DNA of 64,000 nucleotides, taken from Acidobacteriaceae bacterium. Its GTDB lineage: Bacteria > Acidobacteriota > Terriglobia > Terriglobales > Acidobacteriaceae. The position numbers were made by a program, and so were the translations under genes. The notes under the pieces are model-generated. The model was not told the origin of the DNA and made no database searches. It was given only the letters and a program-made list of their open reading frames with translations. The stretch spans positions 1-64,000 of the forward strand of contig JANXZM010000089.1 of assembly GCA_025355505.1 (NCBI GenBank), given 5' to 3'. This document shows, piece by piece, positions 1 to 64,000 of the stretch (its first letter is position 1; each line of letters begins with the position of its first letter).

Positions 1-90
1 CAGGGCTACCGGGAGATCCCCGCGCTGCTGACTGCCCTGGCCCACGCGGTTTCTAAGAAGGGCGTTGCCGAGGACGTGAAGGTTGCGTAA
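1..90 (+). CDS. C-terminal tail of an unidentified gene (partial)
   Basis: The frame is open from the first base to a TAA at 88-90 and encodes 29 residues, probably helical (ALLTALAHAVSKKG in the middle). The start lies outside the window and nothing identifies a family. It is in a different frame from the downstream DUF1524 remnant, so it need not belong to the same protein. Coding status is inferred only from the open frame. Confidence 0.35.
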   Translation, partial: QGYREIPALLTALAHAVSKKGVAEDVKVA

Positions 91-152
91 CCTATGACAG
101 TCGGGAGCCGCTAACTTTCAACGGAGTTCCGGGCAATCTCATCATTACTAAG

Positions 153-767
153 ATGAAGGATAAACAAGTTGAAAACTGCCTTCGCCTTCTTGTTCGATGT
201 TCCGTAAGGTTCCTGATAGTAGGAGGTCTTGGAGGGGGACAACTTGAGGAGAAATATACCGAGGTAGCAAATCAAATCACTTCTGGGAAAATAAAAACCA
301 CCGCAAAGCTCCTAGAAGTGCTCCAACCCGCCGTTCCCTCTAATACAGAATTTGCTGCTGCGTTTGCATATGCTAGGGTATCTCAGTCGCAATTGGCGAG
401 GTATTACCTGCGTGCGATGGAATCGCACTTGGCTGGAGATTTATCCCCTGAGTGGCTTCCGAGCGATGAGAAGGGAATAAATCTGGAGCATGTGCTTCCG
501 GAGAACCCTGATCCAGAGTGGAAAATGAAAAAGGATGTAGTAGAGGCGAACTTTGAGAAATTGGGCAATCTTGCTTTGCTAAAAAAGAAAGTGAACAAGA
601 AAATTGCAAACCGTTTCATTACGTACAAAGTTGCCGCATACTCCGATTCTACATATAAGCTAACCAACGAATTAAAAGGGAAAAAGACTTGGGGTTTGCC
701 GGAGATAGAAGATCGTCAAAAAAGAATGGCCGATCTCGCGGTTAAAATATGGCCGCTCAGTTTATGA
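153..767 (+). CDS. C-terminal half of a GmrSD/DUF262-DUF1524 restriction protein (truncated)
   Basis: The 204 residues match the C-terminal part of DUF262/DUF1524 (GmrSD-type, modification-dependent) restriction proteins. There is an RCSVRFLIVGG helix near residue 15-25, an LARYYLRAME segment, and the HNH-like DUF1524 core INLEHVLPENP around residue 110. After that come EKLGNLALL, an N...F..K stretch and a final I..R...LA...W block. Full-length proteins are usually about 550-600 residues and begin with the DUF262 ParB/Srx-like NTPase domain, which is absent here. In this frame an upstream stop lies at 54-56, so the N-terminal half cannot be in frame. I infer a remnant that keeps the nuclease motif but lacks the DNA-sensing half. 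IS1595 lies directly downstream, which fits decay of a defence gene. Confidence 0.65.
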   Translation: MKDKQVENCLRLLVRCSVRFLIVGGLGGGQLEEKYTEVANQITSGKIKTTAKLLEVLQPAVPSNTEFAAAFAYARVSQSQLARYYLRAMESHLAGDLSPEWLPSDEKGINLEHVLPENPDPEWKMKKDVVEANFEKLGNLALLKKKVNKKIANRFITYKVAAYSDSTYKLTNELKGKKTWGLPEIEDRQKRMADLAVKIWPLSL

Positions 768-792
768 GCCCTCAGCATTATCATGGTGAATA

Positions 793-987
793 ATGAAACA
801 TTCCGAGGAATACCAGAAGTTCACGAATCTCGTGGACAACTTGCTCTCTGTCTCGCACGAGGAGATGCAGCGGCGCGAAGCAGAGTACCGAAAACAGGTA
901 GAAGCGAATCCGAATCGCCGTGGGCCGAAACGGAAGGCAGTCAAGACGCCTTACGCTTCCGGCCACGAGGATTCCGATATTCGTTAG
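793..987 (+). CDS. Small basic passenger protein of the IS1595 element
   Basis: This 64-residue protein begins MKHSEEYQKFTNLVDNLL and ends in a Pro/Arg/Lys-rich tail (NRRGPKRKAVKTP). A charged helix with heptad-like spacing precedes the tail. It converges with the transposase and overlaps its 3' end by four bases. From memory, similar short proteins occur beside IS1595 transposases and also free-standing in Acidobacteriota, but their function is not known to me. A GGTGA at 785-789 could serve as ribosome binding site. A longer plus-strand frame over the same region is read as the antisense shadow of the transposase. Confidence 0.6.
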   Translation: MKHSEEYQKFTNLVDNLLSVSHEEMQRREAEYRKQVEANPNRRGPKRKAVKTPYASGHEDSDIR

Positions 988-1991
988 AAACCAGCTTCCG
1001 GTTTTTCTGCCCCCTTCGCCGTCAGTTCCGCGTAGGTCAATCGCTTGCCTACGATCTGCGAACACAGAAAGCTAAACCGATCAGCATCATTCAGGGGGTT
1101 GTCCTTTGTTGCACGATTGTTGAACCGGAATACCTGTTCATCAATGTAGCGGTCAAGGTGGAACGGCTCAACTGCAATATAGGTTCCGCGCAAAGAACGC
1201 TTCAAGAGACTCCAGAAGTTTTCGATTCCGTTCGTTTGAATTTGCCCTTCAACGTATGTCTGAGCATGGTTGACTACATCGTGGGCGAATTGATCGGCCA
1301 GTGCGTAGCGGTAGGTCGGAAAATCGTCGGTAATGACCTGCGATCCACCTTCAACATTATTAAGAATCTTCTCTTGAAGGGTTGCACGCTTCACGTTGGG
1401 AACGACCATTGCCCGAACCTGCCTCATCTCGCGATCAAGCATTCCCATGACGATGGTCTTGCCAGCGCTGCGATAGCTCTCACCACGGCTGCTGGCGATA
1501 GCGGCGAGCTTGGCTCTGCGAGACTTGTGCATCCTCATTGGATTCGGCCCAACGAAAGTCTCATCCGCTTCCACCGGGCCGGAATCGGAACCGCCAAGCT
1601 TAGGAGCATCTTGGTTCTTCATTCCCAACCGGATTCTGTGAAGCATGAACCATGCCGTCTTTTGGGTAACGCCAAGGGAGCGGTGAATCTCCCACGAGCT
1701 AACACCGTTCTTGCAGTTCGCAACCATCCACATGACAGGGAGCCACTTGTCCAAGCCGAGAGGGGAATCCTCAAGAACCGTGCCCGTCTTGATGCTGAAT
1801 TGGGCCTTCGGATGGCGAGACTTGCACTGCCAGAGACGGCGCGACGGGAGAAAAGACACGTCATCCCGGCCACAGGTCGGACAAGCCACTTTGCCAGACA
1901 GCCAGCGCCGTGCCTTGAGGTAATTCAGGCAGTTGTCAGGGTCTGTAAAGTATTGAATCGCAGCGGTTAAAGTCTTCGGTTCGGTTGCCAT
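984..1991 (-). CDS. IS1595-family transposase
   Basis: The 335-residue protein has the layout of IS1595/ISXO2-like transposases. An N-terminal zinc ribbon (CPTCGRDDV near residue 38, with a following C.S.H..A) leads into an HTH-like SSWEIHRSLGVTQKTAWFML segment. The catalytic core has VEADETFVG (first Asp), VITDDFPTYRY (second Asp) and HAQTYVEGQIQTNGIENFW in place of the third acidic residue region. Length is normal for the family and no frameshift is visible, so the enzyme may be functional. It would act on the element's own ends, which I could not delimit. The ATG start was chosen at the first residue of the continuous family-like N-terminus. Confidence 0.9.
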   Translation of the reverse strand: MATEPKTLTAAIQYFTDPDNCLNYLKARRWLSGKVACPTCGRDDVSFLPSRRLWQCKSRHPKAQFSIKTGTVLEDSPLGLDKWLPVMWMVANCKNGVSSWEIHRSLGVTQKTAWFMLHRIRLGMKNQDAPKLGGSDSGPVEADETFVGPNPMRMHKSRRAKLAAIASSRGESYRSAGKTIVMGMLDREMRQVRAMVVPNVKRATLQEKILNNVEGGSQVITDDFPTYRYALADQFAHDVVNHAQTYVEGQIQTNGIENFWSLLKRSLRGTYIAVEPFHLDRYIDEQVFRFNNRATKDNPLNDADRFSFLCSQIVGKRLTYAELTAKGAEKPEAGF

Positions 1992-2185
1992 GAACCGATA
2001 TTAGCAAAGGAAGTATGATGAGTCAAGGATATTATTGCCGATATAGGTCCTTTTGATTCAAAGACCAAGTCTGAAAATTCCCGCTAACTCTATGATTCCA
2101 GGAGACCAGGGGGGAGGGGGTACCGGTACCAACTGGTAAACACCTCCGCAAATCAGGACAGCCCGCGCCACACGAAATGCGTTGC

Positions 2186-2191
2186 TATAAT
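2186..2191 (+). promoter_or_regulatory. -10-like TATAAT upstream of the aminotransferase remnant
   Basis: A perfect TATAAT hexamer lies 6 bases before the GTG at 2198, so any transcript would be almost leaderless. No good -35 is visible. Further upstream, 2109-2120 is a G-run (six G, A, five G) running into the palindrome GGTACCGGTACC at 2119-2130. Apart from these, 1992-2176 holds nothing I recognise. Confidence 0.35.
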
Positions 2192-2197
2192 CCGCCT

Positions 2198-2469
2198 GTG
2201 ACTGGACCTGCTCCTACCCTACAACAACTTCGTACTGCTGTGCTGGGGCGATCATTTCGTCGGCCTTATCCCTTGGCCGTGCGGGGCGAGGGCGTTTACG
2301 TTTGGGATGGCGAGGGCTGCTGGTGTATCCCATGCAGGGATGCGTGGACGGGATCGCGGGCGATCACCTGCTGATTGCGCCTCCGGCGGTGATTTCGACC
2401 GAGGAGATTTTGTGGGCGGTGGAGCAGATACGGGGCGCGGTTTTGGAGGCTGCCGCGGGGTCTCACTGA
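2198..2469 (+). pseudogene. Class III aminotransferase remnant with internal deletion
   Basis: Two pieces of one PLP-dependent class III aminotransferase are fused. From GTG 2198 one frame reads an N-terminal stretch ending PYPLAVRGEGVYVWDGEG, the family's start-of-domain motif. From 2323, in another frame, the sequence reads VYPMQGCVDGIAGDHLLIAP and continues through APPAVISTEEILWAVEQI to a TGA at 2467-2469. That is the typical C-terminal end of the family. The roughly 350 residues between, including the PLP-lysine region, are missing. The junction is near 2315-2323. This is a dead gene, with the deletion next to an IS element. The specific substrate cannot be inferred. Confidence 0.75.
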
Positions 2470-2501
2470 GGCCGAGGAAGCGGCCGCGTTGCGCTCGGCT
2501 G

Positions 2502-2521
2502 AACAGCCGGGGGCGGCTGTT
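2502..2521 (+). terminator. Hairpin after the aminotransferase remnant
   Basis: A perfect 7-bp stem, AACAGCC (2502-2508) with GGCTGTT (2515-2521), encloses a GGGGGC loop. Only a weak T-run follows. It could be a terminator or one of the small dispersed hairpins common in this window. Confidence 0.35.
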
Positions 2522-2684
2522 TCTACGTGGTGGGTAAAGGCTCGCAATCCTTGCTCGAGTCTCAAGCGATACCGCCCTCTAACTATCTTACGGATATAGA
2601 CTTACCTGTTGATCCAGGTTTTACCTGCGCTGCATTGACCTTCCGCCGTCCAAGCCACATAGTGCCCGCAGAAATGGAGTCACT

Positions 2685-3410
2685 ATGGCCACCTCACTTG
2701 CCGACTTTGCAGAGCAGATCAACCCCAAGACCCTAGCCGAAGCCCGCCGCGCCGGGTTCCGGCAGGCGACGCGCGTCCACGGAAGCTTTCTGGCTGCCGC
2801 CGAGAAACGGGCTCTAGTCTGGATGGCGGAGCGCATGCCAAGCTGGATCAATTCCGACCACCTCACCATCCTCGGTTTTGCCGCGCAAATCGCGACTGGC
2901 GTTTGCTACGCCCTTGCCGCGCATGATCGCCGCATGCTGCTTGCAGCCATTGTTTGTCTCGCGGTGAACTGGTTCGGCGACAGCCTTGACGGAACCTTGG
3001 CGCGCGTGCGCCAACAACAGCGGCCGCGTTACGGTTTTTATGTCGACCACATCACCGATTCCATCGGCGCAGTGGCGATGATGGGCGGGTTGGCGCTTTC
3101 TGGCTACATGCATCCGGTGATTGCGATTGGGTTGCTGACTGCGTTTTTGTTGCTTTCCATCCAGTCGTATCTGGCGACTTATGCGCTCGGCGAGTTCCAT
3201 CTTTCGATGTGGCGCTTCGGACCGACCGAGTTGCGCGTTCTGCTGGCTATCGGCAATCTGGCGATCTTTCGCTGGGCGTGGGTGATTCACGGGCGCTATC
3301 GGCTGTTTGATATTGGCGGGGCGATTGGATTGGCGGGAATGCTGCTGATGCTGGTGGTGGTCAGCATGAAGAATACGGTGCGGCTGTATCGGGAAGAGAG
3401 AATTGGATGA
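2685..3410 (+). CDS. CDP-alcohol phosphatidyltransferase family protein
   Basis: This integral membrane enzyme of 241 residues should transfer a phosphatidyl-type group from a CDP-activated lipid to an alcohol acceptor. The signature DG..AR...G...D...D is present as DGTLARVRQQQRPRYG then FYVDHITD near residues 100-130; the spacing between AR and G is one longer than the classic eight. Several hydrophobic helices follow the catalytic segment and one precedes it. Polar acceptor specificity cannot be told. A GGAGT precedes the ATG by a few bases. Its stop overlaps the start region of a truncated GtrA-like frame, so the two probably formed a polysaccharide or lipid-linked operon before the second gene was lost. 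Confidence 0.85.
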   Translation: MATSLADFAEQINPKTLAEARRAGFRQATRVHGSFLAAAEKRALVWMAERMPSWINSDHLTILGFAAQIATGVCYALAAHDRRMLLAAIVCLAVNWFGDSLDGTLARVRQQQRPRYGFYVDHITDSIGAVAMMGGLALSGYMHPVIAIGLLTAFLLLSIQSYLATYALGEFHLSMWRFGPTELRVLLAIGNLAIFRWAWVIHGRYRLFDIGGAIGLAGMLLMLVVVSMKNTVRLYREERIG

Positions 3411-3636
3411 AGGAGGGCAGTTCCCGGTTCTCAGTTCTCAGAAAGATCGGAATCGGACCTTTGTCCGCTGGGATAAGTTCAGCGCTGTCGGCGGCATCGG
3501 CGGGCAACTGGCGGCGCTGACGATTTTCCGCTCTTGGCTGAAATTAGAGTATCTGCTGGCTACGGGGTTGACGGTCGAGATCGCGGTGATCCACAAATTT
3601 TTGTGGCACGAGCGCTTCACCTGCCTTAGAGGGTGA
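3403..3636 (+). pseudogene. GtrA-like membrane protein, truncated
   Basis: From a TTG at 3403 the frame gives 77 residues. The segment FSAVGGIGGQLAALTIF, then YLLATGLTVEIAVIHKFLWH and the terminal HERFT match the first two membrane helices of GtrA-family proteins, whose usual length is about 120-140 residues with four helices. The remaining half is missing: the sequence changes at 3628-3631 into a GGGTGACA repeat and stops. It overlaps the preceding phosphatidyltransferase. GtrA proteins are thought to flip polyprenyl-linked sugars. This copy should be non-functional. Confidence 0.6.
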
Positions 3637-3665
3637 CAAAGTCTCGTTGCAGTTAAGGGGTGACA
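3631..3665. repeat. GGGTGACA direct repeat, possible IS-end scar
   Basis: GGGTGACA occurs at 3631-3638 and again at 3658-3665, separated by a spacer with TTGCAGTTAAG. The block starts exactly where GtrA homology ends. Such repeats resemble the termini of some insertion sequences, so a scar left by a lost element is an inference only. The rest of 3666-3816 shows no gene. Confidence 0.35.
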
Positions 3666-3816
3666 TTATCTTGGAGCATCCACAGAACCAGTACCCATCC
3701 TTGACACCCCGTTTTTGGCCCTTTATTCTTAGACATTGCTCCCTGAGAGACTTTCGTCTCTGTGCGCACTTCCGCGGGCCTTTGCGGTAATTTGAGTGGG
3801 GGCGGCGGAGGTTCCA

Positions 3817-4368
3817 ATGCTTATCGAACTTGAGGATCTGGAGATTAACCCAGTTGATTTCCGGGAGGAGTTCAGCCCGGGTGCGATCGATCTGGGTACG
3901 GAAGTCCGGCAGCGGTCGCCTCTGCGCAGCGAGGGCCGGGCGGATCTGGTCGAAGAGCATCATGGCAAGCACAAGGTGGTGCAGGACATCCGGGTGAAGG
4001 GCAAGTTGGAGACGAGCCTGGAAGTGGCATGCGCGCGTTGTCTTAATCCGGTTGTGCATGAGGTGGAGCGCAGCTTCGACCTGCTCTACCGGCCGCTCGG
4101 AACCGACTCCGGCCACGAAGAGCTTTCGGTCACCGACGCCGAGGCCGAGATCGGGTATTACCACGGCGAAGGGCTGTTGCTCGAAGACACGCTGCGCGAG
4201 CAGGTGCTGCTGGCGCTGCCGTTGAAGACGGTTTGCCGCGAAGATTGCAAAGGATTATGTCCGCACTGCGGCAAGAACTTGAATGAAATTCAGTGTTCGT
4301 GCGTGGAGCAAGTCGAGGACCCGCGGTGGTCGGCGCTGAAAGAAATACGGGATAAACTGAATCAGTAG
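3817..4368 (+). CDS. yceD: YceD/DUF177 family protein
   Basis: This is a 183-residue acidic protein of the DUF177/YceD family, which sits upstream of rpmF in most bacteria and has been linked to 23S rRNA and L32 expression. The family core ARCLNPVVHEVERSFDLLYRP lies in the middle, and a Cys-rich C-terminus (CREDCKGLCPHCGKNLNEIQ then CSC) probably binds zinc. I chose the ATG at 3817 because GGAGG at 3807-3811 sits 5 bases upstream. An upstream GTG at 3796 in the same frame is less likely. It is followed after 19 bases by rpmF, then plsX and fabD, the conserved lipid block. Confidence 0.88.
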   Translation: MLIELEDLEINPVDFREEFSPGAIDLGTEVRQRSPLRSEGRADLVEEHHGKHKVVQDIRVKGKLETSLEVACARCLNPVVHEVERSFDLLYRPLGTDSGHEELSVTDAEAEIGYYHGEGLLLEDTLREQVLLALPLKTVCREDCKGLCPHCGKNLNEIQCSCVEQVEDPRWSALKEIRDKLNQ

Positions 4369-4387
4369 AAACTGAAAAGGAATCATC

Positions 4388-4573
4388 ATGCCAAATCCGA
4401 AACGCAGACATTCCCAGAAGCGCACCGCCACCCGGCGCGCGCATGACTCGCTCTCAACGCACTCGCTGTCGGAGTGTCCGAACTGCCATGAGCGAAAGAT
4501 GCCTCACCGCGCTTGCCCGAAGTGCGGAACCTACAAGGGCCGCGAAGTGATCGAGGTCGCGGAGAAGTCGTAG
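4388..4573 (+). CDS. rpmF: 50S ribosomal protein L32
   Basis: A 61-residue basic protein beginning MPNPKRRHSQKRTATRRAHD is the L32 signature. Two CxxC pairs (CPNCHERKMPHRACPKC) form the zinc ribbon, so this is the C+ zinc-binding form. An AAAAGGA-type ribosome binding site precedes the ATG. It lies between yceD and plsX with short gaps, the usual arrangement, so ribosomal and phospholipid genes are probably cotranscribed. Confidence 0.97.
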   Translation: MPNPKRRHSQKRTATRRAHDSLSTHSLSECPNCHERKMPHRACPKCGTYKGREVIEVAEKS

Positions 4574-4582
4574 TTTCCTTCC

Positions 4583-5599
4583 ATGCCTAGCGTAATCGCT
4601 CTGGACGCGATGGGGTCCGACAAGGCGCCGAAGCCGGAGATTGAAGGCGCGTTGCAGGCGGCGCGCCACCACGGCGTCCGCGTGCTTTTGGTGGGACCGG
4701 AGCCGCAGCTGCGTGCCGAACTGGCGCGCTATCCCGGTGCGGGGCGGCTGCCGGTGGATGTGGTTCATGCCAGCGAAGTCATCACCATGGACGACAAAGT
4801 GGATGCGATTCGCGGCAAGCGCGATTCGTCCATCCGGGTCGGACTACGATTGGTGCGCGAGGGGCGCGCAGCGGGCTTTGTGACGGCGGGCAACACGGGC
4901 GCCGCCATGGCCACGGCCAAAGTGGTGCTAGGCGCGCTGCCGGGCGTAGACCGTCCGGCGCTGGCAGCGGCTTTCCCTACGGTCAATAACACGGCGGCGG
5001 TTCTGCTGGACGTCGGCGCGAACGTGGATTGCACGGCTAATAATCTGGAGCAGTTTGCGGTGATGGGTGATATTTATTGCCGTTCGATTTTCGGCATGAA
5101 GCATCCGCGGGTCGGGCTGCTTTCAATCGGAGAAGAAGAAGGCAAAGGCAACAACCTGACGCGCGAGGCGTTTCAACTTCTCAAGCGGCTTCCCATCAAT
5201 TTTATTGGCAATGTGGAAGGCCGCGATTTATACAACGGCCAGGTGGACGTGATCGTGGCCGACGGATTCGTCGGCAATGTAGCGTTGAAAACTTCGGAAG
5301 GCGTGGCGCGGCTGGTGCGCGCGGTGCTGAAAGAGACCTTGAAGGCAACCATCACGCGGCAGGTAGGGGCGCTGCTTTCGCGCAACGCGTTTTCCGATTT
5401 CAAAAAGCGGCTGGATCACACCGAGTATGGCGGCGCGCCGCTACTGGGAATAAGAGGCGTATGCATCATCACCCACGGATCGTCGAATACGAACGCCATC
5501 AAGAACGCGGTGCGCGTGGCGGCGGAATTCGCCGAGGGCAAAGTAAATGAAGCGATCGAGCGTGAGCTGGCAGAACTGAGCGTGGTTGTTCCTACGTGA
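4583..5599 (+). CDS. plsX: Phosphate acyltransferase PlsX
   Basis: PlsX converts acyl-ACP and phosphate to acyl-phosphate, the acyl donor for PlsY in phospholipid synthesis, acting at the cytoplasmic face of the membrane. The 338-residue length is normal. The N-terminal [20 protein letters not shown], the [13 protein letters not shown] segment near residue 95, the [10 protein letters not shown] block near 145 and [11 protein letters not shown] near 210 are all family hallmarks. The ATG lies 9 bases after the rpmF stop and fabD follows after 19 bases, so yceD-rpmF-plsX-fabD reads as one operon. Confidence 0.96.
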
Positions 5600-5618
5600 G
5601 CAAACCTGAGCATACTGA

Positions 5619-6569
5619 ATGACAAGTTCAACATCCTCCATTGTTTTTCTCTTTCCGGGCCAAGGCTCGCAAGCGGTTGGCATGGGCAAAGATCTGGCCG
5701 ACAATTATCCGGTGGCGCGTCGTACTTTTGAGGAAGCCGACGAGGCGCTCGGCTACAAGCTGTCGCAGCTTTGCTTTGAAGGTCCGGAAGAAAAATTGAA
5801 GCTGACCGAGATCACGCAGCCGGCGATTCTAACGGCGTCGGTGGCGGCGTGGCGCGTGCTGCAGGAAAAAGGTCTGAAGCCGGATTTTGTAGCTGGGCAC
5901 AGCCTGGGGGAATATTCGGCGCACGTGGCCGCGGGTACGCTGACGTTTGCCGATGCGGTGCGGACGGTTCGCAATCGCGGCAAGTACATGCAAGAGGCAG
6001 TGCCTGTGGGCGTGGGCGCGATGGCAGCGATACTGGGAATGACGCTCGACAAAGTCAGGGAAATTGCGAGCGATGCGGCGCAGGGAGAAGTTTGTGAGGC
6101 GGCGAATATTAATTCGCCGGAGCAAATCGTAATCTCGGGACACGCCGGCGCGGTGGAGCGCGCCATCAAGCTCGCGATTGAACGCGGAGCGAAAAAAGCT
6201 GTGAGCCTGCCGGTCAGCGCACCTTTCCATTGTTCGCTGATGCAACCGGCACAGAATCGTCTGGCGGAAGACCTGGGCGCGCTGAGTTTCCAGAAGCCGT
6301 CGTGCCCCGTGGTCTGCAACGTTGATGCTGCGATTGTCGCTTCCGCGGAGGCTGCGCGCGAAGGCCTGATTCGCCAGGTGACCGGCGCGGTGCGATGGGA
6401 ACCGTCGATGCGGCTGCTGATCGGCAAGGGCGCTGGCCTATTCATTGAAGTCGGCCCAGGAAAAGTTTTATGGGGACTGATGCGGCAGATCGACCGCTCG
6501 AGAACCTGCGTGACGGTGGGGGATGAGGCGTCGCTGCAGAAGACGCTGGAGCAGATTGCGGCGTCGTAG
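5619..6569 (+). CDS. fabD: Malonyl-CoA:ACP transacylase FabD
   Basis: FabD loads malonyl groups onto acyl carrier protein for fatty acid elongation. At 316 residues it is of usual size. The oxyanion motif FPGQGSQAVGMG is near residue 12 and the nucleophile elbow GHSLGE carries the catalytic Ser near 93. The histidine-containing segment SAPFHCSLM falls around 200 and the C-terminal EVGPGKVLWGL block near 280. It is the last gene of the plsX operon. No fabH or acpP follows; the next gene is convergent. The long open frame on the opposite strand is a GC-rich shadow. Confidence 0.96.
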   Translation: MTSSTSSIVFLFPGQGSQAVGMGKDLADNYPVARRTFEEADEALGYKLSQLCFEGPEEKLKLTEITQPAILTASVAAWRVLQEKGLKPDFVAGHSLGEYSAHVAAGTLTFADAVRTVRNRGKYMQEAVPVGVGAMAAILGMTLDKVREIASDAAQGEVCEAANINSPEQIVISGHAGAVERAIKLAIERGAKKAVSLPVSAPFHCSLMQPAQNRLAEDLGALSFQKPSCPVVCNVDAAIVASAEAAREGLIRQVTGAVRWEPSMRLLIGKGAGLFIEVGPGKVLWGLMRQIDRSRTCVTVGDEASLQKTLEQIAAS

Positions 6570-6588
6570 CTGCCGAGCAGGGTATGGC

Positions 6589-7035
6589 CTAGTAGGGATA
6601 CACCGTCAGCGTTTTGTCCGACTTCTGCACAAACATGCGGGCGCGCTCGGAGCGTTCGTTGACGACGACCTCGACCACAACGCCTCCGCTGCCAAACCCT
6701 TTTGTATTGGCCGATCCGTAGATCCTGTGGGACTTGACTAAGCCCCACTCGCCGCCCGGCCCCCAGTCGCGATAGAAATCCGCATACCTGTATTGAGGAT
6801 ATTTCTGCTGATGCTGGCGCCAGCCGGGATCGTTGAAGTAAATGCCGTAGGCGGTTTCGTAATCCTGATGCTGAAGCGCGGTGAAGAACTTATCCACGCT
6901 GTGCTCCTCCGGCCAGTTGCGGTACATCCAGGCGAGCGCGGCCAGGGTGATCACGGCCACAATGGTGACCGTGATCTTGATCTTGCGCCGCCGCGACTTC
7001 GCGGGATCGTAGGGCTGAGCGTCGAGCAGGGTCAT
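6589..7035 (-). CDS. Membrane-anchored protein of unknown function
   Basis: The 148-residue protein has a basic N-terminus (PAKSRRRKIKIT) and one membrane helix (VTIVAVITLAALAWMY, about residues 24-39). An extracytoplasmic domain with DKFFTALQHQDYETAYGIYF follows; that segment resembles the first helices of NTF2-like/DUF4878-type lipoprotein domains, but the match is loose. It faces fabD and is separated from it by 19 bases. I cannot assign a function. The start is the only ATG that keeps the membrane helix with a positively charged cytoplasmic side. Confidence 0.7.
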   Translation of the reverse strand: MTLLDAQPYDPAKSRRRKIKITVTIVAVITLAALAWMYRNWPEEHSVDKFFTALQHQDYETAYGIYFNDPGWRQHQQKYPQYRYADFYRDWGPGGEWGLVKSHRIYGSANTKGFGSGGVVVEVVVNERSERARMFVQKSDKTLTVYPY

Positions 7036-7074
7036 AAATCTGTGCTAAGCATAACGGATAAAGACAGAATTGAG

Positions 7075-7116
7075 GCGATTGAGTGATGGAATTCAATGAC
7101 TCAATGACTCAATCGC
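7075..7116. repeat. Palindromic repeat, GAATTCAA-type hairpin (copy 1)
   Basis: GCGATTGAGT (7075-7084) pairs with ACTCAATCGC (7107-7116). The inner part contains GGAATTCAATGACTCAAT, closely like the inner part of the hairpin at 16646-16687. It lies between two minus-strand genes. Confidence 0.55.
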
Positions 7117-7373
7117 TATGGCTGAGGGCGGGACAACTTTTCCCCGACTCGCTCGGCGATTTCCTTGTACACCCAATCGTCGTGCAGCACATTGAAATCA
7201 GGGTTGCGGCTCAGATACAGCAAGCCTGTTTCCCGCTTCTCGCAGGCCGCCTGCAAGAACCGCAGCGCTTCTTTCTTCTTTCCCAGCAAGGCGCAGGTTG
7301 CAGCCAAATCATAGGCGGATCCCAATCCGCGGTTGAACATCTCCTTTTGTACGGGAAGCATGCTTTCCCGCAT
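7116..7373 (-). pseudogene. C-terminal TPR fragment
   Basis: The recognisable part, about 85 residues, reads YDLAATCALLGKKKEALRFL then CEKRETGLLYLSRNPDFNVL and IAERVGEKL. This is the last tetratricopeptide repeat and C-terminal tail seen in large acidobacterial TPR/CadC-type regulators. Those proteins are normally several hundred residues, so this is a remnant. The open frame extends to 7472, but that part overlaps a sigma-28-like promoter for cheY and does not look like protein, so I stop the call at the internal ATG (7373). Confidence 0.5.
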
Positions 7374-7438
7374 GCCGTCTAGCCCACCGGCGGCGTGACC
7401 CATCGCGCGCGGCGGTTGACAGCGTGTCATTGCTTCCC

Positions 7439-7465
7439 TAAAGCGCCGAGTCGAACTGCCGATGT
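7439..7465 (+). promoter_or_regulatory. Sigma-28 (FliA)-type promoter of cheY-cheX
   Basis: TAAAGCGC at 7439-7446, an 11-base spacer and GCCGATGT at 7458-7465 match the flagellar sigma consensus TAAAGTTT-N11-GCCGATAA in spacing and in the core TAAAG and GCCGAT. The expected start site is about 65 bases before the cheY ATG. The same architecture recurs before flgM and fliC in this window, which raises confidence. Confidence 0.65.
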
Positions 7466-7497
7466 ACATCAAGTCAGTCGAAAACAGCGGCGCGCGG

Positions 7498-7518
7498 TTT
7501 CATGGTCTGACCATGAAA
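7498..7518. promoter_or_regulatory. Perfect palindrome in the cheY leader
   Basis: TTTCATGGTC and GACCATGAAA form a perfect 10-bp inverted repeat around a single T, extendable by GG/CC with one bulged A. It lies 20 bases upstream of the cheY start and downstream of the sigma-28 motif, so it would be in the mRNA leader. It may be an operator or an RNA hairpin; no regulator is identified. Confidence 0.45.
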
Positions 7519-7538
7519 ACCGCAGAGTGGTGGGAACA

Positions 7539-7925
7539 ATGGATAAGATCCGAGCGCTCATTGTGGATGACTCCTCGGTGATGCGCAAAATAGTCGAGCG
7601 TTCGCTGCGTCAGGCGGGCATCGACCTGGACAAGGTTGTGGAAGCCTCGAACGGGGCCGAAGCGCTGGCCGCGTTGCAGACGAACACGGTCGACCTCATC
7701 CTGTGCGATATCAACATGCCGGTCATGGACGGGCTGGAATTTGTCCGCCAGGTGCACACGGTGGAAAGCGCCAAAGGGGTTCCGATCGTGATGATCACCA
7801 CCGAAGGCAGTGAATCGCACGTGGTGCAGGCGCTTACGGCGGGCGCTCGCGGATACATTCGCAAGCCCTTCACTCCCGAACAGGTGAAAGAGCACGTCTT
7901 GCCGTTGTTGGGAAAAAAACCATGA
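7539..7925 (+). CDS. cheY: CheY-like single-domain response regulator
   Basis: A stand-alone receiver domain of 128 residues. The acidic pair VDDSSVMRK is at residues 9-10, the phospho-acceptor Asp in ILCDINMPVMDG near residue 58, a Thr in VMITTEGS and the conserved Lys in GYIRKPFTPEQ. This set is CheY-like, and with cheX and flagellar genes downstream it should carry the chemotaxis signal to the motor switch. I chose ATG 7539 because the protein then begins right at the first strand. The open frame runs 48 codons further but crosses the promoter and palindrome. Its stop overlaps the cheX start (ATGA). Confidence 0.92.
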   Translation: MDKIRALIVDDSSVMRKIVERSLRQAGIDLDKVVEASNGAEALAALQTNTVDLILCDINMPVMDGLEFVRQVHTVESAKGVPIVMITTEGSESHVVQALTAGARGYIRKPFTPEQVKEHVLPLLGKKP

Positions 7926-8404
7926 GCACAGATATCTCATTTGTCACGCGGTCTCACGAGGAAAACTGGCTTCCCGTTCTCGAACTTGCGGTCGAGGAAG
8001 TTTTCGAGATCATGCTGGGTTGCCGGGTGAGGCCGGCAGCGCAATCCGAACACACGCCGAGCCGGGAGTTCACCGCCATGATCGGTTTGGCCGGGGCGTT
8101 GTGCGGGATTCTGACGGTCTGCTGCAGCGCGAAGACCGCCGGCCATGTTGCCAGGGGCATGTTGGGGGACACAGCCGGTTCGGAAGCAGAGGTAGTGGAC
8201 GCGCTCGGAGAGATATGCAACATGATCGCGGGAAACTTCAAGAACAAGCTGGCAGGCACGGATGAACGCTGCATGTTGAGCGTGCCGAGCGTCATCAGCG
8301 GCGGAGAATACAACTTGCATTCGATGGCGAATGGGAATTCCGTGGAAACGGTCCTGTTGTTTGAGGGCGCACCGATCGCCGTTTGTCTTCAACTGGAAAG
8401 CTGA
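7922..8404 (+). CDS. cheX: CheX-like CheY-P phosphatase
   Basis: This 160-residue protein belongs to the CheC/CheX/FliY phosphatase group, which removes phosphate from CheY. The central helix VVDALGEICNMIAGNFKNKL holds the expected E..N pattern. A glycine-rich strand follows the C-terminal PSVISGGEYN. Only one such helix is clear, as in CheX. It overlaps cheY by four bases, so the two are translationally coupled: the regulator and its phosphatase are made together. CheC-type identity cannot be excluded. Confidence 0.8.
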   Translation: MSTDISFVTRSHEENWLPVLELAVEEVFEIMLGCRVRPAAQSEHTPSREFTAMIGLAGALCGILTVCCSAKTAGHVARGMLGDTAGSEAEVVDALGEICNMIAGNFKNKLAGTDERCMLSVPSVISGGEYNLHSMANGNSVETVLLFEGAPIAVCLQLES

Positions 8405-8612
8405 TCCCAAACCTCGGACCTTCTCAGAAAACTTTGCCGGGTTCGCAGGTTATGCTCGGCAGAGTTTTCCCCGCCCGCGATTTTTAAGACGCTTCCAATG
8501 TTTCCTTGCCTGCTAGCCCTCCCAAGCTGTTCAGAACAAAGTCGTCTGTGAAAACTTTCATTTCTCCGTCGTGGCGATTGGCTTGCTTGCTGTCTAACCA
8601 CAAGGAGCCAAC
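8405..8612 (+). promoter_or_regulatory. cheX-flgF intergenic region with a sigma-54-like site
   Basis: TGGC at 8572-8575 and TTGC at 8583-8586 give GG-N10-GC, the -24/-12 spacing of sigma-54 promoters, with partial agreement to TGGCAC-N5-TTGCA. A start site near 8598 would leave about 15 bases before the flgF GTG. This could drive the rod/ring operon, but no activator site is visible. I see no gene or clear terminator in the rest of the gap. Confidence 0.35.
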
Positions 8613-9362
8613 GTGGACAGCGGATTTTATGCAGCGTGCGCGGGGTTGCGAGCGCAGAGCGAGGCGCTCGAAGTGGCGGCCCACAATCTTGCCAATCTGA
8701 ACACGGCCGGGTTTCGAGGTCAGCAGACAACCTTCCAGTCACTGCTGGCGGTGTCGCGCCCGACGGTCCCAAATGTGCTGAACCTGGCGACAAACAATTT
8801 TGGGGTGATTGAAGGGTCGCGCCTGGATATGACTGCCGGCAATCTGGAAGCGACTGGAAATCAGCTTGATGCGGGGATCGAAGGCGGCGGGTTTTTTGCG
8901 GTTCAGACCGCGGACGGCACCCGCTACACGCGCAACGGAAGCTTTCGGGTATCGAGCATCGGGCAACTGGTGACGGCAGCGGGCGATCCTGTGCTTGGAT
9001 ACCCTGCCCTCGGAGATAAGGCTCGGATTAACGTTCCGGCGGGAGCGGTGGCGATCGCTTCGGATGGAACGCTCTCGGTGAACGGCGCGGTCGCGGGCAG
9101 TATCCGGCTGGTGGAGTTCGCTCCCGGAACCAAGCTCAGCTCCGAGGGTGGCAGCTTGATCGGCGCCCCCGAGGGCAGCGCGAAAGCGGCGCAGCAAACC
9201 ACGCTCCGGCAGGGTTCGCTCGAATCTTCAAACGTGAATTCCATCAGTTCGGTGGTGACGCTGATCGGAGTGCAGCGGCAGGCTGAAATGCTGCAGCGTG
9301 CCATGTCGCTGTTTGACACCGAACTCAACCGCATTGCCAGCACCGACCTGGCAAAAGTCTAG
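8613..9362 (+). CDS. flgF: Flagellar basal-body rod protein FlgF
   Basis: Proximal rod protein of the flagellar basal body, 249 residues. The N-terminal rod motif SGFYAACAGLRAQSEALEVA then HNLANLNTAGFRG is typical, followed by the D1 strand region (GGGFFAVQTADGTRYTRNGSF near residue 91) and a C-terminal helix ending in LNRIASTDLAKV. The GTG at 8613 is preceded by AAGGAG at 8602-8607. FlgF and FlgG are paralogues; this copy is shorter and lies first, as is usual. flgG follows after 23 bases. Confidence 0.9.
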   Translation: MDSGFYAACAGLRAQSEALEVAAHNLANLNTAGFRGQQTTFQSLLAVSRPTVPNVLNLATNNFGVIEGSRLDMTAGNLEATGNQLDAGIEGGGFFAVQTADGTRYTRNGSFRVSSIGQLVTAAGDPVLGYPALGDKARINVPAGAVAIASDGTLSVNGAVAGSIRLVEFAPGTKLSSEGGSLIGAPEGSAKAAQQTTLRQGSLESSNVNSISSVVTLIGVQRQAEMLQRAMSLFDTELNRIASTDLAKV

Positions 9363-9385
9363 TTAGTCAAAGTCCGGGAGGGAAG

Positions 9386-10177
9386 ATGTTTCGAGCACTC
9401 TACACCGCGGCCAGCGGGATGCAGGCGCAACAAACGAATCTGGATACCATTGCCAACAACCTGTCCAACTCCAGCACGGCCGGCTTCCGGAGCCGGCGCA
9501 TGCAGTTCCAGGATCTGATCTACCAGAACATAGTGATGCCGGGCGCGGCTTCCTCCCAGCAAACCACGGTGGCCACCGGTCTGCAGGTTGGACTAGGCAC
9601 GCGCGCTTCAGCGTCCGAAATCATCCAGCTGCAAGGCGACCTGGGTGCGACTGGCAGCCCGCTCGATATGGCCATCGAAGGGCAGGGATTTTTCCAGGTG
9701 CTTCTGCCGACGGGTGAAACCGCCTACACGCGCAGCGGCGCCTTCCATCAGGACGCGCAAGGCAATGTAGTTACTTCGGAGGGGAATCCGCTGCAACCCG
9801 CAATCACGATACCAGCGGGCGCCACCTCGGTCACCATCGCTGCGGACGGCACCGTCTCGGTCACGCTCGCCGGGCAAACCGCGGCGCAGCAAGTCGGCAG
9901 CCTGCAACTCGCGCTGTTTCCAAATCCCGGCGGACTCAACAGTGTCGGCAAGAATCTGTTTCTTGCCACCACCGCTTCGGGCGATCCCGCGGTCGGCACG
10001 CCTGGCGGCACGGATGGGTTGGGACAAATCGAGTAAGGGTATCTGGAACAGTCGAACGTCAGCGTGGTCGATGAGTTTATCAACATGATCGTGGCGCAGC
10101 GTTCCTACGAAGCCAGTTCGCGAGTGGTGCAGGCCGCCGATCAGATGTTTCAGCTGGTCAACAACCTGGGCAAGTAG
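9386..10177 (+). pseudogene. flgG: Distal rod protein FlgG interrupted by an in-frame TAA
   Basis: FlgG forms the distal rod of the flagellum. The N-terminus (MFRALYTAASGMQAQQTNLD, then IANNLSNSSTAGFRSRR) and the D1 region (IEGQGFFQVLLPTGETAYTR) are intact. At 10034-10036, after GTDGLGQIE, a TAA stands where FlgG proteins have Gln. The same frame continues without shift as GYLEQSNVSVVDEFINMIVA then QRSYEASSRVVQAADQM to a TAG at 10175-10177. That is the highly conserved FlgG C-terminus. With the stop read through, the protein has the normal length of 263 residues; without it, 216 residues lacking the C-terminal D0 helix needed for polymerisation. A CAA-to-TAA change, real or a sequencing error, explains it. 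Confidence 0.88.
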
Positions 10178-10202
10178 ATTCCGGGAAAGTGGAGGGGCCT
10201 GA

Positions 10203-10883
10203 GTGATTACGCGATCGATTTTCGCCCGCTGCATATTCGCCGCCGGAATGGTATCGGGCTCGTTGCTCGCGGCCGAGATCTCGACCCAGATTTCGGGCGC
10301 AGAGTCCCCTTCGCCGCTCGGCACGCCTTCCTCTCCGGTGACACGGCAGGAAGTGTGGCAGGCGGTAGTGGCTGAACTCCGGGAGCGAGGGCAGCCGGAA
10401 CGCCAGTTGCCGCGGGTCGAAGACATCGATCTGCCGGTGGCTCTGCCGGCGCTTGCCGGACGGAAGCTGCGGGTCTTGTCTAGCTGCCGGGACGCCGGCC
10501 CTCGACGCACCCAATTCCGCCTGGAATGCGGCGCGCCCGGACAGTGTCTGCCGTTTCTGGCTTATCTTCGTAATTATGTTCGCGGCCATGTTCGTGACGA
10601 CGTAAATGCGGACCCGATCGCGCCCGCCGCGTCCTGCCGGCTGGCATCGGGGCCGCACCCGGCGCCGGAGGTCTCGCCGAAACCAGCGCCGCAATCGACG
10701 GTGCGCGCCGGAGACCCGGCGACGTCGGTGTTCGTCGCCGGCCGTTTGCGTCTGACCGCGAGGGTGACTTGTCTCGAGCGTGGCCGCGAAGGCGCAGTCA
10801 TTCGGGTGCGCAGCCAGGATGGACACATTTTCCGGGCGCGGATTTCCGGCCCTGCCCTGCTGGAAGCTTTGCCGCGGCAATAG
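10203..10883 (+). CDS. flgA: Flagellar P-ring assembly chaperone FlgA
   Basis: FlgA is a periplasmic chaperone for FlgI. The 226-residue protein starts with a signal-like segment (IFAAGMVSGSLLA, residues about 11-23). Its C-terminal 50 residues, VRAGDPATSVFVAGRLRLTA then VIRVRSQDGHIFRARISGP, match the SAF-like C-terminal domain of FlgA. The middle is Pro/Ala-rich and poorly conserved. The GTG start at 10203 follows a GGAGGGG at 10191-10197. Position between flgG and flgH supports the call; sequence identity to well-studied FlgA is low. Confidence 0.78.
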   Translation: MITRSIFARCIFAAGMVSGSLLAAEISTQISGAESPSPLGTPSSPVTRQEVWQAVVAELRERGQPERQLPRVEDIDLPVALPALAGRKLRVLSSCRDAGPRRTQFRLECGAPGQCLPFLAYLRNYVRGHVRDDVNADPIAPAASCRLASGPHPAPEVSPKPAPQSTVRAGDPATSVFVAGRLRLTARVTCLERGREGAVIRVRSQDGHIFRARISGPALLEALPRQ

Positions 10884-10909
10884 GCGGCGAGTAAGTCGCT
10901 GTACCTGCT

Positions 10910-10957
10910 AGTAAGTAAGTAAGTAACTAAGTAACTAAGTAAGCAAGCAAGTAAGTA
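10910..10957. repeat. Tetranucleotide (GTAA-type) microsatellite before flgH
   Basis: About a dozen imperfect GTAA/CTAA/GCAA units run from 10910 to 10957, ending a few bases before the GGGAG ribosome binding site of flgH. The tract is non-coding. Change in copy number would alter spacing upstream of flgH rather than a reading frame. Confidence 0.8.
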
Positions 10958-10969
10958 GGGAGATAGCCA

Positions 10970-11650
10970 GTGAAAACGGTGCTGTGTTGCCTGCTGGTGC
11001 TGACAACGGGATGGCTGAACGCGTCGAAGTGGGATTCGCGGAACGACAGTCTGGCAAAATACCTTGCCCGCGTCCAGACGACGCAACCGGCCGCGCCCGC
11101 GCTCTCGCTTGGAAGCGTTTGGGTGGACTCTGGACGGATGGCCTCTCTCAGCGCCGATTACAAGGCCATGATTGCCGGCGACCTGATCACAATCGTCGTG
11201 GTGCAGGACCTGATCTCGTCGAACGCCGGCGCGGTGAGTACGGGGCGTACGTTCAGCGCCAGTTCAGGAGTGGATTCGCTGCCCGGCAAACTCAAGGTTG
11301 GAGGGGCCGCGAACCTGCTCGGGCTGCACTCGGCCGAGACCTTGTCCGGCAAAGGGCAGGCTTCTTCGACTACCAGCGTGACCACAACGCTGGCGGGCCG
11401 AGTGGTCGCGGTTCTTTCCAGCGGCAACCTGGTGGTCGAAGCCGAGCGCATCATCAATATGAACCACGAGAAGCAGAACATCATTTTGCGCGGGGTGGTG
11501 CGCCGGGGCGATATCGGGCCAAACAACACGGTCGCTTCGAACACCATCGGCGATCTGGAACTGGAGATCAAGGGCAAAGGCGTGATCTCGGACGGGGTGC
11601 GGCCGCCGCATCCGATACTGCGCGCCATCCTGCGTATTTTAAATTTCTAG
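10970..11650 (+). CDS. flgH: Flagellar L-ring protein FlgH
   Basis: FlgH builds the L-ring in the outer membrane. The 226-residue protein carries the family core GSVWVDSGRMASLSADYKAM, GDLITIVVVQ, the strand SGNLVVEAERIINMNHEKQN and GVVRRGDIGPNNTVASNTIG. The N-terminus (MKTVLCCLLVLTTGWLNAS) looks like a signal peptide, but it lacks the clear L-x-G-C lipobox of FlgH lipoproteins; the Cys pair at residues 6-7 is too early. Start GTG 10970 has GGGAG at 10958-10962. flgI follows after 13 bases. Confidence 0.92.
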   Translation: MKTVLCCLLVLTTGWLNASKWDSRNDSLAKYLARVQTTQPAAPALSLGSVWVDSGRMASLSADYKAMIAGDLITIVVVQDLISSNAGAVSTGRTFSASSGVDSLPGKLKVGGAANLLGLHSAETLSGKGQASSTTSVTTTLAGRVVAVLSSGNLVVEAERIINMNHEKQNIILRGVVRRGDIGPNNTVASNTIGDLELEIKGKGVISDGVRPPHPILRAILRILNF

Positions 11651-11663
11651 GAGCCTTATCCTC

Positions 11664-12785
11664 ATGAAAGCCGTTTTTGCCGCCGGTCTTCTATTCGTAC
11701 TCGCACCGCTGCTCGCGCTTTCCGGAGCGCTCTCGGCGACGGAACCGGTAGCGATTAAGATCCGCGATCTGACCAATGTCGAAGGCGTCCGGGAAAATCC
11801 TCTGATCGGGTACGGCATGGTGGTTGGGCTTACCCGGACGGGAGACAGCCAGCAGACTGGATTTACGACCCAGACTCTCGCCAACATCATGCAGCGGATG
11901 GGCGCGCAGATTCCGGCGGCGACGGTGCGCGTCAATAATGTGGCATCGGTGTTTGTGACCGCCAGCTTGCCGGCCTTCGCGCGGCCCGGCACCCAATTGG
12001 ATGTGACCGTCTCTTCGATCGGCGACGCCAAGAGTCTCGAAGGCGGCCTGCTCCTGCTTACTCCGCTCTATGGCGCGGACGGGCAGGTCTACGCCGCCGC
12101 CCAGGGCCCGGTCGCGGTGGGAGGTTTTGCCGCCGGCGGCGCGGGCGCGAGCAAGCAGATGAACCACCCAACCATTGGAAGAGTGCCGGCGGGGGGGCGG
12201 GTGGAACGCAGTCTGGCCTTCGATTTCAACCGGCTGGCTCCAGTTTCGCTGCTTTTGCGCGAGCCGGATTTTTCGACGGCGGGTGAAATCTCCGACGCCA
12301 TCAACCGCGAATTCGGACATGCGGTCGCAAGCGCCCGCGACGGCGGACGAGTGGAAGTCGATCCTGGCGCAACCGGCGTGGCCAACCTGACGGCGGTCCT
12401 CGCCAGAATCGAGAACCTTACCGTTGCCGTGCACCGGCGCGCCCGCGTCGTGGTCAACGAACGTACGGGGACCATCGTGATGGGAAACGACGTTCGTCTG
12501 GGAGCGGTATCCATTCTGCACGGCGGATTCTCGGTGCAGATTTCAACCGAGTATTCCGTTTCCCAGCCGGCGCCGCTGTCGGCAGGGAAAACCGAAGTGA
12601 TTGGTCAAACGGAAGTGCAGGCCAAGGACAGCCCGGCGAAGCGCCTTGAAATCGGCGAAGGCGCGAGCATCGACCAGTTGGTCGGCGGATTGCAGAACAT
12701 GGGTGCAACCGCGCGGGACGTAATCTCGATTCTGCAGGCGATCAAAGCAGCCGGGGCGCTCGATGCCGACCTGGAGGTGATCTGA
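11664..12785 (+). CDS. flgI: Flagellar P-ring protein FlgI
   Basis: FlgI forms the periplasmic P-ring around the rod. It has 373 residues with a cleavable signal peptide (FAAGLLFVLAPLLALSGALSA). The mature start is IRDLTNVEGVRENPLIGYGM followed by VVGLTRTGDSQQTGFTTQTL, the classic FlgI N-terminus. The segment VNNVASVFVTASLPAFARPG and the C-terminal EGASIDQLVGGLQNMGATAR are also typical. No break is seen. It sits between flgH and the rod-binding gene in the expected order. Confidence 0.96.
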   Translation: MKAVFAAGLLFVLAPLLALSGALSATEPVAIKIRDLTNVEGVRENPLIGYGMVVGLTRTGDSQQTGFTTQTLANIMQRMGAQIPAATVRVNNVASVFVTASLPAFARPGTQLDVTVSSIGDAKSLEGGLLLLTPLYGADGQVYAAAQGPVAVGGFAAGGAGASKQMNHPTIGRVPAGGRVERSLAFDFNRLAPVSLLLREPDFSTAGEISDAINREFGHAVASARDGGRVEVDPGATGVANLTAVLARIENLTVAVHRRARVVVNERTGTIVMGNDVRLGAVSILHGGFSVQISTEYSVSQPAPLSAGKTEVIGQTEVQAKDSPAKRLEIGEGASIDQLVGGLQNMGATARDVISILQAIKAAGALDADLEVI

Positions 12786-12819
12786 TGGCAGGTGCTTGGT
12801 TGATGCTGGAGGCAATCTC

Positions 12820-13140
12820 ATGAACTTTCCGCTTTCGGCCAGTGGGAGTCGCATGACCACGGCCAACTCTCCGGTGGTAAAACCGGTCGCGAAAAATGCA
12901 GTCGCGAAAAATGAAAAAGCGGCGCGGGACTTTGAATCCCTGCTGCTCACGCCGCTGCTCGACGCCCTGCAGAAGACGTTTGCCGGGACCTCCGAGGATG
13001 CCAACAGCCCCGGGGCGAGCGATTATCGCCTGATGGGTACCGAGGCGCTGGCGCAATCGATCGCGGCCCGGGGTGGGATTGGCATCGCGCAGCTCATCCT
13101 GCGCCATTTGCAGCCACCAAAGGTATCGGGTGGAGGCTGA
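12820..13140 (+). CDS. flgJ: FlgJ-type rod-binding protein (no muramidase domain)
   Basis: This 106-residue protein corresponds to the N-terminal rod-binding domain of FlgJ: ARDFESLLLTPLLDALQKTF then DYRLMGTEALAQSIAARGGI and AQLILRHL. The glucosaminidase half found in enterobacterial FlgJ is absent, as in many other phyla, so a separate enzyme must open peptidoglycan. I chose ATG 12820 with GGAGG at 12808-12812; a TTG at 12796 in the same frame is less likely. It follows flgI directly. Confidence 0.85.
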   Translation: MNFPLSASGSRMTTANSPVVKPVAKNAVAKNEKAARDFESLLLTPLLDALQKTFAGTSEDANSPGASDYRLMGTEALAQSIAARGGIGIAQLILRHLQPPKVSGGG

Positions 13141-13161
13141 ACGGGGGTTTGACTCGGGCGC

Positions 13162-13188
13162 TAAAGTTTTTCGCAAGTCTGCCGATCT
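13162..13188 (+). promoter_or_regulatory. Sigma-28-type promoter P1 of flgM
   Basis: TAAAGTTT at 13162-13169, an exact 11-base spacer and GCCGATCT at 13181-13188. The -35 is identical to the enterobacterial FliA consensus and the -10 agrees in six of eight bases. It lies in the 146-base gap before flgM. Confidence 0.75.
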
Positions 13189-13230
13189 TTGAATTGACCC
13201 GCGATACGTTTGCGGACGAGATACCCACAT

Positions 13231-13257
13231 TAAGGTTTGCTAAGAATCTGCCGATAC
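13231..13257 (+). promoter_or_regulatory. Sigma-28-type promoter P2 of flgM
   Basis: TAAGGTTT at 13231-13238, 11 bases, GCCGATAC at 13250-13257. It is the second such element, 69 bases after P1 and 30 bases before the flgM ATG. Tandem sites suggest strong class-3 expression of the anti-sigma factor, with feedback on FliA. Confidence 0.72.
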
Positions 13258-13286
13258 AAAAGGCAGGACGGGATTGGAGGAATTTT

Positions 13287-13589
13287 ATGAGAGTCGATTT
13301 CACAACGTTGGGACTGGATCCACCGGAAAAAGGCACGACGGGCCGCGCCGGGAAGACAGCGGACGCGGGCACTGGGGCGAACCGCGCTTCGGGGCTGGAC
13401 CGAACCCGCTTCTCGTTCGATCAGACGCGGGTGCAGTCGCTCGAAGCCCAGGTTCTGGCGCAGCCTGAAATTCGCCAGGCCAAGGTCGAATCGCTGCAGC
13501 AGGCGATCGGCAAAGGCGAATATTCGGTTTCTGCCAGCCGGGTGGCGGATGCGCTGGTGAACGAACTGAGTAGCGGAACCCAGGGCTAG
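13287..13589 (+). CDS. flgM: Anti-sigma-28 factor FlgM
   Basis: FlgM binds and inhibits FliA until the hook is finished and is then exported. The 100-residue protein has a disordered Gly/Thr/Ala-rich N-terminal half and the conserved C-terminal helix region VQSLEAQVLAQPEIRQAKVE then SLQQAIGKGEYSVSASRVAD and ALVNEL. ATG 13287 is supported by GGAGG at 13276-13280. The open frame continues 46 codons upstream, but that would cover two sigma-28-type promoters, so the longer start is rejected. Confidence 0.88.
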   Translation: MRVDFTTLGLDPPEKGTTGRAGKTADAGTGANRASGLDRTRFSFDQTRVQSLEAQVLAQPEIRQAKVESLQQAIGKGEYSVSASRVADALVNELSSGTQG

Positions 13590-13624
13590 CGAAGTGAGCC
13601 GGAAGGGGAACTCTGGAGTGAATT

Positions 13625-13813
13625 ATGGATCCGTTGATCACAAACGCGATCGATCCGGCGCTGCTGAGGGTGCTGGAGAAGCGGGGCCAGGAACGCGACC
13701 CCGCGGCCCGGCGCAAGCGTCCGGCTGTGCCCGAGAAACCGGTCGAAGCAGAAGAACTTGAACAAGAGCCGGGTCCCAACACTCCGAAGCACGCACTGGA
13801 TGACTTGGCGTGA
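13625..13813 (+). CDS. Small hypothetical protein between flgM and flgN
   Basis: This 62-residue protein has an N-terminal amphipathic helix (ITNAIDPALLRVLEKRGQER) and a Pro/Glu-rich linker (PEKPVEAEELEQEPGPN). The C-terminal HALDDLA is acidic. A GGAGTG at 13614-13619 precedes the ATG. It is in the same orientation as the flagellar genes with short gaps, and its length and composition suggest a small export-apparatus partner or chaperone, but no family is recognised. Coding status rests on the ribosome binding site, position and codon pattern. Confidence 0.55.
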   Translation: MDPLITNAIDPALLRVLEKRGQERDPAARRKRPAVPEKPVEAEELEQEPGPNTPKHALDDLA

Positions 13814-13823
13814 TCGTGGCGAA

Positions 13824-13871
13824 GATTTGGACTGACGAAGATTTTGGTCTGACGATTTGGACTGACGAAGA
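13824..13871. repeat. Three imperfect tandem copies of a 15-16 bp unit
   Basis: GATTTGGACTGACGAAGA occurs at 13824-13841 and 13854-13871, with a variant copy (GATTTTGGTCTGACG) between. The repeat fills the gap just before flgN, ending 11 bases before its ATG. Confidence 0.7.
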
Positions 13872-13882
13872 GATTCCCTGTT

Positions 13883-14371
13883 ATGGATAATATCGACACA
13901 CCGCTTCCAGAACTGAGCAAGCTGATCGAGCAGCGGCTCGCGATGTTGCGCAGCCTGGCGGAGAGTCTGGAGTTCAGCAGCCTGGCGCTAGGGAAAAACG
14001 ACGCGGAAGCGATCGCGCGCGGGGCGGCGCATCAGGCAGAACTTTGCCGGCAATGGAGCTGTCTCGAAGACCAGCTTCGTCGAGAAGCTGGCCGGCGTTT
14101 GGCGCCGCCATCGGCGGGCGCATCCGGCGATTCCCCGGAAGCCGAGCACTCCGCGCGGCTGCAAGCGGAGTGGGAGACGCTTGGAGCTCGGATCCGTTAT
14201 CTCACGCGAGTGCACTGGTCGCTGCTGCGGCACCTCGAGCGCAGTCTGGCGGTCCTGCATCGCGTGGTCGGCAGCTGCGCAGCCACCTACACGCCCGATC
14301 CCGGATTGCTGAGGACAGAAGTCCGGCATGAAGTCCGGCATAGGACTGGAGAATCATCATGTCGGGTTTGA
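13883..14371 (+). CDS. flgN: FlgN-like flagellar export chaperone
   Basis: FlgN proteins escort FlgK and FlgL to the export gate. The 162-residue protein is almost entirely helical: ELSKLIEQRLAMLRSLAESL at the start, heptad-rich Glu/Arg/Leu segments in the middle and HWSLLRHLERSLAVLHRVVG near residue 130. A basic tail overlaps the flgK start by 13 bases. The family is weakly conserved. The call rests on helical pattern, length and the flgM-flgN-flgK order. Confidence 0.72.
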   Translation: MDNIDTPLPELSKLIEQRLAMLRSLAESLEFSSLALGKNDAEAIARGAAHQAELCRQWSCLEDQLRREAGRRLAPPSAGASGDSPEAEHSARLQAEWETLGARIRYLTRVHWSLLRHLERSLAVLHRVVGSCAATYTPDPGLLRTEVRHEVRHRTGESSCRV

Positions 14372-15726
14372 ACGGGTCCCTTTCGATTGCTTTGAGCGCG
14401 CTCGCGGTGAGCCAGCAGGAGATCGCCACCACTTCCAACAACGTGGCCAACGCGAACACTCCCGGATTCTCCCGGCAGCGTCCGGTGTTGGCGGCAGGCG
14501 ACCCGGTGGTTGTGGGATCGTTGACCTTTGGCACTGGAGTAGTGCTGCAAAAAATCGCGAGCCTGCGGAGCCCCATCCTGGAAATCCAACTGAATCAGGA
14601 AACGCAGCAGCAGAGCAAGCTCGACACCTCGCTCGGGCAACTGCAACAACTTCAAACTCAGTTTGGCAGCGCCAGTTCCGGCATTGGCGCCGACATCAGC
14701 AACTTCTTTAACAGTCTGCAGCAGCTCGCTCCCGACCCGTCGAATCTGGCGTTGCGGCAGAGCGTGCTGACGGCGGCCGGCAAGCTGGCAACCGACTTCA
14801 ACACCATCGCCCACAGCCTTCAGACCCAGAGCGGCAATGTTGACCTGAACGTGGTTCAGTCGGTCAGCGAGGTGAATACGCTGACGGCGCAGATCGCCAG
14901 TGTCAACCGGCAGATCGGCAGTCTCCAGAACGCGCACCTGGACGCAAGCACGCTGGTGGACAGGCAGACCACGCTTATCCGGCAGCTTTCCGGGCTGGTG
15001 GACGTCTCGGTCATTCCGACCGATCAGGGCATCACGCTGGCGACTTCGAATGGGACGACGCTGGTATCGGGATCGCAGAGTTTCGCGCTCTCCACCCAGG
15101 CCGGGACCGGCGGCGTGCAGCACATCCTGGCGGGGACTCAGGACATCACAAGCTCGCTGACGGGTGGGAGTCTGGCCGGCTTGATTCAGATTCGCGACCA
15201 GGAAATTCCGAGTTTTGGGAGCAGTCTCGATCAACTGGCGGCGGGTCTTGCCACCAACCTCAACGCCGCCAATGCGAAGGGCATCGATCTAAATGGCAAC
15301 GCCGGCGGCAATCTATTCGCGCCTCCGCCCGCGGGCGGGGTGGGCGCGGCGGCCGCGTTGAGCGTCAGCATCGCCGATCCGGCGCTGATTGCCGCTAGTT
15401 CCGACGGCAGTACCGGCAGCAACGGGAATCTGGCCGTGCTCTCCGCGGTTGCCGATCAGGCCCTGGCCAATGGGCAGAGACCGATCGATTCCTATTCCAG
15501 CATCGTTTTTCAAGTGGGCAACACTACTTCCAACACCTCCGCCGATGCCAACGCCTCGAGCCTGATTCTGCAACAGTTGCAGGACCAGCGCGGGAGTATT
15601 TCCGGCGTATCGCTCGACGAAGAAGCAGCCAATCTCATCCAGTATCAGACCGCTTATCAGGCTGCTGCCCGCGTCGTCTCCACCGTCAACACCCTGCTTG
15701 ACGTTGCCGTAAACCTTGGAAAGTAG
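14359..15726 (+). CDS. flgK: Hook-associated protein FlgK (HAP1)
   Basis: FlgK joins hook to filament. The N-terminal D0 motif LSIALSALAVSQQEIATTSN then NVANANTPGFSRQRPVL and the C-terminal VSLDEEAANLIQYQTAYQAA with RVVSTVNTLLDVAVNLGK are diagnostic. At 455 residues it is short of the enterobacterial form (about 550), with a reduced middle domain. It starts inside the flgN end, indicating coupling, and flgL follows after 7 bases. Confidence 0.95.
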   Translation: MSGLNGSLSIALSALAVSQQEIATTSNNVANANTPGFSRQRPVLAAGDPVVVGSLTFGTGVVLQKIASLRSPILEIQLNQETQQQSKLDTSLGQLQQLQTQFGSASSGIGADISNFFNSLQQLAPDPSNLALRQSVLTAAGKLATDFNTIAHSLQTQSGNVDLNVVQSVSEVNTLTAQIASVNRQIGSLQNAHLDASTLVDRQTTLIRQLSGLVDVSVIPTDQGITLATSNGTTLVSGSQSFALSTQAGTGGVQHILAGTQDITSSLTGGSLAGLIQIRDQEIPSFGSSLDQLAAGLATNLNAANAKGIDLNGNAGGNLFAPPPAGGVGAAAALSVSIADPALIAASSDGSTGSNGNLAVLSAVADQALANGQRPIDSYSSIVFQVGNTTSNTSADANASSLILQQLQDQRGSISGVSLDEEAANLIQYQTAYQAAARVVSTVNTLLDVAVNLGK

Positions 15727-15733
15727 GTCATTG

Positions 15734-16621
15734 ATGCGCGTGAATCCGAATCCCCTGCCCGACCTGCTGGCGGCACTCAACCAGACAAAGCTGGCAACGC
15801 AACAGGCTTCGATCGAGATTGCGTCCGGCCAAAGCGTGAACCAGCCCTCCGACAATCCGACCGCCGCCGCCCTGCTGGTGGAGAACAACGATCAGGCTAC
15901 GTTCACCGCCGGTTATCTGCAGAGTCTCAATGCGGTTCAGGGCCAACTCTCTACCGCGGATTCGACGCTAAGTTCGGTCGTGACCGCGCTGCAACGAGCC
16001 ATCAGCCTCGGCGTCGAGGGCGGCAATGGCACGCTCTCCGATAGCGACCGGGCCGCAATCGCCAATGAACTGCAAGGCATTCAGAGCCAGCTGGTGTCGC
16101 TGGGCAACACTTCGTACCAGGGCCGCTTCGTATTCGCCGGGACCAATACGGGTACGCCGCCGTACGTGTTGGACAATGCCGCTGCTTCCGGCGTCCGCTA
16201 TGTGGGCAACAATGGCGTCAATCAGGTATCGATTGGCAGTGGATACAAGCTCGCCGTCAACCAGCCCGGATCGCAACTGTTTTCCGCAACCGGCAACGAC
16301 GTTTTTCTTGCCGTCAACAGCCTCATCCAGGCCCTGCAAACCAATACCGGCATTGGTGACGCCGTCACCGCAGTCGGCACCGCTTCCCGCTATATTTCGG
16401 CGCAGCGCGTATTTTATGGCAACGCGTCGAACCAGGCGCAGTCGCAGACCACTTACCTCAATACCGCCAAGCTTCAAATCAGCCAGCAGGCGAATACCCT
16501 CGGCGGCGCGGATCTGGCTGCCGCCGCCACCAGTCTCGCCCAAGCCGGGGTCGATACCCAGGCCACGCTGGCGACCATCAGCAAGCTCTCGCAGAATAAT
16601 CTCTTCAGTTACTTGAAGTAG
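15734..16621 (+). CDS. flgL: Hook-associated protein FlgL (HAP3)
   Basis: FlgL is the second hook-filament junction protein. It has 295 residues from ATG 15734. The flagellin-like N-terminus runs LNQTKLATQQASIEIASGQS with VNQPSDNPTAAALLVEN, then SLNAVQGQLSTADSTLSSVV. The GNTSYQGRFVFAGTNT segment near residue 130 is characteristic of FlgL. The C-terminus QAGVDTQATLATISKLSQNN is typical. A TTG at 15716 is in frame, but it overlaps the flgK end and ATG fits better. It is the last gene of this operon; a strong hairpin follows. Confidence 0.92.
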   Translation: MRVNPNPLPDLLAALNQTKLATQQASIEIASGQSVNQPSDNPTAAALLVENNDQATFTAGYLQSLNAVQGQLSTADSTLSSVVTALQRAISLGVEGGNGTLSDSDRAAIANELQGIQSQLVSLGNTSYQGRFVFAGTNTGTPPYVLDNAAASGVRYVGNNGVNQVSIGSGYKLAVNQPGSQLFSATGNDVFLAVNSLIQALQTNTGIGDAVTAVGTASRYISAQRVFYGNASNQAQSQTTYLNTAKLQISQQANTLGGADLAAAATSLAQAGVDTQATLATISKLSQNNLFSYLK

Positions 16622-16645
16622 GGCGAAAGAACATCGAGTCATTCC

Positions 16646-16687
16646 ATCATTGAGGGATTGAATTCAAGGACTCAATCCCTCAATGAT
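16646..16687. terminator. 16-bp stem hairpin between flgL and fliT (GAATTCAA-type, copy 2)
   Basis: The 16 bases 16646-16661 pair perfectly with 16672-16687 around the loop ATTCAAGGAC. It lies between convergent genes and could stop transcription both ways, though there is no T-run. The loop and flanks resemble the hairpin at 7075-7116, so it may be a member of a dispersed repeat family. Confidence 0.6.
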
Positions 16688-16702
16688 CCAATGATTCAAT
16701 GT

Positions 16703-17068
16703 TTAAAGCGTTTTCTTGCTGGTTCGAGCCCAGGCCGCTGCGGCTGCTACGTGGGTTTGCGCCGTTTCAAGCCGCAACTTCTCGGCCAGCAGGTTCCCGT
16801 GCAGGCCGGGCAGGAAATGCTTCAGCTTTTCCAGGTTGCCGAGGTATTCGAGCGACTCTTTTTTAAGCGCCACCGCGGCTTCGGAATGTGGCGACGGACG
16901 CCGCAAACATTCCGCTGCCCGCAGAATTTCGCTGAGTAAGCCAGCAAAGTCCTGAGGCCTGATGGTCGAACAGTGTTTTTGTTCAGGACGGAGACGAATC
17001 AACGCGGAACGCAGATTGTGATTCACCTGCTGCAAGGTTTCGAGCGCATCCGGCGGCATCGGCATCAT
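16703..17068 (-). CDS. Putative FliT-like flagellar chaperone
   Basis: This 121-residue, mostly helical protein (ALETLQQVNHNLRSALIRLR near residue 8, then PQDFAGLLSEILRAAECL and LEYLGNLEKLKHFLPG) directly follows fliS with an ATGA overlap at 17065-17068. That is the position of FliT in many flagellar operons. FliT regulates FliD export. Sequence similarity is weak, so the name is an inference from place, size and helix content. The longer open frame up to 17191 overlaps fliS in another frame and is not credible. Confidence 0.55.
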   Translation of the reverse strand: MMPMPPDALETLQQVNHNLRSALIRLRPEQKHCSTIRPQDFAGLLSEILRAAECLRRPSPHSEAAVALKKESLEYLGNLEKLKHFLPGLHGNLLAEKLRLETAQTHVAAAAAWARTSKKTL

Positions 17069-17532
17069 CCCTGCCAGTCCACGCGCACACGATCGGACTC
17101 GTGGTCGGTGGCAGCGGAAGCAGACACGCCGGCGGTGGTCATTGCGGCGGTTGCGACCGATGGCTTCTCCGCTCGATCCACCTCGATCCATGCTTCGCGC
17201 ACCGCCAGCAAGTCCGTGATCTGCTGGCCGAGCCCTGCTTTCGAAGGATGGAATTGCACCTGGACGAGATTTTGGCGCAGGACGTTATAAAAATGGTCGA
17301 GATCCTTGGCGACCTTGCCTCCGTTGGCAAAATCCAGCGGCGACTGCAGATGCCCGATGACCAGAATCGCGTGGTTGATTCGCTTGGTGCGCAGCTCAAT
17401 GTCGTTCTGCTCCAACGCCTGAAGGGCCTGCCTCAGGTCTTGCACCAGCTGTTCATAGAGCAAGACGACCAGGCGTACGGCAGTGGCGCCGCGTACGTCG
17501 TTTTCGCGATAGGCGGTGCGAGGGTTTGTCAT
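17065..17532 (-). CDS. fliS: Flagellar export chaperone FliS
   Basis: FliS binds the flagellin C-terminus in the cytoplasm. The 155-residue protein opens with AYRENDVRGATAVRLVVLLY followed by EQLVQDLRQALQAL, then RINHAILVIGHLQSPLDFAN and the C-terminal helix. This is the usual FliS pattern (Y...V..A....LV.MLYD). A Thr/Ala/Val-rich tail of about 35 residues beyond the fold is extra. It lies 5 bases after fliD and overlaps the next gene. Confidence 0.9.
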   Translation of the reverse strand: MTNPRTAYRENDVRGATAVRLVVLLYEQLVQDLRQALQALEQNDIELRTKRINHAILVIGHLQSPLDFANGGKVAKDLDHFYNVLRQNLVQVQFHPSKAGLGQQITDLLAVREAWIEVDRAEKPSVATAAMTTAGVSASAATDHESDRVRVDWQG

Positions 17533-17537
17533 GGTTA

Positions 17538-18968
17538 TTATCCTGTGGACGAGCCGGTATTGGGCGCCGTGTTGTTGGACCTGTTCGACGTGACAGAATA
17601 GTTGCCGTTGAGGGCGCCAATCTCCGCCGTGACCGTCAACAGAAGCGACGGGTAGGCTTCAAGGGTCGCATTGACCTGCGCGTACAGCAGGGTCAATGTC
17701 TTTTGTTGCGCGACCAGGCGATCCTGCAAATTGGCGATCTGGGTGGTTAGAGCCCTCTGCTGAGCCTTGTTTCCGGCAATATCGAGGGTCACGATGCCAT
17801 CGGTTGGATCCGTCAGGCTGAAGAGGTCATTGCTAAAATTGTTGGCAAATCCAGTACCCGAAACATTCGCAAAAAAGTTCTGCACCGCGCTTGGGTTTGA
17901 GGCGAGCACATTGCTGAGCGCGGGGTGGATATCGGTCGCGGTTTGGTTCACCGTCAGAGTTCCATCATTGTTCAAGTCGATGCCCAACGAGGCCAGGTTG
18001 ACCAGTCCGCTGTTTCCCGTAACCGCGTAGGTCACGTTATTGAGCAAACTAGACTGTAATGAGCGCAGGGTGCTGTCGCCACCGAGCGGCCCTTCGGTGT
18101 TGGTGGCTGGATTCACCGTGAACTGGGTGTTGATAATGCCAACCACCGAGTTATAGGCGTTCACGAAGCTGTTAATCGCCGCGGTAGCTTGGGTCGCATC
18201 GGGTCCCACAGTGAGTTGCACTTGCGTTGCCGGCGCGGCGCTGGCCAGATTCAGCGTAACCCCGGCAATCGCTCCGGTTACGGTGTTGGTGGCGCTGCTA
18301 AGCGGTACGCCATCAATAGTCAGAGTTGCGTTGGTTCCGCCAACCGGCGCATTGAAGGTCAGGCTGGTGGTATTGCTGGTAATAGCCAACGCTCCTGGGA
18401 TGCCGCTGGACTGGCTATAAAAGGCCAGTCGCGCCCCGCCCGCATCGGTCACGACGCTGGCCGTGACTCCCAATTTCTGGGTGTTTATGTAACTTGCCAA
18501 TGTGTTGAGAGTGTCATTGCTTCCCGCAGTAATGGAAATGTCATGAGTCACGCCACTCGCCCCGCCGATTTGCAGTTGAATGTCTCCGGGCGAAAATGAT
18601 GTGTTGCCGTCTGTCAGCGGATCGGTATAGAGCGTGCCTGTGGTTGCGAGATTGGACACTACGATCTGATGGATGCCCGGCAAGGCGGAAGTTTGGGCAC
18701 TGGCAGTCAGGATGCCAGTTGCAGAGGAGGTTGCCGACTGCGAAGACAGGGGTCCGTTGGGATTCGCGAGCGAGATCGCCGCCGCCGCTAAATTGGTGAG
18801 GTTGTCGTTAAGCCCTGCCAGCAACCCGGCTTGGGTGGATAGATCCGTTTGCTGGTTCTGCCAGATGGTTAGCGGGCCGGTTTCCCGGCTCAGAATCGCG
18901 TTCACCACCGACTTCACGTCAATGCCATTGCCGTTCAGCAGCGCCGCGGCATTAAAGCTTACTCCCAT
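17538..18968 (-). CDS. fliD: Flagellar hook-associated protein 2 / filament cap FliD
   Basis: FliD caps the filament and folds flagellin at the tip. The N-terminal SGNGIDVKSVV-type segment (GNGIDVKSVVNAILSRETGP) and LTIWQNQQTDLSTQAGLLAG match the family. The middle has the beta-rich FliD_C region (GVTLNLASAAPATQVQLTVG), and the C-terminal helices include LTTQIANLQDRLVAQQKTLT. At 476 residues its length is normal. The start overlaps flaG by 17 bases. The order fliC-flaG-fliD-fliS-fliT is conserved. Confidence 0.93.
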   Translation of the reverse strand: MGVSFNAAALLNGNGIDVKSVVNAILSRETGPLTIWQNQQTDLSTQAGLLAGLNDNLTNLAAAAISLANPNGPLSSQSATSSATGILTASAQTSALPGIHQIVVSNLATTGTLYTDPLTDGNTSFSPGDIQLQIGGASGVTHDISITAGSNDTLNTLASYINTQKLGVTASVVTDAGGARLAFYSQSSGIPGALAITSNTTSLTFNAPVGGTNATLTIDGVPLSSATNTVTGAIAGVTLNLASAAPATQVQLTVGPDATQATAAINSFVNAYNSVVGIINTQFTVNPATNTEGPLGGDSTLRSLQSSLLNNVTYAVTGNSGLVNLASLGIDLNNDGTLTVNQTATDIHPALSNVLASNPSAVQNFFANVSGTGFANNFSNDLFSLTDPTDGIVTLDIAGNKAQQRALTTQIANLQDRLVAQQKTLTLLYAQVNATLEAYPSLLLTVTAEIGALNGNYSVTSNRSNNTAPNTGSSTG

Positions 18969-19353
18969 GGTTGTTCCCCTCTCCCTTCACGACTGCGGCC
19001 GAAGCCGCGTCTGAAGTTGAAACGTTGCCCCTCGAAGCAATTTGTTGCAGCAATTCCAGAGTCTGGTGGATGCCGCGGAGCTGCTCGGCGCTGGGCACTT
19101 GCAGGACCAAGTTCCCCGATTGCTTGTCTAAGACTTGGTAAATCACAATGCCATCTTCTGCCGTATCCAACTGCACTTTGACTTCATGTTCCGGGATTAT
19201 GAGTGGAACGAAAGCACTTTGTGCTGTGGCAATTTCCGTCTTTGGGATATTTCCCGAAGCGGCACTGGGCGGGGGAGACGCAACGTGCACCTTTTTCTCA
19301 GGAGTCTGACGCTCAATCCCAGCCGAACTGGCCTGCACCGGATCAACGGTCAT
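18952..19353 (-). CDS. flaG: FlaG family protein
   Basis: FlaG proteins affect filament length. The 133-residue protein has a disordered, Pro/Ser-rich first half and the FlaG core VKVQLDTAEDGIVIYQVLDK then SGNLVLQVPSAEQLRGIHQT. A short Ser/Ala-rich tail follows. It lies between the flagellin gene and fliD, as in many flagellates, and overlaps fliD. Confidence 0.85.
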   Translation of the reverse strand: MTVDPVQASSAGIERQTPEKKVHVASPPPSAASGNIPKTEIATAQSAFVPLIIPEHEVKVQLDTAEDGIVIYQVLDKQSGNLVLQVPSAEQLRGIHQTLELLQQIASRGNVSTSDAASAAVVKGEGNNHGSKL

Positions 19354-19385
19354 AACTCACCTATTTTTTCTGTAAAAAATCGAAA

Positions 19386-19408
19386 GGAGGCGGCATCAAA
19401 CCGCCTCC
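19386..19408 (-). terminator. Intrinsic terminator of the flagellin gene
   Basis: On the minus strand GGAGGCGG, a 7-base loop and CCGCCTCC make a perfect 8-bp stem followed by TTTCGATTTTTT. It starts 14 bases after the flagellin stop (19423) and before flaG, so most transcripts probably end with flagellin alone. Confidence 0.85.
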
Positions 19409-19422
19409 CTTCGAGGCAATGT

Positions 19423-21369
19423 TTACTGAAGCAGCTTAAGCACAAGCTGCTGCTGTTGGTTGGCCTGAGCCAGAGAGGAAATTCCGGTCTGTTCCAGGAT
19501 GGAAAACTTCGCCAGGGTTGCCACCGTGGAAGGAATATCGGCGGCTCGGACACCGTCTTCAGCACCCGTCAGATTCTGCACCTGGTTGGTGATGACGCCG
19601 GCGGCACTCTGCAAGCGGTTGACGGTTGCGCCAATGGTGCCGCGCAGTGCGGCAACCGATTGGATGGCGGTGTTGATGGTTGCCAGCGCCGCAGTGGCGT
19701 CGGCAATGTTTGACAGGTCGTTTACCGATCCGGCCGTGCCATTCGCCAGGTTCGCAGCACCGAAGGTGTTGGCCGCCCCCGTTGCCGATGTGCCGATACC
19801 GTTACCGGCAGTGCCTTTAGCGACGGCGGTGAATACGACCGACGTTGCCGTGGCCGCTGCCGTGGCAGAGGTGTTGGCAACCGTGGGACTTCCGTAGCTA
19901 GCACCCGCGCCGCTGCCACCGTTGACAGCATTCGCCAGGTTGGTAAGGCTGGCAGCTTCCGTGGCGCCCACCAAAACCTCATTTGCCGTGGGCGTGCTGC
20001 TTAGCGAAGCTACGAAGCTGTAGGTTTGCGAGCCCACCGTCACCGTGTTGCCCGCGGTGGCCGACGGAGCCGCTCCGGCATTGACGCCTCCAGTGAAATC
20101 CAGGCTGGCGAAACTGCCAGTGCTAGCTACCCCAGAGATAAAGTTGCCACCGGTGCCGGCGACATTAGCGGAGAAGGCGAGCGTGGTTCCCGTAACTGCT
20201 CCCGCCGTGACGTTGGCATTTTGTGAAGTAGTGCTGCTGTAGTTACCCCCACCAGAGCCGTTGACGGCAGCTTTTAGATTCGTCAGACCGGTCGCTTCGC
20301 TGCTGCTGATCACCTCGTTTGCCGTCGCGGTTGTGCTGACGGCAGCCACGAAGGTATAGGTTTTGCCACCAACTGTTACCGTGTCGCCAGCGGTGCCGCC
20401 AGCCGTATTTCCGGCGCCGGTAAAATTCGCCGAAGACGCAACAGCGGTGCCGTTTCCGGCGGTGCCATTCACCCTGGCATTGAGAACGACTGTGGTTGCA
20501 GTAGAGGTCGCTGTCACTTTCGCGTTGGCGACGGTTGGGGACCCATACGCAACTCCGGCGCCACCAGACGTGGTGTTGACCGCAGCCGCCAGATTCGCCA
20601 AGCTTTCCTGTTCGCTGGCGCCGACCTTAACTTCATTTGCCAAGCCACCGCTGCCACTAAGTGCCGTCACGAATGTGTAGACTTGGCCATTGATCGTTGT
20701 AGTGTCGAGGTTGGCGTGGGTGCCACTGGTGGTTAGAGTAAGGGTGCTAACTGCGGATGCAGCGAATGCGCCTCCGGTCAGCGTGTTGGTGGCAGCGACG
20801 GCAGCCGAGCCCGCCGCCTGGGACAGGGTTCCGGTGGCGGCAACCGCTCCCCCTAAGCTGAGGTCCGTGGAGGACAACGCACCGGTTGTCACACCGATCA
20901 GACTGTTGCTGGTGGAACCGGAATCGCTCAAGAAGACATTGAGAGTATTCGCGGTGAACACCTGCCCACCGTTGTAATTTGTCTTGGAACCGACGCGGTC
21001 GATTTCCGCTTTGATGGCGGTAAATTCGGCGTTCAGCGCGACGCGTTGCGGATCGGACACCGTACCCGTTGCCGCTTCAGTAGCGATGGTAACGGCGCGG
21101 TTGAGCAGTGTGGTCACCGCAGCCAGCGAGCCATCCGCCACCTGCAGTTCGCCAACGCCGTCGTTAGCGTTCCGGGCGGATTGGGTAAGGGCTGTAATGT
21201 TAGCGTGCAAACCGTCAGCGATTGCCAGGCCGGCAGCGTCATCCGCGCCACTGTTGATGCGCGACCCGGATGAGAGTTGGAAGAGGGCTTTCTGCAGATT
21301 GCCATTGGTAATCGTCAATTGGTTCTGCGCGGCCAGTGATGCGATGTTATTTAATACACTGAGTGCCAT
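19423..21369 (-). CDS. fliC: Flagellin with three tandem repeats in the variable region
   Basis: The filament subunit, 648 residues. Terminal D0/D1 domains are canonical: SVLNNIASLAAQNQLTITNG and LSSGSRINSGADDAAGLAIA at the N-terminus, and IQSVAALRGTIGATVNRLQS to SSLAQANQQQQLVLKLLQ at the C-terminus. Between about residues 223 and 540 lie three diverged copies of a module of about 100 residues. Each contains VTVGGKTYTFVAAV-like and TANEVLVGATEAASLTNLAN-like strands followed by a GTAGN-type turn. The module recalls repeats in phage tail and adhesin proteins, from memory. A sigma-28-type promoter lies about 100 bases upstream and a terminator downstream. Confidence 0.93.
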   Translation of the reverse strand: MALSVLNNIASLAAQNQLTITNGNLQKALFQLSSGSRINSGADDAAGLAIADGLHANITALTQSARNANDGVGELQVADGSLAAVTTLLNRAVTIATEAATGTVSDPQRVALNAEFTAIKAEIDRVGSKTNYNGGQVFTANTLNVFLSDSGSTSNSLIGVTTGALSSTDLSLGGAVAATGTLSQAAGSAAVAATNTLTGGAFAASAVSTLTLTTSGTHANLDTTTINGQVYTFVTALSGSGGLANEVKVGASEQESLANLAAAVNTTSGGAGVAYGSPTVANAKVTATSTATTVVLNARVNGTAGNGTAVASSANFTGAGNTAGGTAGDTVTVGGKTYTFVAAVSTTATANEVISSSEATGLTNLKAAVNGSGGGNYSSTTSQNANVTAGAVTGTTLAFSANVAGTGGNFISGVASTGSFASLDFTGGVNAGAAPSATAGNTVTVGSQTYSFVASLSSTPTANEVLVGATEAASLTNLANAVNGGSGAGASYGSPTVANTSATAAATATSVVFTAVAKGTAGNGIGTSATGAANTFGAANLANGTAGSVNDLSNIADATAALATINTAIQSVAALRGTIGATVNRLQSAAGVITNQVQNLTGAEDGVRAADIPSTVATLAKFSILEQTGISSLAQANQQQQLVLKLLQ

Positions 21370-21469
21370 TGAATTGCTCCTTGTTGGTTCCGATTAGGGA
21401 TCCGTCCCCGAAACCTTCCCGGAGCTCGTTCCGTTTGTCCTGCGGAACCCAATTGCGCTTCACTTTGGT

Positions 21470-21496
21470 TCATCGGCTAGCCACGCCCGAGCTTTA
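21470..21496 (-). promoter_or_regulatory. Sigma-28-type promoter of flagellin
   Basis: Reading the minus strand, TAAAGCTC (21496-21489), 11 bases, then GCCGATGA (21477-21470). Core bases and spacing match the FliA consensus. The predicted start is about 94 bases before the flagellin ATG. No FliA promoter of similar quality was found for the divergent flbD. Confidence 0.7.
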
Positions 21497-21627
21497 TTTC
21501 CACAGGTACCAACCGGCCTAGACCCTAGGTAACCTGCCTGCTTTGCGCTCCTCTCTCCCCGCCCTCGCCCTTTCTGCCGATCTTTATTGATGAAGCCTTG
21601 TAAGCGGCGGGCCTTGTTCGGTCCAGA

Positions 21628-21663
21628 AGCTAAACACCAGGAGCCAAACACCAGGAGCTAAAC
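21628..21663 (+). repeat. Tandem repeat carrying duplicated ribosome binding sites before flbD
   Basis: AGCTAAACACCAGG (21628-21641) is followed by AGCCAAACACCAGG (21642-21655) and a partial third copy that runs into the flbD ATG. Each full unit ends in CAGGAG, so two Shine-Dalgarno-like sites lie 14 bases apart; the second is at proper distance. Confidence 0.75.
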
Positions 21664-21924
21664 ATGATCCAGCTCACCCGCCTCAACCAGCACCCGCTGG
21701 TCGTCAATTCCGACTTGATCAAGCTGGTCGAGCAGGCCCCCGATACCGTCATCACTCTGGTGAGTGGCGAGAAAATTGTCGTTCGGGAAAGCGCCCAGGA
21801 GGTCCTCGAACGCGTGGTACAGTTCCGCCGCGCGGTGCTGCAAGGGACCGTGCTCTGGTCGGACACCGGTTCCACCCACCCTCCCGTCCTTGAGGGCGAC
21901 GGCCACCCGGCCGGCGAGAAATAG
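21664..21924 (+). CDS. flbD: FlbD/SwrD family flagellar protein
   Basis: The 86-residue protein begins MIQLTRLNQHPLVVNSDLIK then LVEQAPDTVITLVSGEKIVV, the core of the small FlbD (SwrD) family found before motA in many bacteria and linked to stator function or swarming torque. It is not the Caulobacter transcription factor of the same name. A 20-residue tail beyond the family core is Pro/Gly-rich. motA follows after 8 bases. Confidence 0.85.
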   Translation: MIQLTRLNQHPLVVNSDLIKLVEQAPDTVITLVSGEKIVVRESAQEVLERVVQFRRAVLQGTVLWSDTGSTHPPVLEGDGHPAGEK

Positions 21925-21932
21925 GAGCCCGC

Positions 21933-22715
21933 GTGGATAAGGCAACCTTTGTCGGTCTGGTGCTGGCTATCGGCGGCACCCTGCTCGGCTTGATGCTGGA
22001 GGGAGGAAATCTCGGCCAGGTGCTCCAGCCCACCGCCGCCATGATCGTTTTCGGCGGCACGCTGGGCGCGATCCTCATTCAGTACCCCTTACCGGTGGCG
22101 CTGAGCGCGTTCCGGCGGCTGGCGCAGGTGTTTGTCGAGCCCCAACAGAATGCGCAGTCCACGGTCGAACTTCTTGTCAATTACGCGAACCAGGCGCGGC
22201 GGGAAGGCATCATCTCACTCGACAAAGAACTCGCGGCCATCCATGAACCTTTTCTGCGCCGCGCCCTCATGTTGGCGGTCGATGGAACCGACCCGCATGA
22301 TCTCCGCAAGATCATGGAGCTCGAACTGGACAACAAAGAAGAACAGGAAGAAAAAATTCCCCAGCTCTTCGAATCGGCGGGCGGATTTTCTCCCACCATT
22401 GGAATCATCGGGGCCGTGCTCGGTTTGATCCAAGTCATGCAGCACCTGGACAAAATCGACGAAGTCGGAAAAGGGATTGCCGTCGCCTTCGTGGCCACCC
22501 TCTACGGAGTGGGCGCCGCCAACCTCATATTGTTGCCGTGCGCTGGAAAATTAAAAATTCGCATCCGCGACGAGCAGATCATCCGCGAAATGACGATCGA
22601 GGGCGTAGTTTCCATCCTTGAAGGAATGAACCCCCGCATGTTGCGGGAGAAGCTTCTGGGGTTCCTTACCGAGGCCCGCAAGCCCGCCGAGGATGAGGAG
22701 GAGTCCAACGTATGA
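21933..22715 (+). CDS. motA: Flagellar motor stator protein MotA
   Basis: MotA is the proton-channel stator subunit. The 260-residue protein has four membrane helices: residues about 3-22, 32-50, 148-170 and 180-200. GLVLAIGGTLLGLMLEGGNL at the N-terminus, the cytoplasmic loop with RREGIISLDKELAAI and the PTIGIIGAVLGLIQVMQHLD segment are MotA/TolQ hallmarks. It starts with GTG at 21933 and overlaps motB by four bases (ATGA), giving coupled stator synthesis. Confidence 0.94.
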   Translation: MDKATFVGLVLAIGGTLLGLMLEGGNLGQVLQPTAAMIVFGGTLGAILIQYPLPVALSAFRRLAQVFVEPQQNAQSTVELLVNYANQARREGIISLDKELAAIHEPFLRRALMLAVDGTDPHDLRKIMELELDNKEEQEEKIPQLFESAGGFSPTIGIIGAVLGLIQVMQHLDKIDEVGKGIAVAFVATLYGVGAANLILLPCAGKLKIRIRDEQIIREMTIEGVVSILEGMNPRMLREKLLGFLTEARKPAEDEEESNV

Positions 22716-23629
22716 GACGCCGTAAGCGACGCCGCAGTCACGTCAATCACGACCGCTGGCTGGTTTCCTACGCTGACTTCATTACTCTCTTGTTTGCCTT
22801 TTTTGTCGTGCTCTACGCCTCGTCGCAAGTCGACAAAAGAAAAATCGGAAGGCTGGCTCTAGCCATTCAGGTCGCTTTCCAGGAGATGGGAGTGTTTCAG
22901 GCTTCCACTACGGAAATACCTATCGATGTTGCAGACCCCATGCCCTTCAGCACCGTGCAAGCGGTCGAAAACACGGAGCGCACCGCGAGCCTGGGCCGGA
23001 TCGCATCTCGCCCCGATGGTTCGCTCGGCACAGGTGTAGAGAACGGCGATCTGGCCGAATTGCAGGCGGAACTGAAAATCGCGCTCGCTACGGAAATCCA
23101 GCGTAAGGAAATCGCCATGCACCGCGAACCCGACGGGCTGGTCATCAGTCTGCGCGAGGTGGGATTTTTCGAAAGCGGCTCCGCCCAGATGAAGGCCACC
23201 TCCCAGGCTGCCTTCGACCGCATCGCCAGCATGCTCCGCCAGCGTGACTATCGCTTGCGGATCGAGGGCCACACCGATAACGCCCCCATTCACACCTCCC
23301 AGTTTGCCTCGAACTGGGAGCTCTCCACATCCCGTGCAACCGAAATTGTGCGGCTTCTCATCGTCCGGGACGGCTTCGGTCCCGATCGTCTAAGCGCTGC
23401 CGGATTCGCCGAGTATCACCCGGTCGCAACCAATCTCACCAGCGAAGGCCGCGGCATGAACCGCCGCGTGGATATCGTCATCCTCGGCCATACCCTGGCG
23501 GCGGATCCCCTTGCCCAGGCCGGGATACAAGCCCAGACCCCAGTCGCAAAGAAGACGGGGCAAACGTTTCCGGCAGCCGCACTCAAGCCCACCGTGGTGA
23601 GGGCTGCGGACAAACGTCTACAGCAGTAA
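22712..23629 (+). CDS. motB: Flagellar motor stator protein MotB
   Basis: MotB anchors the stator to peptidoglycan. It has 305 residues. After a very basic start (RRRKRRRSH) comes the single helix with the proton-carrying Asp in WLVSYADFITLLFAFFVVLY. The C-terminal OmpA-like domain carries RIEGHTDNAPIHTSQFASNW, ELSTSRATEIVRLL and GFAEYHPVATNLTSEGRGMN then RRVDIVIL. No defect is visible. It is the last gene of the flagellar region. Confidence 0.95.
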   Translation: MRRRKRRRSHVNHDRWLVSYADFITLLFAFFVVLYASSQVDKRKIGRLALAIQVAFQEMGVFQASTTEIPIDVADPMPFSTVQAVENTERTASLGRIASRPDGSLGTGVENGDLAELQAELKIALATEIQRKEIAMHREPDGLVISLREVGFFESGSAQMKATSQAAFDRIASMLRQRDYRLRIEGHTDNAPIHTSQFASNWELSTSRATEIVRLLIVRDGFGPDRLSAAGFAEYHPVATNLTSEGRGMNRRVDIVILGHTLAADPLAQAGIQAQTPVAKKTGQTFPAAALKPTVVRAADKRLQQ

Positions 23630-23685
23630 TTCCATCCAGCGCGTGTGATCGATTGATGGTTCCCCTCATGGCTTCCCTCGTGCTA

Positions 23686-23727
23686 CTTCGTGTCCTTCGT
23701 GGTGAATGAATTTAGGACACTATCCCC
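23686..23727. repeat. Dispersed intergenic repeat, CTTCGTGTCC family (copy A)
   Basis: This 42-base block runs CTTCGTGTCCTTCGTGGTGA then ATGAATTTAGGACACTATC. Related blocks lie at 25421-25519 and 39385-39472, all intergenic. Confidence 0.7.
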
Positions 23728-23779
23728 CGTCAAGCCGATTGCGCCCAGCCCACCGGACAATTAAGATTCCTTCACTCCC

Positions 23780-25411
23780 ATGTCTGAAGTAATTCCAACC
23801 AAGCCCACGACTTTACGTCCCGCTTCCACCCCTGTTCCTGAAACTTCCGTCGAGGTATTCGCCGTTTACGGCGTTGAGCCCGAGATCCAGGCCTATGCCA
23901 TGGCCAAGTATTCGCGCTCATCGCTCTCGATGAAAGAGTCGTTGAAGGAAATCACGCTGCAGAAGGCGGAAAAATTTCTCAACACCTTTTACTTTCAGTA
24001 CGGGCATCGCTCCATTGCCGACCTTGCCCACATCGCGCTCGCGATTGAGCGCCTATCCATCCTCGCCGCCATCGTCGTCGCCGACGAGCAGCGCTGGGAT
24101 GGCCAAGAGCGCTCGACTCGCTACCAGGACTTCAGGAAAAGCGGTTACTACACCCCCAGTTTTCAGGATGGTGCTTTCGAGGATGACAGTGGGGCCTCGA
24201 ACCTTTGCCCTCGGACTCTCTTTCGCGAAACCATCGAGTCCCTGTTCACCACCTACGAAAAAGTTTCCCGGCGGACGTTCGAATATCTCGCCGGCATCAC
24301 ACCGCGTCCCGCCGAAATGAAGCCGGACGCTTACGAGCGCACCCTGCGCGCCCGCGCCTTCGACATTTCGCGCTATCTGCTGCCGCTCGCCACCAACACT
24401 TCGCTCGGGGAGATCGTCAACGCCCGCACGCTGGAAAACCAGGTCGCGCACCTGCTCTCGCAGCCACACAAGGAAGTCCGTGATCTTGGAGCGCTGCTGA
24501 AACAAGCCGCCCTTTCCCCGGCCTACAACGCGAACGAAGAATCGCTGCGCGCCCTGGTTGCCGAGATTCGCACCGTGTCGCCCGAAATCGCCGATCGAGC
24601 CGAACGCGAACTCCTGCGCGAAGTGCGGGTCGCACCCACGCTGGTGAAGTACGCCGACCCGAATCTCTACGAAATCGAGACTCGTCGCGAACTCCTGCAG
24701 GCCGCCGTCGAACTGATGCGCGGCGCCGCCATCGAGGCCGCGCCGCTCGTTGATCTACTGGACAATGATTTGCCTGACGCGGATTCGATCGAGGTTGAAC
24801 TCGCTGCCACGCTGATTTACGGCCATTGTCATTACTCCTACCGGCAGATTCGCCAGACCGTCGAAGCCTCCGGCGAGGCGCGCCGCCGAGAAATCATCGA
24901 CCTCGGCCTGCGCCATCGCGGCGCCCACGACGAACTGCTCCGCCCCTTCTCCGCGGGCCAGCAGTTTCGCTTCGACATCCTCATGGACATCGGCGGATTC
25001 CGCGACATGCATCGCCACCGCCGCTGCGTCCAGATCATGCAGGATTTCACCACTGCTCACGGCTTCGACACGCCACCCGAAGTCGAGGCTGCCGGAGTCC
25101 GCTCCGACTATGAAGCCGCGATGAAGCGCGCGGAAAGCGCGGTGCGGAAGCTTTCCGCGACCGGAAGCGAAGAGGCAGCGCAAAACGCGCAGTACGCGAT
25201 CCCACTCGCTTTCCGCAAGCGCACTCTGTTTAAGATGGACTTCGCCGAGGCCGTGTACATCTCCGAATTGCGCACCACCCCCGCCGGACACACGTCCTAT
25301 CGCAACGTGGCCTATGCCATGTACGAAGCCGTCGCCGCAAAATATCCGGCGTTGGCCAAATATTTCCGGGTGCACGACGTGCGCGAGCCAGTGGATCTGT
25401 TGCAGCGCTGA
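23780..25411 (+). CDS. Tandem ThyX-like (FAD-dependent thymidylate synthase family) protein
   Basis: At 543 residues it is more than twice a normal ThyX (about 220-250). Two ThyX-like halves can be seen. The first (residues about 25-260) has FYFQYGHRSIADLAHIALAI and QRWDGQERSTRYQDF, resembling the S-T-R-Y end of the ThyX motif but without RHR. The second (about 320-540) has GFRDMHRHRRCVQIMQDFTT, which has RHR but lacks the following S...S.RY. So neither half holds a full RHR-x7-S signature. It may be a ThyX paralogue with another flavin role, or a heterodimer-like single chain. Thymidylate synthesis is not assured. Confidence 0.75.
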   Translation: MSEVIPTKPTTLRPASTPVPETSVEVFAVYGVEPEIQAYAMAKYSRSSLSMKESLKEITLQKAEKFLNTFYFQYGHRSIADLAHIALAIERLSILAAIVVADEQRWDGQERSTRYQDFRKSGYYTPSFQDGAFEDDSGASNLCPRTLFRETIESLFTTYEKVSRRTFEYLAGITPRPAEMKPDAYERTLRARAFDISRYLLPLATNTSLGEIVNARTLENQVAHLLSQPHKEVRDLGALLKQAALSPAYNANEESLRALVAEIRTVSPEIADRAERELLREVRVAPTLVKYADPNLYEIETRRELLQAAVELMRGAAIEAAPLVDLLDNDLPDADSIEVELAATLIYGHCHYSYRQIRQTVEASGEARRREIIDLGLRHRGAHDELLRPFSAGQQFRFDILMDIGGFRDMHRHRRCVQIMQDFTTAHGFDTPPEVEAAGVRSDYEAAMKRAESAVRKLSATGSEEAAQNAQYAIPLAFRKRTLFKMDFAEAVYISELRTTPAGHTSYRNVAYAMYEAVAAKYPALAKYFRVHDVREPVDLLQR

Positions 25412-25420
25412 GCCCAAATT

Positions 25421-25519
25421 AACCACGAAGGTTACGAAGGGGACACAAAGGACCACGAAGGAAACTTTTAGCGGTTCAAACCTTCGTGTCCTTGGTGGTT
25501 GACCAATTTAGGACACTAC
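25421..25519. repeat. Dispersed intergenic repeat, CTTCGTGTCC family (copy B)
   Basis: Opens with AACCACGAAGGTTACGAAGG, has ACCACGAAGGAAACTTTTAG and then the inverse CCTTCGTGTCCTTGGTGG, so it can fold on itself. It ends AATTTAGGACACTACC like copy A. Confidence 0.7.
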
Positions 25520-25575
25520 CGGCGTGTTCACAAAATTGACGCCGATGAATCTCCGCCTCTAAAATCACCTCACAC

Positions 25576-25917
25576 ATGCCTCTCTATGAATACCTATGCA
25601 AGAAGTGCGGACATCGCTTTGAAAAAATCCGCAAGTTTTCCGATAAGCAGCTGCGCAAGTGCCCTGAATGCGGGGGCGTTATCGAACAAGTAATCTCGGC
25701 TCCAGCCGTGCAGTTCAAAGGCTCGGGCTGGTACGTGACGGATTATGCGAAGAAGGGCGCCGGTTCTGCGGCGTCGTCCGCGTCCTCATCTTCTTCTGAA
25801 GGCGACAGCGGCGCAAAAGAAACGAAGGAGACCAAAGACAGCAAAGAGGCGAAGGATACCAAGAAAGACGACAAGCCCAAGTCCGATACCTCGCAAAAGA
25901 AACACAAGAAAGACTAG
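25576..25917 (+). CDS. FmdB-family zinc ribbon protein
   Basis: The N-terminal 50 residues are a putative regulatory zinc ribbon of the FmdB family: MPLYEYLCKKCGHRFEKIRK and KCPECGGVIEQVISAP, with two CxxC pairs. The C-terminal half is a low-complexity Ser/Lys/Asp/Glu tail (KETKETKDSKEAKDTKKDDK). FmdB proteins are small and of uncertain function. It follows copy B of the intergenic repeat and is convergent with the next gene. Confidence 0.88.
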   Translation: MPLYEYLCKKCGHRFEKIRKFSDKQLRKCPECGGVIEQVISAPAVQFKGSGWYVTDYAKKGAGSAASSASSSSSEGDSGAKETKETKDSKEAKDTKKDDKPKSDTSQKKHKKD

Positions 25918-25946
25918 CCACCTCTAGTCTTGGTTGCGTTCCTATT

Positions 25947-26267
25947 TTACCGAGGCACCACCCCACGCTCTGGTTTGCCGACAACCAAGGTGCGTCGGCG
26001 GGGCAGTTCGTCATCGGAGATTTCCGCGAGGAACTGCAGGTTGAGGCCCAGCCGGTCGCATGCCTGACAAGCCGCGTCGTTGAGAAAGTACACGATGTCT
26101 CCCCCAAATCGATCCTTGGCCCAGCGGCGTTCATCGAGGGCGAACGGATTCACCGAATACACTTTAATCTCGGTGTGTTCCAGCAGGACAGCGCTCAGTT
26201 CGCGCTGGAATCCGAGCGCCCCTTGCCGCACTTGCGCCATGGTGAAAGAAACAACGCGATAAGGCAT
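25947..26267 (-). CDS. Conserved-looking hypothetical protein, 106 residues
   Basis: From ATG 26267 the protein begins MPYRVVSFTMAQVRQGALGF. It contains the strand-like EIKVYSVNPFALDERRWAKD and FGGDIVYFLNDAACQACDRL, with a CQAC pair. I do not recognise a family. The open frame continues upstream to 26474 but crosses a GC hairpin at 26290-26309 and reads as low-complexity Pro/Arg. The chosen start is therefore the first credible ATG. Confidence 0.5.
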   Translation of the reverse strand: MPYRVVSFTMAQVRQGALGFQRELSAVLLEHTEIKVYSVNPFALDERRWAKDRFGGDIVYFLNDAACQACDRLGLNLQFLAEISDDELPRRRTLVVGKPERGVVPR

Positions 26268-26289
26268 AGGCTGAAGTTGAGGAGGGGGT

Positions 26290-26309
26290 GACGGGCGAGG
26301 ACGCCCGTC
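26290..26309. repeat. GACGGGCG/CGCCCGTC hairpin
   Basis: A perfect 8-bp stem with an AGGA loop, lying between the divergent hypothetical gene and pirin. Its form is like other short palindromic repeats in this window. Confidence 0.45.
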
Positions 26310-26467
26310 GCTCCACCAAAGGACGAAGCATAGCAGCCTTTGCCAGTGGGCAGTTCGTCCAGGGTGGTTTGCAAACGAGTGCGGGACGAACCGCAAACGA
26401 CCAACCATGAGCGACCGCCGACGGTTCTCCCCTTGAATCCTTCCCGCTCCCCGCACATCTAATCGAT

Positions 26468-26493
26468 TTGACATAGTCGTTACAACGACTAAA
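26468..26493 (+). promoter_or_regulatory. Pirin promoter with an operator between -35 and -10
   Basis: TTGACA at 26468-26473 is followed by TAGTCGTTACAACGACTA (26474-26491), a perfect 8-bp inverted repeat with an AC centre. A weak -10 (ACTAAA, 26488-26493) overlaps its right arm. The ribosome binding site AGGAGAG follows. The layout is that of a MarR/HxlR-type repressor site; the regulator is not in the window. Confidence 0.55.
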
Positions 26494-26509
26494 CAGGAGA
26501 GCAGATTTC

Positions 26510-27208
26510 ATGATAACCATCCGACGCGGCAATGAGCGTGGTGGCGGCGATTACGGCTGGCTGAAGACCCGCCATACTTTCAGTTTCAACGATTACTCCG
26601 ATCCCAAGTGGATGGGTTTCCGCTCGTTGCGCGTGATCAACGAAGATTGGGTCGCGCCGAGCGGCGGCTTCCCAACGCATCCTCATCGCGACATGGAGAT
26701 CATCACCTATGTCCTGTCAGGCCAGCTCGAGCACAAAGACAGCCTGGGCACCGGCGCAGTGATCCTACCGGGCGACGGGCAGCGCATGAGCGCCGGCCGT
26801 GGCATCCGCCACAGCGAAGCGAATCCGTCAGCGAGCGAGTCCGTGCATCTGCTGCAGATATGGATTCTCCCCGACAAGCAAGGGCACGAACCCGGCTACG
26901 AACAGAAGAACTTTCCCGACGTCGAGAAGCGCGGCAAGTTTCGCCTGATGGCCTCGAGCGACGGCGCGGACGGTTCAGTAAAGATCAATCAGGACGCGAA
27001 GCTGTTCGTGACTCTGCTTGCACCAGGAGAAGAGGTCGCGCAGTCGCTCGAGGCCAAGCGTCACGCGTGGCTCCAGATTGCCAAGGGCGAAGTCGAACTG
27101 AACGGCCAGAAGTTGCACCAGGGAGACGGCGCGGCGATAAGCAATGAAAACAGGCTGACGATCAAAGCAACGGAAGACGCTGAAGTTCTACTGTTCGACT
27201 TGGCGTAA
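26510..27208 (+). CDS. Pirin family protein (YhhW-like)
   Basis: Bicupin pirin of 232 residues. The metal-binding N-terminal cupin is intact: GGFPTHPHRDMEIITYVLSG with the His pair, a later RGIRHSE with the third His, and a Glu nearby. Members such as YhhW have quercetin 2,3-dioxygenase activity in vitro; the physiological role is unclear. The C-terminal cupin (AWLQIAKGEVELNGQKLHQG) is degenerate, as in relatives. An operator-like palindrome overlaps its promoter, so it is probably inducible, perhaps by electrophile or redox stress. Confidence 0.88.
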   Translation: MITIRRGNERGGGDYGWLKTRHTFSFNDYSDPKWMGFRSLRVINEDWVAPSGGFPTHPHRDMEIITYVLSGQLEHKDSLGTGAVILPGDGQRMSAGRGIRHSEANPSASESVHLLQIWILPDKQGHEPGYEQKNFPDVEKRGKFRLMASSDGADGSVKINQDAKLFVTLLAPGEEVAQSLEAKRHAWLQIAKGEVELNGQKLHQGDGAAISNENRLTIKATEDAEVLLFDLA

Positions 27209-27230
27209 ACAGATCGGGGGTCATCTGGCG

Positions 27231-27281
27231 ATCGGGTCATCGAAAACCCACCAGGAAGTTCTGATCAACCGATGGCCCGAT
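27231..27281. repeat. GGGTCATCGG-type hairpin (copy 1), downstream of pgeF
   Basis: ATCGGGTCATCG (27231-27242) pairs with CGATGGCCCGAT (27270-27281) with one mismatch. A related hairpin lies at 28192-28252, so the pgeF gene is bracketed by the two. Confidence 0.5.
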
Positions 27282-27286
27282 ACCTT

Positions 27287-28168
27287 TCATTCCAGCCTGA
27301 TCCCTGCCGCTCCCATCAGCCTTCCCGTTTCGCCCTTCTCCGCCCGGAAGCTGAACAGCAGTTCCGTATGGCACGCCGTGCACGGTGCCGCCGTGTCAAT
27401 ATTCTTCGCCAGTACGCCCGCATCCAGCAGTTGTCGCCGGTTCGCCTCTACCAGATCGAGAAAAAGTTTTACCGGCAATTCGCTGTGTCCCGGCGCGCGC
27501 GCGGTCAGGAACAGCAACGGATATTTCTCCCGCACCGGATCCGATTCCTTCACTTCGCGGAACAAGCTTCCAGCATACGCAAACTGCATTTCAAACTTGG
27601 TGCGCACTTCTTCGCCCACGTCGTAGCAGCACCCCTGCACTCCCGGCCCAATCGCCGCCACCAGGTTCCGCGGATCGCTCCCGAAATGTTTTCGCATCTC
27701 GCCGACACCCTTCTCGACGATGCGCTTGACCGTGCCGCGCCAGCCTGCGTGAAAAACGCCGACAGCCCGCCGTTTGTGATCCGCTAGAATGATGGGAAGG
27801 CAGTCGGCAGTCTGCACGGCTAAGACCAGCCCCGGCGTATCCGTGACCAGCCCGTCCCCAGCCAGAAGCTGTTCCGGCATCCGGTCCACTCGATGGATCA
27901 AATCAGAATGAATCTGCCGCAGCGAAACCAGCGGCCAGTTCCTGCGTCCATTCGCAACGCCCAGTTCCTTGAGGAAAAGTTCGCGGTTGCGCTCGACGGC
28001 CGCGCGGGAGTCATGTTGTGTAAACCCAAGATTCAGCGCGCTTCCGCCGTACCGGCGCGACGTTCCGCCATGCCGCGTCGAGAAGGCATGCACCAGCCAT
28101 GCCAGCTTGGCCAGCTTTTCGGACCGCAAAAGTTGTAGTTTGTTTCTTGCGACGCTCGTGGTCACCAC
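27287..28168 (-). CDS. pgeF: Polyphenol oxidase / peptidoglycan editing factor PgeF (YfiH family)
   Basis: This laccase-domain protein of 293 residues has RQIHSDLIHRV, the zinc/copper site VQTADCLPIILAD, GVFHAGWRGTVKRIVEKGVG and IGPGVQGCCYDVGEEV, with CHT near the C-terminus. Members remove wrong amino acids from peptidoglycan precursors or act on purine nucleosides. Metal ligands look complete. An N-terminal extension of about 30 residues (MVTTSVARNKLQLLRSEKL) is longer than in the E. coli protein, and a later start is possible. Confidence 0.88.
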   Translation of the reverse strand: MVTTSVARNKLQLLRSEKLAKLAWLVHAFSTRHGGTSRRYGGSALNLGFTQHDSRAAVERNRELFLKELGVANGRRNWPLVSLRQIHSDLIHRVDRMPEQLLAGDGLVTDTPGLVLAVQTADCLPIILADHKRRAVGVFHAGWRGTVKRIVEKGVGEMRKHFGSDPRNLVAAIGPGVQGCCYDVGEEVRTKFEMQFAYAGSLFREVKESDPVREKYPLLFLTARAPGHSELPVKLFLDLVEANRRQLLDAGVLAKNIDTAAPCTACHTELLFSFRAEKGETGRLMGAAGIRLE

Positions 28169-28191
28169 ACTTCGATCATACCCTGACTATC

Positions 28192-28252
28192 GGGTCATCG
28201 GCTGATCGGGGCATTGGAAATCGGCTCGCGGTTCTTGATCGCCCGATGACCC
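28192..28252. repeat. GGGTCATCGG-type hairpin (copy 2), between yceI and pgeF
   Basis: GGGTCATCGGCTGATC (28192-28207) pairs with GATCGCCCGATGACCC (28237-28252) with two mismatches. It lies between two genes in the same direction and may end the yceI transcript. Confidence 0.55.
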
Positions 28253-28256
28253 AGAC

Positions 28257-28865
28257 TTACTTCTTCTTCACCAGTTCCGCGTCAATCTGGATCTTTACTT
28301 TATCGCCAACCACCGCCTCGCCGGTCTTGAGAAGGTGGTTGTAGACCAGATTGAAATCCTTGCGGTTGATGGTCGTCGTTGCGGAAATTCCACGGCGTAA
28401 ATTGCCCCACGGATCGGCCAATTCAGGCGTAGGGCCATCCACCTCGAGCGTGACTTCGTGCGTGGTTCCGTGGATGGTCAGATCGCCAATCAACTGCAGC
28501 TTCCCGCCGCCGCTTACGATGCGTTTGGACTTGAATTCAATGGTTGGATATTTTTCGACGTCAAAGAAATCAGAGCTTTTAAGATCTTTGTCCCGCGCCT
28601 CGACCCGTGTATCGACCGAGCTAACGTCGATGCTGGCCGATACCTGCGACTGGGTGGTGTCTTTGTCGTTTAGTACGACGCTTCCCGTCACCTTCGTAAA
28701 ATTCCCGGTGACATTCGAGATGCCGAGATGACGCACCGTAAACTGCGCGGTCGAGTGCGCAGGATCAATATTCCAGTTTGAAGTCTGCGCGAGCGCCGAC
28801 ATACTTGCGAGCAGCACAATCGCCGAAACTGTAAAAACTCGTTGAGCTGTTTTCAGCATACCCAT
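28257..28865 (-). CDS. YceI family periplasmic protein
   Basis: A 202-residue secreted protein with a signal peptide ending near SALAQ (residues about 12-27) and the YceI lipocalin-like fold. NWNIDPAHSTAQFTVRHLGI opens the domain, DVEKYPTIEFKSKRIV and GDLTIHGTTHEVTLEVDG follow, and DFNLVYN lies near the end. YceI proteins bind isoprenoid quinones or similar amphiphiles, with roles in stress or transport. No cytochrome b561 neighbour is present here. Confidence 0.92.
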   Translation of the reverse strand: MGMLKTAQRVFTVSAIVLLASMSALAQTSNWNIDPAHSTAQFTVRHLGISNVTGNFTKVTGSVVLNDKDTTQSQVSASIDVSSVDTRVEARDKDLKSSDFFDVEKYPTIEFKSKRIVSGGGKLQLIGDLTIHGTTHEVTLEVDGPTPELADPWGNLRRGISATTTINRKDFNLVYNHLLKTGEAVVGDKVKIQIDAELVKKK

Positions 28866-29048
28866 TCAATATCCTAGTAAGTGAGTTTTCCTGGAGGCCG
28901 GGAGTTCCACGCCTGGGTTAACAATTCCCGGGCTCTCCCAAAGTCAGGATAAAGTTTCAGATGCAGCCTCGTTCGACAAAGATGCAATAAGACACGAAGG
29001 CCGCGCAGCAGTTATGCGTGGCCTTGGTGTCATCTGCGCGCTTCCAGT

Positions 29049-29350
29049 TCATTCCTTGCCGCTGGCGATGCCGGTGGCCGTTTGTTCAGCTTCATGCTTC
29101 TGCTCGACTGTATTGACCTTCACCGTGGCCAGTATCTTCTCCAGCTTGGCGAAGACTTTGTCGCGGTTGACGTGCTCAACGCCGGTTTTGGAGATTGCTT
29201 CGAGCACGCGCTTACCGCGAGTAACAGCCCGAGAATTGCGGAGCCTGCGATCATAGCCAGTTTCTGCTGGCGCAACCAGGACGAAAGCGTTGTCCCGGAG
29301 ATTATGTTGTTGTTGGTTGCCTGATTAGCGGATTTCCTAATGGTTGCCAT
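29049..29350 (-). pseudogene. Small membrane-anchored ORF with apparent frameshift
   Basis: From ATG 29350 one frame gives a lipoprotein-like start: KLAMIAGSAILGLLLAVSAC. It soon turns into a Ser/Pro-rich tail stopping at 29120. The other frame, open from about 29320, reads VNRDKVFAKLEKILATVKVN then TVEQKHEAEQTATGIASGKE to a TGA at 29049-29051 and looks like a natural amphipathic helix. Either a frameshift near 29190 has split one gene or the two frames are unrelated. I cannot decide without homologues. The plus-strand frames here seem to be shadows. Confidence 0.35.
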
Positions 29351-29373
29351 TCGCTTCCCGCTAGAATGTTTTT

Positions 29374-30249
29374 GTGAGCAAAGTCTCGCCCAGCTTCTCT
29401 CTTGTTTCTCGTGGAGGTTATCGCGGACGTCTGGCACCGTCGCCGACGGGGCTGTTGCATATTGGGCATGCGCGGACTTTCTGGAGGGCGGCGCAGCGGG
29501 CCCTCGAGAATCATGGAACTTTGATTTTGCGGAATGAGGATCTGGATCCGCAGCGCTCGCGGGCTGAATTTGCTCGCGCCATGATTGAAGATTTACGCTG
29601 GCTGGGAATCCGTTGGAGTGAAGGGCCGGATTGTGGCGGGAAGTATGGCGCTTACTCGCAGAGTGAGCGCCGGGCGCACTACCGGGAGGCTTGGCGGCGG
29701 CTGCGGGAGGGCGGGTTTCTGTATCCGTGCCTTTGTTCGCGCAAGTATCTGGCACAGTCGGCGAGCGCTCCAAATGATGGGGATGATGAGCCGGTGTATC
29801 CCGGAACCTGCCGCGAGCGGAAAGATGTGACGGAGTTCATGGAGCCTGCGGGAGTGAACTGGCGGTTTCGCGTTCCCGAGGGCGAGGAGGTTGAGTTTGC
29901 GGATTTGAATCTGGGCCGCCAGCGCTACGTCGCAGGCAGTGATTTTGGCGATTTTCTGGTCTGGCGGCGTGACGATGTTCCCGCTTACCAACTCGCGGTC
30001 GTGGTCGACGACGAGGCGATGCGGATTACGGAAGTTGTGCGGGGCGCGGATCTGCTGAAGTCGACAGCGCGGCAACTGCTGTTGATGCGCGCGCTTGGGT
30101 ACGCTGCACCGGATTACTTTCACTGTGAACTGGTACGGGACTCCGCTGGAACGCGGCTGGCGAAACGACAGGATGCGCTGAGCATCCGGCATTTGCGGGA
30201 GAGCGGGATGACGGCGGAGAAAGTTCTGGAGATGGCCGGTTGGCCATGA
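29374..30249 (+). CDS. gluQ: Glutamyl-Q tRNA(Asp) synthetase
   Basis: GluQ-RS attaches glutamate to queuosine in tRNA(Asp). The 291-residue protein is a truncated GluRS: GRLAPSPTGLLHIGHARTFW with the HIGH motif, NEDLDPQRSRAEF, and the zinc-site cysteines in LYPCLCSRKYL and YPGTCRERK. VVDDEAMRITEVVRGADLL follows. The KMSKS-like loop reads RLAKRQDAL, as in the family. There is no anticodon-binding domain. The start is GTG 29374. It is followed after 18 bases by a DUF2071 gene. Confidence 0.9.
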   Translation: MSKVSPSFSLVSRGGYRGRLAPSPTGLLHIGHARTFWRAAQRALENHGTLILRNEDLDPQRSRAEFARAMIEDLRWLGIRWSEGPDCGGKYGAYSQSERRAHYREAWRRLREGGFLYPCLCSRKYLAQSASAPNDGDDEPVYPGTCRERKDVTEFMEPAGVNWRFRVPEGEEVEFADLNLGRQRYVAGSDFGDFLVWRRDDVPAYQLAVVVDDEAMRITEVVRGADLLKSTARQLLLMRALGYAAPDYFHCELVRDSAGTRLAKRQDALSIRHLRESGMTAEKVLEMAGWP

Positions 30250-30267
30250 TGGTTCGGCACTTTCCAA

Positions 30268-31026
30268 ATGAATCGGACCGCCCGGTTCGACCATCCTAAA
30301 CGTGTGGGCGTCGATGGAGTTTTCCTCACCGCGGAATGGCAGCACCTGGCCATGCTCAACTATGAAGTGGACGCCGCTTTGCTTCTTCCGTTTGTGCCTG
30401 CCGGAACCGAGCTCGATCGCCGGCACGGCAAGGTTTTTGTCAGCCTCGTCGGATTTCGATTTCTAAAAACAAAATTGTTCGGGGTCCTGCCGATTCCCAT
30501 GCACTCGAATTTCGATGAAGTGAACCTGCGGTTTTACGTGCGACGGCAAGTTGGCGGCGAAGTCCGGAGAGGGGTGGTGTTCATCCGGGAGATGGTTCCG
30601 CGCCGGGCGATTGCCTTTGTTGCCCACACGTTCTACAACGAAAATTATGTGGCGCTCTCCATGGCACACGAGATTCGCTCCGTTGGCGATAATAGCCTCA
30701 GGGTGGCGTACCGATGGCGCGGCACGTGCTGGAACGAGATCAACCTTGAAACCGTTGGCAATCCTGAACTGCCAGACGAAGGTTCGATTGAACAGTTCAT
30801 TACCGAGCACTTCTGGGGATATGCGGCGCAGCCTGGCGGTGGTTGCGTGGAATACCGCGTGACGCATCCGTCGTGGAGAGTCTGGCAGGTTCGGCAGCCG
30901 GCATTTGAGGGCGATGCGGAAAAGTTCTACGGAAAAGATATCGCGGCGGTACTTCGCGGTAAGCCGGCGAGCGCTTTTCTCGCGGAGGGGTCCGCGGTTG
31001 CCGTGATGCGGGGGAGAAGGCTGTGA
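30268..31026 (+). CDS. DUF2071 (YqjF-like) protein
   Basis: The 252-residue protein matches the acetoacetate-decarboxylase-like DUF2071 family: VFLTAEWQHLAMLNYEVDAA near residue 20, KVFVSLVGFRFLKTKLFGVL, then FDEVNLRFYVRRQVGGEVRR and GVVFIREMVPRRAIAFVAHT. The function is unknown in most members. Its TGA overlaps the GTG of the following DCC protein, so the two are coupled. In other genomes DUF2071 and DCC genes are also often neighbours, as far as I recall. Confidence 0.85.
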   Translation: MNRTARFDHPKRVGVDGVFLTAEWQHLAMLNYEVDAALLLPFVPAGTELDRRHGKVFVSLVGFRFLKTKLFGVLPIPMHSNFDEVNLRFYVRRQVGGEVRRGVVFIREMVPRRAIAFVAHTFYNENYVALSMAHEIRSVGDNSLRVAYRWRGTCWNEINLETVGNPELPDEGSIEQFITEHFWGYAAQPGGGCVEYRVTHPSWRVWQVRQPAFEGDAEKFYGKDIAAVLRGKPASAFLAEGSAVAVMRGRRL

Positions 31027-31445
31027 GTGTAGCGACGAACGCTGAAACCCGGCCGCTAGTCGAGCGTCTGGTCCAGGGCGCGGTTCCTGGCGTGGTTCTT
31101 TACGACGGGCAGTGCGGTTTCTGCTCGCGTTGGGTGAAGTATTGGGCGGGAACGCTCAGACGGCGCGGATTCGAGATCGCGGCGCTGGATGAGCCTTGGG
31201 TTGCGGAGAGGCTCAAGATCCCGCGTGAAGAACTGCTCTCCGACATTCGGTTGCTAACGGCGGATGGTCGGCTGATTTCCGGAGCCGATGTCTATTTATA
31301 TGTGACTCGACGGATCTGGTGGGCGTGGCCCTTCTATGCGCTTTTCAGCTTGCCCGGGTTCAACCGGTTGATCCACGTGGGGTATTGGTGGTTTGCGCGG
31401 AACCGCCACTGCGTTTCGCGTGCGTGTAAGCTGCAGCCACGGTGA
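31023..31445 (+). CDS. DCC family thiol-disulfide oxidoreductase-like protein (DUF393)
   Basis: The 140-residue protein has the eponymous motif VVLYDGQCGFCSRWVKYWAG, with the CxxC redox pair near residue 33. After that come the RLLTADGRLISGADVYLYV strand and the Trp-rich YALFSLPGFNRLIHVGYWWF. The C-terminal NRHCVSRAC adds more Cys. The start GTG overlaps the previous stop by four bases. The role is not established. A strong hairpin follows at 31489. Confidence 0.85.
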   Translation: MSVATNAETRPLVERLVQGAVPGVVLYDGQCGFCSRWVKYWAGTLRRRGFEIAALDEPWVAERLKIPREELLSDIRLLTADGRLISGADVYLYVTRRIWWAWPFYALFSLPGFNRLIHVGYWWFARNRHCVSRACKLQPR

Positions 31446-31488
31446 ATCCAGAGTAGCTGTAAGCACCAGGCAGTCTGCCGAGCTGCGC

Positions 31489-31513
31489 GGGGACGGGGCA
31501 GAGCCCCGTCCCC
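31489..31513. terminator. 11-bp perfect hairpin between convergent genes
   Basis: GGGGACGGGGC (31489-31499), loop AGA, GCCCCGTCCCC (31503-31513). It separates the DCC gene from the convergent aldolase. There is no T-run, so it may equally be a dispersed palindromic repeat. Confidence 0.6.
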
Positions 31514-31533
31514 ACACCAGCAGAGTAACCGCT

Positions 31534-32379
31534 CTAGAACAGCGCGGTCGGCCTTCTCTTCCAGGCTTTGCCTTTTTCTTTGGAGACGTTTTCCATGTCG
31601 TTAACGTAGGCTCCGGTCTGCGTCAGGACGTGGTGCAGGTCGTTGCCAACGCTGATGAAGGTGAAACCCTTTTCCAGAAACTCGCCGACGCGGGATGTCC
31701 CGAACAGGAATATGCCAAGAATGATGTTGTTCTTGCGCGCATGCTCGACCAGCTTTTGGGTGGCGGCATTCAGTTCGGGCGAGGTGTACATGTGCGGGAA
31801 CTCGTACTTGTTGTAGAGGCCCATCGACATGCAGAGATCGTTTTGTCCGAGGAAAAGGATGTCAATGCCGGGGACAGCGGCGATCTCGGCAATGTTCTCG
31901 ATGCAGGAGGCGGTCTCCACCTGAAGCGCGATGATGCCTTCGTTGTTCCAGTTGCCGGCGTAGCCGAGCAGTCCTGCCTTGTTCATGCTGCGCTGCGGAA
32001 AGTAAACCGAGCGCGTACCGACGGTGGGGTACTTGGTGCAACTGATGGCCTGGCGCGCCTCCTCGGCGGTGTTGATGTAGGGGACGAGAACACCGTCAGC
32101 GCCAAGATCGAGAGCTTGCTGGATGCCGGGGCGATCGTCGTACCCGCCAACCCGGACCAGGGATTTTGCGCCGCCGTTCGAGATGCCGCTCAGCATGGCG
32201 GAGAGCTTCTCGTAATGCATGGGACCGTGCTGGGTATCGACGAGCAGCCAGTCGTAGCCGCTGTGCGCGAGTTGTTCGGCGACAGTCGGGCTGTGCGCGT
32301 TGAGGAACAGGCCCATCTTCGGGGTTCCCGCGCGTAATTGCTTCTTGAACTCGGTGCCACTGAGAGCGGCATCTGCCAT
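31534..32379 (-). CDS. HpcH/HpaI-type aldolase
   Basis: A 281-residue class II (metal-dependent) pyruvate aldolase of the HpcH/HpaI group, which cleaves 2-keto-3-deoxy acids to pyruvate and an aldehyde. Motifs seen are GYDWLLVDTQHGPMHYEKLS (active-site His), LVRVGGYDDRPGIQQALDLG, GADGVLVPYINTAEEA, and IALQVETASCIENIAEIAAV then GIDILFLGQNDL (metal Glu/Asp). I chose ATG 32379 because GAGGAGG lies about 7 bases upstream. The open frame extends to 32544 without family similarity. The substrate is unknown. Confidence 0.88.
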   Translation of the reverse strand: MADAALSGTEFKKQLRAGTPKMGLFLNAHSPTVAEQLAHSGYDWLLVDTQHGPMHYEKLSAMLSGISNGGAKSLVRVGGYDDRPGIQQALDLGADGVLVPYINTAEEARQAISCTKYPTVGTRSVYFPQRSMNKAGLLGYAGNWNNEGIIALQVETASCIENIAEIAAVPGIDILFLGQNDLCMSMGLYNKYEFPHMYTSPELNAATQKLVEHARKNNIILGIFLFGTSRVGEFLEKGFTFISVGNDLHHVLTQTGAYVNDMENVSKEKGKAWKRRPTALF

Positions 32380-32743
32380 ATGTGAATCCTCCTCGAACAT
32401 TTTGAAAATGGTTTTCAGTGTAACGAACGAACGGCGCGTGAGGCCAGCGGGAACCCTATTTTTTTCTAGCAGGTGACTGGAAGGCAGGGAAAAGCCTCTG
32501 CCGTAGAGACGGGGATTGCCGCGTCTCGGACGCGCGACCCTCAACCTGGGGTCTCGTTTCCCCCTCGAACTCGGCCATTTTGGCGGTCCTCGGCTGCCGG
32601 ACCCCCATTTTATGCCGATTTTACCGGGGGTACCTTACTGGGAACCGCATAAAATCTGCATAAATTGCTACTTTTCCACAGCACGGTGCGTTAGTATGCG
32701 CATGGATAGACGCAAATTTGTAAAGTTCCTGAAGGAGGAATTC
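32380..32743. other. Divergent intergenic region between aldolase and HU gene
   Basis: The 364 bases carry the aldolase ribosome binding site at the left and that of HU (GGAGG, 32734-32738) at the right. AT-rich CATAAAATCTGCATAAATTG near 32648-32667 may contain the HU -10, but no clear -35 is seen. The repeat at 32503-32527 lies here. A reading frame in phase with HU runs through the region but looks non-coding. Confidence 0.5.
32503..32527. repeat. GTAGAGAC...GCGTCTC intergenic repeat (copy 1)
   Basis: This 25-base element has inverted ends GAGAC/GTCTC. It matches 35185-35209 with about four differences. Both are intergenic. Confidence 0.5.
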
Positions 32744-33040
32744 ATGGCTTCTGGTATGACCAAAACCCAACTCACCCGCTACCTGGCCGAGAAGCTCGGC
32801 ACCAACAACAAGACGATCGCGGCTTTTCTTGAGCAATTGGCAGACGTTGCGATTAAAGAGACGAAGAAGAACGGTTTGTTCGTTGTGCCCGGCCTAGGGC
32901 GCCTGGTAAAGGCGCATCGCAAGGCCCGCATGGGACGCAACCCGCAGACCGGCGAACCGATTCAGATCAAGGCGAAGACGGTGGTAAAGTTCCGCGTGGC
33001 GAAGGCCGCGAAGGACGCAATCGCGCCGAAGAAAGCGTAG
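32744..33040 (+). CDS. HU/IHF family DNA-binding protein
   Basis: A nucleoid-associated protein of 98 residues. The N-terminal helices carry TKTQLTRYLAEKLGTNNKTI and AAFLEQLADVAIKETKKNG, and the DNA-binding arm reads GLGRLVKAHRKARMGRNPQT then GEPIQIKAKTVVKFRVAKAA. The arm is Arg/Lys-rich and slightly diverged from E. coli HU (LVKAHRKARM in place of FEVRERAART). ATG 32744 is preceded by GAAGGAGGAATTC. The in-frame extension upstream is rejected. A strong terminator follows at 33083. Confidence 0.92.
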   Translation: MASGMTKTQLTRYLAEKLGTNNKTIAAFLEQLADVAIKETKKNGLFVVPGLGRLVKAHRKARMGRNPQTGEPIQIKAKTVVKFRVAKAAKDAIAPKKA

Positions 33041-33065
33041 TGTGGCGCGGACACTCCTGTCCGCG
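33041..33065. repeat. 25-bp dispersed palindromic element (copy 1)
   Basis: The element contains GCGGACACTCCTGTCCGC, a near-perfect inverted repeat. An exact reverse complement of all 25 bases is at 56393-56417. Confidence 0.75.
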
Positions 33066-33082
33066 AAAATTTGCAAGCAAGA

Positions 33083-33113
33083 AAAAAGGCCGGCCAGTCG
33101 AGCCGGCCTTTTT
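33083..33113 (+). terminator. Intrinsic terminator of the HU gene
   Basis: AAAAA-GGCCGGC (to 33094), a 7-base loop, GCCGGCC-TTTTT (33102-33113). The A/T flanks make it bidirectional, serving the convergent yfcE gene as well. Confidence 0.9.
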
Positions 33114-33124
33114 GTTTTCAAGAG

Positions 33125-33613
33125 TTATGTCTCCAACTCCACCAACTCCGCTCGCACTTTCCCGGCTCCGATCATCAGTTTCCCAACGCTCACTGGCAAG
33201 TTGAACCGGCGTGGGCCGGCGCTGCCCGGATTGAAATAGAGGACGCCGTTTTTCTCTTCTATTTTCGGCAGATGACTGTGGCCGTATACCACCACGCGGA
33301 AACCGGCAGCTTCCGGCTTCAGATCGAGTTGGCCGAGACTATGCAGAATGAAAACGGACACGCCGCCCGCTTCGACGACTTCGGTTTCAGGCAGAGCGCG
33401 CGCCCAGGGCTCGGTGTCAACGTTGCCGCGGACCGCGGTTACGGGCGCGATTTGTGCGAGCGCTTCGAGGATCTGGGGAGCGCCAACGTCGCCGGCGTGG
33501 AGGATGCGGTCGGATCCGCGCAGGGCTTCGAGCGCCTCGGGCCGCAGCAGGCCGTGGGTGTCGGAGATTACGCCGAGGGTCACTGGTTTCTCAATCGTCG
33601 TTCTCTCCAGCAT
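33125..33613 (-). CDS. YfcE/MJ0936-type metallophosphoesterase
   Basis: A 162-residue calcineurin-like phosphodiesterase. The metal-binding motifs are all present: LGVISDTHGLLRPEALEAL (D-x-H), ILHAGDVGAP (GD), VTAVRGNVDTEP (GN), and VVVYGHSHLPKIEEKNG (GHSH). NPGSAGPRR near the end is typical of the YfcE group. Substrates are phosphodiesters of unknown nature. It converges on HU. Confidence 0.92.
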   Translation of the reverse strand: MLERTTIEKPVTLGVISDTHGLLRPEALEALRGSDRILHAGDVGAPQILEALAQIAPVTAVRGNVDTEPWARALPETEVVEAGGVSVFILHSLGQLDLKPEAAGFRVVVYGHSHLPKIEEKNGVLYFNPGSAGPRRFNLPVSVGKLMIGAGKVRAELVELET

Positions 33614-33710
33614 TTGTTTCGCGATCGACGGCCTCCTCGCCAGATTGCCACTGAGTTTCCGCGCACCAGCGGACCGATGAGAGCGGCACTACGTGAACAG
33701 GGGCGGCTTT

Positions 33711-34193
33711 CTACGGGAGCCGGCGGACCGTCTGCCCCTCAGCTAAGGCCGCCAGGAGTTCCCGCATAGTCTTCCTGAGTACAGGATGGCGCACCTGGGG
33801 AGCGATCTCGACCAGCGGTTCCAGAACAAACCGCCGCTGATCCATTGCCGGATGTGGAATCTTCAAGCCCGGCTCATCCACCACGCAATCCCCAAACAGC
33901 ACCACGTCGATATCAATGTTGCGCGCACCTTTCTCGCGCTTGCGAAGACGTCCCATCGCCGTTTCGATATCCAGCGCAAGCTGGAGCAGTTCTCTCGGGG
34001 TCTTATCCGTTTCAATCGCCGCCGCGCAGTTCAAAAACCACGGCTGGTCCAGGACGTGAACGGGTTGGGTCTCATAGAACGAAGACAACGCCAGCAAGCG
34101 GGCATTTACCTCCAGTCCTGCAAGCGCCGCACGCAGGTTGGCCTCGCGATCTCCCAGGTTCGATCCCAGCGACAGATAAGCGGTTACACGCAC
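33711..34193 (-). CDS. folK: 2-amino-4-hydroxy-6-hydroxymethyldihydropteridine pyrophosphokinase
   Basis: FolK transfers pyrophosphate from ATP to hydroxymethyldihydropterin in folate synthesis. VTAYLSLGSNLGDREANLRA opens the domain. SSFYETQPVHVLDQPWFLNC, and the signature REKGARNIDIDVVLFGD and IPHPAMDQRRFVLEPLVEIA, follow. I place the start at GTG 34193, which gives 160 residues, the usual size. The open frame extends to 34334 with no family similarity. The ribosome binding site is weak, so the start is not certain. Confidence 0.88.
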   Translation of the reverse strand: MRVTAYLSLGSNLGDREANLRAALAGLEVNARLLALSSFYETQPVHVLDQPWFLNCAAAIETDKTPRELLQLALDIETAMGRLRKREKGARNIDIDVVLFGDCVVDEPGLKIPHPAMDQRRFVLEPLVEIAPQVRHPVLRKTMRELLAALAEGQTVRRLP

Positions 34194-34389
34194 CAGATTA
34201 GTGTCGCGGTGAATGACGCGAGAATCCAGAACAAACTGACCGGGAAAAGAAACATTCTCGATTTTTCCGCTCCTGGGAAAGCGACTCGACTGGAATCCGG
34301 CCGATCGCCCGCTGTGACGGCGGAGCCCCTTCACGCGGTACCTAGGTTACTTTCTTAACCTGCGGACTGCGCGGTAGTATCGAAGTGTC

Positions 34390-35106
34390 ATGAATCTGGA
34401 CGCTCTTCTCATCAGCCAGGACACCGCCTTGTTCGGCGTGCTGCGTTCGGCGCTCGAGAAGATCTCGGTGAATGTCCACGTTTCCCCGGAACTCCTGCGG
34501 AGCAAAGATCTGCTGGCAAAACGCAAGTTCGATGCGGTCATCATTGACTGCGATGACCTGCAGAATGGCGTTGATCTCCTAAGGACGCTCCGCCAGACGC
34601 AAAGCAATGCCAAATCCGTAGCCTTTGCCGTGGTGAACGGGAAGACGACTACACAGGAGGCTTTTGAGTCCGGAGCCAACTTTGTTCTGCAAAAACCGCT
34701 CACTCCGGTGCACGCCGCGCGCTGCTTTAATGCGGCTCTCAACTTCATGGTGCGGGAACGGCGCCGGTACTTCCGCCAACCGGTGGACATGCCGTTGCGA
34801 ATCAGCCTTCCACCCAATCAGGAAGTGACCGCCACGGCGACCAACCTGAGCGAGGGAGGCATGGCCATCCGCATCCTCGGCAAGTTGCCCAAGGAAGCGC
34901 AGGCGCAGTTTCGCTTCACGCTTCCCGGCGCCAACATTTCGCTCGAACTGAAAGGCCAAATCGCCTGGGCCGACGGAACCGGCCACGTCGGCATCCGCTT
35001 CATCGAAGTTCCCCAGAGCTCGCAGTATCAGCTTGAAAAATGGCTGACCGACCGCATGCAAAGCGAAATGCCGGCGCGACTCCAGGGCTACGCAGCGCTT
35101 TCCTAA
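34390..35106 (+). CDS. Receiver-like plus PilZ domain protein
   Basis: A 238-residue protein. The N-terminal 120 residues look like a degenerate receiver domain: the Asp in FDAVIIDCDD and the Lys in LQKPLTP are kept, but the acidic pair near the start is missing (LLISQD). The C-terminal PilZ domain has the c-di-GMP motifs RRRYFRQP (RxxxR) and TNLSEGGMAIRI (N/DxSxxG). It probably acts as a c-di-GMP effector with altered phosphorylation input. A role in motility is possible since flagellar genes occur in this genome, but it is not adjacent to them. Confidence 0.85.
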   Translation: MNLDALLISQDTALFGVLRSALEKISVNVHVSPELLRSKDLLAKRKFDAVIIDCDDLQNGVDLLRTLRQTQSNAKSVAFAVVNGKTTTQEAFESGANFVLQKPLTPVHAARCFNAALNFMVRERRRYFRQPVDMPLRISLPPNQEVTATATNLSEGGMAIRILGKLPKEAQAQFRFTLPGANISLELKGQIAWADGTGHVGIRFIEVPQSSQYQLEKWLTDRMQSEMPARLQGYAALS

Positions 35107-35184
35107 CCAATTGCCTTTTTCCGAAACCTCCCCCCGCACCCGGCATCCAGCTGGTAACTTGCGCCCTGCCTTGGTTGTGGCACT

Positions 35185-35209
35185 GTAGAGAGGCGGCTTG
35201 TCGCGTCTC
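35185..35209. repeat. GTAGAGA...GCGTCTC intergenic repeat (copy 2)
   Basis: Matches 32503-32527 in the same orientation with about four differences. It lies between the PilZ gene and the next small ORF. Confidence 0.5.
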
Positions 35210-35229
35210 GGTTGCATTAGGGCTCAAGC

Positions 35230-35457
35230 ATGATCACATTGGAAGAAAAAATCGCCAAAACCCAGCGTTTGCTCCGCCGCCTGGAAGAGGACCAGCCCTA
35301 CTTGCATGTGCGCTTGTCCGCCCTCGGCGCCGAGCACCGGCAGAGCGCGAATGCTTTCGCCGACCGCGTGCGCGCTGAAGCCGAAGCCGAACTACAACGC
35401 CTGCTGGCAGAACGCGCAGTGCCCTACGAGTGGAACCTGCCTCAGCCCGCCGACTGA
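35230..35457 (+). CDS. Small coiled-coil hypothetical protein
   Basis: This 75-residue protein is largely one charged helix (LEEKIAKTQRLLRRLEEDQP, then RVRAEAEAELQRLLAERAV), ending in WNLPQPAD. There is no recognised family. Codon pattern and an upstream AG-rich stretch are acceptable. Antisense frames exist, so coding status is only likely. It converges with lpxC. Confidence 0.45.
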   Translation: MITLEEKIAKTQRLLRRLEEDQPYLHVRLSALGAEHRQSANAFADRVRAEAEAELQRLLAERAVPYEWNLPQPAD

Positions 35458-35604
35458 AACCAGCAGCTTTGCGCTGCCAGCCCCGAGATCGGAGCAAGCC
35501 CCGGATTCTGTTCGGTCGCAGCCCGAAGCTCGCAGCCGCCGGAATTCTTAACCACAGGGAGCACTGGGGAAGCTCTTGATGCGCGCCCCACCGGGACACG
35601 ATCG

Positions 35605-36504
35605 CTAGACGCTAAGACTGGCCGCCGACGCGAGCGCCGGCCCCGCAGGTTCATCTTCCAGCGCCGTTTCTTCCCAATACGACGGGTCGCGCAAGATGCG
35701 CGACACGAGCGCGGTATGCATGGCGTGGCCCGCGCGGTCGGCCACCACCGAACCCAGTATTTGCTTTCCGATCAGCGCCAGGTCTCCGATCAGATCCAGA
35801 ACTTTGTGGCGTACGAACTCGTCGGGAAAACGCAGTGGCGGGTTCAGCACTTCGTCACGGTTCAGCACGATGGCGTTCTCCATCGACGCCCCGCGGATCA
35901 GTCCCTGCTGGCGCATGGCATCGGCCTCATGCAGGAATCCGAAAGTGCGCGCCGGCGCAATCTCCTTCAGATAACTGCCATTTGTCAGGCGCACGCAGAA
36001 GCTCTGCTTGCCAATGAGGGGGTGAGGAAAGTTGATCGAATATGAAACCGAATAGGCGTCTGCCGGATACACGGCAATAAACTTATCGCCCTCGCGCAAC
36101 TCGATATCGCGCACGATTCGAAGATAAGTGCGCTCTTTGCGCTGTCGGCGAATGCCGGCTTTTTGAATCATTTCGACAAACGGACGGGCGCTGCCATCCA
36201 GAATGGGCAACTCCAGATTGTCCAACTCGACGATGGCATTGTCGATACCGACGCCAGTAAATGCCGAGAGCAGGTGCTCGGTGGTGGAGATGAGCACACC
36301 CTTCTTCATCAAGCTGGTGGCGTAACTGACGCGGGCCACATTGCGTCCGCTGGCTTCGATCTGGAAGCCGTCAAGATCCGTGCGGTGGAATACGATTCCC
36401 GTTCCCGCAGGCGCGGGCAGAATCCGCAGGCTGACCGGAGCACCGCTGTGGAGACCTACTCCGGTACAGGTCGCCGCAGCGCGAATTGTTTGCTCATGTG
36501 TCAA
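35605..36504 (-). CDS. lpxC: UDP-3-O-acyl-N-acetylglucosamine deacetylase LpxC
   Basis: LpxC catalyses the committed step of lipid A synthesis, so the cell makes LPS-type lipid. Motifs: TCTGVGLHSGAPVSLRILPA at the N-terminus, the zinc His in LISTTEHLLSAFTGVGIDNA, ARTFGFLHEADAMRQQGLIR and FVRHKVLDLIGDLALIGKQI with zinc His/Asp and the catalytic His further on. From a TTG at 36504 the length is 299 residues, close to the usual 300-305. The frame stays open to 36744, so an upstream start (for example a GTG within the extra 80 codons) is possible. No strong ribosome binding site decides it. Confidence 0.93.
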   Translation of the reverse strand: MTHEQTIRAAATCTGVGLHSGAPVSLRILPAPAGTGIVFHRTDLDGFQIEASGRNVARVSYATSLMKKGVLISTTEHLLSAFTGVGIDNAIVELDNLELPILDGSARPFVEMIQKAGIRRQRKERTYLRIVRDIELREGDKFIAVYPADAYSVSYSINFPHPLIGKQSFCVRLTNGSYLKEIAPARTFGFLHEADAMRQQGLIRGASMENAIVLNRDEVLNPPLRFPDEFVRHKVLDLIGDLALIGKQILGSVVADRAGHAMHTALVSRILRDPSYWEETALEDEPAGPALASAASLSV

Positions 36505-36828
36505 GGGAAAGACGTGTAAGTCTTTTGCTATGTGAGAGCTTACAGCGAGGGGGAGACTTCCGTATGTGGCAAAACAGCCACACTCCGTGGCTCGTTCCAC
36601 TGCGGCAACGCTAACTTGTTCAGGCGGTTGTAGATGTTGGGGGGTATCCGGGGATGAACTTGGGCCGGTTTTGCCTGGCAACGACGACTTTCGATCCCAG
36701 CTTCCGCGGGATATTGCGTAGTTTTTGCGCTGCGGCCCTCTCACAGTGACAAGTATTCAGCTACGAGCTACAGGAGTAAACGCCATGCCTCATGAAGCGC
36801 AAACCTGCATGATGAGCGGCCACGTCTT
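36505..36828. other. Gap between brnA and lpxC
   Basis: The 324 bases include the possible upstream part of the lpxC frame (to 36744). An AT-poor stretch with GTATGTGGCAAAA and a loosely inverted TTTTGCTATGTG lies near 36520-36580. I see no other gene. A lpxC promoter should lie here, but no convincing sigma-70 hexamers were found on the minus strand. Confidence 0.4.
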
Positions 36829-37134
36829 TTATGTCCGGCTGTCCGCACCTTCATCCGATTGGGCTTTCATGTAGGAACGCAAAATGGCGTTAATCCGGGT
36901 CTGGTAGCCGCTGCCCTTCTTCTTGAGCCATTCCACAACATCATGGTCAACCCGGATCGTGAGTCGGTCTTTCGGCTCCGGCATGGTGAGCTTGGCTGTT
37001 TTCCAAAACGATTTATCCAGCTTCGGGATATCGGAGTCGTCGATGTCCTCATCGCGCATTTCGCGCAAGCGTCCAAAGTCAGTCTTTCCCTTTGCCCGCG
37101 CCCTTGAGCCGGCTCGTGTAGTCTTGCCTTTCAT
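36829..37134 (-). CDS. brnA: BrnA-family antitoxin
   Basis: A 101-residue protein. The N-terminal part is basic (KTTRAGSRARAKGKTDFGRL). The middle REMRDEDIDDSDIPKLD and the C-terminal ribbon-helix-helix KDRLTIRVDHDVVEWLKKKG then YQTRINAILRSYMKAQ match BrnA. BrnA neutralises BrnT and represses the operon. I chose ATG 37134 over 37179. Its start overlaps the brnT end by 56 bases, a tight coupling typical of this pair. Confidence 0.88.
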   Translation of the reverse strand: MKGKTTRAGSRARAKGKTDFGRLREMRDEDIDDSDIPKLDKSFWKTAKLTMPEPKDRLTIRVDHDVVEWLKKKGSGYQTRINAILRSYMKAQSDEGADSRT

Positions 37135-37366
37135 CGCGATGTGCCCTCCTCGCCGAAATAATTCGCCGCCGTTTGCCACGCATCACGTAGACCACTACGA
37201 TTTCAATGTCTTCCATAAGACCGATAGCGAATATGCGGTGTTCCCCATGACGGCTGTCAACTCTCTCGAACACCGGCCCGTCAAACACTCGTCTGGCATC
37301 CCGAAAATCGATGTGGTGTTGTGCGAGGTTCGCCTGCCTCTTGCTTTCATCCCACTCGAAAAGCAT
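37079..37366 (-). CDS. brnT: BrnT-family ribonuclease toxin
   Basis: A 95-residue toxin of the BrnT (RelE-like fold) family: FEWDESKRQANLAQHHIDFR then DARRVFDGPVFERVD, the RHGEHRIFAIGLMEDIEIVV strand and a C-terminal RRIISARRAHRDER basic helix. The catalytic set (basic residues and R/E near the C-terminal motif) appears intact. It precedes brnA, the usual order, with a promoter and operator upstream at 37400-37439. Confidence 0.9.
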   Translation of the reverse strand: MLFEWDESKRQANLAQHHIDFRDARRVFDGPVFERVDSRHGEHRIFAIGLMEDIEIVVVYVMRGKRRRIISARRAHRDERQDYTSRLKGAGKGKD

Positions 37367-37399
37367 TTCTGGCGCTCTTAAGCTCTATCGAGATTCGGA

Positions 37400-37439
37400 C
37401 GTATGTACACTTTGTACACATACGTGGCCGGATTGTCAA
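37400..37439 (-). promoter_or_regulatory. brnTA promoter with overlapping operator
   Basis: On the minus strand TTGACA (37439-37434), a 17-base spacer and TACAAA (37416-37411). The bases 37400-37424 form an imperfect palindrome (CGTATGTACAC / GTACACATACG) covering the -10, a natural site for BrnA autorepression. Confidence 0.7.
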
Positions 37440-37527
37440 GCCTTACGTTTCCCCTGGGGCAGGTTTGATTCGAGCTTAGTTAGACCCATTGCCGTGACGG
37501 AGCACCCCGTCACATAAACGCGGAGTG

Positions 37528-38415
37528 TTACCGTTTCTTCAGCGGCACTTTCGGGTCGTAAGTCACCGCCGCTTCGAACATCGAATCCGGCAGCTTCAGG
37601 TTGTAGCTGGCAACGTTGACGAAGCGCTGTTGCGAAGTTTCTCCATTGTAATAACGCGTGATGGAGTGTGCGGTCCAGATGCCCTCCACCAGCTTGTAAT
37701 TGTCGTAAATCTCATCTTCCACATTTTTCTGCTTGTCCTTGGGATCGCGCCACGAATAGCTAACCTTGACCGGATAGTGTGAATTCTGGTCCAGAAAAAT
37801 GCTGACCGAATCGTTCTGACTGTTGAGCAGCGTGACCCCTTCGCATTCCTTCCCATTCACTACCGCCTGCCCGTCGTAGAACCAGGCCACGTTCGGATCG
37901 CGTATCCACTTGCGGAACACCCATTCCAGCGAATGCGGCCGCCGCCGAAGGTAGTTCTCCAAATCCTCCGGTTCCTGCGCCGACGTTCCCTTGTACGTCG
38001 TTTCGTATCCCTTGTCGCCGTTGTGAATCAGGACAAGATCGGCCTTCTTGGACTTGACGCCGCCGATGTCAATTTGCCCTGGTATGACATGAATGTCTTT
38101 CAAGCGGAGTACTTCGAAACGGTCCCGGTCCGGATACTGGACGTAGTAGTTGTAGGGAATCCCGGTGCTCTCGGTGCGTCCGTGATAGAGAGGATAGTAG
38201 CGGCCGGTCTCACTCCTATTTTCGTAGGTGAGGTACGGTTGTCCTCCCAGCGACTGAATGGTCTGATCGAGAACCGCCCGGGCTTTGCGGGCATTGTCGG
38301 AGTCGTTCAGGTTGAGGGCGGGCGGCGGGACAGCGGGTTGAGGGGGAGCGAGCGTTGGAGCGGTTTGGGCAGCGCCCAACGCGGACAGCAGCAGAATGGC
38401 AAGAAAACGGGACAT
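37528..38415 (-). CDS. Secreted protein of unknown function
   Basis: From ATG 38415 the protein has 295 residues and starts with a signal peptide (FLAILLLSALGAAQ). A Pro/Ala-rich linker leads to a domain with ARAVLDQTIQSLGGQPYL, a region seen at the start of outer-membrane lipoprotein-sorting-like proteins in Acidobacteriota. Later parts are beta-rich (DSVSIFLDQNSHYPVKVSYS, WTAHSITRYYNGETSQQRFV). I infer a LolA/LolB-like or DUF4292-like fold; this is not certain. The longer frame up to 38604 is not credible. Confidence 0.7.
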   Translation of the reverse strand: MSRFLAILLLSALGAAQTAPTLAPPQPAVPPPALNLNDSDNARKARAVLDQTIQSLGGQPYLTYENRSETGRYYPLYHGRTESTGIPYNYYVQYPDRDRFEVLRLKDIHVIPGQIDIGGVKSKKADLVLIHNGDKGYETTYKGTSAQEPEDLENYLRRRPHSLEWVFRKWIRDPNVAWFYDGQAVVNGKECEGVTLLNSQNDSVSIFLDQNSHYPVKVSYSWRDPKDKQKNVEDEIYDNYKLVEGIWTAHSITRYYNGETSQQRFVNVASYNLKLPDSMFEAAVTYDPKVPLKKR

Positions 38416-38531
38416 AGCTATCTGGTTAGAAGCGGTCAAGCTGATTTTAGCTGTACCAAAGAACACGTAGGGACAGTCACCCCTCGGCCGTCCAGTCACG
38501 CGAAGCGCGACGGGGGCGCGACGTCGTTTCC

Positions 38532-39293
38532 CTACCCCACCAGCACCGCGCCGCCATTTACGTTGAAAACCTCGCCCGTGATAAATCCAGCATAGGGCGT
38601 GCACAGAAAAAGAATCGGCCCCGCAATCTCTTCCGGCGTTCCCACGCGCCCCAGCGGGATGCCTCGAAAAATCTTTTCGCGCGTCGGCGGATCATTCAGT
38701 GCCGAAGCCGACATATCCGTATCCACCCACCCCGGAGCCACTGAATTGATGTAGATGCGGTCGCGCGCCAGTTCCGTCGAGAGGCCTTTCACCATGCTGA
38801 TCAGCGCGCCTTTGGTGGCCGCATAGTCACAGTGGAAAGCTTCGCCGCGCTGGCCCGCCGTCGAACTGACAAGCACGATGTGGCCGCCGCCCTGCTTCTT
38901 CATCTGCCCGACCGAATGCTTGACCAGCGAAAACACGCTGTCGAGATTCACGGCGATCGTACGATGCCATTGTTCATCGGACATGCGATCAATCGGCGCA
39001 TCTTCCGGCGGCCAAATACCATGATTTGCAACCAGAATGTCGAGACGTCCAAAGGCCGAGATCGCGGACGATACCAGTTGCTGCGCCGCCTCCGTCGTCG
39101 AAAGATCGCTTTGCATCGCGCGACAGTTTTCCGCGCCACATTCCCGCACCAGAGCGTCGGCCTGCGCCTTCGCCGCTTGATAATTGAAGACCACTTTCGC
39201 GCCCGCAGCCACAAACATCCGCACCGCCGCCGCGCCAATTCCGCGCGATCCGCCGGTGATCAGTGCAACTTTCGAATTGAGACTCAGATTCAT
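38532..39293 (-). CDS. Short-chain dehydrogenase/reductase
   Basis: A classical SDR of 253 residues. The NAD(P) motif is TGGSRGIG (13-20), followed by VANHGIW in place of NNAG, the catalytic Ser in IVLVSSTAG and YAATK near 157. INSVAPGWVDTDM and the C-terminal FITGEVFNVNGGAVLVG complete it. It is close to FabG-type 3-oxoacyl reductases, but the His in NHG and lack of fab neighbours leave the substrate open. It is read divergently from the GT39-like gene. Confidence 0.88.
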   Translation of the reverse strand: MNLSLNSKVALITGGSRGIGAAAVRMFVAAGAKVVFNYQAAKAQADALVRECGAENCRAMQSDLSTTEAAQQLVSSAISAFGRLDILVANHGIWPPEDAPIDRMSDEQWHRTIAVNLDSVFSLVKHSVGQMKKQGGGHIVLVSSTAGQRGEAFHCDYAATKGALISMVKGLSTELARDRIYINSVAPGWVDTDMSASALNDPPTREKIFRGIPLGRVGTPEEIAGPILFLCTPYAGFITGEVFNVNGGAVLVG

Positions 39294-39384
39294 AATGCGT
39301 ACAAGTATCGCATGCCAGATGCCGGAGAACGGAGCTCGTACCTATCCAATGCGGCCGTGTCTTAATCAACCAAAAAAGGCATCC

Positions 39385-39472
39385 ACTACAAAGGCCACGA
39401 AGGAGAACCTTTACGGATTTAAGCCTTCGTGTACCGGTGGTGTGCTTTGTGAATGAATTTAGAACACGACCC
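39385..39472. repeat. Dispersed intergenic repeat, CTTCGTGTCC family (copy C)
   Basis: CCACGAAGGAGAACCTTTAC at 39400-39419 and CCTTCGTGTACCGGTGG after it mirror copy B, and TGAATGAATTTAGAACACG resembles the end of copy A. It is more diverged. Confidence 0.6.
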
Positions 39473-39521
39473 CGGACCTTCATTTCTTCTATCATCAGAC
39501 TCAAGCCAAAACATATAGCCC

Positions 39522-40880
39522 TTGCCACCCTATTCCAACCCGAGCGCGGTCACCGAACCGCCGGACCAAACTTCGGACCAGACTTCGAACCAGCGACGTT
39601 TCCCATCCTTCCTGCTTGCCATGGTCCTGGTGGCGCTGGCGATCCGTCTGGTCGTCATGGTCTTCCTGCTGCCCGAGCAACTTGAACCGCAGCGCGACCA
39701 CTGGCATTTCGGATACGAAGCCGGCAGAATTGCCCGCTCCATCGTCGAGGGCCGCGGCTTCGGCAGTCCCTTGTTCGAGGACACCGGCCCCACCGCCTGG
39801 ATGACCCCGGTTTATCCCTATCTGGTGGCCGCGGTCTTCAAACTGTTCGGCACCTACACGAAGCTCTCCGCGATCGTCTTGCTTTCGCTGAATGCACTGA
39901 TGTCAGCGCTGGTCTGCGTTCTCGTCTTCCTCATTGCTCGCATCAGCTTTGGAGAGCGCGTCGCCAAATGGTCCGGCTGGGCATGGGCATTCTGTCCCTA
40001 CGCCATTTATTTTCCTGTCGAGCGCATCTGGGAAACATGGCTCGCGACTCTACTGCTCTGCGTGCTTTTCCTGATCACGCTGAATCTAGGGAATCCCGCT
40101 CGCCCCGAGGATGATCGTCCGCGCAAATGGATCGTCTTCGGCCTGCTCTGGGGCGTCGCCGCACTAACCAGCCCCGCCCTGCTCTCCGTTTTGCCCTTTC
40201 TCGCCGGATGGGTCATCTATTGCCGCCATCGCCGCGGCCAGCGCTGGTTTGCCGTCAACGTAGTTGCCACCATCGCATTTATTGCGGTCATCTCACCCTG
40301 GTTCATTCGCAACTACGAAGTCTTCCATCGCGTCGTTCCCTTCCGCGACAACATGGGAATCGTTCTGCGTCTGGGAACCAAAGGCACCACCTCGCACTGG
40401 GGAGCCTACGAGCTTGGCCCGTGGCATAACGAGCAGGAATGGAATGAATTCAAGCAGCTCGGCGAACTCGGTTACATGGACAAGAAGAAGCGGCAGGCGG
40501 TCGAGTTCATTCGCGCGAATCCCGGCTGGTATGCCTGGGCTACCGTGCGCCGCGCTGTCTATTTGTGGACCGGCTACTGGAGCCTGGATCGCGCCTATCT
40601 TTCCGAAGAGCCGCTGGATCCACCGAATATTTTATTCTGCACGACGCTCACGGTCCTCGCGCTTTTCGGCCTGCGGCGCGCGCTGCGAGCGGGTTGCTCC
40701 GGCGCTCTGCCCTACGCGCTTGTACTCTTCTCGTTCCCGCTCATTTACTACATCACGAGTCCGGAAGTTTACTATCGGCGCCCCATCGACCCGTTCTTCG
40801 TGATCTTAGCCGTGGTCGCGCTGGCGCCAAAGTCGGCGGCAAAAAAGAAAGGCGGCCAAATGGCCGCCTCTAAGAACTGA
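39522..40880 (+). CDS. GT-C fold (GT39/ArnT-like) membrane glycosyltransferase
   Basis: A 452-residue protein with about nine to eleven membrane helices, beginning RRFPSFLLAMVLVALAIRLV. The first periplasmic loop has RDHWHFGYEAGRIARSIVEG then GFGSPLFEDTGPTAWMTPVY, the region where polyprenyl-phosphate sugar GT-C enzymes place their acidic residues. The target is unknown. A TTG at 39522 gives 33 residues before the ATG at 39621; the ATG would remove part of the first helix, so TTG is preferred. It ends 16 bases before the convergent ftsH. Confidence 0.78.
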   Translation: MPPYSNPSAVTEPPDQTSDQTSNQRRFPSFLLAMVLVALAIRLVVMVFLLPEQLEPQRDHWHFGYEAGRIARSIVEGRGFGSPLFEDTGPTAWMTPVYPYLVAAVFKLFGTYTKLSAIVLLSLNALMSALVCVLVFLIARISFGERVAKWSGWAWAFCPYAIYFPVERIWETWLATLLLCVLFLITLNLGNPARPEDDRPRKWIVFGLLWGVAALTSPALLSVLPFLAGWVIYCRHRRGQRWFAVNVVATIAFIAVISPWFIRNYEVFHRVVPFRDNMGIVLRLGTKGTTSHWGAYELGPWHNEQEWNEFKQLGELGYMDKKKRQAVEFIRANPGWYAWATVRRAVYLWTGYWSLDRAYLSEEPLDPPNILFCTTLTVLALFGLRRALRAGCSGALPYALVLFSFPLIYYITSPEVYYRRPIDPFFVILAVVALAPKSAAKKKGGQMAASKN

Positions 40881-40896
40881 AAGCTCACCACTGCCC

Positions 40897-42798
40897 CTAC
40901 GCCGTAGCCGGCCGCTCCCCGCTCTTTGCAGGGGCGCGTTCCGGCTTGATCACCTGCTGCACGCCGTCATCGGCCTTCGCCGGGAGCGGCTTGATCGGCG
41001 GCAGGTCCTGCCCCTCGACCAGCATCTTGATCTCCGTGGCGTCCAGCACTTCGCGTTCGATCAGCGCCTTCGCGATCCGGATCAGCGTTTCGCGATTCTC
41101 CGAGAGTATCCCCTTCGCCGTCGCGTACCCCGCGCTGACCATCTTTTTTACTTCTTCGTCAATCTGGATAGCGGTAGATTCGCTGTAGTCGCGGTGTTGC
41201 GCGATCTCGCGTCCCAGGAAAATCTGCTCTTCTTTTTTGCCGAAGGTCAGCGGACCCAGGTCGCTCATGCCCCACTCGCAAACCATCTTGCGCGCCAGTT
41301 CCGTGGCCCGCTCAATGTCGTTGCCCGCGCCCGTCGACATCTGGTTCAGAAAAAGTTCTTCCGCGATACGCCCGCCCATCAGGATGGCAATCTGCGTGTC
41401 GAGATAGTTCTTGTAGTAGTTGTGGCGATCGTCGGTCGGCAACTGCATGGTCAAACCTAGCGCCATGCCGCGCGGAATGATCGTGACCTTGTGCACTGGA
41501 TCGGAGTGCGGCAGCATGGCCGCCACCAGAGCGTGTCCGGCCTCGTGGTACGCGGTGTTCTTCTTCTCTTCATCGGAGAGCAGAAGCGACTTGCGTTCCA
41601 CGCCCATCAGCTCTTTATCCTTCGCCACTTCGAAGTCGTACATCAGTACAGCCTTCCGGTTCTGCCGGGCAGCCGCCAATGCCGCTTCATTCACCATGTT
41701 GGCCAGGTCCGCGCCTGAGAATCCCGGTGTGCCGCGGGCCAGAACCTGCAATTCCACGTCATCGGCCAGAGGAATCTTGCGGGTGTGCACCCGCAGAATT
41801 TCTTCCCGTCCGCGAACATCCGGACGATTCACCACTACGCGCCGGTCAAAACGTCCCGGGCGCAGCAGCGCCGGATCAAGCACATCCGGACGGTTCGTCG
41901 CCGCCATCAGGATCACGCCTTCGTTCGATTCGAAGCCGTCCATTTCCACCAGCAACTGGTTCAAAGTCTGCTCGCGCTCATCGTGTCCACCGCCGAGCCC
42001 GGCGCCGCGATGACGTCCGACCGCGTCAATTTCGTCGATGAAGATGATGCAGGGAGCGTTTTTCTTGCCCTGCTCGAACAGGTCGCGCACGCGGCTCGCG
42101 CCCACGCCCACGAACATTTCCACAAAGTCCGAGCCGGAAATAGAGAAGAACGGAACACTCGCTTCGCCCGCGACCGCGCGTGCCAGCAAGGTCTTGCCCG
42201 TTCCCGGAGGTCCAATCAGCAGCACGCCCTTCGGAATACGTCCGCCAAGTTTCTGGAACTTCTGCGCTTCGCGCAGAAACTCGATAATTTCGTGAAGTTC
42301 TTCCTTGGCCTCATCCACGCCAGCCACGTCTTTGAACGTGATCTTCTTCTGCTGCATGGAGAGCAAGCGCGCCCGGCTCTTGCCAAACGACAGCGCCTTG
42401 TTTCCACCCGTCTGCATCTGCCGGATCATGAAGAACCAGAGCGCGCCCAGCAGGACCAGCGGAGCCAGATTCAGAATCCAGTTTGGCCAGGTGCCGTTGC
42501 TGATGTCCTTGAAGCCGTACGGAACACCCTTGTCCGTCAGCTTCTTGTACATATCCGGATAGTTGGCCGGCACAATCGTATGAAACGGCGCGTCGGGGTT
42601 CTTAAACTTCCCGCGCACTTCCTGGCCGATAAACATCACGTCGTGGATATTGCCCTGGTCCACATCCGCCAGGAATTCAGAAAAACCGATCTCTTTTTCT
42701 TTTTGGGCATTGCTGCCGGTTTTCACCACCTGCCACAGCAGGAAGGCCGAGACCACAATAACCGCCCAGAAAAGTACAGTCTTGATCGTAGAATTCAC
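40897..42798 (-). CDS. ftsH: ATP-dependent zinc metalloprotease FtsH
   Basis: A membrane AAA+ protease that degrades misfolded membrane and regulatory proteins. It has 633 residues. Two N-terminal helices ([17 protein letters not shown] and [19 protein letters not shown]) flank a periplasmic domain. Walker A GPPGTGKT is at 196-203, Walker [16 protein letters not shown] follows, and the zinc motif HEAGH is at 418-422. It follows tilS and hpt in the same direction, the classic tilS-hpt-ftsH order, although a gap of 268 bases without a recognisable gene suggests its own promoter. Confidence 0.97.
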
Positions 42799-43066
42799 CT
42801 AAAACTCCTCTAAGTGCAGCCTCATCCTTACCGAAGAAATACGCCGCCCCTTATGCGATGTTAGATGCCGGAGGCGGGATTTCGACTGGGGAAAGACTAC
42901 CGAACAATTCTAGCCCTTTTCCAAAGAAAACGGGGGACCGCAAGGAAGTAACACGAAGTCACGGGATGGCACGGCTACGAGCTACGAGCGGCGGGCTTCG
43001 AGCACCCCGCCTTTGACATTCCCGCCCCTGGCTGGTAGCTCGTTGCTCACAGCAAAAGCCCTTGCC

Positions 43067-43600
43067 TTATATCGTCGCCGCCAAATACGGCAAATTCCGT
43101 CCCGTCTGCTCCGGACTACCCAACCCATAGCCGCAAAGAAAGGCGTCATCCACCAGAAATCCGAAATAGTCCGGCTGCAGCGGCACACGGCGCGCCGACT
43201 GCCGATCCAGCAGCGTAACCAACTTCACCGTTGCCGCGCCCCGCCCCCGCAGATCGCTCATCAGGTATTCGCTGGTGACCCCCGAATGCACCAGCCCCTC
43301 GATTAACAGCACATGCTTGTCTGCAATCGCCAGTTCGTGGCTGAAAAGAATCTCCAACAGTGGGGATTCGCCCTGCTTGCTCTGCTTGTAACTCGGCTTG
43401 ATGAAAGCGCAGATGACGGGCACATCGACCGCCCGCACCAAATCGGCCATGAACAGGAAGCTGTTTTCCAGAATGCCCAGCGCGATCACGGTCTGGCCGC
43501 GATAGTCGTCGGAAATCTGCCGTCCCAGTTCGCGGACTCTTTTCTGAATCTGGTCGGCCGAGATCACCTGGCGCAACCCGGTATTCGGAGAAACATTCAT
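43067..43600 (-). CDS. hpt: Hypoxanthine phosphoribosyltransferase-like protein with altered PRPP loop
   Basis: Placed between tilS and ftsH as hpt normally is, 177 residues. The fold markers ALGILENSFLFMADLVRAVD and DDAFLCGYGLG (from the VPDxFVVGYGLD motif) are kept. The PRPP-binding loop, normally VEDIIDTG with two acidic residues, reads LIEGLVHSGVTSEYL, so the Asp residues are replaced by Gly and His. The usual LKG before the first loop reads LEN. Purine salvage may thus be impaired, or the protein may have a changed substrate or a regulatory role. Confidence 0.82.
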   Translation of the reverse strand: MNVSPNTGLRQVISADQIQKRVRELGRQISDDYRGQTVIALGILENSFLFMADLVRAVDVPVICAFIKPSYKQSKQGESPLLEILFSHELAIADKHVLLIEGLVHSGVTSEYLMSDLRGRGAATVKLVTLLDRQSARRVPLQPDYFGFLVDDAFLCGYGLGSPEQTGRNLPYLAATI

Positions 43601-43672
43601 AGCGGAAGTGGCGCCTCCGGCATTGTAATTCTGAAGCTGTAACTCTGACGCAGCAACTCTAACGATGGCATG

Positions 43673-45103
43673 TTACATCATGCCAGCAATCTCCCGAATC
43701 CAAATCGCTTTTGCAGCCCCCGGAGGCGATCGAAAAGCGGCGGGAACCGCAAACTTCCGCATCCAGATCAGCCCGCAGCCTTCCGCGACCGCAACCGGCC
43801 ACAGCTTTTTCTCCGCTCCGGTCGCATGCCGGTCACTCAGCAGCTCCTTCACTTTCTTTACCGCTGCGGTATGCGACGGCCAGAAACGGTCGCCGGGCCG
43901 CCAGTTGCGCAGAATCAACTGTTTCGGCACCCGGCTGAAGTCGAGAAGGTAGCCGTGCTCAGCTTCTGGAACATCCTTTGTGTCCAGCAGCACGGCCTCG
44001 ATGCGGATGCCGAGTTCGCGAATTTCGATCTGGCCGGGAACAGGTAAGGAGTATTCGTAGCCGGCCGGATCGAGTGGATCATTGGCGCGTTCCAACCGAA
44101 GATCCGTTTGGGTGCGGCGGAGAATGTGCCCGCCGGGAAGTTCGAGTTTCCTGCCCGCTGGGCCGCGGGCGAGATCAAGAACTTCTTCGATCAAGCGAAA
44201 CGAGACACCCGAGCCTGCGGCGCTCGATTCCAGCCAGTCGCGGACAACGCGGCGACTCGCGGCGAGCGGGAAAGACAGCAGTCCCGGATCGAGCGGCAGC
44301 GAGGGCGATCTCCCGCCTGCCGGGTCCATGCCCAATGCGCGGACATCGTGCGGAACGCCCCTCCACTGCTCCTCTTCGGCGCGGGCGATTTCCGCGAGGT
44401 CGGCCAGGTTCTCGACCGCGGTAGTTCCAAAATTCTCCCGCAGCACCGGCAGCAGGATGTGGCGCACGCGATTGCGCAAAAAACCGAGATCGCGGTTGGA
44501 GGAATCCTCGCGCCAGGACTGCCCTTGCTGATGCAGGAACTCCTGGAGTTCGGCTCGGCGGAACTGCAGCAGCGGGCGAACCACCTCGGCGAGCGCAGGG
44601 CCCCGCTGCTCGTCTTCCACATCTTCGGTCAGGATGAGCCTGGGATGAATGCCGGAAAGTCCCCGGATGCCGGTGCCGCGAAAAATGCGCAACAGGACGG
44701 TTTCGGCTTGATCGTCAAGAGAATGAGCGGTTGCGAACTTTGCCGCGCGGTTCTCCCGCGCGAGTTGGCGAAAAAAATCGTAACGCAGTTTGCGGGCGGC
44801 TGCTTCGATCCCGGAATCTCTATCCGGGTCGAGCGGCGCCTCGTGAGTATGCAGTTCGAGGTCGTACCGCCGCGCCAGTTCGGCGACAAACCGCTCGTCC
44901 TCGTCCGACTCTTCTCCGCGCAACTTGTGATTGACGTGCGCCACCGACAGCACGATCCCCAACTCGGCTCGCAACTCCAGCAGCAGGCAAAGCAACGCCA
45001 CGGAATCCGCCCCACCTGAAACCGCGACTGCCAAGCGGTCCCCCGCCCGAATCGCCCCCTGCTTCCGAATTGTCTTCAACAGCCGCTCCGCCAGCCCATG
45101 CAC
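43673..45103 (-). CDS. tilS: tRNA(Ile)-lysidine synthase TilS
   Basis: TilS makes lysidine at C34 of tRNA(Ile) for AUA reading. It has 476 residues. The PP-loop is VAVSGGADSVALLCLLLEL (about residues 27-45). AHVNHKLRGEESDEDERFVA and FATAHSLDDQAETVLLRIFR with GTGIRGLSGI follow. A C-terminal domain ends with NWRPGDRFWPSHTAAVKKVK, close to the TilS C-terminal signature. It is the first gene of tilS-hpt-ftsH. A long plus-strand frame over it is a shadow. Confidence 0.95.
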   Translation of the reverse strand: MHGLAERLLKTIRKQGAIRAGDRLAVAVSGGADSVALLCLLLELRAELGIVLSVAHVNHKLRGEESDEDERFVAELARRYDLELHTHEAPLDPDRDSGIEAAARKLRYDFFRQLARENRAAKFATAHSLDDQAETVLLRIFRGTGIRGLSGIHPRLILTEDVEDEQRGPALAEVVRPLLQFRRAELQEFLHQQGQSWREDSSNRDLGFLRNRVRHILLPVLRENFGTTAVENLADLAEIARAEEEQWRGVPHDVRALGMDPAGGRSPSLPLDPGLLSFPLAASRRVVRDWLESSAAGSGVSFRLIEEVLDLARGPAGRKLELPGGHILRRTQTDLRLERANDPLDPAGYEYSLPVPGQIEIRELGIRIEAVLLDTKDVPEAEHGYLLDFSRVPKQLILRNWRPGDRFWPSHTAAVKKVKELLSDRHATGAEKKLWPVAVAEGCGLIWMRKFAVPAAFRSPPGAAKAIWIREIAGMM

Positions 45104-45206
45104 GGAGAAATGGTACAGGAATCAGTACCCAGTACCCAGTTGCCGGTCGCAACCGGTTCGCTGGGTGCTGGATACTGGGAACTGTTTGCTGCTATGCTTT
45201 CCCGCA

Positions 45207-45632
45207 ATGTGGGGAGCTTCTCGCTGGACTGCCAGGTTTCTGCTGCTGGTCATGCTCGCCCCGGCCTATGGGCCGCTGGCGATGGCCCAGTGTACCCAGC
45301 CGGGAGCCATGCACTGCATGCGCCAGCCAGTGTCCGTGCATGCGGCGCAGCCCGCGATGCCCTGCCACCATGGGATGGCGAAGTCGAAGCCGCCCCAGCC
45401 CGAATCATCCCCAGTCGAATCATCCGAAACCGCGTTTCAAGCCGCCAACAACGGTGATTGCTGCAAGAACCATTGCTGCGGCGCAACCACCTCCGAGTGG
45501 GCGCAGCCAGCCTCCACTCTGCTTTCCTTTTTGAGTCTCCTGATCGAGCCAACGCGCCCGTCACCAAGCGCGGAACTTCAGTCCAGCGACATCTCCGGAC
45601 ACGATTCCGCCCGCGCCCCTCCCCGCAGCTAG
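45207..45632 (+). CDS. Secreted Cys/His/Met-rich protein, possible metal-binding
   Basis: From ATG 45207 the protein has 141 residues with a signal peptide (FLLLVMLAPAYGPLAMAQ). The mature part has seven Cys and several His and Met in clusters: CTQPGAMHCMRQPV, AMPCHHGMAKSK and DCCKNHCCGATTS. A helix LLSFLSLLIEPTRP near the end may be membrane-associated. It precedes a TonB-dependent receptor after about 160 bases in the same direction. Copper-receptor loci often have such proteins, so copper or another soft metal is a reasonable guess. I know no exact family. Confidence 0.6.
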   Translation: MWGASRWTARFLLLVMLAPAYGPLAMAQCTQPGAMHCMRQPVSVHAAQPAMPCHHGMAKSKPPQPESSPVESSETAFQAANNGDCCKNHCCGATTSEWAQPASTLLSFLSLLIEPTRPSPSAELQSSDISGHDSARAPPRS

Positions 45633-45794
45633 CCCTCTTCCAAAATTTCTGAAAATCAGCAACTCTGTTTCGAGTTGCGCGCTACGAGCCAACCACAATG
45701 GGGTGCTCGAAGCTCGCGGCCCGCTCCAGCGATGCCGAGGGACTGGACTTTTTTAACGCTGAGAGCAATCGACCATTTCACCAGGACAGAAAAT

Positions 45795-48098
45795 ATGACT
45801 CGCTTTAAGCTGCTAGCGCTTGCCGCTTCGCTGTTGATGACCTCCGCCACCTTCGCGAACGTCTTCGGCGCGATCCACGGCGTCGTGCACGACCCCCAAC
45901 ATCGTCCCATTCAGAACACTATGGTGATGCTCAAAGCCAAATCGTCCGACTGGACAAAGAGCGTCACCACCGATGCCACCGGCGAATTCCAGTTCAACGC
46001 CGTGCCCCTCGGTGACTATTCCGTGAGCGTCGCCAGTCAGGGCTTCGCGCAAACTTCACAGGATGTCACGGTCATCTCGAGCACTGTGCCAGTCGTTCAC
46101 TTTCAATTGCAGGTGGCCTCGGCGAGTGAAACAATCAGCGTCTCCGCCTCGCTTGCGGTCGTCGCCACCGACAGCGCCACTCCCACCACGCTCGTCAGCC
46201 GCCTGGATATCGAGCGCACTCCGGGCGCCGACCGCACCAACAGCATGGCCATGATCACCAATAACGTACCGGGCGCGTATGTCACGCACGACCAACTGCA
46301 CATCCGCGGCGGCCATCAAACCACTTGGCTCGTGGACGGCGTGCCCGTTCCCAACACCAACATCGCTACCAACATCGGCCCGCAATTCGATCCCAAAGAC
46401 ATCGACTACCTGGAAGTCAATCGCGGCAGCTATGGCGCCGAGTTCGGCGACCGCACATACGGCGTGTTCAATGTCGTGCCCCGCTCCGGCTTCGAACGCA
46501 ATAACCAGGCCGAACTCGTGCTCAGCGCCGGCAACTTCTACCAGACCAATGACTCCTTCAGCTTCGGCAGTCACACGCAACGCTTCGCCTACTACGTCGG
46601 TCTGAATGGGAACCGCAGCAATCTCGGCATCCAACCGCCTATTTCACAAGTCATCCACGACGCCGCCAATGGCTACGGAGGCTTCGGTTCCTTCCTCTTC
46701 AACGCCAATCCTTCCAATCAGTTGCGCCTCGTGACCGCGTTGCGCAAGGCTTACTACCAGGTTCCGTACGATCCCAACTTCAACGATCTGGAGAGTGCGC
46801 AGTTCGACAGCAGCGGCCTCCGCGACGGCGACCGCGAATCCGATGTCCTGATCAATGCTTCCTGGGTCCACACCTTCAACTCGAAACTTATGCTCACGAT
46901 CTCGCCCCTGTTTCATCGCAACAGCGCCGACTATGAGAGCGCGCCAAACGACTATCCCACCGCCACCACCGATCATCACTCCTCGACTTATGCCGGAGGC
47001 CAAGTAAGCTTTGGCGCAAACTTTGTCCGAAACGATCTGCAGGCCGGCTTCTTTGGGTTTCATCAGAATGACGATCACCGGTTGGGCATTCTCTTCCATT
47101 GCCCGACCAACGGCGACCCAAACTACGTTCCTCCTAAGTGCGGCGGTAATCCTTTCTCCGTCGACTCCGAGCCCGCTTCCGGCAGTCTGGCCGCTTTTTT
47201 CCTCGACGAAAAATTCAAACCTTTCCCGTGGCTCACTCTCTCCGCCGGCCTGCGCCCGACACATTTCTCCGGTGTTCAATCCGAGAACGCGATCAGCCCG
47301 CGCTTCGGCACAACCGTCACCATTCCGCGTCTGCGCTGGACGTTCCGCGCCTTTTACGGTCACTACTACCAAGCGCCTCCCTTGCTGACGGCTTCCGGAT
47401 CGTTGCTGCAGTTGTGCGCGGCAAATGGCTGCACCTTCATCCCGCTCCACGGCGAGCGCGACGAAGAACATCAGTTCGGCGTCACCATCCCCTTCCGCGG
47501 ATGGACGCTCGACGCCGACACCTTCCGTACGCGGGCCCATAATTTTTTCGACCACAACTCCATCGGAGACTCCAATCTCTTCTTCCCCCTCACCATCGAA
47601 AAGGCCCTCATCCGCGGCTGGGAACTCACGCTGCGTTCGCCGCGCATCGCCCATCGCGCACAGCTTCACCTTGCCTATTCCAACCAGGTTGCCTACGCCG
47701 GCGGCGCCATCATCGGAGGGCTGACGGATGGCGCCACGAATCTCTGCGATCCTAGCCCTGGCCTCTGTGCCCTCGACCACGACCAGCGCAATACTCTGAA
47801 CATCGGCGCCGACGTCTCCCTCCCGTGGCGCTCCTACGCCTCCACCAACATTTACTACGGTTCGGGTTTCAGCAACGCGTTCCAAGGCCAGCCCTATCCC
47901 GGCGGCTATCTCCCCGGGCACACCACTTTCGATCTGTCGTTAGGCAAGGACTTCGGCGAGCGCGTCTCCGCCTCACTGAACGCATTGAACGTCGCCAACC
48001 GGCGCATCGAGCTCGACAACAGCACCACCTTCGGAGGCTTCCACTGGAACAACCCGCGCGAAATCTTTATCGAACTTCGCTATAGGTTCCATTACTGA
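45795..48098 (+). CDS. TonB-dependent receptor with N-terminal carboxypeptidase-regulatory-like domain
   Basis: An outer-membrane transporter of 767 residues. The signal peptide is FKLLALAASLLMTSATFANV. A beta-sandwich domain follows (IHGVVHDPQHRPIQNTMVML to GDYSVSVASQGF), then a plug domain (QLHIRGGHQTTWLVDGVPVP near residue 180, DIDYLEVNRGSYGAEFGDRT) and a C-terminal barrel ending EIFIELRYRFHY, with a terminal aromatic. It lacks an obvious TonB box. I chose ATG 45795, which makes the signal peptide N-terminal. Pairing with the Cys/His-rich secreted protein suggests metal uptake. Confidence 0.9.
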   Translation: MTRFKLLALAASLLMTSATFANVFGAIHGVVHDPQHRPIQNTMVMLKAKSSDWTKSVTTDATGEFQFNAVPLGDYSVSVASQGFAQTSQDVTVISSTVPVVHFQLQVASASETISVSASLAVVATDSATPTTLVSRLDIERTPGADRTNSMAMITNNVPGAYVTHDQLHIRGGHQTTWLVDGVPVPNTNIATNIGPQFDPKDIDYLEVNRGSYGAEFGDRTYGVFNVVPRSGFERNNQAELVLSAGNFYQTNDSFSFGSHTQRFAYYVGLNGNRSNLGIQPPISQVIHDAANGYGGFGSFLFNANPSNQLRLVTALRKAYYQVPYDPNFNDLESAQFDSSGLRDGDRESDVLINASWVHTFNSKLMLTISPLFHRNSADYESAPNDYPTATTDHHSSTYAGGQVSFGANFVRNDLQAGFFGFHQNDDHRLGILFHCPTNGDPNYVPPKCGGNPFSVDSEPASGSLAAFFLDEKFKPFPWLTLSAGLRPTHFSGVQSENAISPRFGTTVTIPRLRWTFRAFYGHYYQAPPLLTASGSLLQLCAANGCTFIPLHGERDEEHQFGVTIPFRGWTLDADTFRTRAHNFFDHNSIGDSNLFFPLTIEKALIRGWELTLRSPRIAHRAQLHLAYSNQVAYAGGAIIGGLTDGATNLCDPSPGLCALDHDQRNTLNIGADVSLPWRSYASTNIYYGSGFSNAFQGQPYPGGYLPGHTTFDLSLGKDFGERVSASLNALNVANRRIELDNSTTFGGFHWNNPREIFIELRYRFHY

Positions 48099-48425
48099 GT
48101 TATGGCTGAGTTGTGACGGGGACCGTTGACCGGGCGAACTGACGGCGGAACGTTCACTGCTTAGCCGCATCGAACCGGCAAGAACGGCGAAGACGGTTTG
48201 ACGCTGTTCCGGTATGCTCCGTATAATTCAGAGCGTCCACACCCTGATCACCACGCTTGCGGTTTTGGCGTGAAGAGAGCCGGGCGTCGTACGCGCTGGC
48301 TGCGCCGGTTTACGGTCTCAGGTCTGATGACTGATAGGCTCGGGTTGCGATCGGTTTCTCGTTGATCCCAGCGAGCTGGAAGCTTCCAGCATTTCCGAAA
48401 AATCTGAAGGAGTTCAAAGGATCCA
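48099..48425 (+). promoter_or_regulatory. Receptor-ompH gap with sigma-70-type promoter
   Basis: TTGACG at 48198-48203, an 18-base spacer and a perfect TATAAT at 48222-48227 make a good promoter for ompH. The leader would be about 190 bases. It holds CTGGAAGCTTCCAG (48379-48392), a perfect palindrome. I see no gene in the gap. Confidence 0.6.
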
Positions 48426-49166
48426 ATGATTAGCAAGTTAATGATTAGCAAGTTCTTGATTGGCAAGTTTGCACGCGTCACCACGGCCGTAGTCTTCGGC
48501 CTTTCCCTTTCCCTCTCCCTCTTTGCTCTGGCCCAAGCCGACCCGGCTGCTGCCGCCACCCCTAACGCTCCTTCTGCGGCGGCGGCCAAGGCTACTGGCA
48601 CCAAAGTTGGCACCATCAATATCGAACAGGCGATCTTCGCCTCCAACGAAGGACGGCGAGATTTCGACACGCTGTCCAAGAAATTTGAACCCAAGCAGAA
48701 CGAACTGAAGGGCCTGGCCGACGAAATCGACAGCTTCAAGAAGCAGCTCAATGCGCAGCAAGATAAGTTGAATGAGGAATCGCGTGACAAGCTGGTGAAG
48801 CAGATCGAGGTAAAGCAGAAGAGTTTCGATCGCGCGACCCAGGACGCACAGGAGGATTTCCAAAGCCAGCAGGGCGAGATCGGAAATAAAATTCTCACCA
48901 GGATGGCTCCACTTATCGTGAAGTACGCCGGTGAAAACGGCTATGGCATGATCCTGGATACGTCTCAACAGTGGCCGCGCGGCCCGGTGATCTGGTACGG
49001 ACCGGCCGTGGACATCACGCAACCGATCGTCGAAGCCTTCAACGTGCAGTCCGGAGTGCCGGCGCCCGCTCCGGGTAGCGTGGCTCCCAGGCCCGTGAGA
49101 CCGGCGACCAGCAAACCTGCTGCGCCCGCGACCAAGCTGCCGGCAACCACGCCGCCGAAACAGTAA
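48426..49166 (+). CDS. OmpH/Skp-family periplasmic chaperone
   Basis: A 246-residue protein. A repeated start (MISKL MISKF LIGKF) is followed by a signal peptide (VVFGLSLSLSLFALAQA). The OmpH core is VGTINIEQAIFASNEGRRDF then DTLSKKFEPKQNELKGLADE and a long coiled coil (SFKKQLNAQQDKLNEESRDK). The end of the domain is ENGYGMILDTSQQWPRG. A Pro/Ala-rich tail of 50 residues is beyond the family norm. Skp escorts outer membrane proteins; here it lies near a receptor and TonB. Confidence 0.88.
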   Translation: MISKLMISKFLIGKFARVTTAVVFGLSLSLSLFALAQADPAAAATPNAPSAAAAKATGTKVGTINIEQAIFASNEGRRDFDTLSKKFEPKQNELKGLADEIDSFKKQLNAQQDKLNEESRDKLVKQIEVKQKSFDRATQDAQEDFQSQQGEIGNKILTRMAPLIVKYAGENGYGMILDTSQQWPRGPVIWYGPAVDITQPIVEAFNVQSGVPAPAPGSVAPRPVRPATSKPAAPATKLPATTPPKQ

Positions 49167-49207
49167 CGACACCGCTCGGTTTGTTTCAGTTCCAACTTAC
49201 TTCTTTA

Positions 49208-49235
49208 GACCGCGTGCAAACGCGGTCTTTTTTTT
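49208..49235 (+). terminator. Intrinsic terminator of ompH
   Basis: GACCGCGT (49208-49215), GCAA tetraloop, ACGCGGTC (49220-49227), then a run of eight or more T. A very strong rho-independent terminator, 41 bases after the stop. Confidence 0.95.
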
Positions 49236-49351
49236 CTCCTTTTTTTTGTCAGTAACTGACTTTTGTTTTCGCTTCCGCTCATCGCTCAGGATCAAATCGC
49301 AAGCCGCAGGTGTCTGTAGGGATAACGGGCTGGTTCCGGAGGACACACGCT

Positions 49352-50071
49352 ATGTTCAGCACACTAGAAAGCAACTGGGGCCAGTCTGCTCGTCGCGGAC
49401 GGGCTACGCTCGCATCCTTCACCATTCAGACTTTTAGCTTGAGTCTGCTCATCGCAATCTCGATGCTCTGGGTTGAGCGGCCACCGCAGGTGCATTGGCT
49501 GCGGATTTCGGCACCCGCGGCATTTACACAATTTGCGGCAACACAGCCTGTGCACCCGAATCACAATGTCAGCGCTGCCAGCAACCCGCGCTCAGGCCAC
49601 CTCATCGCGCCACGATGGGTCCCTAGGGAAACACCGAGAATCAACGATGCCGAAACATCTCCGACTGTGGCAGACGCTCCGACCATCAACGTGGGACCGG
49701 GTAGCGGACCAAGCATTGGTGTTCACCATGGGCTCGGCGACGGTTTCCCCGTGGTGATCCCGGCGCGCCCAATTCCCGTGAAGCCCCTGCTCGTGTCGCA
49801 CTGGGCGGAGGGCAGCCTTCTGCACCGCGTGCAGCCGAGCTATCCGTCACTCGCCCGCCAGGCGCGCATTCAGGGCGCGGTCCAATTGCGGGCGATCATC
49901 GGCAAGGCCGGGACGATCGAGAATCTGGTCGTGGTCAGCGGACAGCCGATGCTGGTCAAATCCGCGATTGAAGCGGTCCGGCAATGGCGCTACCGCCCGT
50001 ACCTGCTGAACGACCAGCCCATCGAAGTGGAGACCGAAGTCACAGTGAACTTTGCGCTGTCGGGCAGTTGA
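49352..50071 (+). CDS. TonB family energy-transducer protein
   Basis: From ATG 49352 it has 239 residues. A single membrane helix (FTIQTFSLSLLIAISMLWV) is followed by a long Pro-rich periplasmic linker. The TonB C-terminal domain has LLHRVQPSYPSLARQARIQG then AVQLRAIIGKAGTIENLVVV and QWRYRPYLLNDQPIEVETEV. It would transfer proton-motive force to receptors such as the one encoded upstream. GGAGG at 49338-49342 supports this start. The N-terminus lacks the usual second cytoplasmic Ser/His signature. Confidence 0.88.
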   Translation: MFSTLESNWGQSARRGRATLASFTIQTFSLSLLIAISMLWVERPPQVHWLRISAPAAFTQFAATQPVHPNHNVSAASNPRSGHLIAPRWVPRETPRINDAETSPTVADAPTINVGPGSGPSIGVHHGLGDGFPVVIPARPIPVKPLLVSHWAEGSLLHRVQPSYPSLARQARIQGAVQLRAIIGKAGTIENLVVVSGQPMLVKSAIEAVRQWRYRPYLLNDQPIEVETEVTVNFALSGS

Positions 50072-50090
50072 CGTCAACAGTTGACGTCAA
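50068..50090. promoter_or_regulatory. Two tandem TTGACGTCAA palindromes before alr
   Basis: The perfect 10-bp palindrome TTGACGTCAA occurs at 50068-50077 and 50081-50090, separated by CAG. The first overlaps the tonB-family stop. It may be an operator upstream of alr or a small duplication. Confidence 0.5.
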
Positions 50091-50144
50091 CAGTTACCAT
50101 CGGCACTTAACAGCGCGGCGGGTCCGGTCACTATAATCGGCTAC

Positions 50145-51347
50145 GTGAACGCGCCGCGTCCTGAATTGCCGCAACTACCCGACCGCCGCTCGCTGATTCT
50201 CGACGGGCGCACTTGGGCGGAAGTTTCTTTGGCCGCGCTGGGAGAAAATTTTCACGCGGTACAGAATCATATCGGCGAGGGCGTCACCATTTGTGCGGTG
50301 GTCAAAGCCGATGGTTACGGCCACGGGGCGGTGGCGTGCGCGCGCGCGCTCGAATCCGAGGGCGCGCAGTGGCTGGGTGTGACCGATGCCGCCGAAGGCC
50401 TGGCGCTGCGCGGCGCCGGCACCAAGGCCCGCATCCTGCTCATGACCGGAATCTGGAAGGGCGAGGAAGATGGGATCGTCGCCCAGAATCTCACTCCCAC
50501 CATCTGGGAACCATGGCACATTGAGTTGCTCGAACGAGCGGCGCGGACACGGCAGCTCGATCTACCGGCACATCGGTTGCCTGTGCATCTGAAGCTCGAC
50601 ACGGGCATGAACCGTCTGGGCGCATCGAAGGAAGCGTTGCCGCATTTGTGCGAGATGTTGTCGGCGTGCCAGCACCTGACTCTCGAAGGCGTCAGCACGC
50701 ACTTCGCGTCCGCGGAAGTGCTCGACGCCGAAGACGCGGTGCGCCAGATGAAGTGCTTTGAAGATGGACTTGCGGTCTTGCGGAGTTACAAGCTGCGGCC
50801 TCCGCTGGTTCACATGGGAAATTCCGCCGCCATGAGCGCGCGCCCCGGCACGTGGAAGACCATGGTGCGTCCGGGCATCGCGCTTTACGGATATTCACTT
50901 GCCTTCACGCGTGCCGGTGAACCCGCCGCGGTCGCTCCGCTGCCGCTGCGTCCGGTGCTTTCGTGGAAGACCCGAGTGCTGACGGTGAAGGATGTTGCAG
51001 CCGGACAAGCGGTCGGCTACATGGGCACCTTCGTGACCAAAGCGCGGAGCCGCATCGCCGTGCTGCCCGTAGGTTACGCGGACGGTTATCCGCGTCTGCT
51101 TTCCAATCGCGCACGGGTGATTGTCGGCGGCGAGTATGCTCCGGTGGTGGGACGCGTCTCGATGGACCTGACGATCGTGGACGTCAGCCACATTCGCGGG
51201 GTCGCGGTGGGAGATGAAGTCGTTTTAATTGGCGCAGGCAGCGGCAAGAGCGTGGACGCCGTAGAACTGGCGCGTTGCTGTGAAAGCGTGCCCTACGAAA
51301 TTCTGTGCGGATTGTCGCAGCGAGTCCCGAGAATATACAGCTCGTAG
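50145..51347 (+). CDS. alr: Alanine racemase
   Basis: A PLP enzyme making D-alanine for peptidoglycan. It has 400 residues from GTG 50145. The PLP lysine lies in TICAVVKADGYGHGAVACAR, with THFASAEV in the barrel and PGIALYGYS further on. The C-terminal tyrosine segment VGYMGTFVTKARSRIAVLPV and GYADGYPRLLSNRARVIVGG then MDLTIVDVS follow. The first 20 residues before RTWAEVSLAALGEN are extra. No neighbour of the same pathway is present. Confidence 0.95.
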   Translation: MNAPRPELPQLPDRRSLILDGRTWAEVSLAALGENFHAVQNHIGEGVTICAVVKADGYGHGAVACARALESEGAQWLGVTDAAEGLALRGAGTKARILLMTGIWKGEEDGIVAQNLTPTIWEPWHIELLERAARTRQLDLPAHRLPVHLKLDTGMNRLGASKEALPHLCEMLSACQHLTLEGVSTHFASAEVLDAEDAVRQMKCFEDGLAVLRSYKLRPPLVHMGNSAAMSARPGTWKTMVRPGIALYGYSLAFTRAGEPAAVAPLPLRPVLSWKTRVLTVKDVAAGQAVGYMGTFVTKARSRIAVLPVGYADGYPRLLSNRARVIVGGEYAPVVGRVSMDLTIVDVSHIRGVAVGDEVVLIGAGSGKSVDAVELARCCESVPYEILCGLSQRVPRIYSS

Positions 51348-51471
51348 CTTTTAGCTCTTGGCCTTTGGCTAACGGCTGAATGCCGCTTGCTGACAGTTGG
51401 GTGCTCAATCCTGCCATTGACCTGCTACGGTTCGCCAATCTGAGCCCCAATGTTGTATTTCTAGAATAGAT

Positions 51472-52587
51472 ATGCCTTCGCGCTACGCTCAATGGATGTA
51501 CGACTGGGAGACCCGGCTCACGTCGGTGGACAATAACCGCGTGGTCCGTCCGCTGGATTGGGGACTGGATTGGACGCACAGTTGGCCGGGCCGCAACGGC
51601 GATCCTGCGGGAGGGGTCTCACGGGATCTGCTGGAATATTTCTCGCGTTTCAACGACCGCATCATTGCTGCGAGCGACGATTTTTATTCTTATAAGACGC
51701 CGGTGGATTTTCGCCTGGAGCGCCGCGAGGTTCAGGTATTCAGCACCCGCGAAGTGCCCGACCCGCGCCTCGAAGATAAAGTTCGCGGTACTCATGCGGA
51801 ATTTCTGCGCTTCACTTCGCCGGTGGTCACGCCCTATCCTGAAAATAATCTGGTGAACGCGCGCTGGTTCCCGGCACGCGGCAAGCGCGCCATAGTTCTG
51901 CTGCCGCACTGGAATGCCGATGCGGTTTCCTACAACAGCCTCTGCGGGTTGCTAAACAGACTCGGGATTGCGGTGTTGCGGCTGAGCATGCCGCATCACG
52001 ACATTCGCCGCCCCGCCGAGATCGACCGCGCCGACTACGCCGTCTCCGCCAACATAGGACGCACCCTGGATTCGGTGCGCCAGGGCGTGATCGATGTGCG
52101 CTGCTGTCTAGACTGGCTGGAAGCGCAGGGTTACAACCGATTAGGCATAGTCGGCACGAGCTTAGGTTCGTGCTATGCCTTCATCGCCACCGCGCACGAT
52201 CCCCGGATTCAGGTGGCTGCCTTCAATCACGCCTCGACATATTTTGCCGACGTGGTCTGGCACGGCCAATCCACGCGCCACATCCGCGAGGGACTGGAAG
52301 CGGCCATCGACTTGGAGAATCTGCGGCAGGTGTGGCGCGCCGTCAGTCCGATGGTGTACTTCGACAAGTTTTCGCGCTGGCCGCGCCGATCGCTCATCAT
52401 CTATGCCAAGTACGACTTGACGTTCCTGCCGGAATTTTCCGAGCAGGTGGTCGAGCAATTCGAAAAGCACAACCTCGATCACAAAGTCGTCGTGCTGCCC
52501 TGCGGGCATTACACCATGGGAGAGACGCCTTACAAATACATGGATGGGTGGCATCTGGTGAATTTTCTGAGGACCGCGTTCGACTGA
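51472..52587 (+). CDS. Alpha/beta hydrolase family protein
   Basis: A 371-residue protein. The hydrolase core begins at about residue 130 (RAIVLLPHWNADAVSYNSLC). The nucleophile elbow LGIVGTSLGSCYAFI has the Ser; the acid is probably Asp in IIYAKYDLTFLPEF, and the base the His in VVVLPCGHYTMGETP. The N-terminal 100 residues (MYDWETRLTSVDNNRVVRPL) belong to an acidobacterial-type extended form. The substrate cannot be predicted. It is followed by the accessory island. Confidence 0.82.
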   Translation: MPSRYAQWMYDWETRLTSVDNNRVVRPLDWGLDWTHSWPGRNGDPAGGVSRDLLEYFSRFNDRIIAASDDFYSYKTPVDFRLERREVQVFSTREVPDPRLEDKVRGTHAEFLRFTSPVVTPYPENNLVNARWFPARGKRAIVLLPHWNADAVSYNSLCGLLNRLGIAVLRLSMPHHDIRRPAEIDRADYAVSANIGRTLDSVRQGVIDVRCCLDWLEAQGYNRLGIVGTSLGSCYAFIATAHDPRIQVAAFNHASTYFADVVWHGQSTRHIREGLEAAIDLENLRQVWRAVSPMVYFDKFSRWPRRSLIIYAKYDLTFLPEFSEQVVEQFEKHNLDHKVVVLPCGHYTMGETPYKYMDGWHLVNFLRTAFD

Positions 52588-52647
52588 TTTGCCGGTCTGA
52601 TTTCGTCTTCGTCCATTGAGGCTCGTCTCGACCCCACACCTATTGGG

Positions 52648-52682
52648 TTGACATACAGCGCCATAGTTGGCATAATGCCAAC
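52648..52682 (+). promoter_or_regulatory. Promoter and operator of the DUF4258/MqsA-like toxin-antitoxin pair
   Basis: TTGACA at 52648-52653, an exact 17-base spacer and CATAAT at 52671-52676. GTTGGCA-TAA-TGCCAAC (52666-52682) is a perfect 7-bp palindrome covering the -10. The expected start site is near 52683 and the ATG is at 52686, so the mRNA would be almost leaderless. Binding of the antitoxin to the palindrome would block the promoter. Confidence 0.75.
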
Positions 52683-52685
52683 AGT

Positions 52686-53009
52686 ATGCGCGTTGCTGCC
52701 GTCAAAGTGGGAGTTGCGCACAACATGCTTCGCGCCTGTCTTGAAAAAGGCGGATCGGTCATTCCAGGACAGCACTTCCGGGAAGAACTGAAAAACGAAG
52801 GCCGTACTCTCCCCGCCGCTTGGCATGTATTGCGTAAGGGGGTGATATTCAAGCCTCCTGAGCATGATGTCAAAACCGGAGATTGGAAATACAGCGTGGA
52901 AGGACACGAGCCTGACGGAAAGTGGCTCGTGATCGTGTTCTGCTTTAAAGAAGTCAACCGGGCTTACTTAATCACGGTTTTCTCGGTGGCGGCGAAGGCG
53001 AGGGGCTGA
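52686..53009 (+). CDS. DUF4258-type toxin (RelE/MqsR-like fold)
   Basis: A 107-residue protein: MLRACLEKGGSVIPGQHFRE at the start, WKYSVEGHEPDGKWLVIVFC with the central strands, and AYLITVFSVAAKARG at the end. The GQHF and final strand fit the DUF4258 family, with members proposed to be RNase toxins. It precedes an MqsA-like zinc-ribbon/HTH protein by three bases. Order (toxin first) is as in mqsRA. The catalytic residues are not certain. Confidence 0.75.
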   Translation: MRVAAVKVGVAHNMLRACLEKGGSVIPGQHFREELKNEGRTLPAAWHVLRKGVIFKPPEHDVKTGDWKYSVEGHEPDGKWLVIVFCFKEVNRAYLITVFSVAAKARG

Positions 53010-53012
53010 CGT

Positions 53013-53537
53013 ATGGGAAAAGTAATGGGAAGGGTCACGAAAAAGGAAAAGTGCAATCAGTGCGGACACGCTGCGACCGTCACGCGGGGCGATTATCGGT
53101 TCGATGAAATGGGACTGCCGGTAGTTCTCCGCAAAGTCGAGATCATTCAATGCAGTGAGTGCGGCACGACGGAACCGGTGATTCCTCATATGAACGGACT
53201 GATGGATACGCTCGCTCTGGCAGTCGTCTGCCAGCCTTACAGACTGCAAGGCGATGAACTGCGGTTTCTCCGAACCTATGCCGGGAAAAGCGCCAAGGAA
53301 TTCGCTGCATTGGTCCATCTGGACAATACAACGCTGTCAAAGATGGAAAATGGCGAGCGGGTAATCGGACCTCAGACAGATAAGCTCGTTCGTCTTCTGG
53401 TCTTGAACATGAGCCCGGAACTTAGCGGCAAGGTTGGCGAGTTCATCGCGATGATGTCCGACATTGACGACGATCCCCGCGGTGATCCGCCACGTATCAG
53501 CATTAACCCGGCCACTATGCATTACCAGTACGCGTAA
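53013..53537 (+). CDS. MqsA-like antitoxin (zinc ribbon plus HTH)
   Basis: A 174-residue protein. The N-terminal zinc ribbon has KCNQCGHAATV and IIQCSECGTTE (two CxxC pairs); the C-terminal Xre-type HTH is LQGDELRFLRTYAGKSAKEF then AALVHLDNTTLSKMENGER. The ribbon binds and masks the toxin in MqsA; the HTH binds the operator. A long C-terminal tail (residues 125-174) is acidic. It follows the toxin after three bases and probably represses the palindromic promoter. Confidence 0.82.
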   Translation: MGKVMGRVTKKEKCNQCGHAATVTRGDYRFDEMGLPVVLRKVEIIQCSECGTTEPVIPHMNGLMDTLALAVVCQPYRLQGDELRFLRTYAGKSAKEFAALVHLDNTTLSKMENGERVIGPQTDKLVRLLVLNMSPELSGKVGEFIAMMSDIDDDPRGDPPRISINPATMHYQYA

Positions 53538-53644
53538 TTGGCGGAGCTTTGACCCTACCGTTGCAAAACATCCTAGACTTGCCGCGGCCCAGTTTTTATT
53601 TTTTGTTGTTACGTTCTACTCTGGTTGCGGTAGCATCTGCTTAT

Positions 53645-54775
53645 ATGGCCGAAGATAGTGCGCAGCACGCCACCGCTGGAGCCGCGCCTGCGAAGGCGAA
53701 GGGCAAGAAGAAGAAATCCTCCAAGGATAAGAAGAGCGCAAGAGTTACCAACGGAGGCACCAAGCCTGGTGCTCCGCTCGGATATCCCAAGCATCCCATC
53801 CTGAAGTGTCTGCGAATCCCGCAGGCGGTACTGGAGAACAACGCAGGGAAGGAATGCACCGACCGCGAGGCTGCGAAGTTTGCTGGCATCGGCTGGAGTG
53901 GCCAGGTTCAGGTGGAGATTAGTTCTGCCATCAAGTATGGACTGTTCCAACGTCCATCTCCGGGAAAGGTTGAACCGACCGACATCACTCGTCGCATCGT
54001 CCGGCCTCAGAAACCCACCGACAAGATAGACGCCATTCGAGAAGCTCTCCTCAAGGCTCCCCTTATCTCTGATATCTACAAGCATTACCGAGGGGAGAAC
54101 CTGCCGGACGAGACATCATTCTTGGCAAACACCGCCACCGAGAGCTTTAAGATACCCTCTGACCGCGTGAACGAGTTCATCAGCGTTTTCCTTGAGGACT
54201 TGGAAGCGGCGCAGTTGCTGGAAGAGGTCAACGACAAGAAGCGCGTACTGGACATTACCCACACCCCGTCTGAGGCAGGGGGCGTGGCCTCCATTACTAC
54301 CGACGACCATTTGAAAAAAGTGAGTAAGGGTGTCACGGTCGAAGCAACTGACACTTGTTTTGTGATGATGCCGTTTGCGAATCCGATAGGCGGCTACTAC
54401 GCCGCCATCTACGAACCGGCGATCAAGAAGGCTGGCCTTACCCCTGTGAGAGCGGACACCGACATCTTTGCGACGGGCAAAATCATCGATCAGATATGGT
54501 CTGGCCTGAAACGCGCAAGGGTGCTGGTAGCAGAACTAACTGGCAGAAATCCGAACGTCCTCTATGAACTTGGACTGGCTCACGCTCTACACAAGCCAGT
54601 CGTGCTTATCTCCTCAAATGAAGCAGACGTTCCCTTCGATGTCAGGCACGTCCGAGTAATTTACTATGAATTAACCGATCCATTTTGGGGAGAAAAGCTT
54701 ATTGCGAAGGTAGCGGAGAACATCATTTCCGCAATCAAGAATCCGCAAGAGGCGATACAGTTTCCCAATGGATAA
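53645..54775 (+). CDS. Putative defence effector: winged-helix region plus nucleoside-deoxyribosyltransferase/TIR-like domain
   Basis: The 376 residues fall into three parts. Residues 10-45 are a Lys-rich tail. Residues about 55-200 form a winged-helix/DUF5343-like region (AIKYGLFQRPSPGK, ALLKAPLISDIYKHYRGENL). Residues 236-345 are a nucleotide-hydrolase-like domain: CFVMMPFANPIGGYYAAIYE, AGLTPVRADTD, then ARVLVAELTGRNPNVLYELG with the conserved Glu 308, and AHALHKPVVLISS. This domain belongs to the TIR/deoxyribosyltransferase-like group that cleaves N-glycosidic bonds in nucleotides or NAD. The next gene overlaps by eight bases. I chose ATG 53645; a start at 53549 adds a poor N-terminus. Defence function is inference. 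Confidence 0.75.
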   Translation: MAEDSAQHATAGAAPAKAKGKKKKSSKDKKSARVTNGGTKPGAPLGYPKHPILKCLRIPQAVLENNAGKECTDREAAKFAGIGWSGQVQVEISSAIKYGLFQRPSPGKVEPTDITRRIVRPQKPTDKIDAIREALLKAPLISDIYKHYRGENLPDETSFLANTATESFKIPSDRVNEFISVFLEDLEAAQLLEEVNDKKRVLDITHTPSEAGGVASITTDDHLKKVSKGVTVEATDTCFVMMPFANPIGGYYAAIYEPAIKKAGLTPVRADTDIFATGKIIDQIWSGLKRARVLVAELTGRNPNVLYELGLAHALHKPVVLISSNEADVPFDVRHVRVIYYELTDPFWGEKLIAKVAENIISAIKNPQEAIQFPNG

Positions 54776-55481
54776 GCCGTTTTTATTTTTCTACTACGAC
54801 ATCTTGTCACGAATCATTCCCGGCGCAATGACGCTCGCGACGTTGTCCATGGTTCGAGACAAGCTTCCGGGATTGTGGCTGTGTTTCCTGGGAGGGGATC
54901 AAAGTTGGAAAACCATAATAATACCTCTCATGCTCGGTGGACTGTGTTACGTGATTGGAGTGATCTATGAAGCAGCCGACTATTCCCCAATGATGAGGTG
55001 GCTGGTTCTCGGCAGCGATCACAGGGCGTTTGCACAGGCCTGGGCTGAACTGTGTGGAGACGGAGAACTCCTTGAGAGTAAAACAATCCAAGAAATTAAA
55101 TGCTTTCGGTTCCAATTGTGGGACACGTTGGTGTTCAAGGGAGGGTTGGCTGTTGGGATGAGTTTAGTGTTTGCTCACTGTCACAGATTTCAAGCCGAAC
55201 ACAAGATGTTCTTACATTTGATCTATCCGTCTTTGCTTTTTGCACTGTGCTCCTTCGCATATTGCTTCCCCATCCGGGGATTGGTCGGCCTTGGCATAAG
55301 TCTGCTGCTCTTCTTCTTGTCGCATTCTAGAAATCGGCGGCGCTGGCTACAGACAATCATCTTCTGCAAACAATTGGATGGTTTGGTCGAGGCATGCGCT
55401 CGTAGCTGCTTTGGTGAATCTAACCCCAATTCCTCAGGGACATGGGAGGAGACTTCTGCTGCCTCGCTCGGAGAAAAGTAA
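54768..55481 (+). CDS. Multi-pass membrane protein coupled to the effector
   Basis: A 237-residue protein with about five membrane helices. The N-terminal FLFFYYDILSRIIPGAMTLA is a pattern I have seen in membrane proteins of phage-defence loci; IIIPLMLGGLCYVIGVIYEA, DTLVFKGGLAVGMSLVFAHC, LIYPSLLFALCSFAYCFPI and LVGLGISLLLFFLSHSR follow. It overlaps the effector by eight bases, so the two act together. Its role could be a membrane-disrupting partner, a sensor or an anchor. I do not recognise a named family. Confidence 0.7.
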   Translation: MDKPFLFFYYDILSRIIPGAMTLATLSMVRDKLPGLWLCFLGGDQSWKTIIIPLMLGGLCYVIGVIYEAADYSPMMRWLVLGSDHRAFAQAWAELCGDGELLESKTIQEIKCFRFQLWDTLVFKGGLAVGMSLVFAHCHRFQAEHKMFLHLIYPSLLFALCSFAYCFPIRGLVGLGISLLLFFLSHSRNRRRWLQTIIFCKQLDGLVEACARSCFGESNPNSSGTWEETSAASLGEK

Positions 55482-55508
55482 CCAGGAGCCTTGTGAAAGA
55501 ATTCCGCC

Positions 55509-55623
55509 ATGTCCCTCCCGCTCTATGAAGTTGATCCGCAGATTTCGAACGCTATCGACAATGAAGCTCGCCGTCAGCATGAAGGGCTGGAGCTGATCGC
55601 TTCGGAAAACTTTATTAGCTAGG
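55509..55623 (+). pseudogene. Duplicated 5' end of glyA
   Basis: From ATG 55509 the sequence reads [20 protein letters not shown] then [17 protein letters not shown] and stops at TAG (55621-55623). The intact glyA at 56443 has the same stretch with only about nine differences in 110 bases, ending ENFVSEAV. So the first 38 codons of glyA are present twice, about 950 bases apart, with an antitoxin-Doc pair between. It may mark an insertion or rearrangement boundary. Confidence 0.9.
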
Positions 55624-55678
55624 TGGTGATCGAACTGGCTTTTGACAACGATTAATACATTTATTTCCAATGACATGG

Positions 55679-55694
55679 ATAAATACATATTTAT
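55679..55694 (+). promoter_or_regulatory. Palindromic AT-rich operator of the antitoxin-Doc operon
   Basis: ATAAATA-CA-TATTTAT is a perfect 7-bp inverted repeat 55 bases before the antitoxin ATG. Further ATTTATC/GATAAAT half-sites at 55678-55684 and 55701-55707 flank it. AT content is far above that of the neighbours. A TTGACA lies at 55642-55647, but no good -10 sits at 17 bases. Confidence 0.5.
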
Positions 55695-55749
55695 ATTGAT
55701 TTATCATGGTGAAGAGGTAAAATAGGAGTCGTACAGGGAGGCGGGGACC

Positions 55750-55986
55750 ATGCCAGCCACGACGACCAAGAAGTTCACTCCTGAGATTGACGCCCAGCTC
55801 TACGATGAGTTCGTTGCGGTGGCCGAGCGGAATGGGCAGACCAAGCGTCATGTTCTCGAACAGGCGCTAAAGTTCTACCTGCACAACGTGGTTCCGTCCC
55901 AGCACCTGGTCCGCCCCGAGGTGATGGATGCCTTCGAGCAGTCGGTTGCTCGCAACCGCGACCTGTTGCAGCGTCTCGCAAAGTAA
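55750..55986 (+). CDS. Antitoxin of a Doc-type pair (RHH-like)
   Basis: A 78-residue protein with TKKFTPEIDAQLYDEFVAVA, then RNGQTKRHVLEQALKFYLHN and a C-terminal helix (EVMDAFEQSVARNRDLLQRL). The first part fits a ribbon-helix-helix DNA-binding domain and the tail would mask the toxin. The doc gene follows after eight bases. Autoregulation through the palindrome at 55679 is likely. Confidence 0.75.
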   Translation: MPATTTKKFTPEIDAQLYDEFVAVAERNGQTKRHVLEQALKFYLHNVVPSQHLVRPEVMDAFEQSVARNRDLLQRLAK

Positions 55987-55994
55987 AAAGCCAA

Positions 55995-56372
55995 ATGGCA
56001 GATTACCTTACGGTGGCGGAAGTCTACCGGATGCAGTATCGGCTAATCGAGATGTTCGGCGGTCTCCATGGTGTCCGCGATAAGGGAGCTGTTGAGGCCG
56101 CCGTTTTTCGTCCGCAAACCGGCTATTACAATTCCATCGAAGAAGAAGCGGCCGCGCTGATGGAGTCGCTCGCCAACAATCACGGCTTCCTCGACGGAAA
56201 TAAGCGCATCGCTTTCACCGCCGCCGATGTTTTCCTGCGGCGCAATGGCTCTTACATCGACGTCGAGGGTCTGGACGGATATGCGTTCATCTATGGCTCG
56301 ATGGATCGACACGAATTTCGTTTTTCCCAAATCCTCGAATGGATCCGCCAGCACATCAAGCCCCTCGTTTAG
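55995..56372 (+). CDS. doc: Doc-type Fic toxin
   Basis: A 125-residue Fic-fold protein. The motif ANNHGFLDGNKRIAFTAADV matches the Doc consensus H-x-F-x-D-G-N-K-R; GAVEAAVFRPQTGYYNSIEE is typical of the Doc N-terminus. Doc enzymes phosphorylate EF-Tu and stop translation. The motif appears complete, so the toxin may be active. It lies between the glyA fragment and intact glyA. Confidence 0.9.
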   Translation: MADYLTVAEVYRMQYRLIEMFGGLHGVRDKGAVEAAVFRPQTGYYNSIEEEAAALMESLANNHGFLDGNKRIAFTAADVFLRRNGSYIDVEGLDGYAFIYGSMDRHEFRFSQILEWIRQHIKPLV

Positions 56373-56392
56373 TTGACTCGCTCGCAGGCTCT

Positions 56393-56417
56393 CGCGGACA
56401 GGAGTGTCCGCGCCACA
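56393..56417. repeat. 25-bp dispersed palindromic element (copy 2)
   Basis: Exact reverse complement of 33041-33065. It lies between doc and glyA. Confidence 0.75.
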
Positions 56418-56442
56418 GTAAAATAGCCTTCGGTACCTAACC

Positions 56443-57732
56443 ATGAAAAATTCCTCGATGTCCCGCCCGCTTTATGAAGTTGATCCGCAGATTGCGAACG
56501 CTATCGACAACGAAGCTCGCCGCCAGCATGAAGGTCTGGAGCTGATCGCTTCGGAAAACTTTGTCAGCGAGGCTGTGCTTGAGGCTGCCGGGTCTGTGTT
56601 CACCAACAAGTATGCGGAAGGGTATCCCGGCAAGCGGTATTACGGCGGATGCGAGTTTACCGACGTGGTGGAAGAACTGGCGCGCGAGCGCGGCAAGAAG
56701 CTTTTTGGCGCGGAGAATATCAACGTGCAGCCGCACTCGGGATCGCAGGCCAATCAAGCCGCATACTCGGCCGTGCTGCAGCCCGGCGACACGATTCTGG
56801 GTTTGAATCTGGCTCACGGCGGGCACCTCACGCATGGGCATCCTCTGAATTTTTCGGGCAAGACATACAAAATCGTCCCGTACGGCGTGACCAAAGAAAC
56901 GGAGACGATCGATTACGACGAACTGGAACGGATCGCCACGGCGGAGCGGCCGAAGCTGATTATTGGCGGCGGCAGCGCTTATCCGCGGATCATCGACTTC
57001 GCCCGCATGCGTCAGATTGCGGACAAAGTTGGCGCGCTCTACCTGGTGGATATGGCGCACTTCGCGGGGCTGGTGGCGGGTGGAGCGCATCCATCGCCGG
57101 TGCCGCACGCGCACATTGTGACTTCGACCACGCATAAGACTTTGCGCGGGCCGCGCTCGGGCATGATCCTGAGCAAGCAGGAATTTGCAGCGGCGATCGA
57201 TAAGACTGTCTTCCCCGGAATGCAGGGAGGGCCGCTGGTGCACATCATTGCGGCCAAGGCGGTGTGCTTCCTCGAAGCATCGCAGCCTGGCTTCCGCGAC
57301 TACGCGCGGCAGATTGTGGCCAACGCGAAGGTGATGGCCGAGACGCTGGCGGCTGACGGCTATCGCATCGTCTCCGGTGGAACCGACACGCACCTCATGC
57401 TGGTGGACGTGTTCGCTAAGGGCATGTTCGGCAGCGAGGCGGAGAAGGCTCTCGGTGAGGCCGGCATTACGGTCAACAAGAACGCGATTCCGTTTGATAC
57501 GAATCCGCCGATGAAGCCGAGCGGCATTCGGGTTGGCACTCCGGCGGTGACTACGCGCGGCATGAAAGAAGCGGAGATGCAGCAGATCTCGCACTGGATC
57601 GCCGAGGCGCTCAATCATCGGACGGACGCCGCGGTGCTGGCGAAAATCCGCAAGCAGGTGCTGGGGATGGCGGAAGAGTTTCCGCTGTATGCGGATCGGA
57701 GAGCGAAGGCGCAGGCGGAAGTCAGGGCCTAG
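56443..57732 (+). CDS. glyA: Serine hydroxymethyltransferase
   Basis: GlyA interconverts serine and glycine with tetrahydrofolate, supplying one-carbon units. It has 429 residues. [20 protein letters not shown] opens the fold, followed by [40 protein letters not shown] and [20 protein letters not shown]. The PLP Lys lies in [18 protein letters not shown] 56443 gives a five-residue extra start before ATG 56458. A second copy of its 5' end is at 55509. Confidence 0.97.
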
Positions 57733-57762
57733 CATTTGTTGGATTGTCATCCCAATTATGGA

Positions 57763-57847
57763 TTGTCATCCTGAGCGAAGCGAAGGACCTGCTGTTCGCC
57801 GCAAGCCCGATCCTTCCCTTCGGCTGCGCTCAGGGTCAGGATGACAA
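57763..57847. repeat. Long inverted repeat after glyA
   Basis: TTGTCATCCTGAGCGAAGCG plus AAGGA (57763-57787) is mirrored by TCCTTCCCTTCGGCTGCGCT then CAGGGTCAGGATGACAA (57811-57847). It resembles a REP-like element known in many acidobacterial genomes and could fold into a long hairpin. Confidence 0.7.
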
Positions 57848-57900
57848 AGTTTGGCGAAATACTTGTACCTGTCTATCCCCTCTGTGTTTAAATTCCATTC

Positions 57901-59061
57901 GTGAAAGTAGCCATCGACATCCGTCGCATGACGGAATTCGGGATTGGCACCTACATCCGGAACGTGGTCCGCACCCTTGCGCGCCTGGACCGCGAGAGCA
58001 AGTACTTTCTCATCGGATCGTTGGCGAAGGTGGCGGAATGTGGCCCGCTGCCGCCAAACTTCCATGCGGTGGCGCTGGCCGGACGCGATGACACGCTCAA
58101 AGGCAATCTCGCTTTCCGGGCGATCGTGCGGCGACTGGAGTGCGACGTAGTTCACATTCCGCACCTGTTCTGGATTCCGCGCGGCCTCGGTTGTCCTTAT
58201 GTTTTGACGGTGCACGATCTGCTCGAGCACATGTACGGATCGCGCAACGCTTCCAGTTTGCGGCGCAGCCTGCACTTTTATTTGACGCGGCGTGCATTGC
58301 GCAAAGCAGCGCGCGTGATCGCGGTGTCGCAATTCACCAAGAACGAAATCGAAAAGCTGCTGGCGATTCCGGATGCGCGCATCGAGGTGGTGTACAACGC
58401 AATTGACGAGCGCTTTCTGCACGGCCATGCCACGGAAGCGGATCGCGAGCTGATCGCCCAGCGCTATCTGGTGAACTATCCGTTCATTCTGTACGCGGGC
58501 GCGATTCGGCCACACAAGAATGTGGTGCGCATCATCGAAGCGTTTTCGGCGCTGAAAAGCGAACTTCAGAAGGAGCAGCAGTTCCCGGATCTGAAGCTCA
58601 TCATCATCGGGGACGATCTTTCGAGCCATCCGCGGCTGCGGCGCACGGTGGTCCGAAGCGGCGTGCAGAACGATGTGCGTTTCCTGGGATTTGTGCCCAT
58701 CGAAGTGCTGCGCATTTTTTATGATGTTGCCAAGATTTTTGTGTTCCCATCGCTCTACGAAGGATTTGGATTGCCCCCACTGGAAGCCATGGCCCACGGA
58801 ACGCCGGTAGTCACTTCGAACACTTCGAGCCTGCCGGAAGTTACGGGGAACGCGGCGTTGCTGGTGAATCCGGAAAACGTGTTTGAGATCCGGCGAGCTT
58901 TGCAGCGGGCGCTGCTTGATGCGGCGCTGCGCGCACAGATGAAACAACGCGGCTATGATCAAGCTCAGCGATTTTCCTGGACCACTTCGGTGTCGAGAAT
59001 CCTTGAGATTTACCGCGAGGTGGCTGACGACCGAGTTTCCCGCGGGGTCGCCGCGGACTGA
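57901..59061 (+). CDS. Glycosyltransferase family 4 protein
   Basis: A cytoplasmic GT-B enzyme of 386 residues starting at GTG 57901. VAIDIRRMTEFGIGTYIRNV carries the donor-side glycine loop, LTVHDLLEHMYG lies near 105, and IEVVYNAIDERFLHG near 165. FILYAGAIRPHKNVVRIIEA and VFPSLYEGFGLPPLEAMAHG with the E...G...E motif follow. The product is a glycan of unknown kind, probably a cell-surface polymer. It is followed by a membrane glycosyltransferase. Confidence 0.88.
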   Translation: MKVAIDIRRMTEFGIGTYIRNVVRTLARLDRESKYFLIGSLAKVAECGPLPPNFHAVALAGRDDTLKGNLAFRAIVRRLECDVVHIPHLFWIPRGLGCPYVLTVHDLLEHMYGSRNASSLRRSLHFYLTRRALRKAARVIAVSQFTKNEIEKLLAIPDARIEVVYNAIDERFLHGHATEADRELIAQRYLVNYPFILYAGAIRPHKNVVRIIEAFSALKSELQKEQQFPDLKLIIIGDDLSSHPRLRRTVVRSGVQNDVRFLGFVPIEVLRIFYDVAKIFVFPSLYEGFGLPPLEAMAHGTPVVTSNTSSLPEVTGNAALLVNPENVFEIRRALQRALLDAALRAQMKQRGYDQAQRFSWTTSVSRILEIYREVADDRVSRGVAAD

Positions 59062-59082
59062 GGGCGTTCTTACTCCCGTATA

Positions 59083-60981
59083 ATGAAAAATTCCGCGATG
59101 AATTCCGGCGCTGCGCGCAATCTCGAAGAACCGCCAATCGATACCGCGATCCATCCGACAATGCATCGTCCAAGCCGATTGCTTTCGGACTGGCGGATTT
59201 CCGTGCTGGCATTGGTAGGGCTGTGGGCGGTCATCTATATGAGCGGACTCTCCCGGCCCGCCTTGCTCGACGATGCCGACACGGTGCATGCCGAGGCGGC
59301 GCGGGAAATGCTGCTGCGTCACGACTGGGTTACGCTGTACGTCAACGGCATTCGCTATCTGGAAAAAGCTCCGCTGATGTATTGGGGCGTGGCAACTAGC
59401 TACACGCTGTTCGGCATCAACGAGTGGAGCACGCGCTTTCCGCTCATGCTGGGCGTGCTGGCGATGATTCTCTCCACTTACGGTTTGGGACGTTGGGCTT
59501 TGGGCAGCGAAGGCGGGTTCGATTCTGGCCTGGTACTGGCAACCGCGCTCGGGCCGTTTCTGTTTACGCGCTTTCTGATTCCGGACGTGGCAGTGGGTCT
59601 TTGGCTGACCCTGACATTCTGGTTTTTTCTAGTCTCGCTGGAGCAACCGAAGCCGGCGCGCTGGACATGCTGGGGACTCGCCGCCCTGTGCGCCCTCAAC
59701 GTGCTTACCAAGGGACTGATCGGACTGGTGTTTCCGGCAGGAGCGATTGGGCTTTATCTGCTGCTGACGGGGAATTTGCGGCACTTGCTAAAGCTGCGTC
59801 TGGTTTCGAGCGCGCTGGTATTTTTTGCGATCGCCGCACCGTGGCACATTATGGCGGCGCTGCGAAATCCGGCGCAAGGTAACGTGCGGGGATTCCTGTG
59901 GTTCTACTTCGTCAATGAACACATCCTGCGCTTCCTGAACAGGCGCGTGCCGCGCGACTACGACACGGTTCCGCTGATGCTGTTCTGGGCGTTGCTGGTT
60001 TTGTGGCTGCTTCCGTGGACTGTGTTTCTTCCGCAGTCGCTGCGGGAAGTGCCACGCCGGTGGCGCGAGTTTCGCGCGCAGATGACGCGGCGTCAGCGCG
60101 GCTATCTTTTATTTTTTTTATGGAACGTGGTAATCGTGGGCTTCTTCAGCCTCTCAACGCGGCAGGAATACTACACGATACCGGCGATTCCGGGGATGGC
60201 GTTGCTGGTTGGCGGATGGCTGCAACGGGAACGAGCCTCCGCTGCGGGTAGCCGAGAGCGGCGCAGCGGGCAGATTTCGTCGGCGGTGTTGCTGGTGGTC
60301 GGCGTGACCATCGCCGTGGTTGGCTTTGCCTTGCTCTTCTTTTCGAAGGCGCCGGCTCCGGGCACGGATCTGTCGGACCTGTTGCGAAAAAATCCGCAGG
60401 ACTACGCCCTCTCGTTCGGGCACTTTCTAGACTTGACCCCCCAGGCGATGGGGGCATTTCGTGTGCCGCTGTTCGGTTTTTCACTCGCATTTCTGCTCGG
60501 AACGCTCGCCAACTGGATTCTGCGTCGTGGCGCGCGGGCGGGGGCCGGGAACGTTGCGCTGGTAACGATGATGGTGGTTCTGCTCGGGTGTGTGCGTATG
60601 GCGTTCGGCATCTTCTCTCCGATTCTCTCGTCGAAGGATCTGGCGATGGCGATTCGCGAACAGTACCGGCCCGGCGATCAGATTGTGGTGATAGGGCTGT
60701 ATGAAAATGCGTCCACGCTGAATTTCTACACCGGAATCCCGTTGCACAGTTTGCGCGCGCCGGGCGGAAACATGTGGTATGGCACGCAGTTTCCGGGAGC
60801 GCCGCGAGTTTTCGAGACGCCGGCATCGTTTGTGGAAATGTGGAATGGGCCGCAGCGGGTTTTTTTGTGGGCCGAAGAGGATGACCCGCCGGCGTTGCGC
60901 GGATTGGCGAGGTATGTGGTGGCGCGCCGTGGGGGCAAGACTATTTTTGCCAACCATCCGACGACGCCGGCTTCGCGATAG
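59083..60981 (+). CDS. GT39/ArnT-like membrane glycosyltransferase
   Basis: A 632-residue GT-C protein with about twelve membrane helices. The first outer loop has DDADTVHAEAAREMLLRHDW then LYVNGIRYLEKAPLMYWGVA, the PMT/ArnT signature with the catalytic-type acid pair. It ends in a soluble domain (IVVIGLYENASTLNFYTGIP). It should move a sugar from a polyprenyl phosphate donor. Its 5' end, ATGAAAAATTCCGCGATG, is very like that of glyA. It converges with the HpnI-like gene and overlaps it by 41 bases. Confidence 0.85.
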   Translation: MKNSAMNSGAARNLEEPPIDTAIHPTMHRPSRLLSDWRISVLALVGLWAVIYMSGLSRPALLDDADTVHAEAAREMLLRHDWVTLYVNGIRYLEKAPLMYWGVATSYTLFGINEWSTRFPLMLGVLAMILSTYGLGRWALGSEGGFDSGLVLATALGPFLFTRFLIPDVAVGLWLTLTFWFFLVSLEQPKPARWTCWGLAALCALNVLTKGLIGLVFPAGAIGLYLLLTGNLRHLLKLRLVSSALVFFAIAAPWHIMAALRNPAQGNVRGFLWFYFVNEHILRFLNRRVPRDYDTVPLMLFWALLVLWLLPWTVFLPQSLREVPRRWREFRAQMTRRQRGYLLFFLWNVVIVGFFSLSTRQEYYTIPAIPGMALLVGGWLQRERASAAGSRERRSGQISSAVLLVVGVTIAVVGFALLFFSKAPAPGTDLSDLLRKNPQDYALSFGHFLDLTPQAMGAFRVPLFGFSLAFLLGTLANWILRRGARAGAGNVALVTMMVVLLGCVRMAFGIFSPILSSKDLAMAIREQYRPGDQIVVIGLYENASTLNFYTGIPLHSLRAPGGNMWYGTQFPGAPRVFETPASFVEMWNGPQRVFLWAEEDDPPALRGLARYVVARRGGKTIFANHPTTPASR

Positions 60982-62146
60982 TCAGGCGGCCGTTTTTCAG
61001 ATCGAACACATCGCCTCGCCAGTGGATGCGGTTGCCCATAAAACTTGCGGCCCAGACCAGCGGCGCAATCAGGTCTCGCAACGGCAGCAAGAAAACGTTG
61101 CTGAAGCTCAGGCAGTCGTCGAGCACGAACACCGCACTGACGAACCCAACGGCCAACCGCACTGCAAACGTCATCGCCAATAATACCCACGCCCAGGCAG
61201 CGCCACGCGCCGCTAGCAGCGTCGCCAGCGCCCATGGCAATCCGAAAGTGAAAAGCAATCCGGCGTATCCCCAGCGACGGGCGTCGCGGATGGTGCGCGA
61301 CCAGCGCAGTTGATGGCGGAAGAACTGCCGCAGTGTGTAGGCCGGCAGAAGTGTGACGACGGTCGCCACACTGAGTTCGACTCGTTTGCCGGTGGCGGCG
61401 ATGCGCCGGCCGAGTTCATAGTCGTCGGCCAGATAGTCCAGCAATGCTTCGAAGCCGCCGATGGCTTCGAGATCGCGACGGCGAAACGCCAGCGTAGAGC
61501 CCAGTCCAAAGTGCAATCCTCTTTCTAACAATCTCGCGCTCAACACTCCCGGCACAAAATCGGTGGCGATGCCGAGGGCTTCGAGGCGCGATCCCAGCGT
61601 TGGAGCGGCGATGCCGCGGTAGAGGCAGGTAACGAGTCCCACAGAGTCGTCGGCGAGCGGAGCGACTACCTGGCGCAAATAATCCGATGGGACGCGCATG
61701 TCGCTGTCGTTCACGAGCAGAAATTTGTGGCACGCCATGGGCAACATCTGCGCCAGATTGCTGACTTTGATATTCGCCCCGAGGACGCGATCGCACACGA
61801 TTAGCTGAATCTCACGGTTCGGATACTTTGCCTGCAGCTTACGCACCACCTCGACGGCCGGATCGCCGGGATCGCTGACACCGAAGATCAATTGAAATTG
61901 GGGATACTCCTGTTCGCAGTGACTGCAAAAATTCTCCCAGATTTCGGGATCGACACCTTTCAAGGGTTTAAGGATGGAAACCGGCGGTAGCTGGCTTTCT
62001 GGCAGCGGAGTCTGCTTGAGTTTCTTGCGCCTGTCACCGAGGAAACTGGCAAGTGAAAGAGCGGAAAAGAAATAGAAAAACAGACTGCCGACAGTTCCAA
62101 TCGCGGCCAGAGCTTCGAGCAGGAGTCGCGCTGTCAATGGCGGCAT
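60941..62146 (-). CDS. hpnI: HpnI-like hopanoid / ceramide-glucosyltransferase-type GT2
   Basis: A membrane-bound GT-A enzyme of 401 residues. The N-terminal helix is SLFFYFFSALSLASFLG. PPVSILKPLKGVDPEIWENF opens the domain. KFLLVNDSDMRVPSDYL (D1/D2), LADDYELGRRIA (D3) and QLRWSRTIRDARRW, the (Q/R)xxRW motif, are present. C-terminal helices follow. This is the family that includes ceramide glucosyltransferase and HpnI, which puts N-acetylglucosamine on bacteriohopanetetrol. Hopanoid use is likely in Acidobacteriota, but the product here is unproven. Confidence 0.75.
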   Translation of the reverse strand: MPPLTARLLLEALAAIGTVGSLFFYFFSALSLASFLGDRRKKLKQTPLPESQLPPVSILKPLKGVDPEIWENFCSHCEQEYPQFQLIFGVSDPGDPAVEVVRKLQAKYPNREIQLIVCDRVLGANIKVSNLAQMLPMACHKFLLVNDSDMRVPSDYLRQVVAPLADDSVGLVTCLYRGIAAPTLGSRLEALGIATDFVPGVLSARLLERGLHFGLGSTLAFRRRDLEAIGGFEALLDYLADDYELGRRIAATGKRVELSVATVVTLLPAYTLRQFFRHQLRWSRTIRDARRWGYAGLLFTFGLPWALATLLAARGAAWAWVLLAMTFAVRLAVGFVSAVFVLDDCLSFSNVFLLPLRDLIAPLVWAASFMGNRIHWRGDVFDLKNGRLTIAKPASSDGWQK

Positions 62147-62155
62147 CAGTAGATG

Positions 62156-63418
62156 TTACTCGTAGCGCAATGACTCGATCGGATCGAGGTTGGCCGCTTT
62201 CCACGCGGGATAGATGCCGAAGATCAGGCCGACCGCAGCCGAGGCGAAGAAGGCGAAGATCGACCAGTACACCGACATGGTGGCCGGAAGAGATGGAAAC
62301 GCGACTGGGACGATCGCAGTGATGAGTGCGCCCAGCGCGAGCCCGATCACTCCCCCCACAGCCGTAAGTATGACGGCTTCGAGCGTGAACTGCACGAGTA
62401 TGTCGCGCTTGCGGGCTCCCATGGCTTTGCGCACTCCGATTTCGCGCGTGCGCTCGGTCACCGAAACCAGCATGATGTTCATCACGCCCACACCGCCAAC
62501 GATCAAGCCAACACTCGATACCGCAAACATGAAGACGAAGATCATACCCGTAATCTGATTCCACACATCGGAAATCGAGTCTTGCGTGAAGACGGCAAAG
62601 TTATCCGGCTTCTCGGTCGGGACTCTCCGGCGTCGGCGCAGCAACTCGCGCATTTCGTCCATGGCTTTCGGCATGTCGGCGTGCGAAGTGGCCTTCACGC
62701 TGATCCAGTACTGCTTCAGCTCGGGGTGTAACTTGCGGAAGGTGCTCAGCGGAAAGAAAACGATGTTGTCATCGGGATTCTTTCCTCCCCCGAACACACT
62801 CTTGCGGACTTTCGCCACACCGATCACGGTAAACGACTGGCCCTCGATGTCGAGCTCTTTGTCCAGCGCCTGTTCGCTCGGAAAAAGTTCTTCCGCGGTA
62901 TCGTGGCCGATGATAATGACCGGGGCGCGGCGCTCTTGATCGATATCGCTGAACCAGCGGCCGGAGTCCAGGTCCACGTCAATAACGTCTTTGTAGGAGC
63001 TGGTGTCGCCTTCCAGGATGGTCTGCTTCGACTTACGGTCTTTGTATTTGACGGCGTAGGTGCCGGTGCCGAGTTCCGGCCGGAAATAGCGCACGCCGGC
63101 GGTGACTGCTTTCACATGAGGCAGATCCTGCATCGCCATGGCGTCGTCGAAGGTCAGTTCCTTGCGGGTGCGCATCTCTTCCGTCGGACGTCCGAAGGTG
63201 AAGGGCTCCAGGTGAAAGGCGAAAATGATATTCGAACCCAGACTGCTGATGACCTGGCTAACGTTGTCGTTCAGGCCGCGCACGATCGACGAAATCCCGA
63301 TGACCACGGCAACCCCAATCACGATGCCAAGCACGGTCAGCGACGAGCGCAGTTTGTTGCTGCGGATCGTGTCGACCGCCATGTTCAGGCCTTCGCCGAG
63401 TTCGCCTTTGACGAGCAT
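62156..63418 (-). CDS. MacB/FtsX-type ABC transporter permease
   Basis: A 420-residue permease. An N-terminal helix ([20 protein letters not shown]), a periplasmic core domain with the [20 protein letters not shown] segment, and three C-terminal helices ([20 protein letters not shown], with [20 protein letters not shown] between helices) are present. This is the MacB family with extrusion or lipoprotein-linked roles. The ATPase is not in the window. The next gene upstream on the same strand is a paralogue. Confidence 0.9.
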
Positions 63419-63513
63419 GACTTCAGAACCTTTTCGCCGCCAAGACGCAAAGTATACCGAGAAATCCTCTGTGGTTTTCCCTGAGAACCTCTGTGTCCCC
63501 CGAGGTTGAGCTT

Positions 63514-64000
63514 TTAAGTTTCAAAGCGCAACGCCGCAATTGGATCCAGCACTGCTGCCCGTTTCGCGGGATACACGCCAAAAAAAATACCTACGCTCGC
63601 CGCCACAAACAACCCTGCTCCTACGGCCCAGAGTTTGATCTCCGAGGGCATTCCGATGGCAAGTGTGACGACCTTGGCGAAGGTAATGCCGAAGAGCACG
63701 CCGAGCGCGCCACCGAGCAGGGCCAGGGTGACGGACTCGATCAGAAACTGCAGCAGGATGTCACTGCGTCGCGCGCCCATGGCCTTGCGGATGCCGATCT
63801 CGCGAGTTCGTTCCGTCACCGAGACCAGCATGATGTTCATGATCACGATGCCGCCCACCACCAGCGAGATGGTGGCGATTCCGATCATGGCATAGAAAAA
63901 CGTTCCACTGAAGTTCGACCAGATACTCAGCAGGCTGTCATTGGTCTCGATGTCGAAATTGTCTTCGTCGCCCGGGTGGACATGGCGGCGGGCGCGCAGG
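63514..64000 (-). CDS. MacB/FtsX-type ABC transporter permease (partial, runs off the window)
   Basis: The C-terminal part of a second permease. The frame is open to the window edge: upstream of the ATG at 63888 it continues as [20 protein letters not shown] before [20 protein letters not shown]. The [20 protein letters not shown] loop and the last two helices are typical. It is a paralogue of the downstream permease, 95 bases away, suggesting a tandem duplication or a heteromeric transporter. Confidence 0.88.

Follow-up and report, generated by a model that had tools for sequence, protein, structure and literature searches.

Rod and hook of the bacterial flagellum are assembled before the filament (PMC10936197), and a close described counterpart to the locus reported here is a shortened form of the distal rod protein FlgG of Salmonella. 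A model of the Salmonella rod, as described in the passages available from that study, places residues 227–260 in domain D0, with the longer density, which faces the channel, assigned to the C-terminal helix (PMC5288503). A Salmonella FlgG deleted for residues 218–260 is stably made and its export is attenuated, from which the authors infer that the C-terminal region carries an export signal (PMC10936197). That deletion was engineered in the laboratory, and the available passages of the report give attenuated export and no motility result for it. The truncation that we describe in an acidobacterial genome is nearly the same but natural, and ends the protein at the equivalent of Salmonella residue 215, so that two residues more are removed.

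The flgG locus and its in-frame stop

The window, a stretch of 64,000 nucleotides, belongs to contig 76 of a genome of 4.16 Mb that is spread over 119 contigs, with an estimated completeness of 96.17% and contamination of 0.73%. On its forward strand flgG opens with an ATG at 9386. The first 216 codons (9386–10033) encode the N-terminal D0 helix and the D1 domain, matching profile TIGR02488 (FlgG, distal rod protein) at positions 1–212 of 259 with an E value of 1.6e-77, and this head by itself scores 260.6 bits, above the curated cut-off of 252.75. The codon that follows is TAA (10034–10036), and behind it the frame stays open for 46 sense codons (10037–10174) until a TAG at 10175–10177, which is the normal end of flgG and is likewise the final codon in loci L006 and L007. 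The preliminary description had reported a TAA in the flgG frame ahead of the conserved C-terminus, and the stop is indeed seen where it was placed.

The 46 codons beyond the stop match TIGR02488 at profile positions 215–258 (58.6 bits, E 6.4e-16) and the Pfam family PF06429 (Flg_bbr_C) over 44 of its 46 positions (E 9.9e-21), and the tail is therefore not a chance open frame. Together with the sister codons these matches identify it as the C-terminal D0 helix of FlgG, which lies outside the open frame and is encoded only 3' of the TAA. The locus has two of the marks of a nonsense pseudogene, an in-frame stop at a codon that is sense in relatives and the loss of a conserved part of the protein. 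Aligned to the solved FlgG structure 5wrh (chain A), which we take to be that of Salmonella, the stop reads as residue 216 of 260. The product would end after residue 216 and lack the last 47 residues, one at the stop itself and the 46 of the tail. That the part cut off is the terminal helix, as had been proposed, is borne out by the profile matches, the 5wrh alignment, and the rod model alike. Slippage or phase variation at this position was considered and rejected, as the stop lies outside all tandem repeats found in 8000–16000, the nearest being at 10910–10957.

The neighboring genes on the same strand carry no such interruption. Upstream lies flgF (8613–9362), without a stop and scoring 180.5 bits against TIGR02490, above its cut-off of 178.5, while downstream follow a probable flgA (10203–10883; a weak match of 27.1 bits to TIGR03170, below the cut-off of 54.65, and confined to the C-terminal part), the L-ring gene flgH (10970–11650; NF001301, E 1.4e-29, below cut-off), and the P-ring gene flgI (11664–12785; NF003676, E 5e-125, above cut-off). 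Between flgA and flgH, at 10910–10957, stand twelve copies of the 4-base repeat AGTA. This array is absent from the compared stretches of L035 and L039, L037 has a short and different 4-base run, and for L036 and L038 the compared stretch opened no earlier than the first base of flgH. A gene for an IS1595-type transposase (984–1991; PF12762, E 1.8e-36) lies near the left end of the window, and a small frame at 18952–19353 had no match in the flagellar profile scan.

Across the genome, open frames with flagellar matches, many of them scoring under the NCBIfam curated cut-offs, were found for FlgB, FlgC, FlgF, FlgH, FlgI, FlgJ, FlgK, FlgL, and, weakly, FlgA; for FliA, FliD, FliE, FliF, FliG, FliH, FliI, FliL, FliM, FliN, FliP, FliQ, FliR, and FliS; and for FlhA, FlhB, flagellin, a MotA-type protein, and a MotB/MotD-type protein. 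The earlier statement that the other flagellar genes are intact holds for all that were scanned, a set without FlgD, FlgN, FliJ, and FliK.

Relatives, copy number, and the state of the tail

Among named records, the nearest relatives are Terriglobia and Acidobacteriaceae assembled from metagenomes, and several have isolate names that contain bog, fen, or palsa; the genus may be Sulfotelmatobacter, a guess based on a single record (L050) that is more distant. Among 24 genomes of the genus, our own included, 14 full-length copies of flgG occur in 11 other genomes, and none of the 14 is interrupted. The codon at the position of the stop is CAA in eight of these copies and CAG in six, hence glutamine throughout. 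Glutamine also occupies this position in 79 of 80 named loci, many of which come from the same genomes as the genus sample, with serine in the remaining one (L059, titled Armatimonadetes). At family level 148 of 300 genomes, again counting our own, match with an E value no higher than 1e-50, and among the matches listed from these 148 the stop is seen in our genome alone. Within what was examined, the stop is private to this genome, and a single change from a glutamine codon is enough to explain it, as the preliminary description had suggested. That description had also held that a cytosine at 10034 in sister genomes would speak against the stop. The relatives of other species do have the glutamine codon, but a private mutation predicts glutamine there too, and the comparison goes only halfway towards an answer.

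The same description had raised the prospect of a second flgG. A search of the genome with the flgG head returned four matches, namely flgG itself, the adjacent flgF, and, on contig 74, two fragments of flgE. None of them is a second flgG, and within the limits of the assembly the gene is single-copy.

The tail shows little change. Against G001 the 46 codons differ by seven synonymous and no non-synonymous substitutions, and against G018, the closest genome by FlgG (96% identity over the whole protein), by eight synonymous and one non-synonymous codon differences. The claim that the codons behind the stop match the FlgG C-terminus exactly is consequently correct for G001, where all 46 residues are identical, and is off by one residue for G018. 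By a crude simple parsimony, the changes on our own lineage number 19 synonymous and three non-synonymous in the head, and two synonymous and none non-synonymous in the tail, the latter being too few in 138 bases to tell of selection behind the stop. The undecayed tail may mean that the stop is recent, that it is not real, or that the tail is still used, readings that 138 bases cannot separate. A clean tail does fit a young stop.

Mutation, consensus error, or read-through

How unusual such a stop is can be judged against the rest of the genome. A codon-usage scan for coding potential past stops, over 631,351 bases, returned 54 candidate stop-spanning pairs. When these were read through, flgG alone struck the eye as a single interrupted gene, the others resembling neighboring genes or antisense frames; general gene decay or poor assembly was rejected on the strength of this judgment by eye. 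Comparison with sister proteins, in which 351,351 bases were searched and 46,687 were covered in real frame, flagged 11 rows. Two of these are flgG, and a third, in L146, is situated upstream of what appears to be the true start; the remaining eight were judged by eye to reflect start regions or antisense frames and were set aside. Over 206,213 bases of G018 and G001, the scan of sisters gave 17 candidates, one of which is really interrupted. This is a galE-like gene for a nucleotide-sugar epimerase in G018, split by a single in-frame TGA (L153:2493–3518; contig 10, 42493–43518), and it follows that single in-frame stops in conserved genes are not peculiar to the flgG locus. The galE-like and flgG stops alike may be mutations or consensus errors.

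We consider it probable that the TAA arose through a recent nonsense mutation, private to this genome, in the one flgG copy identified. On this account a recent mutation would end translation of FlgG after residue 216, and the truncated distal rod protein would lack the C-terminal D0 helix, whose Salmonella counterpart faces the channel and is associated with a C-terminal export signal. Going by the known order of assembly, the distal rod, and with it hook and filament, would be expected to be missing, and the cell would not swim, with the remaining flagellar genes that were tested still whole. What we observed is a stop that occurs nowhere else in the sample, in a gene with one copy in the assembly, together with the nature of the missing part and the undamaged tail; that the stop exists in the organism and has this phenotype we infer. 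Weighing against a mutation is the fact that errors of consensus or of strain mixing, in an assembly from a metagenome, would give an identical picture. No stop was seen inside the other flagellar genes scanned, nothing else in the genome points to relaxed selection on motility, and genome incompleteness confounds the patchiness of flagellar genes seen across the genus. An error of assembly or consensus, or a minority allele carried into the consensus of mixed strains, with the flgG of the organism whole, is an account that we treat as possible while not favoring it. It gains from the fragmentation of the genome into its 119 contigs and from the 23 best-matching named records (L035–L057) all being metagenome-assembled genomes; the flgG gene is the sole interrupted gene to stand out by eye in 631 kb, the absence of stops from the other scanned flagellar genes and the undecayed tail suit an error, and the galE-like gene shows that single stops do occur in these assemblies. 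Nothing positive points to an error at this site, however, where the frame is kept and the order flgF–flgG–flgI is common to our genome, G018, and G001.

A further account is that the TAA is read through or suppressed, by programmed read-through, a suppressor tRNA, or a reassigned codon, so that some full-length FlgG is made. The conserved tail would suit this, but it is equally expected under a young stop, and the stop is found in no relative examined (within the family, among the matches listed). The tRNA set found in the genome is incomplete, with none labelled tryptophan or isoleucine among 41, and a suppressor could be missed; still, of these 41 tRNA matches with assigned anticodons, none has an anticodon that reads a stop. 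When 58 gene ends were compared with those of sisters, a stop lay within six codons of the sister's end in 41 and none within six codons in 17, and TAA is the stop at five of the 41, including those of fliF, fliL, and flhB. Across 631 kb, the scored open frames that reach a stop inside their stretch number 668, of which 157 end in TAA, a count that includes the flgG head and leaves antisense frames unfiltered. TAA is a working terminator in this genome. Recoding of TAA genome-wide was rejected, as the codon ends conserved genes and inspection of the same 631 kb by eye brought up no further interrupted gene. We therefore regard read-through or suppression, which the preliminary description had put forward, as unsupported and very unlikely, the suppressor tRNA it had pointed to being absent from the 41 found; the other half of its proposal, that the cell may be non-motile, stands as the natural prediction from the loss of the C-terminal D0 helix. 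A fuller version, which we hold to be very unlikely, has a genuine and widespread stop in the population, with read-through yielding some full-length FlgG; only a fraction of the rods would then be completed, and motility would be limited at the rod. Least probable of all, to the point of being barely credible, is that two pieces of FlgG are made separately, translation restarting within the tail, and function together as a split protein: the tail does contain in-frame GTG and ATG codons, but neither the 14 genus copies nor the listed family matches include a split gene, and an unscored inspection by eye turned up no ribosome-binding site.

Possible flagellar gene loss in the genus and parallels in described systems

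The nonsense mutation that we favor would fall in a genus with a patchy complement of flagellar genes. Seven of the 24 genomes have no match to the FlgG query and five more have FlgE- or FlgF-like matches alone, the query being one that elsewhere also matches FlgE and FlgF. FlgI was found in 14 of the 24, FliF in 10, FlhA in 13 (11 over cut-off), and FliM in 17, none of these over cut-off; by our tally FlgG, FlgI, FlhA, FliF, and FliM occur together in seven genomes, our own included. In G018 (97% complete) FlgG and FlgI are present, and no match was found there to FlhA, FliF, or FliM, nor an FlgE-like match to the FlgG query. The same pattern is shared by G022 (98% complete), both genomes having kept flgF, flgG, and flgI, and their second flagellar cluster has been either lost or not binned. 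On contig 37 of G021 (95% complete) one frame opens as flgF and closes as flgI, the two being fused in frame (L183:10764–11573), with nothing of flgG, flgA, or flgH between the two, and this is either a deletion or a misassembly. Missing contigs can explain part of the patchiness, but not the G021 fusion unless it was misassembled. The patchiness makes loss of the flagellum within the genus plausible, and a broken flagellar gene in our own genome unsurprising.

If the stop is real, it would represent an early step of flagellum loss, with one rod gene broken and the rest of the scanned set open. A single stop in a fragmented assembly without reads should not be taken as a phenotype. A literature search, whose coverage left out most subscription papers, turned up neither this stop nor an account of flagellum loss in the genus.

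Described cases from other bacteria offer the nearest parallels. In Brucella, single-nucleotide changes have likewise produced premature stops in the flagellar clusters, in fliF and flhA of B. melitensis 16M and in fliM of B. ovis; there, according to the available parts of the report, several flagellar genes are broken per genome and flgG is not among them, whereas here a single gene is broken among those scanned (PMC7410920). Premature-stop substitutions are also among the disruptive mutations recovered by experimental evolution of Campylobacter jejuni, under laboratory selection and alongside other events in homopolymer tracts, unlike the stop in our genome, which lies outside the tandem repeats found (PMC7677240). 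In the available passages on the Campylobacter experiment, in which motility was lost, no mutation is reported for a list of genes that includes flgG, and flgG would therefore seem not to be the usual first casualty there, a point that counts against our preferred reading (PMC7677240). We prefer to regard the acidobacterial flgG stop as most likely not a new mechanism: as far as the available parts of these reports go, it is an event of an ordinary kind, with published precedents in other flagellar genes of Brucella and Campylobacter (PMC7410920, PMC7677240).
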